20,810 nucleotides of DNA from a virus: the IMG/VR virus record IMGVR_UViG_3300010885_001765, positions 1 to 20,810 of that record, one strand, 5' to 3'. Within the stretch, counting starts at the first letter, position 1. Each line of letters opens with the position of its first letter. Below, piece by piece: positions 1 through 20,810 of the stretch. Below the pieces are notes generated by a model. The model ran no database searches. It was not told the origin of the DNA and was given only the letters and a program-made list of their open reading frames with translations. A program made the translations under genes and the position numbers.

Positions 1-637
1 GAACTTCTCCAGCATTTTGCGCAGCTTTACCGCCCGCCCTACCCAACAAAGGACGCATAAACGGAAAGGCTTTGGCAACGCCAGAGAAGATTTTACCACC
101 AGCTAGATCAAGTGCGGTCTGTCCGGTAGCTGCCAAGATCGCTTTACCGACCGAAGTATCCTCTGGTTTCGCACCTGCCGCTATGGCCGCTTCCTGCTCC
201 TGCGCCTGACGCAAGAGGTTCTGGGATGTGTATTGAGTACCTGAAACTGCGCCCGCCGCAACGAGACCACCGATAGGAGAAGTAAACGGCGTAGCCGCTA
301 GACCCGCAGCAATAGGAGCAGCCATCTGACCAAGCGACCCACCTACCAACTCCTTAAAGGCTTCCCAGTTATCGCCCTCACCAAAACCCACCTGCCGGTA
401 CTTAGACTCACCAGCCTTGATTAGCGCGCGACGGTTCTTCTTACTGGGATCCGCAGCAAACACAGCCGCTTCGTCAGCAAGGCCAGAAGTCTGGGCACCC
501 TCCATCAAGGACCCAAAAAAGCCAGCAGCTTCCTTCTGAGGCCGAAGCCTTTCCGGAAGCTTGTCTAGCGGGACAGCTTTACCCCCTAAGGATCGTAGAC
601 CCTCCGGAAGTTTGTTCAGGGGGACAGGAGTAGGCAT
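1..637 (-). CDS. N-terminal part of a large phage virion protein (runs off left edge)
   Basis: I read this frame directly: ATG at 637-635, then an open frame of 212 codons reaching position 1 without a stop, so the C-terminus lies outside the window. It begins three bases after the stop of the 812-residue gene. No strong Shine-Dalgarno is visible, which fits translational coupling. The first 32 residues hold a 17-residue-period duplication: VPLNKLPEGLR (about 5-15) and VPLDKLPERLR (about 22-32). A Gly/Ala-rich hydrophobic stretch follows around residues 97-135 and could contact membranes. No catalytic motif is visible in this fragment. Its place at the end of an ejection-like gene block suggests the first part of a large internal virion or polyvalent protein, analogous in position to T7 gp16. 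That role is inference; the open frame itself is clear. Confidence 0.75.
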   Translation of the reverse strand, partial: MPTPVPLNKLPEGLRSLGGKAVPLDKLPERLRPQKEAAGFFGSLMEGAQTSGLADEAAVFAADPSKKNRRALIKAGESKYRQVGFGEGDNWEAFKELVGGSLGQMAAPIAAGLAATPFTSPIGGLVAAGAVSGTQYTSQNLLRQAQEQEAAIAAGAKPEDTSVGKAILAATGQTALDLAGGKIFSGVAKAFPFMRPLLGRAGGKAAQNAGEV

Positions 638-640
638 GGG

Positions 641-3079
641 TTATGGATACATCCATTGTCCGTTGGAGAACACTATTGTTTTACCGTCGCTATCTTTAGC
701 TCTAGCCCCCTCGGCTGTGCCACCACTACCACCGCCATGACGGCCTGTTTTTATGTCTTCAAGGCGCTGCGCTGCATCCTCCCCCGACCCGCTTGGTGGG
801 TGGTGTAGCGCGATCCATTCTTTCGCCGCAGCCTGCATCGCAGGGTCTCCGCTCCTGAACATGGCGAAGACCGCCGTATCTACGTCTATACCCTTGCTCT
901 TAGCTGCTGCGATAGTTGCGTTAAGTTCATCACGCCTAAGTTTGAGGGTAGCATTAGCCTGACGTACGTCTTCGTTAAATTTACGATCTTCATTAGCAAG
1001 ATTCGCTGCATTAGTAGCTTGGGTTAGCGTAGCACTAGCGAGCTCATTCCGTTCCTTGTTGTTGAGCCCTTCCAACTGGGCAGCATCCATGATTGATGCG
1101 CGGGCTTCCTTCTTCAGGTCTCTCAGGTCAGCCTTCATACCAGCAACTGCGGGCGCACCAGCTTCACCGATTGCCCCGAGGAAGTTCGGGTTCTTCGAAG
1201 CCATAAGCGCAAGGCCAAAGTTCATCAGCGCCATGTTAGCAGCCTGCTTGCGTTCGGTCCTGTTATTCGCAAGGTCTTCACGGGTATTCGCCATTAGCAT
1301 GTCGCTAAACTCACGGGATTGAGGCCCACGAAGTTCTTCAAGGGTAGCCTTCGACTTAGCTAAGCTCTCTCGGCTAAACGGGTTATTAACTGGCCCAGCA
1401 ACAGCATAACCCGGCACGGTACCGCCATCAGCAAAGAGGCTAGGCATACCCGCACCCTGTGGCGACATCATAGCGAGACCCTGCTGTGCAAGGGCCGCCC
1501 AGCCAGCTTGTTTACGATCCCGCTTATCCGCTGCACGGTCTTTCATCAGCTCCGCAATATCCGCTGCGCGGTCTTCGTTACGTTGCGCGGTCTCCGCTCG
1601 CATCATGTCATACACAGCCCGCGTTTCTTCGCTCGTCCCCGTTTTCACGGCAGAAGCAAGCCCTGCGGAAGCATCGGGAGCGGCGCGGGAAGTACCCCGG
1701 CGAGCAATCTTGCTAGGTTCAAGGTGCACATGGTCGTAGTGCCCTTTAGTGTTGAATATGGTATCAACCTGCGGGCCAAAGTGTTTCCTGAGACTGCTCC
1801 CAAACTCTGTGAGCGACATACCCTTGGGGGGTTTCAGGTCTAGTGCGTTGTTAGTTAGATGGTAGCTATTAGGTACACCACCTACTTCTCTGTTTCTAGC
1901 AGCGGTCCGTCCACGCCCAGCGATAATAGCATCTGGATATAGAGCCCTAACCTGCTCTTCGAAATAAGGTCCAAGCGGGCCTTCAGGAAGAACTTCATCC
2001 CCAGCAGCAAACGCAACCATACCGCCATCAGCATACTGCTGCATATCGCTGTCACCTACGGACGAATTAAACATATCGTCGGGCACGGGGAGTGAGGCTA
2101 CGCCGCCATCGGCAAACCCAGCTTCTTCAGGAAGACCAGCCTCGGGGAACGGCAGGAGCGACTGCAGGTCTAGCGGGCGAGACTCGCCGCCCTGAGCAAA
2201 AGCCACCATACCGCCGTCAGCTAATTTGCGGGTGTACTCAATTTTAACAGAGCGGCCGTTCCGGTCGTACCGCCCGCCGATTTTTGCGTCACCGCCAAGC
2301 AAACGGTGGGAGTAGCCAGCATTATAAGAATCAGGTCGCACTCCACGCGAAGCATGGGCACCAGCACTAAAGTTACCCCCAGCTACCGGGACATCTACTC
2401 CATAGTTCGAAGTGTTCCTTATTGGGTCATATTGCCCACGAATGTTAGCGTCACCCACTCGCCGATCAACATTCATAAATTGATGGACGAGATCAAGTAG
2501 ATTGTTATGACGTTCTTCGCGCATCGGTGGAAGACGATACTTATTAACTACGTCTGAGCGTTCCGGTATGCTTTCTGTAGGCCCGTAGCTCGATGGACCG
2601 CCGCTACGAAACGCAACCATACCACCATCAGCCATACCCGGACCCATAGGCTGCATAGCTTCCGGTGACGGGGGAGGCATCGGCATATCAGGCGGAGGAG
2701 CACCCATACCCATATCAGGCGGAGGTGCGCCCATACCCATACCCATATCAGGCGGAGGTGCGCCCATACCCATACCCATATCAGGCGGAGGTGGACCCAT
2801 ACCCATAGGAGGAGCGCCGGGGCCTACGCCACCAGGAGCTTGGGCTGGAGGCGTCTGCGGGTTAAAGACTTGCGCAGCTACGGTACTCTGTGGAGCCTGA
2901 CCCTGAGCAGCACCCGCCGCCATGCGGTCGATAAACATACCAGCAAGCGTACCGATAGTAGGGTCCACGATGCCAAGCTGCATAGCCTCAGCAATCTTCT
3001 GCTTGTTACCGCCGTAGTCTTTGGCAATCTGTTCGGGAGACTGAATACCAAAGGGCTTGCTGGAGGGTGTTGATGCCAT
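641..3079 (-). CDS. Large virion-associated protein with M15A-type peptidase domain and ADGG motifs
   Basis: This 812-residue modular protein probably helps the virion open peptidoglycan during DNA entry. Residues about 96-134 are a Pro/Met repeat (PPPDMGMGMGA). Residues about 205-286 are a Gly-rich segment with alternating polarity that looks like beta-hairpins. Residues about 364-455 resemble peptidase M15A (D-Ala-D-Ala carboxypeptidase/endopeptidase fold): NSYHLTNNALDL gives H407 and D414 seven apart, and GHYDHVHLEP supplies H450/H452, matching the family's HxxxxxxD...H zinc site. The C-terminal third (about 480-760) is helical, charged and Ala-rich. The motif [FLMY]ADGG occurs five times (about 150, 287, 323, 350, 550), separating the modules. 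The Shine-Dalgarno AAGGG starts inside the TAA stop of the preceding gene. The peptidase call is fairly sure; the entry role is inferred from its neighbours. Confidence 0.85.
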   Translation of the reverse strand: MASTPSSKPFGIQSPEQIAKDYGGNKQKIAEAMQLGIVDPTIGTLAGMFIDRMAAGAAQGQAPQSTVAAQVFNPQTPPAQAPGGVGPGAPPMGMGPPPPDMGMGMGAPPPDMGMGMGAPPPDMGMGAPPPDMPMPPPSPEAMQPMGPGMADGGMVAFRSGGPSSYGPTESIPERSDVVNKYRLPPMREERHNNLLDLVHQFMNVDRRVGDANIRGQYDPIRNTSNYGVDVPVAGGNFSAGAHASRGVRPDSYNAGYSHRLLGGDAKIGGRYDRNGRSVKIEYTRKLADGGMVAFAQGGESRPLDLQSLLPFPEAGLPEEAGFADGGVASLPVPDDMFNSSVGDSDMQQYADGGMVAFAAGDEVLPEGPLGPYFEEQVRALYPDAIIAGRGRTAARNREVGGVPNSYHLTNNALDLKPPKGMSLTEFGSSLRKHFGPQVDTIFNTKGHYDHVHLEPSKIARRGTSRAAPDASAGLASAVKTGTSEETRAVYDMMRAETAQRNEDRAADIAELMKDRAADKRDRKQAGWAALAQQGLAMMSPQGAGMPSLFADGGTVPGYAVAGPVNNPFSRESLAKSKATLEELRGPQSREFSDMLMANTREDLANNRTERKQAANMALMNFGLALMASKNPNFLGAIGEAGAPAVAGMKADLRDLKKEARASIMDAAQLEGLNNKERNELASATLTQATNAANLANEDRKFNEDVRQANATLKLRRDELNATIAAAKSKGIDVDTAVFAMFRSGDPAMQAAAKEWIALHHPPSGSGEDAAQRLEDIKTGRHGGGSGGTAEGARAKDSDGKTIVFSNGQWMYP
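2678..2794 (-). repeat. 33-bp tandem coding repeat (Pro/Met repeat)
   Basis: On the plus strand a 33-base unit containing cccatatcaggcggagg recurs, followed by shortened copies of about 27 bases. It encodes PPPDMGMGMGA-type units within the 812-residue virion protein. The near-identity at DNA level suggests recent slippage or duplication. It is in frame, so copy number can change without breaking the gene. Confidence 0.85.
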
Positions 3080-3091
3080 AATATCTTACCC

Positions 3092-4591
3092 TTACGGTTT
3101 AGCCATGTTGTAAGCGCTAAGCGCTGTGAGGCCAGTACCCATAAGCTGCGCACCAAGCGACGGCCCCGGAGCAGATATTGTCTGGGTCTGGTTAGGTCCC
3201 ATAGGAACACCCTGAAGCAAGCTACTATACAGCTTCATCTGTTCCGCCGGGTAGTTCAGCTCTCGTAGGTAGTCTTGGTACGACGTATCCAAATACTGCT
3301 GTTTAAGGGCCTGTTCCTGTGCTGCTACACTTTGCTGCTGTTGATTTAGTGCCTGTTGAGCCTGCTGCTGGGCACTACCAAGATTACCAAGTGTCTGAGC
3401 CGACTGGTTAGCCTGAGCCAAGCCTGCCAGCCCCTGCTGCGAACCAAACTGGCGGGACTGCTCCGCCAACCGCTGGGCTTCGAGGTTTGTCTGCTGGTTA
3501 GCAAGGAGCGCCTGCATACCTGTTTGGGTACCAAGCTGCTGGGTACTGAGCGCAGCGTTGAGGTTCTGCTGGCCGACATTGAAGCTCATCTGCTGGTTAG
3601 CTAGTGCAGCACGAAGTGCGTTCTCGGCATTCATTCCCTGAGATTGAAAATCTAGGGCTTGGTTATTAACCCGCGCCTGCTGCTCGTTAGTAAGATTGGC
3701 AAGTGCAGTCTGAAGACCGGTCTGTGTACCTAGATTTTGGACACCAAGATTAGCCTGTAGGTTCTGCTGTCCTGCCTGCTGCTGAAGCCCTTGCTCCGCG
3801 TTGAACTGCTGCTGGGCATTCTGAAACGCCTGCTGCTGCCCCTGCGCTTGGATACTACCAAGTTGCGTGCCGAGGTTACGCTCACGCTCAGTGCCTGCAA
3901 GAAGCTGACGAGCCCCGCCGTAAGTGCCTTGCCTAACAGCCCCAAGGTTTGCTGATAGTTGTCCTTGCTGCGCGTCCCGGATAGCCTGCTGCTTTTGAAC
4001 ATCAACGACATTCTGCATGTAAGGCGACATGAACTGTTGAGCTTGCGTAGAGCCAAAGCTCCCCGGACCTTGCATCTGGTAGTAATTAAGGTTTGGGTTG
4101 TAGTCCGTCTGGGCCGCTTGCATATTTTGTGCTTGGACCCGCTGAGCCTGCACATCACGCGGCTGCTGCATAGAGTATTGCTGCAGGTTTGGTTGGCCAA
4201 TCTGCTGCGAAGAAAACTGGTTAGGGTTATACTGACCAGCACTAAGTGCGCCAAGTCCTGCCTTCGAAGCTAGACTAGCACCCTCTTGAAACTGACCCGG
4301 CATCTGCTGGCCAAGGATATTTTTCTGTAGCGTCACCTGCTCAGGTGTGAAGCCTTGAATGCGCTGGCCAGAGGTAGCCCAGTCGTACGGGGCTGGTGCG
4401 GCGGCATAAGTGTACTTACCATCGGCACCTAAAGTTGCAGTTTGGCCGTATACTGGAGGCGGCTTTGTTATATCAGTAACGGCCTGAGCCGAGTTCATAA
4501 GGCCCATATAATACGGCTGTGCATACGCCGGGATGTTTGACGTAGTTTGATTTACCGTTGAGGTTGTATTTTTAGCTCCGCCGCCGCCCAT
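3092..4591 (-). CDS. Gln-rich helical virion/ejection protein with hendecad repeats
   Basis: This 499-residue protein has a small Gly-rich start (MGGGGAK), a PAYAQPYY segment near residue 21, and the motif FMSPYMQNVVDVQKQQAIRD at about 187-206. GTYGGARQ follows at about 222-229. From memory, similar FM(N/S)PY...GA(F/Y)GGxRQ segments recur in phage injection or internal proteins of uncertain function. Residues about 240-430 are extremely Gln/Ala/Leu-rich with an 11-residue periodicity and a 66-residue internal duplication (GQQNLQANLG at 274, GQQNLNAALS at 340). These indicate a long right-handed coiled coil or membrane-lying helix. The C-terminal LMGTGLTALSAYNMAKP is mildly hydrophobic. It starts two bases after the upstream stop, preceded by AGGGG. 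I infer a DNA-ejection role; the sequence shows no enzymatic motif. Confidence 0.82.
   Translation of the reverse strand: MGGGGAKNTTSTVNQTTSNIPAYAQPYYMGLMNSAQAVTDITKPPPVYGQTATLGADGKYTYAAAPAPYDWATSGQRIQGFTPEQVTLQKNILGQQMPGQFQEGASLASKAGLGALSAGQYNPNQFSSQQIGQPNLQQYSMQQPRDVQAQRVQAQNMQAAQTDYNPNLNYYQMQGPGSFGSTQAQQFMSPYMQNVVDVQKQQAIRDAQQGQLSANLGAVRQGTYGGARQLLAGTERERNLGTQLGSIQAQGQQQAFQNAQQQFNAEQGLQQQAGQQNLQANLGVQNLGTQTGLQTALANLTNEQQARVNNQALDFQSQGMNAENALRAALANQQMSFNVGQQNLNAALSTQQLGTQTGMQALLANQQTNLEAQRLAEQSRQFGSQQGLAGLAQANQSAQTLGNLGSAQQQAQQALNQQQQSVAAQEQALKQQYLDTSYQDYLRELNYPAEQMKLYSSLLQGVPMGPNQTQTISAPGPSLGAQLMGTGLTALSAYNMAKP
3377..3772 (-). repeat. 66-residue tandem protein repeat (6 x 11 residues)
   Basis: Two successive units of the Gln-rich protein align with an offset of 66 residues: GQQNLQANLG...LGTQTGLQ at 274-294 and GQQNLNAALS...LGTQTGMQ at 340-360. 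Within them the chain breaks into 11-residue segments such as NLGTQTGLQTA and LANLTNEQQAR. This is a protein-level repeat; DNA identity is only partial. Confidence 0.7.
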
Positions 4592-4592
4592 G

Positions 4593-5024
4593 TTAAGCCC
4601 CTAATCCTGAACTAGCTACCGGCAACTCGTACGTCTGCCACAGCGCTTTATAGCCATCGCTCTTGAAAATCTTAGCCCAACCAACTCTACCGGAAGACTC
4701 AATACGATCACATTCGTTGTCGTAAGCCCAGTGCTGAAGCATCTCTAACATAGGAGCTTTCCATTCCATACCTTCATCGCCAGCACAGAATACCATGTCG
4801 AGGCATTTAATACGAGGATACTGTTTGAAACTAGTTATTGTAATGCCTTTGATATCTTCGCCCTCAAAAGCGAGCCATAGGTTGTGGTCGTACTGAGTAA
4901 TAGCCTCAAGAACATCTTCAGGGTCGTATCGGCCATAAGTATATTCAGCAACTCTATCTACATACGATGCAAGTCTCGGCCATACTTCTACAACATGTTC
5001 AGTGGGAATGAGTGACACTTGCAT
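4593..5024 (-). CDS. GNAT-fold protein resembling T7 internal virion protein gp13
   Basis: This small protein (143 residues from ATG) has the layout of a GNAT acetyltransferase fold: a helical N-terminus (EHVVEVWPRLASYVDRV), a central strand pair NLWLAFEGEDIKGITIT, and a C-terminal GRVGWAKIFKSDGYKALWQ, like the last strand-helix-strand of GNATs. T7 gp13 and related marine-phage proteins share this pattern; T7 gp13 is associated with the internal core. The acetyl-CoA loop is not obviously intact, so catalysis is doubtful. The stop TGA of the upstream 522-residue gene overlaps this ATG as TGATG, indicating termination-reinitiation. A GTG one codon earlier (5027) is an alternative start. I am fairly confident of the fold and less so of the gp13 equivalence. 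Confidence 0.72.
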   Translation of the reverse strand: MQVSLIPTEHVVEVWPRLASYVDRVAEYTYGRYDPEDVLEAITQYDHNLWLAFEGEDIKGITITSFKQYPRIKCLDMVFCAGDEGMEWKAPMLEMLQHWAYDNECDRIESSGRVGWAKIFKSDGYKALWQTYELPVASSGLGA

Positions 5025-6592
5025 CACGCAACACCCCGGCGAAGCCCTGTATCTTGCCCGCGCTTAGCATTCTTACGTGCCGTTTGAGCTTTGTTCATTA
5101 GTGCGTAGAGCTTCTGGGTACCACGCGAGTGGCTGCCCTTGCCGAGCCGCTGCACGGCTCCGGGGCTGAACTGTACCTCATCACGAGCCACACGAGCCTG
5201 CTGCGTACCACCGATATTAGCCCTAACAGAGTCGCTAACGCCATCACCCGGACCACGAATAGCCATACCACCCAGACGCGCAAGGAGGTCCTGTCCAGCA
5301 CCGCTGCTACCGTTACCAAGCTCTGAGACTGTGCGAGCATCAACTACGAATGAGCCATGCTTAAGGGGCACTTCGCCGCCCCGTGCCAGACCCGGAAGGT
5401 TACTGATTTGCCCAAGCCCGTTGGGATTATTACCCTGCTGCGGCTGACCGTAAGAAGACTGCTGCATATAAGGAGAGGGCTGCTGGTCCTGCTGTGTAAA
5501 CTGCGGCGAAGGTTGGGGCATCATCTGCGACTGCTGTTCAGACATCTGCGACGGGAAAGTAAATGTCGAGTCACCGACCTGACCGCCATCAGCGTAGCCC
5601 GGCGGAGCTCCGTACTGCTGCAGCATAGCAAGCTGCTCGGGCGTGAGGTTAAGGAGGTTAGGGTTGTTAGTACCGGACTGCGGGAGACCAAAGGGGTTAA
5701 CAGGGTTTGCCGAGAACGAGCTAGCATTAGCTGCTGTAGGCGTCGTCTTCTGCCCTGGAGTATATATATTACCAGCAGCATTGCGGAGCGTTGCCCCACC
5801 AAAGAAGCGCTGCGTACCATAAGCCTTAGTCGGGTCAAACTCTGCAGGCCGAGCACCGGGCGCTAAAGGCGTAGCTGCTAACTCTTCGCGTTGCATAGTA
5901 TAAGGCCCAGTGTAGCCGTACTCGTCCACAGGCTCTTTGGGCTTTTTGGGTGTGGGAGTGAACGCATTGAGAGCTTGAGTAGAACCCGTAATGGCAAGCG
6001 GGACAGCGGCTTTAGCCGCAAGACCAGTCAATTCCCCCCTAGCGGCATTACCAAACCCCTGCATGAAACCGGAGAGTCCAGTCTTAAGTACAGGAGCGGC
6101 AGCCGCAGAGGTCCCCTGGGCCGCCAGAGGAGCAAAAGCTTCTGTAAACGTGGCCCCCGAAGCTACGGGGGGGAGAGCGGCAGGAACCGCAGCTTTTGCT
6201 GCACCACTAATAGCACCATGAACACCACCAGCCAGCGAAGCGCCGCCATAAGCACCGAGACCTGCCATGAGACCTTTTTTGAGGCTACCCGTAACAGCAG
6301 TCGCGCCAACGCCAGTCATAAGGCCAGCCTGCACCGCAGTGCTGATTCCTTTAATAGCCAAGCCAAGACCGGGGATGGCAAAGCTAAGCCCAACACCGAT
6401 AAGTGTAGGCAGAAGCTTACCAAGCCAGCCAGCTTCAGGCAGACCTGTGTCCGGGTTGATCGTAAGTGAGCCGCCGTGCGCCATAGCAAGAGCCTGCAGA
6501 CCACCGACCTCGTGAGGGGTCATGTGGACCAGCATCGTATCGTCACCGCGTCCCTTGGACCGAACGTGCTCTGCCATGTGCGAATAGGGCAT
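5024..6592 (-). CDS. Probable internal/ejection protein with Gly-zipper segments and duplicated C-terminal domain
   Basis: This 522-residue protein opens with a conserved-looking block (GRGDDTMLVHMTPHEVGGLQ around 14-33, then HGGSLTINPDTGLPEAG), which from memory recurs in aquatic phage virion proteins. Residues about 60-210 are a long Gly/Ala-rich hydrophobic region with Gly-zipper spacing, suited to inserting in a membrane. Residues about 290-395 are Gln/Pro/Ser-rich linker, including one YADGGQV motif (about 333). The C-terminus carries GPGDGVSDS (about 447-455), a variant of the GPGxGxSDSIPA motif seen in many phage structural proteins. It also has two copies of a ~35-residue unit (413-440 and 471-499). 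The tail end is basic. The ATG at 6592 has only a weak Shine-Dalgarno. The function in DNA ejection is inferred from composition and neighbours. Confidence 0.8.
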   Translation of the reverse strand: MPYSHMAEHVRSKGRGDDTMLVHMTPHEVGGLQALAMAHGGSLTINPDTGLPEAGWLGKLLPTLIGVGLSFAIPGLGLAIKGISTAVQAGLMTGVGATAVTGSLKKGLMAGLGAYGGASLAGGVHGAISGAAKAAVPAALPPVASGATFTEAFAPLAAQGTSAAAAPVLKTGLSGFMQGFGNAARGELTGLAAKAAVPLAITGSTQALNAFTPTPKKPKEPVDEYGYTGPYTMQREELAATPLAPGARPAEFDPTKAYGTQRFFGGATLRNAAGNIYTPGQKTTPTAANASSFSANPVNPFGLPQSGTNNPNLLNLTPEQLAMLQQYGAPPGYADGGQVGDSTFTFPSQMSEQQSQMMPQPSPQFTQQDQQPSPYMQQSSYGQPQQGNNPNGLGQISNLPGLARGGEVPLKHGSFVVDARTVSELGNGSSGAGQDLLARLGGMAIRGPGDGVSDSVRANIGGTQQARVARDEVQFSPGAVQRLGKGSHSRGTQKLYALMNKAQTARKNAKRGQDTGLRRGVA

Positions 6593-6633
6593 ATTTAGCT
6601 CTCTCTTACTTAGCGGGCGCTTGTAGTACTAAC

Positions 6634-6936
6634 TTAGACAGAAGTCACGGTCTGCCACGCAGAACCGCTATACACACAGAGCTTGCTTAGCGTAGTATCA
6701 AAAACAACCCAGCCTGCAGCGGGGGTAAGGGCGTTCTTCTCGGTGGTAGTTACGTTCTTGGTAGCTAGGATACCGTTAAACGTGTCCGCAGTATACTTCT
6801 GCGCATGGTTGGGTGTGTTAGAATCCAACTGCGAAAAATAAATTTCAATTACCCGCAGCACCTGCCGCATATACTGCGCATCCCACAGACTTGGTGGGTT
6901 AGGGAACGGAGGTGCGTTGAACTTATCGAGGGCCAT
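6634..6936 (-). CDS. Small phage structural/tail protein
   Basis: This is a 100-residue protein. The N-terminal half (LDKFNAPPFPNPPSLWDAQYM) looks helical and Pro/aromatic-rich. The C-terminal half (GWVVFDTTLSKLCVYSGSAW) resembles the common short beta-motif GxxVFDTTxxKLxxYxGxAW, found at the ends of phage tail and fibre proteins. Its start overlaps the stop of the gp10-like gene as TGATG, so the two are translationally coupled. This suggests a partner in the tail hub or fibre attachment. No enzyme motif is present. After its stop, 41 bases precede the next gene, the longest gap in the window, and I see only weakly purine-rich sequence there. Confidence 0.75.
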   Translation of the reverse strand: MALDKFNAPPFPNPPSLWDAQYMRQVLRVIEIYFSQLDSNTPNHAQKYTADTFNGILATKNVTTTEKNALTPAAGWVVFDTTLSKLCVYSGSAWQTVTSV

Positions 6937-8867
6937 CAGCGTGTACCGTCAACCCTAGCGTCAAGCCTTGGGTTTCCTAGCTGCCATTGAGCACCTAGCG
7001 TATCTGAGGTAATCTTAAAAGCCATCTGGCGCGCACGAGTACGAAGGAAGACTTGCCCGGTATATACGTCAACCGAAGTCTGTATCACTTTTGCTGTGTC
7101 ATCCGTATTAGTGTTGAATGCGCTGCCTGGAAAGTTGCGGCTCCTAATTTCAAGCGTAACTTCGGGCGATACGGCAGTGGACCCCGAGAAGTCGATATCA
7201 GGGATAATGCGCCGGGTCAGCATGAAGCGCTCACCGTCATCGAGATCAAAGTCGCTCGACTGGATGTAGGCTTCTAAGATTGCCCCGTCGGCGTCAATGC
7301 CGTCCTCGTGGTTATAAAGGTAACCAGCTGTGTAACCTTCTGCGGTATCGGCGGCCTGCGGGAATTGGCGTAGGGGGCTATCAAGCCACGCAGTGCGTTC
7401 TATTGAGCCGTAGTACCAGACCTTATCGACGTGGTTGTATACGACGTAGGCGTTGTTCCAGCTAGAGTCCGCAGTAGGGTAAAACCACCACACTTCATTC
7501 CACTGCTCGTTGGTCCCACAGACTATCTGATCGGACTGGCTATAGTTAATATTGTTGAACACATGGAGAGTTAAGGTAGAATCCAGCGTCTCGACGCGAC
7601 CAGTATATGCGTAGAACTTATCCTGCCCCATCCAGTAAGTGACGTTGCCAGCGCTAGCTATAGCCCGTGACGAAGCAATCGAGATATTGTCCGCATACTC
7701 CTGAAGCCCAAACACATCGGTCGTGCCAAGGAACTGTAGCGCATAAAGGTTGCTATCACTCCAAACCAAGATTTCCTGCCGGGTGGGGAGCGCCCGGATA
7801 ATACGTGAGCCACGAGAAACGCGCAGGAAACCAGCACTATTAGTAACAGTTGGCCCCCACTCACCGGGGCTATCCTGTGATGCCCAACGGATAAGCAGAG
7901 GGTCAAAATCAGCCGTGCTTGTACTACCATAAGGCACAGCTCCAAAAGCCAATAGGTGCTTATCCTGCTGTGACACCAGAAGCTGCATGACTTTAGAAGG
8001 TACATCGTTGGCGCTGAAGCTTTGGCTTGTAGCATATGCCTGTAGCGTAATAGCCCGAGTACCCAGTGCAGTAACTGGGCTAGTGGTAGTCCCACGTTCC
8101 CAATAGTAAGGCGCACCGTTGCGGATGTTAGCTACAAGGTCATTATCGAAGTTATCAACCCACCAGTCTTGCTGCGGAAAGACGATTGGGGAAGTAGAGT
8201 TAGACCCCCACGTACCGCGACCCCATGCGCCTGTACCCCAACCGTAACCCAAGGTTGCGCTGGCGTAGCCAGTATTTATTTCAAAACTTACTGTAATCCC
8301 CGTACCGCCGCCACCAGACACAGTGGATGTAGCGTTAGTAGAGGTTTGGAATGTGAATGAGTTAGCCGGTGTACCTGCAGTAGCAATGAGCTGCGAGGCG
8401 TTAAGTTCAGCGGCGGGGATACCACCCACTGCTGCAGCACCAGATATGTCGGCGTAGTTACCCGCAACGGCTGAGGGATCAACGGCAAGCGTCATCCTTA
8501 CGATGCTTGATCCATTGGTGGTATAGATTGAGTTATTGGTATTGGCACCAGTGTAAGTAGGCGTAGTGGCTCGCAACGGGGTAATGTCAGCATAGTCGCC
8601 AGCAGCACCGTTCTGGATATAGAGTTTAAGGTTCGTACCTAAAGCTAGGAAGTCATCGCTAAACGTGGTGATCCACCCCCACATCTGACGACAAGTGCCA
8701 AGGAACGTAGCGCCGCCAGCAGGACCTGCCTTAGTCCAACCGCCAATCTTTGCTGGGTATCCGGAGTTAAACCTGATCTTGTCGCACGCATACCAACCAC
8801 CCTCGCCCGAGTAGTCTGTCTGGTCACGGTTAACGCCCGGTCGGAACTGAAGCTTGATAAATGGCAT
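6936..8867 (-). CDS. P22 gp10-like packaged-DNA stabilisation / tail hub protein
   Basis: This 643-residue protein begins MPFIKLQFRPGVNRDQTDYS followed by GGWYACDKIRFNSGYPAKIGGW, the usual start of proteins related to P22 gp10. In P22, gp10 attaches below the adaptor gp4 and helps plug the portal after packaging. The body is rich in beta and Trp motifs consistent with propeller-like blades, for example GYGWGTGAWGRGTWG around residue 206-220 and EQWNEVWWFYP further on. It is longer than P22 gp10 (about 470 residues). A Gly/Ser/Thr-rich stretch before the WGW motif (about 140-200) may account for part of the difference. The Shine-Dalgarno TAGGGA starts inside the upstream TAG stop. The next gene is coupled through TGATG. 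Family assignment is strong. Confidence 0.9.
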   Translation of the reverse strand: MPFIKLQFRPGVNRDQTDYSGEGGWYACDKIRFNSGYPAKIGGWTKAGPAGGATFLGTCRQMWGWITTFSDDFLALGTNLKLYIQNGAAGDYADITPLRATTPTYTGANTNNSIYTTNGSSIVRMTLAVDPSAVAGNYADISGAAAVGGIPAAELNASQLIATAGTPANSFTFQTSTNATSTVSGGGGTGITVSFEINTGYASATLGYGWGTGAWGRGTWGSNSTSPIVFPQQDWWVDNFDNDLVANIRNGAPYYWERGTTTSPVTALGTRAITLQAYATSQSFSANDVPSKVMQLLVSQQDKHLLAFGAVPYGSTSTADFDPLLIRWASQDSPGEWGPTVTNSAGFLRVSRGSRIIRALPTRQEILVWSDSNLYALQFLGTTDVFGLQEYADNISIASSRAIASAGNVTYWMGQDKFYAYTGRVETLDSTLTLHVFNNINYSQSDQIVCGTNEQWNEVWWFYPTADSSWNNAYVVYNHVDKVWYYGSIERTAWLDSPLRQFPQAADTAEGYTAGYLYNHEDGIDADGAILEAYIQSSDFDLDDGERFMLTRRIIPDIDFSGSTAVSPEVTLEIRSRNFPGSAFNTNTDDTAKVIQTSVDVYTGQVFLRTRARQMAFKITSDTLGAQWQLGNPRLDARVDGTR

Positions 8868-8876
8868 GGCGCTTCC

Positions 8877-9638
8877 CTAGGCGGTATACTGGATGGTTAC
8901 GGAGCCGCCAGAAGCGACACTGATTGCGTAGCCGGTTCCGGGTGACACAGCGACACTGGTATATGTAGCCGGAGTAGCCGCCTGCCCTGTTGCGTTGGGG
9001 TAGGAACCTGCTTGCGAAGCACCGGAAAATGTGTAGCCAAAGGCAGTTGTAGATTCGCCAGCGCTACCGTCAAAGTAAGCACTACCTACAGCATACCAAA
9101 AAGCAGGAGAGTTATAAGTATAGTTGTCAGCTAACGGGTAGATGTCAGTATTTGCTATCGACCATGTCTCCGGCACTAATATATAGGGAAAATTACCGCT
9201 ACCGTAGGGTAGTGAGTCTGAAAAAGAAAAAGAGCCACTCGTACCACTGGGATAAAACGTAAAGGTACGGTCGCTAGCGAATATTGCCCCAGTAGGGCTA
9301 TTATAAAGATAGGTTCCATTAGAAGCGGTGCTAAGAAGAACAAAGGTATTTGCTGTATTAGTAAGTGCAGTACCAGTTAATGGTAGCGGGTTAGTACCTG
9401 CACCTGAAGGATTGTTAGTTATACTACACTCACATACAGCTAATTCGTCAACATAATCACTAGTGCTAGACCCCCCCTGCCCAATAACAGCGTTGAGGCT
9501 AGTCACACCGCTGGGCGCAGTCCATGTCGTGCTTGATGTAAAAATAACCGTCGTCGGCGTGGGCGACACGCCTGGGTTTATGCCAGCAAAGCCATACCCT
9601 CTAGCACTCGCAACCCCTCGTGTGACGACTGTTGGCAT
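8877..9638 (-). CDS. Tail fibre-like protein with WTAPSGVTS domain
   Basis: This gene encodes 253 residues from ATG 9638. The frame extends further upstream, but AAGGAG at 9650-9645 and the end of the previous gene at 9649 fix this start. Around residue 32-56 it reads VIFTSSTTWTAPSGVTSLNA and then VIGQGG. This is the F-xx-WTxPxGVTS...GxGG module common in phage tail-fibre and Gly-rich adhesion proteins. The remainder is Ser/Thr/Gly/Tyr-rich beta sequence (YNSPTGAIF, FWYAVGSAYFDG) ending in VASGGSVTIQYTA. It has two close cysteines (CEC) near residue 70. It lies between another fibre-like gene and the gp10-like hub gene. A distal receptor-binding or decoration role is likely but unproven. Confidence 0.78.
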   Translation of the reverse strand: MPTVVTRGVASARGYGFAGINPGVSPTPTTVIFTSSTTWTAPSGVTSLNAVIGQGGSSTSDYVDELAVCECSITNNPSGAGTNPLPLTGTALTNTANTFVLLSTASNGTYLYNSPTGAIFASDRTFTFYPSGTSGSFSFSDSLPYGSGNFPYILVPETWSIANTDIYPLADNYTYNSPAFWYAVGSAYFDGSAGESTTAFGYTFSGASQAGSYPNATGQAATPATYTSVAVSPGTGYAISVASGGSVTIQYTA

Positions 9639-9644
9639 CAATCG

Positions 9645-9651
9645 CTCCTTA
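9645..9651 (-). promoter_or_regulatory. Shine-Dalgarno overlapping the upstream stop codon
   Basis: On the minus strand TAAGGAG contains the TAA stop of the fibre gene upstream and the AAGGAG ribosome-binding site for the ATG at 9638, seven bases away. It decides the start of the 253-residue protein and excludes a longer N-terminal extension that would lie inside the previous gene. Confidence 0.85.
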
Positions 9652-10611
9652 GGCAAACTTGGTTTGCGACGCGAGAACGGTGAATGTAGCGCTGCCTGTT
9701 TTGATGACAGTATATGTGTAGGAGTCAACGCTGCTAGCATTACCGCTAGTAGGCGCAGCATTCTGCCACTTAGTCGTAACACCTACGGTAGTGCCATCAA
9801 CCTGAACTACGTTGTTGTAGTAAGCCGTAGTGCCATTCGTAGCAAGGAATGCCAAAGTGATAGCCTGCCCAGTGCTGAGCAAAGTGTTAAGCGACGTGCT
9901 GCCACTACCCCGAATATTAATAGTCCAGTTAGCGGAAGAGTTGGTCGTGTAGTAGACCACAGACTGTGTGATAACATTGTAGTTAATCGTGCCTGTCGCC
10001 GCAGTTGCACTGACCGTTGCGCCTTCAATGATGTAGGCTACTGGCTGCAGCGATGTGATATCTACATTAGTACCCGACTGGGCTGCGCTTAGCGATGTGC
10101 GTGCCGTAGCCGCTGTGCTAGCTGCAGTGCCACCAGAGGCAATAGGTAGCGCGGCTGTAAGCGATACCGCACCTGTAACGGATAGCGTGCCTGCAATGGA
10201 GAGTGAGGTGAGGTGCGTGATAACGTCTTTGACGTCCGTGCCGTCGTTGAATACCCACGTAGTTTTACCAGTAGGGACAGCGATGTTAGTACCCGTAGCA
10301 TTCTTAATAGTGATCGTGCCATCAGTACCGTTATTGACAATATAGGCTTTTTCAATGGCCGGTACGACCAGGTTATAGCCACTAGTAGCATTACCCGTAA
10401 GGTTAAGGCGTAGGTTACGCGCAGTCTGCGTAGCGTTGGTATCCGTCAGCGTTAGGGTGGTGTTAGCGTTTGAGAAAGCAACATTAGCAGAGCCAGTTAT
10501 GGCTTCCTCTATAGCGGTGCCCAAATTAGTATTAGTGACATCACCCCACGTCGCTGAGTTCTCACCCGTCGCCATAAGCTGGAATTTAAGACTACTATAT
10601 GTGCTAACCAT
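9649..10611 (-). CDS. Phage tail fibre protein
   Basis: This 320-residue protein begins MVSTYSSLKFQLMATGENSA followed by TWGDVTNTNL. This N-terminus is typical of fibre proteins in aquatic phages (GEnxxTWGdvTNxNLg). Thr/Asn/Ala-rich beta-strand sequence follows. Around residue 155-182 it has LPIASGGTAASTAATARTSL, close to the classic SGGTGATTAxxARxxLG motif found in many phage tail fibres ahead of the distal part. The C-terminal half (YYTTNSSANWTINIRGSGST, AITLAFLATNG, ATFTVLASQTKFA) resembles a conserved distal fibre module. The Shine-Dalgarno AAGGA starts within the TAA stop of the preceding gene. It probably forms a trimeric host-recognition fibre. Receptor specificity cannot be read. Confidence 0.85.
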   Translation of the reverse strand: MVSTYSSLKFQLMATGENSATWGDVTNTNLGTAIEEAITGSANVAFSNANTTLTLTDTNATQTARNLRLNLTGNATSGYNLVVPAIEKAYIVNNGTDGTITIKNATGTNIAVPTGKTTWVFNDGTDVKDVITHLTSLSIAGTLSVTGAVSLTAALPIASGGTAASTAATARTSLSAAQSGTNVDITSLQPVAYIIEGATVSATAATGTINYNVITQSVVYYTTNSSANWTINIRGSGSTSLNTLLSTGQAITLAFLATNGTTAYYNNVVQVDGTTVGVTTKWQNAAPTSGNASSVDSYTYTVIKTGSATFTVLASQTKFA

Positions 10612-10620
10612 CTTCGTTCC

Positions 10621-10920
10621 TTACGTCGGTATCTGCACCCAGTTAGGGGTCTGACTATCGTCAATTATCCCCCATACAAGTACGTTCTGCATGGTACCCG
10701 CCGCGTTTATACCTGTGGGATATACTTGTACTGCATATTGTACCAGCACGCTAGCATCACCCATAGACGCTAAAGCTACGATACTAGTGGCGTTTACGGT
10801 TCTAGGGAATGATAATGTAACTGTACCCATAGACCCAGTGGCTGATATGCCAGTAAGGGTTATCGGACCCGGGCCAAGGTCTGCAAAGGGCGCGCCTGCA
10901 AAGGGGGTAATACCAAACAT
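10621..10920 (-). CDS. Small phage structural protein (tail-associated)
   Basis: This 99-residue protein starts MFGITPFAGAPFADLG, an N-terminal signature I recall in small virion proteins next to fibres in aquatic phages (MFG...F...PF). The rest is predicted beta-rich, Ala/Thr/Val-rich (VTLSFPRTVNATSIVALA) and ends in TPNWVQIPT, a motif also common near tail-fibre C-termini. It has a strong ribosome-binding site, AAGGAGGG, upstream of ATG 10920. It sits between the lysis cassette and the first fibre of this cluster, so a role in fibre attachment or decoration is plausible. There is no enzymatic motif, and its exact function is unknown. Confidence 0.72.
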   Translation of the reverse strand: MFGITPFAGAPFADLGPGPITLTGISATGSMGTVTLSFPRTVNATSIVALASMGDASVLVQYAVQVYPTGINAAGTMQNVLVWGIIDDSQTPNWVQIPT

Positions 10921-10944
10921 ATAGTCTTCCCTCCTTAGCCTGGG

Positions 10945-11169
10945 TTATTTACCCTCGCACACGGCTACCCACTGCGAGTTATGTACTTCTACCTGCTCTA
11001 CCGTATCTTGAGTGTCTTTGATAGCATCGTACGTAATCGGCTTAGCTATACGGCAGTAATCACTTATTGTTTGTGGCTTGCCTGCTACGGTCAAACCTGT
11101 TGCGCAGCCGTTCGTCACGAGCAGGATCGGGAGTAGCCACAGCTTCTTCGGCTTTAGCCACGTTCTCAT
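10945..11169 (-). CDS. Outer-membrane spanin lipoprotein (Rz1-like)
   Basis: This 74-residue protein has a lipoprotein signal: basic start MRTWLKPKK, hydrophobic LWLLPILLV, then TNGC with Cys22 as the probable lipidation site. The mature part includes SDYCRIAKPITYDAIKDTQD and ends HNSQWVAVC. This matches phage Rz1-like proteins that share DYC..AKPI...DT...HN..W...C. Such o-spanins sit in the outer membrane and pair with an inner-membrane spanin to fuse the membranes in the last step of lysis. Two further cysteines (39 and 71) could form a disulphide. The gene begins inside the preceding i-spanin-like gene in another frame, with AAGGAG seven bases before ATG. This overlap is typical of Rz/Rz1 pairs. 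Confidence 0.83.
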   Translation of the reverse strand: MRTWLKPKKLWLLPILLVTNGCATGLTVAGKPQTISDYCRIAKPITYDAIKDTQDTVEQVEVHNSQWVAVCEGK

Positions 11170-11278
11170 CTAGCTTCTCCTTGACTTGCTGTCGTCCCCG
11201 CTCTTCCAACTTGCTATCGTGATAGGCCGAGAAAAGCTTATCAATCAAAGCAAACAGGGACGACAGCAGCTTTAGCAT
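11060..11278 (-). CDS. Inner-membrane spanin-like protein (Rz-like)
   Basis: This 72-residue protein has an N-terminal hydrophobic/amphipathic helix (MLKLLSSLFALIDKLFSAY) followed by a highly charged helical part (SKLEERGRQQVKEKLDENVA...). This is the architecture of a short inner-membrane spanin with a periplasmic coiled coil. Its last 110 bases overlap the start of the o-spanin gene in a different frame. The gene follows the holin-like gene directly: its ATG lies three bases past that gene's TAA. AGGG, just before that stop, may serve as ribosome-binding site. Assignment rests on architecture and gene position rather than on a diagnostic motif. It is shorter than lambda Rz (153 residues), but short i-spanins are known in other phages. 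Confidence 0.7.
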   Translation of the reverse strand: MLKLLSSLFALIDKLFSAYHDSKLEERGRQQVKEKLDENVAKAEEAVATPDPARDERLRNRFDRSRQATNNK

Positions 11279-11281
11279 AGA

Positions 11282-11437
11282 TTACCCTATAGCCTTACGG
11301 ACAGCGCCCAAACCAGCGGCAGCCAACAGTGGCCAGACGTACTCTGGAATAGGATATCCAAGGGCCGTAGCTGCTGCGCCAATAGCGGCAAGCGCCGCAA
11401 CGATGTAGGTCTTCTTACCTTCAAGCTTAGCTAACAT
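11282..11437 (-). CDS. Short holin-like membrane protein
   Basis: I translated this 51-residue gene directly. It starts MLAKLEGKKTYIVAALAAIG and continues AAATALGYPIPEYVWPLL, then AAAGLGAVRKAIG. It has a charged N-terminus, one long Ala-rich hydrophobic helix (about 12-27), a Pro-containing turn and a second short hydrophobic segment (about 35-45). It lies between the amidase and the spanins, the usual place for a holin or for a membrane protein assisting the endolysin. AAGGAG at 11450-11445 lies seven bases before ATG 11437. Another ATG at 11443 is only one base from it and is less likely, though dual starts as in holin/antiholin pairs cannot be excluded. The gene overlaps the 3' end of the amidase gene by 11 bases. 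Confidence 0.75.
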   Translation of the reverse strand: MLAKLEGKKTYIVAALAAIGAAATALGYPIPEYVWPLLAAAGLGAVRKAIG

Positions 11438-11861
11438 ATTCATTCTCCTTCAACCACGCCGCCACATCAAAAGACGGGCAGGCTTTGTTAACACCCGGCC
11501 AGTCGCGATGACCACGAACGGTGATGCCGGGGTATCGTGCTTTATACGTTCGGATTAACGTTAAAAGCGACTTCTTTTGCTCAGTAGTGCGCGTATCTTT
11601 TGGCGCGTGCATCCTAGCATCCATACCACCGATATAGCATATACCAATATTCCCAGTGTTACGCCGCCCTACATGAGCACCTTTCTGGTCGTCCTTCAGT
11701 GTTTGGTGATGGCTGCCGTCAAGCTCGATAACCCAGTGATAGCTGGTCTGGCCAAATTTAGCCTTATCCCACTCTGTGATCTGCTCAGTGGTGACGTGGC
11801 GTCCTTCTGGCGTTGCCGCGCAGTGAACGGTAAGAAACTTTACTGGGCCAAGCCGTGCCAT
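11427..11861 (-). CDS. Endolysin: N-acetylmuramoyl-L-alanine amidase (T7 lysozyme-type, Amidase_2)
   Basis: This 144-residue enzyme should cut the amide bond between N-acetylmuramic acid and L-alanine in peptidoglycan. T7 gp3.5 landmarks are present: LTVHCAAT with zinc ligand H13, SYHWVIELDG with Y41, GAHVGRRNTGNIGICYIGG, and RGHRDWPGVNKACPSFD with H118, K126 and C128. These correspond to T7 H17, Y46, H122, K128 and C130. The domain fills the whole protein, as in T7, with no signal peptide, so export would depend on a holin. Such a protein follows directly. Residues 80-92 (MDARMHAPKDTRT) match the T7 loop region. The Shine-Dalgarno AAGGA begins within the preceding TAA stop. In T7 this protein also inhibits RNA polymerase; nothing here shows that. 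Confidence 0.95.
   Translation of the reverse strand: MARLGPVKFLTVHCAATPEGRHVTTEQITEWDKAKFGQTSYHWVIELDGSHHQTLKDDQKGAHVGRRNTGNIGICYIGGMDARMHAPKDTRTTEQKKSLLTLIRTYKARYPGITVRGHRDWPGVNKACPSFDVAAWLKENEYVS
11445..11450 (-). promoter_or_regulatory. Shine-Dalgarno within the endolysin gene, serving the holin-like gene
   Basis: AAGGAG on the minus strand lies within the last codons of the amidase. It is seven bases from ATG 11437 and one base from ATG 11443, so it favours the shorter 51-residue product. Confidence 0.75.
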
Positions 11862-11873
11862 TATATCGCGTCC

Positions 11874-12119
11874 TTATACGTTTACGCTGGTTCCTTGCAG
11901 GCCGATAATAGCAGTAGATGTGTCGCGGTCCAAGCGCAGTGTGCCCTCGCAGACCATGCTGTAGTCTGAGCCAGTTTGTGCGCCTTGGCACGGCACGTTG
12001 ATCTGCACGTGCTTGACAAGATATTCCTTGCCGTCCTCGAACACGCGCCAGACGTGGTCCATAGTGCCGCGCCCTGGCTGCCCGCGCGTTTGATTGTAGC
12101 GCACCTGAAAGGAAGCCAC
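11874..12119 (-). CDS. Small conserved-looking protein of unknown function
   Basis: This 81-residue protein starts at GTG. The choice is supported by GGAGGTGATC at 12131-12122, an unusually complete match to the anti-Shine-Dalgarno, seven bases away from GGAGG. The GTG overlaps the upstream TAG stop as TAGTG. The sequence is beta-rich: DHVWRVFEDGKEYLVKHVQI reads like hairpins, then NVPCQGAQTGSDYSMVCEG with two cysteines (about 44 and 57), then RLDRDTSTAIIGLQG. I do not recognise a named family. It sits between the 2OG oxygenase and the endolysin, and the strong ribosome-binding site suggests high expression. Confidence 0.72.
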   Translation of the reverse strand: MASFQVRYNQTRGQPGRGTMDHVWRVFEDGKEYLVKHVQINVPCQGAQTGSDYSMVCEGTLRLDRDTSTAIIGLQGTSVNV

Positions 12120-12745
12120 TAGATCACCTCCGCCGCTGCGACGGGGCTATACTCGACGTTGATGTTGAAGTGGACGAACTTGATCGGCTTGTCAGAGCCG
12201 TGCCGCGTGAAGCCGTGCGGCAGCCACGCATTGGCAAAAATCATCGTGCCGGGTTTAGCCTCAAAGCCAATAGTGTTGCTGGCTGGCGTTATCTCGCCCA
12301 TGTTGGCCTCTGGCAGGTTGATCTGCACCTTACCCGGACGCGGGTCGTAGAACAGAGCTTTAGAGCAGTTTTCCGGCGTCTCAAGGAAGTAGAAGCCAGT
12401 GAGCTGCGCCCCGTTGCCGTGGACGTGCTGCTCCATAGCCGAGTGCTTGTAGTGCTCCTGCGTCCACATCTCCGTAAAGAAGGTTTCGGCGTTCTCGACA
12501 TCGCTGCCCTGATTACGCAGTATCTCCCACGCGGTTCTGCCGACAAACGTGCAGAAGTCCATCAAGCGCGGGTCTTGTGAGAAGTCGCCCGACATCTTTG
12601 CTGGGTAAAGCTCGTGCAGGTCATCTGGCTGCTGCGCTAAATGCTCCTCTGATACCGCATTGACGACATCGAGAAACTCTGGCTTGAACAGGGTGACGAC
12701 CGTACTAAGAAAACAATATACTGGCTGTAAAGCGTCCGTATCCAT
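12119..12745 (-). CDS. 2-oxoglutarate/Fe(II)-dependent oxygenase (2OG-FeII_Oxy_5-like)
   Basis: This 208-residue enzyme starts at ATG 12745, chosen because AGGAG lies six bases upstream; the frame also allows a TTG start at 12778 with poor support. The C-terminal half shows the family layout: MEQHVHGNGAQLTGFYFLET (residues about 104-123), ALFYDPRPGKVQINLPEANMG, GTMIFANAWLPHGFTRHG and FVHFNINVEY. H107/H109 and H177 are candidate iron ligands. The position usually held by arginine for 2-oxoglutarate in RISISFN-type ends reads KFVHFN here. Phage members, common in cyanophages, are annotated as prolyl hydroxylase-like, but their substrates are unknown. Its place between tail and lysis genes suggests action on a virion or host protein late in infection; that is inference. 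Confidence 0.85.
   Translation of the reverse strand: MDTDALQPVYCFLSTVVTLFKPEFLDVVNAVSEEHLAQQPDDLHELYPAKMSGDFSQDPRLMDFCTFVGRTAWEILRNQGSDVENAETFFTEMWTQEHYKHSAMEQHVHGNGAQLTGFYFLETPENCSKALFYDPRPGKVQINLPEANMGEITPASNTIGFEAKPGTMIFANAWLPHGFTRHGSDKPIKFVHFNINVEYSPVAAAEVI
12122..12131 (-). promoter_or_regulatory. Full-length Shine-Dalgarno (GGAGGTGATC)
   Basis: Minus-strand GGAGGTGATC is the exact complement of the conserved 16S rRNA 3' end GATCACCTCC. It also encodes the last residues (EVI) of the upstream oxygenase. It decides the GTG start at 12119. Confidence 0.85.
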
Positions 12746-12779
12746 GATTTGCTCCTGCGAGAGCTTGCGCAGTACCAAG

Positions 12780-13106
12780 TTACATTTGCTCCCGCATGGC
12801 CTGATCGGCAGCGATCTGCTCTTCGGTCAAATCGGTAACGATCCACGAGAAGACCCACTGGCCGTCGCGAACAAACGGCTCCTCTGAGCGGTGAACAGTC
12901 TGCACCGAGGTGTACTCAGGCACTTCATCGATTGTCACATAGTGAAGCTCAAAGCCGTCTTCGGTAGCCGCAGGCGTCGAGGGGAAGATGCTGGCGAAGT
13001 CGCAGAAGTAGTCGTAGTTTGCCTCTGGGTTATCGCGCTGAAGTTCAGCCGAGCCGTAAGGGTATTCTACGAATGCGCCGTCCTTGGTCTTAACGTACCC
13101 GGTCAT
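12780..13106 (-). CDS. Tail-fibre-assembly-like protein
   Basis: This is a 108-residue acidic protein. Near the N-terminus (KTKDGAFVEYPYGSAELQRD, then NPEANYDY) it carries the pattern VxxYPYxxxxLxxDNPxxSFP seen in phage tail-fibre assembly or XkdW/DUF4376-like proteins. The C-terminal WIVTDLTEEQIAADQAMREQ matches their usual DLTxEExAA helix. Such proteins are thought to help fold or attach fibres. The start ATG overlaps the upstream stop as ATGA, implying coupling to the 205-residue gene. The neighbours are a fibre-repeat protein two genes upstream and the oxygenase directly downstream. The fibre-chaperone role is inferred from motif similarity and context. Confidence 0.65.
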   Translation of the reverse strand: MTGYVKTKDGAFVEYPYGSAELQRDNPEANYDYFCDFASIFPSTPAATEDGFELHYVTIDEVPEYTSVQTVHRSEEPFVRDGQWVFSWIVTDLTEEQIAADQAMREQM

Positions 13107-13720
13107 GACTTGTCTTCCAGAAAGAGAGGCTTCATGTTGGTTAGCACCTTAGAGCGGTCACCTTTGCTGTTGGCAATACTCATGGTAATGGCCGCCAAGT
13201 GCGGCACGATCTCAGCTTCGAAGTCTGGGTGGCAGCGCATGGTGTTGAGGTGATCGTGCGGGATAGTGCCAGCCGTCAGCAAGAAGTTCTCCGCCCGCGT
13301 CTTCAGCTCACCCAGCCACTCTTCACGCTGCATGGCCTCGTTGGCCTCCAGTAGCGGCAAGTCCTTAAACTTACGCATCGGCTCAAGTTCGTCCATCAGG
13401 CTACAAATGTAGGCATACTCATTCTCGGCGGCCTTGTGGTTAAGGCTCCAGCCCTCGATTACCGAGTTGCACTCAAGCAGGTCAGCTTCGGCGTTGAGGC
13501 GCTGCATGGGCGTTGACGCCTCGTCAGCTAGTACGGCTTCGGCAGTCATCATCTTAGCCTGACGCCGCAGACCTTGTGCCTTGGAGTGTTGGACCTTCAC
13601 GGCAATGTCGATCTTCTGATCGTAGAGCAGCGCCCACGCGCCATCTGGTGTGTGGCATGATCCGGCCATGAAGTGTTTTAGCTGAAAGTTGCAGTTGTTC
13701 CTGTGCGGCTTGCTGTTCAC
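13103..13720 (-). CDS. Conserved aquatic-phage protein of unknown function
   Basis: This 205-residue protein starts at GTG 13720 with TAGGAG seven bases upstream. The N-terminus CNFQLKHFMAGSCHTPDGAW contains Cys10, Cys22 and His23, then LLYDQKIDIAVKV. The rest is almost all helical and charged. The central RKFKDLPLLEANEAMQREEW and the later TAGTIPHDHLNTMRCHPDF, from memory, resemble proteins in cyanophage and other marine myovirus genomes that lack a known function. No catalytic triad or nucleotide-binding motif is visible. It is coupled by ATGA to the fibre-assembly-like gene. Its 5' side holds a 31-base gap after the repeat fibre gene, containing only the ribosome-binding site. Confidence 0.75.
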   Translation of the reverse strand: MNSKPHRNNCNFQLKHFMAGSCHTPDGAWALLYDQKIDIAVKVQHSKAQGLRRQAKMMTAEAVLADEASTPMQRLNAEADLLECNSVIEGWSLNHKAAENEYAYICSLMDELEPMRKFKDLPLLEANEAMQREEWLGELKTRAENFLLTAGTIPHDHLNTMRCHPDFEAEIVPHLAAITMSIANSKGDRSKVLTNMKPLFLEDKS

Positions 13721-13751
13721 CGTTATGCTCCTACGATGAGATAAAATAAGG

Positions 13752-14603
13752 TTACATGTTTACGCCGGTTGTGCCGTTAGATGCGGCAGAGCCCCTAGCA
13801 GATACTACTGTAGCCGCTCCGCCAGCGGCGTTTGTATTCCCGGAATATGTGTATTTGTTGCGTGTGGTGGATATACCACCAGATATGGACCCAAGCGCAA
13901 AAATACCTACGGCGCAATTACCTGCGGCTGACTGCAAATATCCCGCAACAGTAGAGGCAGTTGCTGATGTAACTACGTTGCTCGAGTATGTAAATTTGTC
14001 CCTATTAGATACTATTCCAGTAGTACATACAAAGCCCAACGCAAATACACCAAAAGTGCTATCACCTACTGCGGCTCCCCCATATGAAGGTTGAGAAGCA
14101 GCCGTGGTACTTGCATTAGTATCGCCAGAATAAGTATATTTATTACGAGTAGTTGTTCCGCAAACACCACCAGTGCAACCTATTGAAAATATACCAAAAG
14201 TGCCGCTGCTCGCGGCTGAACCCCAAGTCGATGCCGCAGTAGATGCAGTACCCGCTGCCACCACACAACCTGAGTATGTGTACTTGTTGCGGGTTGTAGA
14301 ACCGCACCCCAATGCAAATATACCTACAGTACTATTGCCAGTGGCTGAAGCAGAAACATCTGCCGCTGTAGCCGCGCCGCCCGCACTTACTACGCAACCT
14401 GAGTAAGTGTACTTGTTACGCGCTCTACAACCACCTGAACCCAACGCAAATATACCCACCGCGCAGGTGCCTGCGGCTGATCCTGCGTATGACGCAGTAG
14501 TAGCTGCTGTAGCTGAACCAACTACGCAACCTGAGTAAGTGTATTTGTTACGAGTGGTAGTGCCTACGCCCCCGGTTATAAACCCAAGAGCAAATATCCC
14601 AAA
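13752..14603 (-). repeat. Six diverged ~130-145 bp coding repeats plus a truncated copy
   Basis: The units are recognisable in DNA as well as protein. On the plus strand, variants of cctgagtaagtgtatttgtt and of acaaatatacc recur roughly every 130-145 bases, with the Ala/Thr-coding loops varying between copies. In-frame repeats of this kind can recombine and change the number of blades. The last unit breaks off at the stop codon. Confidence 0.75.
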
Positions 14604-14660
14604 CGTGCCCGGTTGCGGCGCGCCGCTCACACCCAACAATCCAGCAAAGATACCGGACAT
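13752..14660 (-). CDS. Kelch-like repeat tail protein (six GIFALG...RNKYTYS repeats)
   Basis: This gene encodes 302 residues from ATG 14660, which overlaps the upstream stop as TAATG; a longer frame from TTG 14690 has no support. After MSGIFAGLLGVSGAPQPGT the chain is six repeats of 43-48 residues. Each has G(I/V)FALG, a short Gly-rich loop, TTRNKYTYSG, then a variable Ala/Thr/Ser stretch ending GSAAGN. GIFALG begins at about 21, 69, 113, 156 (GIFSIG), 204 and 252. YTYS begins at 40, 85, 127, 175, 223 (FTYS) and 270. A seventh unit is cut short at GSAASNGTTGVNM. The pattern resembles Kelch-type beta-propeller blades found in aquatic phage tail proteins. Ten cysteines lie mainly in loops. A receptor-binding role is likely. 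Confidence 0.8.
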   Translation of the reverse strand: MSGIFAGLLGVSGAPQPGTFGIFALGFITGGVGTTTRNKYTYSGCVVGSATAATTASYAGSAAGTCAVGIFALGSGGCRARNKYTYSGCVVSAGGAATAADVSASATGNSTVGIFALGCGSTTRNKYTYSGCVVAAGTASTAASTWGSAASSGTFGIFSIGCTGGVCGTTTRNKYTYSGDTNASTTAASQPSYGGAAVGDSTFGVFALGFVCTTGIVSNRDKFTYSSNVVTSATASTVAGYLQSAAGNCAVGIFALGSISGGISTTRNKYTYSGNTNAAGGAATVVSARGSAASNGTTGVNM

Positions 14661-15775
14661 TAAGTTACACCCGCGCCGGAGATGACCCAAGTAGTAGACG
14701 CCACCTTAACTACTGTAGCCAGACCGCGCTGCGCCAGCGTGCGCGATCCTGTGGTAGCCGTACCGCCAAGATACATGGTGTCAGTCGTAATGCTGATCGT
14801 CTGATTGCTGGCGCTGTTGTTGTAAATGATAACCGTCGAGCCGACCGGAAATGCCACAGTACCGTTAGCGGGGATTACGACACCGCCGGTAGTGGTGTTA
14901 ACCATCTTGCCCATGTCGGTCAGCGCCAACGTGTAGGATGCTGTTTGGCTGTTTTGGGGTAAACCCTTGTAACCAACGGCGTCTACTAAAGCTACTGAGG
15001 TGATACCGCCGCCCGTCAATATGCGTAGCTGCTCAACCTGCGAGCCGGTCTTGAATATGATGGCGTCAGACGTGCCCGCGCCCGAAGTACTTTGCACCGT
15101 CAACGTGGACGAAACTGCTGTGCCGCCGATTACCAAGGGTACTGTTTCGGATGTTGTACCTGTAGCAGTGGTGTAGCTTACCGTATTGGCTGTAGTAGCG
15201 CCCACCGTGCCGTTAATGTTGATCGACGCAGTGCCGGTCAGGTTAGTGACGGTGCCGCTAGACGGGGTTCCCAGAGCACCGTTAAAGGTTACAAACGCGC
15301 CTGCGCTGCCCACGTTAACGCCGAGAGCCGTGACTACCCCGGTGCCGGTTGTTGTGGTCGCAGGGGCCGCACCCGCGCCGCCTCCAAGGACGATTGCACT
15401 AGCAGTCAGCGCAGCACTGGAAGATATAACGGTAGATGACGAATAGTAAGGCACGCCCCCCGATGTACCCTCAGATTGCACTGCCCGTTCAGCCGGATAT
15501 GTAACAAACGCATTCGATGTACCAGCCAGGACGATTGCCGTGTTAGAGTTGCTTGATGACAGGATCGTAGTACGCGCCAGCGTAGTTCCCGACGAAGCAT
15601 ATGTGCCGATCCCGACTTCCCAATTAGTACCGCTGGTCAGCGTGTAGAATGTCGTGTTGCCGTTGCCGATGGTCGCAAACGTCTGGTAGCCAGATACAGC
15701 ACCAGCAAGAGTTACCGTGCCAGTCCCAGTAGTAGTGGTTGTTTCCTGTACGCGATCAGCAAGGACAAGAGCCAT
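14660..15775 (-). CDS. Phage tail fibre protein with conserved N- and C-terminal modules
   Basis: This is a 371-residue protein. Its start, MALVLADRVQETTTTTGTGT, continues through VTLAGAVSGYQTFATIGNGN to WEVGIGTYASSGTTLARTTI. It is a widespread phage fibre N-terminal module (residues 1-75), thought to anchor the fibre to the tail. The middle is Gly/Thr/Ser-rich beta repeat sequence (ALGTPSSGTVTNLTGTASIN). The C-terminal ~95 residues (QTASYTLALTDMGKMVNTTT...FPVGSTVIIYNNSASN...ATVVKVASTTWVISGAGVT) are a well-recurring distal phage domain ending in SGxGVT. It is coupled at both ends: TAATG with the preceding 157-residue gene and TAATG with the following Kelch-like gene. The fibre assignment is strong; the receptor is unknown. 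Confidence 0.88.
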   Translation of the reverse strand: MALVLADRVQETTTTTGTGTVTLAGAVSGYQTFATIGNGNTTFYTLTSGTNWEVGIGTYASSGTTLARTTILSSSNSNTAIVLAGTSNAFVTYPAERAVQSEGTSGGVPYYSSSTVISSSAALTASAIVLGGGAGAAPATTTTGTGVVTALGVNVGSAGAFVTFNGALGTPSSGTVTNLTGTASININGTVGATTANTVSYTTATGTTSETVPLVIGGTAVSSTLTVQSTSGAGTSDAIIFKTGSQVEQLRILTGGGITSVALVDAVGYKGLPQNSQTASYTLALTDMGKMVNTTTGGVVIPANGTVAFPVGSTVIIYNNSASNQTISITTDTMYLGGTATTGSRTLAQRGLATVVKVASTTWVISGAGVT

Positions 15776-16248
15776 TATGCAATCCTAATGATAGCCGAGG
15801 TACTGTTGGCGGTCGGGAAGATAATAGTAAAATCGCCCGCTGTCGCAGTCTTATCAGAGCCAAAATCAAGCGCGCCCACCGCAGCGTTAGTCAGCGTAGT
15901 GTTCGCCGTACCATTAGCCGAGGGCGTCGTGTTATAGATTAGCGCGCCACGAGCCGTAACGGTCACGTTGCTAAAAGTCAGATTACTAAAGGTCGTGAAA
16001 CCCGTACCAGCCGAAGCTGAAGTGTTTGTAGCCGTGACGCCACCATTGGTTAGCGCACCGCCGCCAGCCGTGTAGTTTGTACCACTCGCTTCATTGGTAG
16101 CCGTGTAAGCGGTTGTGTTGGCATCAATCGTGGCTGTCGAAGAGTACAACGCTAGCTTGAAGGTGTCGCCACCCGTGCTACGAAAATCATGTACAGCCAG
16201 CAGGATTTCGGCCTTAAAGCTGGTAGTCATTGCTTGCGTGATGGCCAT
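15775..16248 (-). CDS. Conserved phage structural protein (tail)
   Basis: This 157-residue protein opens with a pattern common in phage structural proteins: FKAEILLAVHDFRSTGGDTF followed by KLALYSSTATIDANTTAYTA and the GTNYTAGGGALTNGG region. Later strands (FSNVTVTARGALIYNTTPSA, then VGALDFGSDKTATAGDFTII) are beta-rich with a GALIY motif. Many marine and freshwater phages carry this protein next to fibre genes, and it is usually annotated only as hypothetical or structural. The start has a textbook site: TAAGGAG overlaps the stop of the previous gene and lies eight bases from ATG 16248. Coupling by TAATG to the fibre gene suggests a fibre-anchoring or tail-surface role, which is inference. 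Confidence 0.8.
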   Translation of the reverse strand: MAITQAMTTSFKAEILLAVHDFRSTGGDTFKLALYSSTATIDANTTAYTATNEASGTNYTAGGGALTNGGVTATNTSASAGTGFTTFSNLTFSNVTVTARGALIYNTTPSANGTANTTLTNAAVGALDFGSDKTATAGDFTIIFPTANSTSAIIRIA

Positions 16249-16259
16249 CGTAGAGCTCC

Positions 16260-16544
16260 TTAACTATCTATTAGCTTAACAAGCTCTGGAAAACCAGCGT
16301 TTACGAACTTGTTAGCCAGAGTAACATCACGAGAACGCATAGCCTCACGCATATAGTACACAAGGACCTCACGAAGATTTTCACGAAAAGCGCGAGCCTG
16401 GTCTGCAATTACTGGGGGCGCGCTATCACCTACATTAATGATCTGGTCTACTGCACGCTCAGCGAGTTCTTCAGCCGAAAAGCCACGACCGTTAGTAGTC
16501 ATGACCTGCACATTCCCAAGAGCAGATGCAAGCTCAGCAAACAT
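16260..16544 (-). CDS. Small conserved phage protein, helical
   Basis: This 94-residue protein is almost entirely helical. After MFAELASALGNVQVM comes TTNGRGFSAEELAERAVDQI, then PPVIADQARAFRENLREVLV and YYMREAMRSRDVTLANKFVN. Proteins with the GRGF(S/T)xEExAER...A..QARAFR pattern occur in many phages, including cyanophages, without a known function. It lies directly after the second adaptor-like gene (3-base gap), with AAGGTG upstream as ribosome-binding site. Its TAA stop is reused in the next gene's TAAGGAG. A role in head-tail joining or as a small virion component fits the context but cannot be demonstrated from the sequence. Confidence 0.75.
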   Translation of the reverse strand: MFAELASALGNVQVMTTNGRGFSAEELAERAVDQIINVGDSAPPVIADQARAFRENLREVLVYYMREAMRSRDVTLANKFVNAGFPELVKLIDS

Positions 16545-16547
16545 ATA

Positions 16548-17213
16548 TCACCTTACCGGATAACGGATTTGCGGAGTGCGATACATATCCTGACGATTCT
16601 TGCCTTCACCCAGTTCCTTAAGGAGGGCTAGGGCTTCGTCGTAACGCTTCTGATACCCAGCAATAACATCAGCTTCGCCTTTCATAAAGGTATAAGCTTC
16701 TAATAGCGAGCCATACAAAAGAACAGAGTCGAAATTATCGCCAAGCCAAGAAGTACTCGCAGTAACGATTGATTGTGGATAATAGAAATAGTGCAACTCC
16801 ACGTCATAATTAGCGTCGGGCGTTGGGCCTAGGATATATGAGTTCTGGTCAAAGAATGAGTAGTGAGTAGGTATTCCATAATTTGCGATTGCAGTAGAAG
16901 GGAATGACTCACGGATGAAGTTAACATCTTTGTTCAACAGATAGCTGTAGTTACCGTCGCTATCAATAATTGCTAACGAGAAGTTAGCCAGCCAATCAGA
17001 AGGTACGCCAAGATACTTGTTTCCTAGCGTGCAGGTACCCGTCACATTCTTACGTAAGTCCAGCAACTGGACAGCATTGAGAATGCGCTGCTCTGCTTCT
17101 TTAATGAAGATATTAACCTGTTCGTCAGACGTTAGGCCGCCAGACCCTGCCGTGTCCGGAAAGTCGTTTTCAGTATATGCGCGGATAGCTGCGGCAAGAT
17201 CAGTGTAGTTCAT
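16548..17213 (-). CDS. Head-to-tail adaptor-like protein
   Basis: This 221-residue protein starts MNYTDLAAAIRAYTENDFPD. It has the recognisable layout of phage portal-adaptor proteins: an N-terminal helix pair with DEQVNIFIKEAEQRILNAVQ, beta strands around YLGVPSDWLANFSLAIIDSD, YNYxLGPTPD-like sequence (SYILGPTPDANYDVELHYFY), and a C-terminal helix with LLYGSLLEAYTFMKGEADVI and YQKRYDEAL. Similar proteins sit below the portal ring and link capsid to tail. Length is normal for the group. It is coupled by TAATG to a 65-residue gene upstream and lies in the same block as another adaptor-like protein. The family call is good; its exact position in the virion is unknown. Confidence 0.83.
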   Translation of the reverse strand: MNYTDLAAAIRAYTENDFPDTAGSGGLTSDEQVNIFIKEAEQRILNAVQLLDLRKNVTGTCTLGNKYLGVPSDWLANFSLAIIDSDGNYSYLLNKDVNFIRESFPSTAIANYGIPTHYSFFDQNSYILGPTPDANYDVELHYFYYPQSIVTASTSWLGDNFDSVLLYGSLLEAYTFMKGEADVIAGYQKRYDEALALLKELGEGKNRQDMYRTPQIRYPVR

Positions 17214-17410
17214 TAGCCCATCTTCGTGCTGCTGCTGTTACCCTTGGTAGCCAGCTTGGTACCGCGAGTACGCAGCGTCTGGGTGTTGGCAATATTGTTC
17301 GGGTAGCCGTTGTCGCCCTGAGGAGCAGTGTAGTCCATAGGCTGCTGCCGACGTGATGGGAGCGGATTAGCGGTGGCCGAGAGATACGACCAGCTGTCTG
17401 AATTAGCCAT
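17213..17410 (-). CDS. Small protein of unknown function
   Basis: This 65-residue protein is polar and low in hydrophobic residues: MANSDSWSYLSATANPLPSR, then YTAPQGDNGYPNNIANTQTL and a basic end RGTKLATKGNSSSTKMG. It is probably unstructured alone. The ATG at 17410 overlaps the end of the preceding 42-residue gene by eight bases, and its stop overlaps the adaptor start as TAATG. Strict coupling within the connector block argues that it is real. It could be a small connector or scaffold component; I do not recognise a family. Confidence 0.7.
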   Translation of the reverse strand: MANSDSWSYLSATANPLPSRRQQPMDYTAPQGDNGYPNNIANTQTLRTRGTKLATKGNSSSTKMG

Positions 17411-17531
17411 TTTTCACTACCTTCACTTCGTTCGTAGGCACCTTGCGCACAGAACTCTTCTGGTTAGCAACCTTAGCAAGATTGCGGCCCAGCTTCCTCA
17501 TCTGCTCGTTAGTCTTACCACCTTTAGCCAT
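17403..17531 (-). CDS. Very short basic protein (42 residues)
   Basis: I found this by reading the minus strand: it starts MAKGGKTNEQMRKLGRNLAK and continues VANQKSSVRKVPTNEVKVVK, ending NG. It is Lys/Arg/Asn-rich with no hydrophobic segment. TAGGAG lies six bases before ATG 17531, in the gap after the zinc-ribbon gene, and its 3' end overlaps the next gene by eight bases. The good ribosome-binding site and lack of any other explanation for the space between the flanking genes support it. The function is unknown; a nucleic-acid contact is possible given its charge. Confidence 0.68.
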   Translation of the reverse strand: MAKGGKTNEQMRKLGRNLAKVANQKSSVRKVPTNEVKVVKNG

Positions 17532-17540
17532 AACTTACTC

Positions 17541-17975
17541 CTACGTCTGTACCGTAACGGTACCCATCTGCCCAGTGCACAGTAGCGTATTCGGAAGGTC
17601 AGGCAAAGCCAAAGGATTATTTAACCCGACAGGATTCCAACCCCACTGGATCACACGACTGCCGTCACTTGGTGTACCAAAGGCTAGCACGTTAGAATTA
17701 GGAACCTCACCCTGCGTCTTTATCTTCAACCCGGTAAGGCCCGCTTGCCAATAACTAATGTCAGGGCGCGGGTTACGCAGCGCCTGTGGATCATCAACCG
17801 GATACATGCCAAGCTGAAGCTGCGGCTGGTCAGGCTCCCAACAAGTAGGGCACACAAGGATGTTGGTGCTCTTGGTTTTGATGGTAAGCTTACGAAGCTC
17901 TTTAAGCTTGTATTGAAAGCCGCAACGGTCGCATTCCGCGATGGCCTTCTTACCAGAGGCAAATGGATTGGGCAT
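17541..17975 (-). CDS. Zinc-ribbon virion-region protein
   Basis: This 144-residue protein has a four-cysteine zinc ribbon: ECDRCGFQYKLKELRKL with C15 and C18, then LVCPTCWEPDQPQLQLG with C42 and C45. The spacing of 24 residues between knuckles is normal for zinc ribbons. The sequence after it (PVDDPQALRNPRPD, RVIQWGWNPVGLNNPLALPD, GQMGTVTVQT) is Pro-rich with beta strands and ends in a short TVTVQT strand. From memory, similar proteins occur next to adaptor genes in aquatic phages. The strong site TAGGAGG overlaps the stop of the preceding adaptor gene. It might bind DNA at the connector or stabilise a tail ring; the zinc-ribbon call is solid and the role is inference. Confidence 0.82.
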   Translation of the reverse strand: MPNPFASGKKAIAECDRCGFQYKLKELRKLTIKTKSTNILVCPTCWEPDQPQLQLGMYPVDDPQALRNPRPDISYWQAGLTGLKIKTQGEVPNSNVLAFGTPSDGSRVIQWGWNPVGLNNPLALPDLPNTLLCTGQMGTVTVQT

Positions 17976-17983
17976 CGTACCTC

Positions 17984-18724
17984 CTAGATAAATGCCATTC
18001 GCGGAGCAATCCGCAGGGGAGCCTTCTCGCGGTCTTCGTCAGCAGCCTGCTGCCAAGCTTCGTCGTACATAGCTTTAAGCATTGGGGTGCGTTCCATAGC
18101 TCCAGGAACCTTGAGCGACAAGTAGTACGCCAGCCCAGCAACCATGCACGGCAGGAAACGGAACGGAATATCTGGAGTATTGTTACCATTACCTGCATCC
18201 TGAATGCGACGTAGGCGGTAGTATACAAACGTATAAAGGCTATCTTGGTCCGGTGCTGGCCACACATTGATCGTCGGGTGGTCGATGCCTGAGATCGGAT
18301 TAGTACCTTCTGGCTGCCCAGTAGTCGGATACTGCGCACCTGTCTGACGATTAATCCATACCTGAATAGGACGCCCTTGGGCATTCTTGTTCGGGATCGT
18401 AATGTACGTGTCAGCGCTAATACGGTTGATATTGATATCAAGCTGGTTCTGACCCGTGTTTGTGCGGATTACATGCTCAAGCAAATCAATAGTATCAATA
18501 GGCAGTTCGTAGGTGATCTGCCCCTGCAGCAGAGAAATGCTGCCCTGCTCGACGGTCCAAAGGTTGATACCCCGGTTAGCCCACTCAATCGTCAGCAAGT
18601 TAAGGCTACGGCGCGCAGTCTTAAGATCATAACCTGTACGAAGCTCAACACCACATCTCTCAAAAGCCTCTTCGACAAGGTTGTTGAGGTCCAGATTGAA
18701 CGTGGTGGTGCCGCTTGTAGTCAT
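17984..18724 (-). CDS. Adaptor/connector protein (P22 gp4-like in position)
   Basis: This 246-residue protein begins with LDLNNLVEEAFERCGVELRT and then ARRSLNLLTIEWANRGINLW followed by TVEQGSISLLQGQITYELP. From memory, this succession is typical of podophage head-completion/adaptor proteins. The middle holds DININRISADTYITIPNKNA, a Gly/Pro loop (residues about 120-145) and HPTINVWPAPDQDSLYTFVY. The C-terminal helix region FRFLPCMVAGLAYYLSLKVP, then AMYDEAWQQAADEDREKAPL, matches the usual long terminal helix of the group. Together with a gp10-like protein downstream it implies a portal-adaptor-plug stack as in P22. Its start overlaps the DUF5872 gene's stop as ATGA. Family assignment is good, and equivalence to gp4 is inferred. 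Confidence 0.85.
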   Translation of the reverse strand: MTTSGTTTFNLDLNNLVEEAFERCGVELRTGYDLKTARRSLNLLTIEWANRGINLWTVEQGSISLLQGQITYELPIDTIDLLEHVIRTNTGQNQLDININRISADTYITIPNKNAQGRPIQVWINRQTGAQYPTTGQPEGTNPISGIDHPTINVWPAPDQDSLYTFVYYRLRRIQDAGNGNNTPDIPFRFLPCMVAGLAYYLSLKVPGAMERTPMLKAMYDEAWQQAADEDREKAPLRIAPRMAFI

Positions 18725-19116
18725 CTAAATCTCGCTGTTTTCTTGGCGACGGTCTTTGGCTGCTTGACGAACTGCTTGCCCGCCTTTGTGCCTTCACGCT
18801 TAGCCTTAGTTGTAGCAGCATACTCAGAAGATGTAAGCGCCTGACGGGCTTTCTTTGGAAGATAGCGCTCACCAGTGGCTTTTGGCCCTTGTGTGGATTG
18901 TTTACCCGACTTGGTTCCCCAGTCCTCTTTGGTCCATTTAGATAAAGACTTCTGCGCCTCGGTCTTCGGACCACTATACCCGCCACCAGACTTTTTATAG
19001 CGCTGGGTCGCAAGCTGTGCCTTCCTTGCGGACCATTGCCCCGGATCACCCCCCTTATCGCCAGCTTTCACACTAGCAACAATGCGTTTCCACTTGGGTT
19101 CGTCCGACCGAGCCAC
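18721..19116 (-). CDS. DUF5872-type protein
   Basis: This 131-residue protein is strongly basic (Lys/Arg-rich). It starts at GTG 19116; AAGGTAG about eight bases upstream supports the start, and no early in-frame ATG exists. It contains GQWSARKAQLATQRYKKSGG, then GYSGPKTEAQKSLSKWTKED and WGTKSG, and later ERYLPKKARQALTSSEYAAT. This is the pattern I associate with DUF5872, found in cyanophages and some large algal viruses, whose role is unknown. The N-terminal half and the KWTxEDW half look like two short modules. It lies between the Gln-rich protein and the first adaptor. A DNA-contacting internal virion protein is one possibility; the family name is from memory. Confidence 0.82.
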   Translation of the reverse strand: MARSDEPKWKRIVASVKAGDKGGDPGQWSARKAQLATQRYKKSGGGYSGPKTEAQKSLSKWTKEDWGTKSGKQSTQGPKATGERYLPKKARQALTSSEYAATTKAKREGTKAGKQFVKQPKTVAKKTARFR

Positions 19117-19122
19117 TTAACG

Positions 19123-20313
19123 CTACCTTCTATAACGCTGCATATTACGCATAGCCTGCATACGCCGGTCTTCTTGGCCTATCTGGTTAAAGTTAGGGGC
19201 TTGCGGCATCATCGGCGGCATTACCGGGTTCGAAGCCATCGGCGGCGGCATTACCGGGGGCGGAGGCATTGGAACTTGAGGGGGCATAGAAGCTTGGTTA
19301 AACCCCATAGCTTCTAGTGCCGCTGCATAAGCTGCGGCGTGCTGCTCCGGCGTTGAATTTGGGTCAAGTAGCAAATTACGCAACACAGTCTGCTGCGCCT
19401 GCATCTTAGGTATATCAATCGAAGTGCCTGCAGCACGGGCGTCACCCAGCTGCTGGTTAAACTTTCGCAATGCATCGTTGGGGTCAAACTGCTGAGGAGC
19501 TTGGCGTCGGGCTTCCTCCTGAATACGCAATCCCAGCGACCCATCGCCGCCGCTCGTATACTGCTGGTTCATCGCCGCTTGGTACGCCTGCTGGGCTTGC
19601 TGCGGCTGCTGGGCTTGCTGCGGCTGCTGGGCTTGCTGACCCATGGGCGCGTTATCCGCGCGACCCATCTGCTGGTTCATCGCCGCTTGGTACGCCGCCT
19701 GCTGCTGGTTCTGCGTAGGCGCGTTCTGCATCGGAGCTTGCTGAATACCCAATCCCAGCGAAGCATCAAAGCCTCTCTGCTGGTTCTGCATCGGAGCTTG
19801 CTGAATACCCAATGACGTCGCCGGAGCTTGCTCCTTCGGACCCATCTGCTGGTTCTGCATCGGAGCCTGCTGACCCATACCCATCTGCGGGGCTCCTCGC
19901 TGCATTCCCATACCCATCTGCTGGGCTCGCTGGTTCATCATCGCTTGGTACGCCCGCTGCTGGGCTTGCTGCGGCTGCTGGGCTTGCTGCGGCTGCTGGG
20001 CTTGCTGCGGCTGCTGGGTTGGCTGCTGACCAAACATAGGATTAGGCTGCGGCGGGGGGCTATTCTGAAACTGTGAATAGGCATTCTGGAGCGCGCCAAG
20101 ACCTTGAGTCTGCTGGGGCTGAGTATTCTGGTTAGTGTAGGGGTTACCGGCACCGGGCATAACCGCAGGCACAGCCTGCTGATATTGAGCTTGAGTCTGT
20201 AGGTTAGCAGTGGGCGCACCACCGGGCATACCGCCCTTACCTGGCATACCACCTTGTGGCTGCCCCTGCTGCCCCTGCTGGGGCTGACCCATATTACCTG
20301 CACCGCCACCCAT
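19123..20313 (-). CDS. Gln/Pro/Met-rich low-complexity protein
   Basis: This gene encodes 396 residues from ATG 20313, which follows the previous stop by one base; upstream codons in this frame lie inside the preceding gene and are unlikely to be translated. It opens MGGGAGNMGQPQQGQQGQPQ and is dominated by three repeat types: (QQPQQA)n tracts, QQAPMQNQQ (five variants), and AYQA(A/M)MNQ (three copies). The only ordinary-looking part is near the C-terminus: DALRKFNQQLGDARAAGTSI, then MQAQQTVLRNLLLDPNSTPE and HAAAYAAALEAMGF. A Pro/Met stretch and the basic end QAMRNMQRYRR follow. I do not recognise a family. It could be an elongated scaffold or internal protein; the repeats at DNA level suggest variable length. 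Confidence 0.78.
   Translation of the reverse strand: MGGGAGNMGQPQQGQQGQPQGGMPGKGGMPGGAPTANLQTQAQYQQAVPAVMPGAGNPYTNQNTQPQQTQGLGALQNAYSQFQNSPPPQPNPMFGQQPTQQPQQAQQPQQAQQPQQAQQRAYQAMMNQRAQQMGMGMQRGAPQMGMGQQAPMQNQQMGPKEQAPATSLGIQQAPMQNQQRGFDASLGLGIQQAPMQNAPTQNQQQAAYQAAMNQQMGRADNAPMGQQAQQPQQAQQPQQAQQAYQAAMNQQYTSGGDGSLGLRIQEEARRQAPQQFDPNDALRKFNQQLGDARAAGTSIDIPKMQAQQTVLRNLLLDPNSTPEQHAAAYAAALEAMGFNQASMPPQVPMPPPPVMPPPMASNPVMPPMMPQAPNFNQIGQEDRRMQAMRNMQRYRR
19588..19638 (-). repeat. 18-bp tandem repeat encoding QQPQQA
   Basis: On the plus strand the unit gggcttgctgcggctgct recurs in tandem about three times. It is in frame in the Gln-rich gene and is nearly identical between copies, as expected for replication slippage. 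Confidence 0.85.
19957..20028 (-). repeat. 18-bp tandem repeat encoding QQPQQA, second block
   Basis: The same 18-base unit as at 19588-19638 recurs here about four times, again in frame. Two separated blocks of the same repeat within one gene also make deletion by recombination possible. Confidence 0.85.
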
Positions 20314-20314
20314 C

Positions 20315-20572
20315 TTACTTACCCTTCTTAAACCTCTTGAGCATCTCTGCGAAACGCGCACGTTGCCCTAGCTTACCGGGGGCCTTAGCAGCCTTAGCTA
20401 GCTTCTTAGCTGGGATCGGCTTACCTTTCGTAGCACCAAGGGCCGAGCGCAGTGCACCCGGCTTCTTGATCGCCTTCTGGATGAAGTTAGCCTTGCCGCC
20501 CTTGGCGAGCATTACGCCGCCCTTAGGCTTCTTGGACTTCTCCATATCACCCATACCCCGGCTTGGTCGCAT
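20315..20572 (-). CDS. Small lysine-rich phage protein
   Basis: This 85-residue protein has a net positive charge. After MRPSRGMGDMEKSKKPKGGV it reads NFIQKAIKKPGALRSALGAT, then KGKPIPAKKLAKAAKAPGKL and GQRARFAEMLKRFKKGK. The pattern KKPGALxxxLGxxxGKxIPAKKLAxAAK...GxRAR is a short motif I recall as a stand-alone or C-terminal domain in many phage proteins, with no established function. The ATG overlaps the upstream stop as TGATG. Alternative internal starts (residues 7 and 10) cannot be excluded. High basicity suggests binding to DNA or to an acidic partner in the capsid; this is speculation from composition. Confidence 0.78.
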   Translation of the reverse strand: MRPSRGMGDMEKSKKPKGGVMLAKGGKANFIQKAIKKPGALRSALGATKGKPIPAKKLAKAAKAPGKLGQRARFAEMLKRFKKGK

Positions 20573-20810
20573 CAGCGCATACCGCTTTTTTTCATGGTGA
20601 CCTTCTTAGTCTTGGTCTTACCCCGGACTTCGATGCCGCCGCCTTTAGCCATCTTCTTCATCGCACGGCCCTTTGTATCGTCTGACTTCTTCATCATTGC
20701 AGCACCAAACTTAGTTGCCGCAAATGGCTTAGCCTTAGCTTTGCCACCCTTCTTCATCCCCATACCCATTGGAGGGCCAGCAGGAGCCATAGGAGGGCCA
20801 GCAGGAGAGC
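20572..20810 (-). CDS. Lysine-rich protein, 5' end probably outside the window
   Basis: The frame is open to the right edge. An ATG at 20790 lies inside a repeat: upstream codons read SPAGPP and downstream ones MAPAGPPM, so PAGPPM is duplicated across that ATG. There is no purine-rich ribosome-binding site before it. I therefore mark the gene as partial. The visible 79 residues run from this Pro/Gly/Met repeat to a lysine-rich region (MGMGMKKGGKAKAKPFAATK, then SDDTKGRAMKKMAKGGG and KTKTKKVTMKKSGMR). The composition is like that of the two basic genes downstream. No family is recognised. It is coupled to the next gene through TGATG. Confidence 0.65.
   Translation of the reverse strand, partial: SPAGPPMAPAGPPMGMGMKKGGKAKAKPFAATKFGAAMMKKSDDTKGRAMKKMAKGGGIEVRGKTKTKKVTMKKSGMR

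Follow-up and report, generated by a model that had tools for sequence, protein, structure and literature searches.

In phage T7, gp13, gp14, gp15 and gp16 are encoded by four consecutive genes that follow the tail genes, with a small protein first, the largest last, and a peptidoglycan hydrolase included, the SLT domain found at the gp16 amino terminus. Phage P22 codes gp14, gp7, gp20 and gp16 in the same order near its stabilization protein. No M15 domain is known from the P22 gp20 slot. Even among accepted podoviruses, gp15-like proteins are recognized from size and synteny and not from sequence, and the hydrolase can shift between gp16 and gp15 homologues (PMC8954989). The protein in the gp15 slot of K1E/K1-5, gp35, carries a lysozyme (PMC8954989). 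The Schitoviridae (N4/DEV) ejectosome is an operon of three proteins, the largest of which also serves as an effector, the virion RNA polymerase (vRNAP); the N4 enzyme is a precedent for giant effectors in the final ejection slot (PMC12633501). Mass spectrometry of virions of the Bcep22-like phage JC1 detected the LPD38 protein gp69 together with gp67 and gp68 (PMC9144972).

The DNA analysed here (the window) is the complete IMG/VR record IMGVR_UViG_3300010885_001765, of 20,810 bp, from an uncultured virus. Its first 6592 positions very probably carry an internal virion protein operon, a DNA ejection module of podovirus type belonging to an uncultured podovirus. Genes D, C, B and A are arranged as T7 genes 13 to 16, with the differences that the hydrolase is an M15 domain in the second-last protein B, that an extra Gly-zipper protein, E, precedes them, and that A is larger in the relatives of the window. 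The order and the position near a P22-type stabilization protein are also those of P22, with no convincing sequence match. In phiM5 (LUZ24-like), the homologue of C is phiM5_27, followed by a protein annotated 'internal virion protein/exolysin'; phiM5 differs by the lack of a GNAT protein in the D position and by the S74 domain of phiM5_27, and no Pfam hydrolase was found in phiM5_28. JC1 resembles the window in its gene types (a RimL-like GNAT gene, mid-size virion proteins and a giant last protein with LPD38), whereas its LT domain lies inside the 4,515-aa last protein alongside DarB-type helicase and methylase regions. The module shares with the Schitoviridae operon a largest member with a putative added function; no RNA polymerase was seen in the window module, and the Schitoviridae ejectosome has no M15. 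As in K1E/K1-5, the wall hydrolase of the window occupies the gp15 slot, being there a lysozyme and here an M15 peptidase.

Organization and conservation of the module

The main genes of the window are on the minus strand and no tRNA was found across its 20,810 bp. The module codes, in transcription order, E (5024..6592, 522 aa), D (4593..5027, 144 aa), C (3092..4591, 499 aa), B (641..3079, 812 aa) and A (2..637), of which the amino terminal 212 aa are present because the record end cuts the gene. A preliminary description of this block, made from the DNA sequence, had placed five ORFs at these coordinates and in this order, as confirmed here, all of them on the minus strand. Its 'further large protein' is indeed last; the large size is known from relatives. 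Immediately upstream lies gene G (6936..8867, minus strand), coding the stabilization protein (phrog_3287, E 5e-51), whose relatives carry the annotation stabilization protein or, alternatively, needle head protein. G is separated from E by gene F (6634..6936, minus strand), which codes a 100-aa protein with a tail fibre-like carboxyl terminus and weak matches to tail fibre PHROGs and DUF2793. Two SU10-type adaptor proteins are also encoded upstream of the module.

Relatives were gathered by three scans of viral contigs followed by gene calling. More than 100 loci show all or part of a common order, in which the stabilization protein and then a small protein precede E, (D), C, B and A; D is within brackets as it is optional, being absent from L008, L012 and L086. 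A gene of the size of D is found immediately before C in 105 contigs. In L093, L037 and L050 a dissimilar protein of ~155 aa replaces the GNAT protein in this slot. A possible fusion of C and B was observed in L015, L032, L035, L065 and other loci, where a C homologue of ~950–1,140 aa is directly followed by the giant protein. Among cultured phages, the C profile matched Synechococcus phage MinM2, DSL-LC04, Caulobacter phage GB2A, Pelagibacter phage HTVC027P, Roseobacter phage CRP-902 and Sinorhizobium phage phiM5, and the E profile matched the neighbouring gene in four of them (MinM2_22, the DSL-LC04 'tape measure', GB2A_65 and HTVC027P_82). The module had been described as built from unrelated parts; this does not hold, because the parts are the conserved proteins of the family itself with a single exchanged domain.

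The predicted wall-cutting domain of B

The hydrolase-bearing protein B, in the second-last slot, combines an amino terminus domain kept in relatives with a predicted peptidase domain of the M15 type (1694..1999, minus strand; residues 361-462). The latter had been recognized in the preliminary description and is supported by Pfam, which identifies residues 375-453 (core 1721-1957) as Peptidase_M15_3 (PF08291; E 2e-7, 31.5 bits versus a cut-off of 23.2; E 3.5e-10 in the genome search). The H-x6-D and D-H-x-H metal/active-site motifs are present in all three M15-bearing B proteins (window, L002 and L008); they can be aligned with the corresponding motifs in 1LBU, a muramoyl-pentapeptide carboxypeptidase, at an E value of 0.5 that therefore supports the motif only. 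The predicted enzyme may be a carboxypeptidase or an endopeptidase, which sequence does not separate. The correspondence previously drawn with T7 gp16 is unsupported because the wall cutter of this family sits in the second-last protein, in the gp15 slot. A hydrolase in that slot is not new, since K1E gp35 has one there.

What is newly seen here is that the wall-cutting chemistry is swapped at one site in B. The B proteins of the window and of L003, its closest relative, share 63% identity over 161 residues of their amino terminus domain and 57% over the 65 residues that precede the enzyme; after this shared stretch the window protein has M15 and the L003 protein has an SLT transglycosylase. 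The tree of C joins window and L003 as sisters (100/97) and groups the second M15 locus (L085/L008) with three SLT loci (97/99), a distribution for which supported branches force two changes of M15. As this tree includes two M15 loci, the shuffle control is uninformative for M15, and the exchange is read from the supported branches. Hydrolases of B homologues were classed by regular expressions and then by HMMs built here and partly trained on the same sequences, which gave 40 SLT matches in B proteins, a count that takes in fragments and near-identical loci, and none in C or A. Among 57 B proteins Pfam, which is the independent check on these classes, found 14 with SLT, 3 with M15_3 and 1 with GH108, none being seen with both SLT and M15. 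A search for SLT over 31 records found it in 8, always in an open frame of the size of B. In most B homologues no hydrolase was detected.

The junction motif YADGGMVAFAAG (2006..2032, minus strand) lies directly before the M15 domain, with similar copies at 2195-2221, 2606-2632 and 1406-1432. At the protein level the strict pattern YA-x-GG-x-VAF is found in 46 of 63 B proteins, and a looser form in 65 of 90 E proteins, far more than in shuffled sequence. The enzyme domains of B proteins mostly begin within 9 residues past the motif, with the exception of the divergent SLT loci L078, L048 and L030 where it is 75–129 residues upstream of the domain. In the window, YADGGxVAF-like motifs were observed at B residues 150-161, 287-297, 350-358 and 550 and at E residues 334 and 403, and none in D or A. 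The motif may be a linker, a processing site or an assembly signal. The DNA of the window has three copies of the motif-encoding 27-nt repeat with 89–100% identity and a fourth of 70%; a role of these repeats in driving the hydrolase exchange is offered as a suggestion. Tentatively, B could be a scaffold with a plug-in site where the motif marks the position at which chemically different wall cutters (M15, SLT, rarely others, or none) are swapped among closely related phages; the near-identical repeats might mediate the swap, which would let the entry enzyme follow the wall chemistry of the host. If so, the cutter of a podovirus ejectosome would be a replaceable cartridge in a conserved protein, cleaving glycan in one phage and peptide in its sister, and would make it possible to test why a virion needs its hydrolase.

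Other features of B were observed. Residues ~478-635 (1175-1648) show an apparent internal duplication in the alignment with L002, the stretch RKQA..AL..GLA.MS occurring twice, and tandem 33-nt/27-nt repeats at 2675-2834 encode PPPDMGMGMGA. The 129-aa insert between two motif copies (residues 162-290; 2210-2596) has no match in the phage collection; one PDB sequence match, to Par6 (E 0.009), was judged to be due to chance.

Proteins E, C and A

The Gly-zipper character attributed to E, the first protein of the module, is retained with modest support: there are 14 GxxxG-type triplets versus 8.3 in shuffled sequences, 98 of 2000 shuffles reaching as many, and one hydrophobic segment (residues 60-78). 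The same simple hydropathy method found one segment in a relative of A and none in C; T7 gp14 likewise gives none.

C had been described as a Gln-rich hendecad helical protein. Its Gln content (20.6%) bears this out and its structure model shows long helices, at a confidence (pLDDT 61, pTM 0.27) that is low and too poor for fold comparison; the hendecad pattern is weak. Within residues 265-400, periodicity exceeds shuffles at lag 22 (p 0.02) and not at lag 11 (p 0.25). Pooled over 59 C homologues, lags 11, 15, 18 and 22 are highest and lag 7 is low, and C has an internal repeat of 66 residues (6x11) with 18 of 30 positions identical. The direct comparison of window C with phrog_4287 'DNA ejection protein' gives a weak, partial match (E 0.0018). 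The C family profile matches phiM5_27 (7e-14), GB2A_64, DSL-LC04 (DSL_2), HTVC027P (HTVC027P_83), CRP-902 and MinM2, the first four being members of phrog_4287. PhiM5_27, a clear member (6.5e-91), is annotated as 'detected in phage particle proteome' among the virion-detected phiM5_27 to 31, as are the products of genes 28, 29 and 31, which are named internal virion proteins. C is thus, as judged from profile similarity, a homologue of a virion-detected phiM5 protein.

The available part of A, in the IVPD/gp16 slot, shares 74% identity, over 202 aa, with the amino terminus of a 1,423-aa protein in L086/G001. This nearest relative carries LPD38, a domain confined to phage-type polyvalent proteins that were proposed to be delivered with DNA (Iyer et al., PMC5512222). 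Complete A proteins of relatives measure 1,403 to 2,803 aa, and sizes of A in the related contigs span about 1,400–2,900 aa overall; LPD38 is found in 9 and LPD39 in 8 of 20 A members, and some match the 'DarB-like antirestriction' phrog_10089. An HExxH-type motif is present in many A proteins, and none was found in the translated A of L086. The carboxyl terminal 874 aa of an A relative (L204, 1700-4321) gave matches to giant proteins of 127 phage records, the majority from Vibrio and others from Burkholderia and Escherichia, with ~25% identity over most of the length.

D and the ejection reading of the module

D is predicted to have a GNAT fold without the usual acetyl-CoA motif, and its gene has a gp13/IVPA-like position. 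Its AlphaFold model (pLDDT 94, pTM 0.85) was compared with 999 PDB chains, 914 of them at Z of at least 8, and acetyltransferases are nearly all of the 50 matches listed. The preliminary description had named D a gp13-like GNAT, which stands as to the fold. Kinship with T7 gp13 beyond the fold was not borne out: D was assigned to neither phrog_308 nor PF11090 in Pfam and PHROG scans, and profile comparison (hhalign probability 0.3%, column-shuffled controls scoring alike) argues against homology, in a test that is insensitive as it also missed the link to the annotated GNAT of CRP-902. T7 gp13, which has no close PDB relative, is not among the 50 BFVD fold matches listed for D, an absence that carries no weight. 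Place, size and fold suggest that D is the IVPA counterpart; P22 gene 14 was called a homologue of IVPA and, more distantly, of T7 IVPA (PMC10386132). In the virion proteome text of a T7-like phage gp14-16 are named as detected and gp13 is unnamed (PMC4517105), and the RimL-like gp63 of JC1 is outside the list of virion proteins (PMC9144972). By analogy with these proteins, D may therefore well lie outside the ejected machinery, and a role in assembly is likelier for it than an enzymatic one. An active host-modifying acetyltransferase found in the operon by chance would agree with the clear GNAT fold and with the matches of some D-slot relatives to Pfam acetyltransferases and of the CRP-902 one to phrog_1249 'acetyltransferase', but is unlikely: the acetyl-CoA loop Q/RxxGxG/A is missing in 25 of 26 close homologues (the pattern occurs anywhere in the sequence of one), where an invariant Trp occupies its place, and the position before C is kept, like those of T7 gp13 and P22 gp14. 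T7 gp13 keeps a RLSGKA stretch and P22 gp14 has no such motif.

Two further readings concern the module as a whole. B and C might be parts of a tail or tape-measure type, with M15 as a tail-tip lysin, considering that the E relatives in DSL-LC04 and GB2A are annotated 'tail tape measure' and that phiM5_27 is annotated 'putative tailspike' and has its S74 domain at the carboxyl terminus. This is quite improbable given the two SU10-type adaptors and the P22-type stabilization protein of the window, the phrog_4287 score of phiM5_27 and a gene order matching podoviral internal virion operons. The module might instead be a T7-type ejectosome in the strict sense, derived from the T7 proteins. This would account for order and sizes, but C, B, D and E have no profile similarity to T7 proteins and the hydrolase is in another protein, so that descent is highly improbable. 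Homology of C, B and E to T7/P22 ejection proteins was rejected after profile searches without match; the profile comparisons of C, B, D and E with T7 core and P22 ejection proteins gave no convincing match, the C and B profiles matched no T7 protein, and window B, C and E and the A members are not listed under phrog_805, phrog_1339 or phrog_342 (T7 gp14, gp15 and gp16). The A profile has a weak, possibly compositional match to P22 gp7 (E 7e-4, 13 bits). The missing sequence match to T7 and P22 is not decisive because gp15-like assignments rest on size and synteny.

The reading as an ejection module is favoured by clustered genes that follow the tail genes and code a gp14-like, a gp15-like and then the largest, gp16-like protein, and by a wall hydrolase in virion gene context while an Amidase_2 endolysin is encoded elsewhere, at 11427-11861. 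A place of these proteins in the virion would follow from an indirect analogy with phiM5_27 to 31 and JC1 gp67-69. The T7-like module of the preliminary description is therefore upheld in part, by the C homologue of a virion-detected protein, the D-C-B-A order and the hydrolase of B amid virion genes, and not in its gp16 equivalence, its unrelated parts or a gp13 kinship of D beyond the fold. The module probably works like the T7 ejectosome, which does not imply descent from it. E, C, B and A, perhaps with D, would be packed in the head and leave through the short tail ahead of the DNA to form a conduit across the envelope. E, with its Gly-zipper, would be the likeliest membrane-inserting part and C, with its long Gln-rich helices, the likeliest tunnel part. 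The M15 zinc peptidase of B would open peptidoglycan where the phage enters, by cutting a peptide cross-link or stem, in parallel to the action of the T7 gp16 transglycosylase on glycan strands. The last and largest protein, A, would be delivered into the cytoplasm and could bring polyvalent (host takeover/anti-defence) functions, as proposed for LPD38 proteins. Genes now called hypothetical in many uncultured phage contigs gain with this a putative functional reading.

Elsewhere in the window, the ORF at 12119-12778 resembles 2OG-Fe(II) oxygenases, the same kind of protein being annotated in the matching region of DSL-LC04, and the 312-aa product of the ORF at 13752-14690 is built of ~42-aa repeats with GIFALG...TRNKYTYSG.
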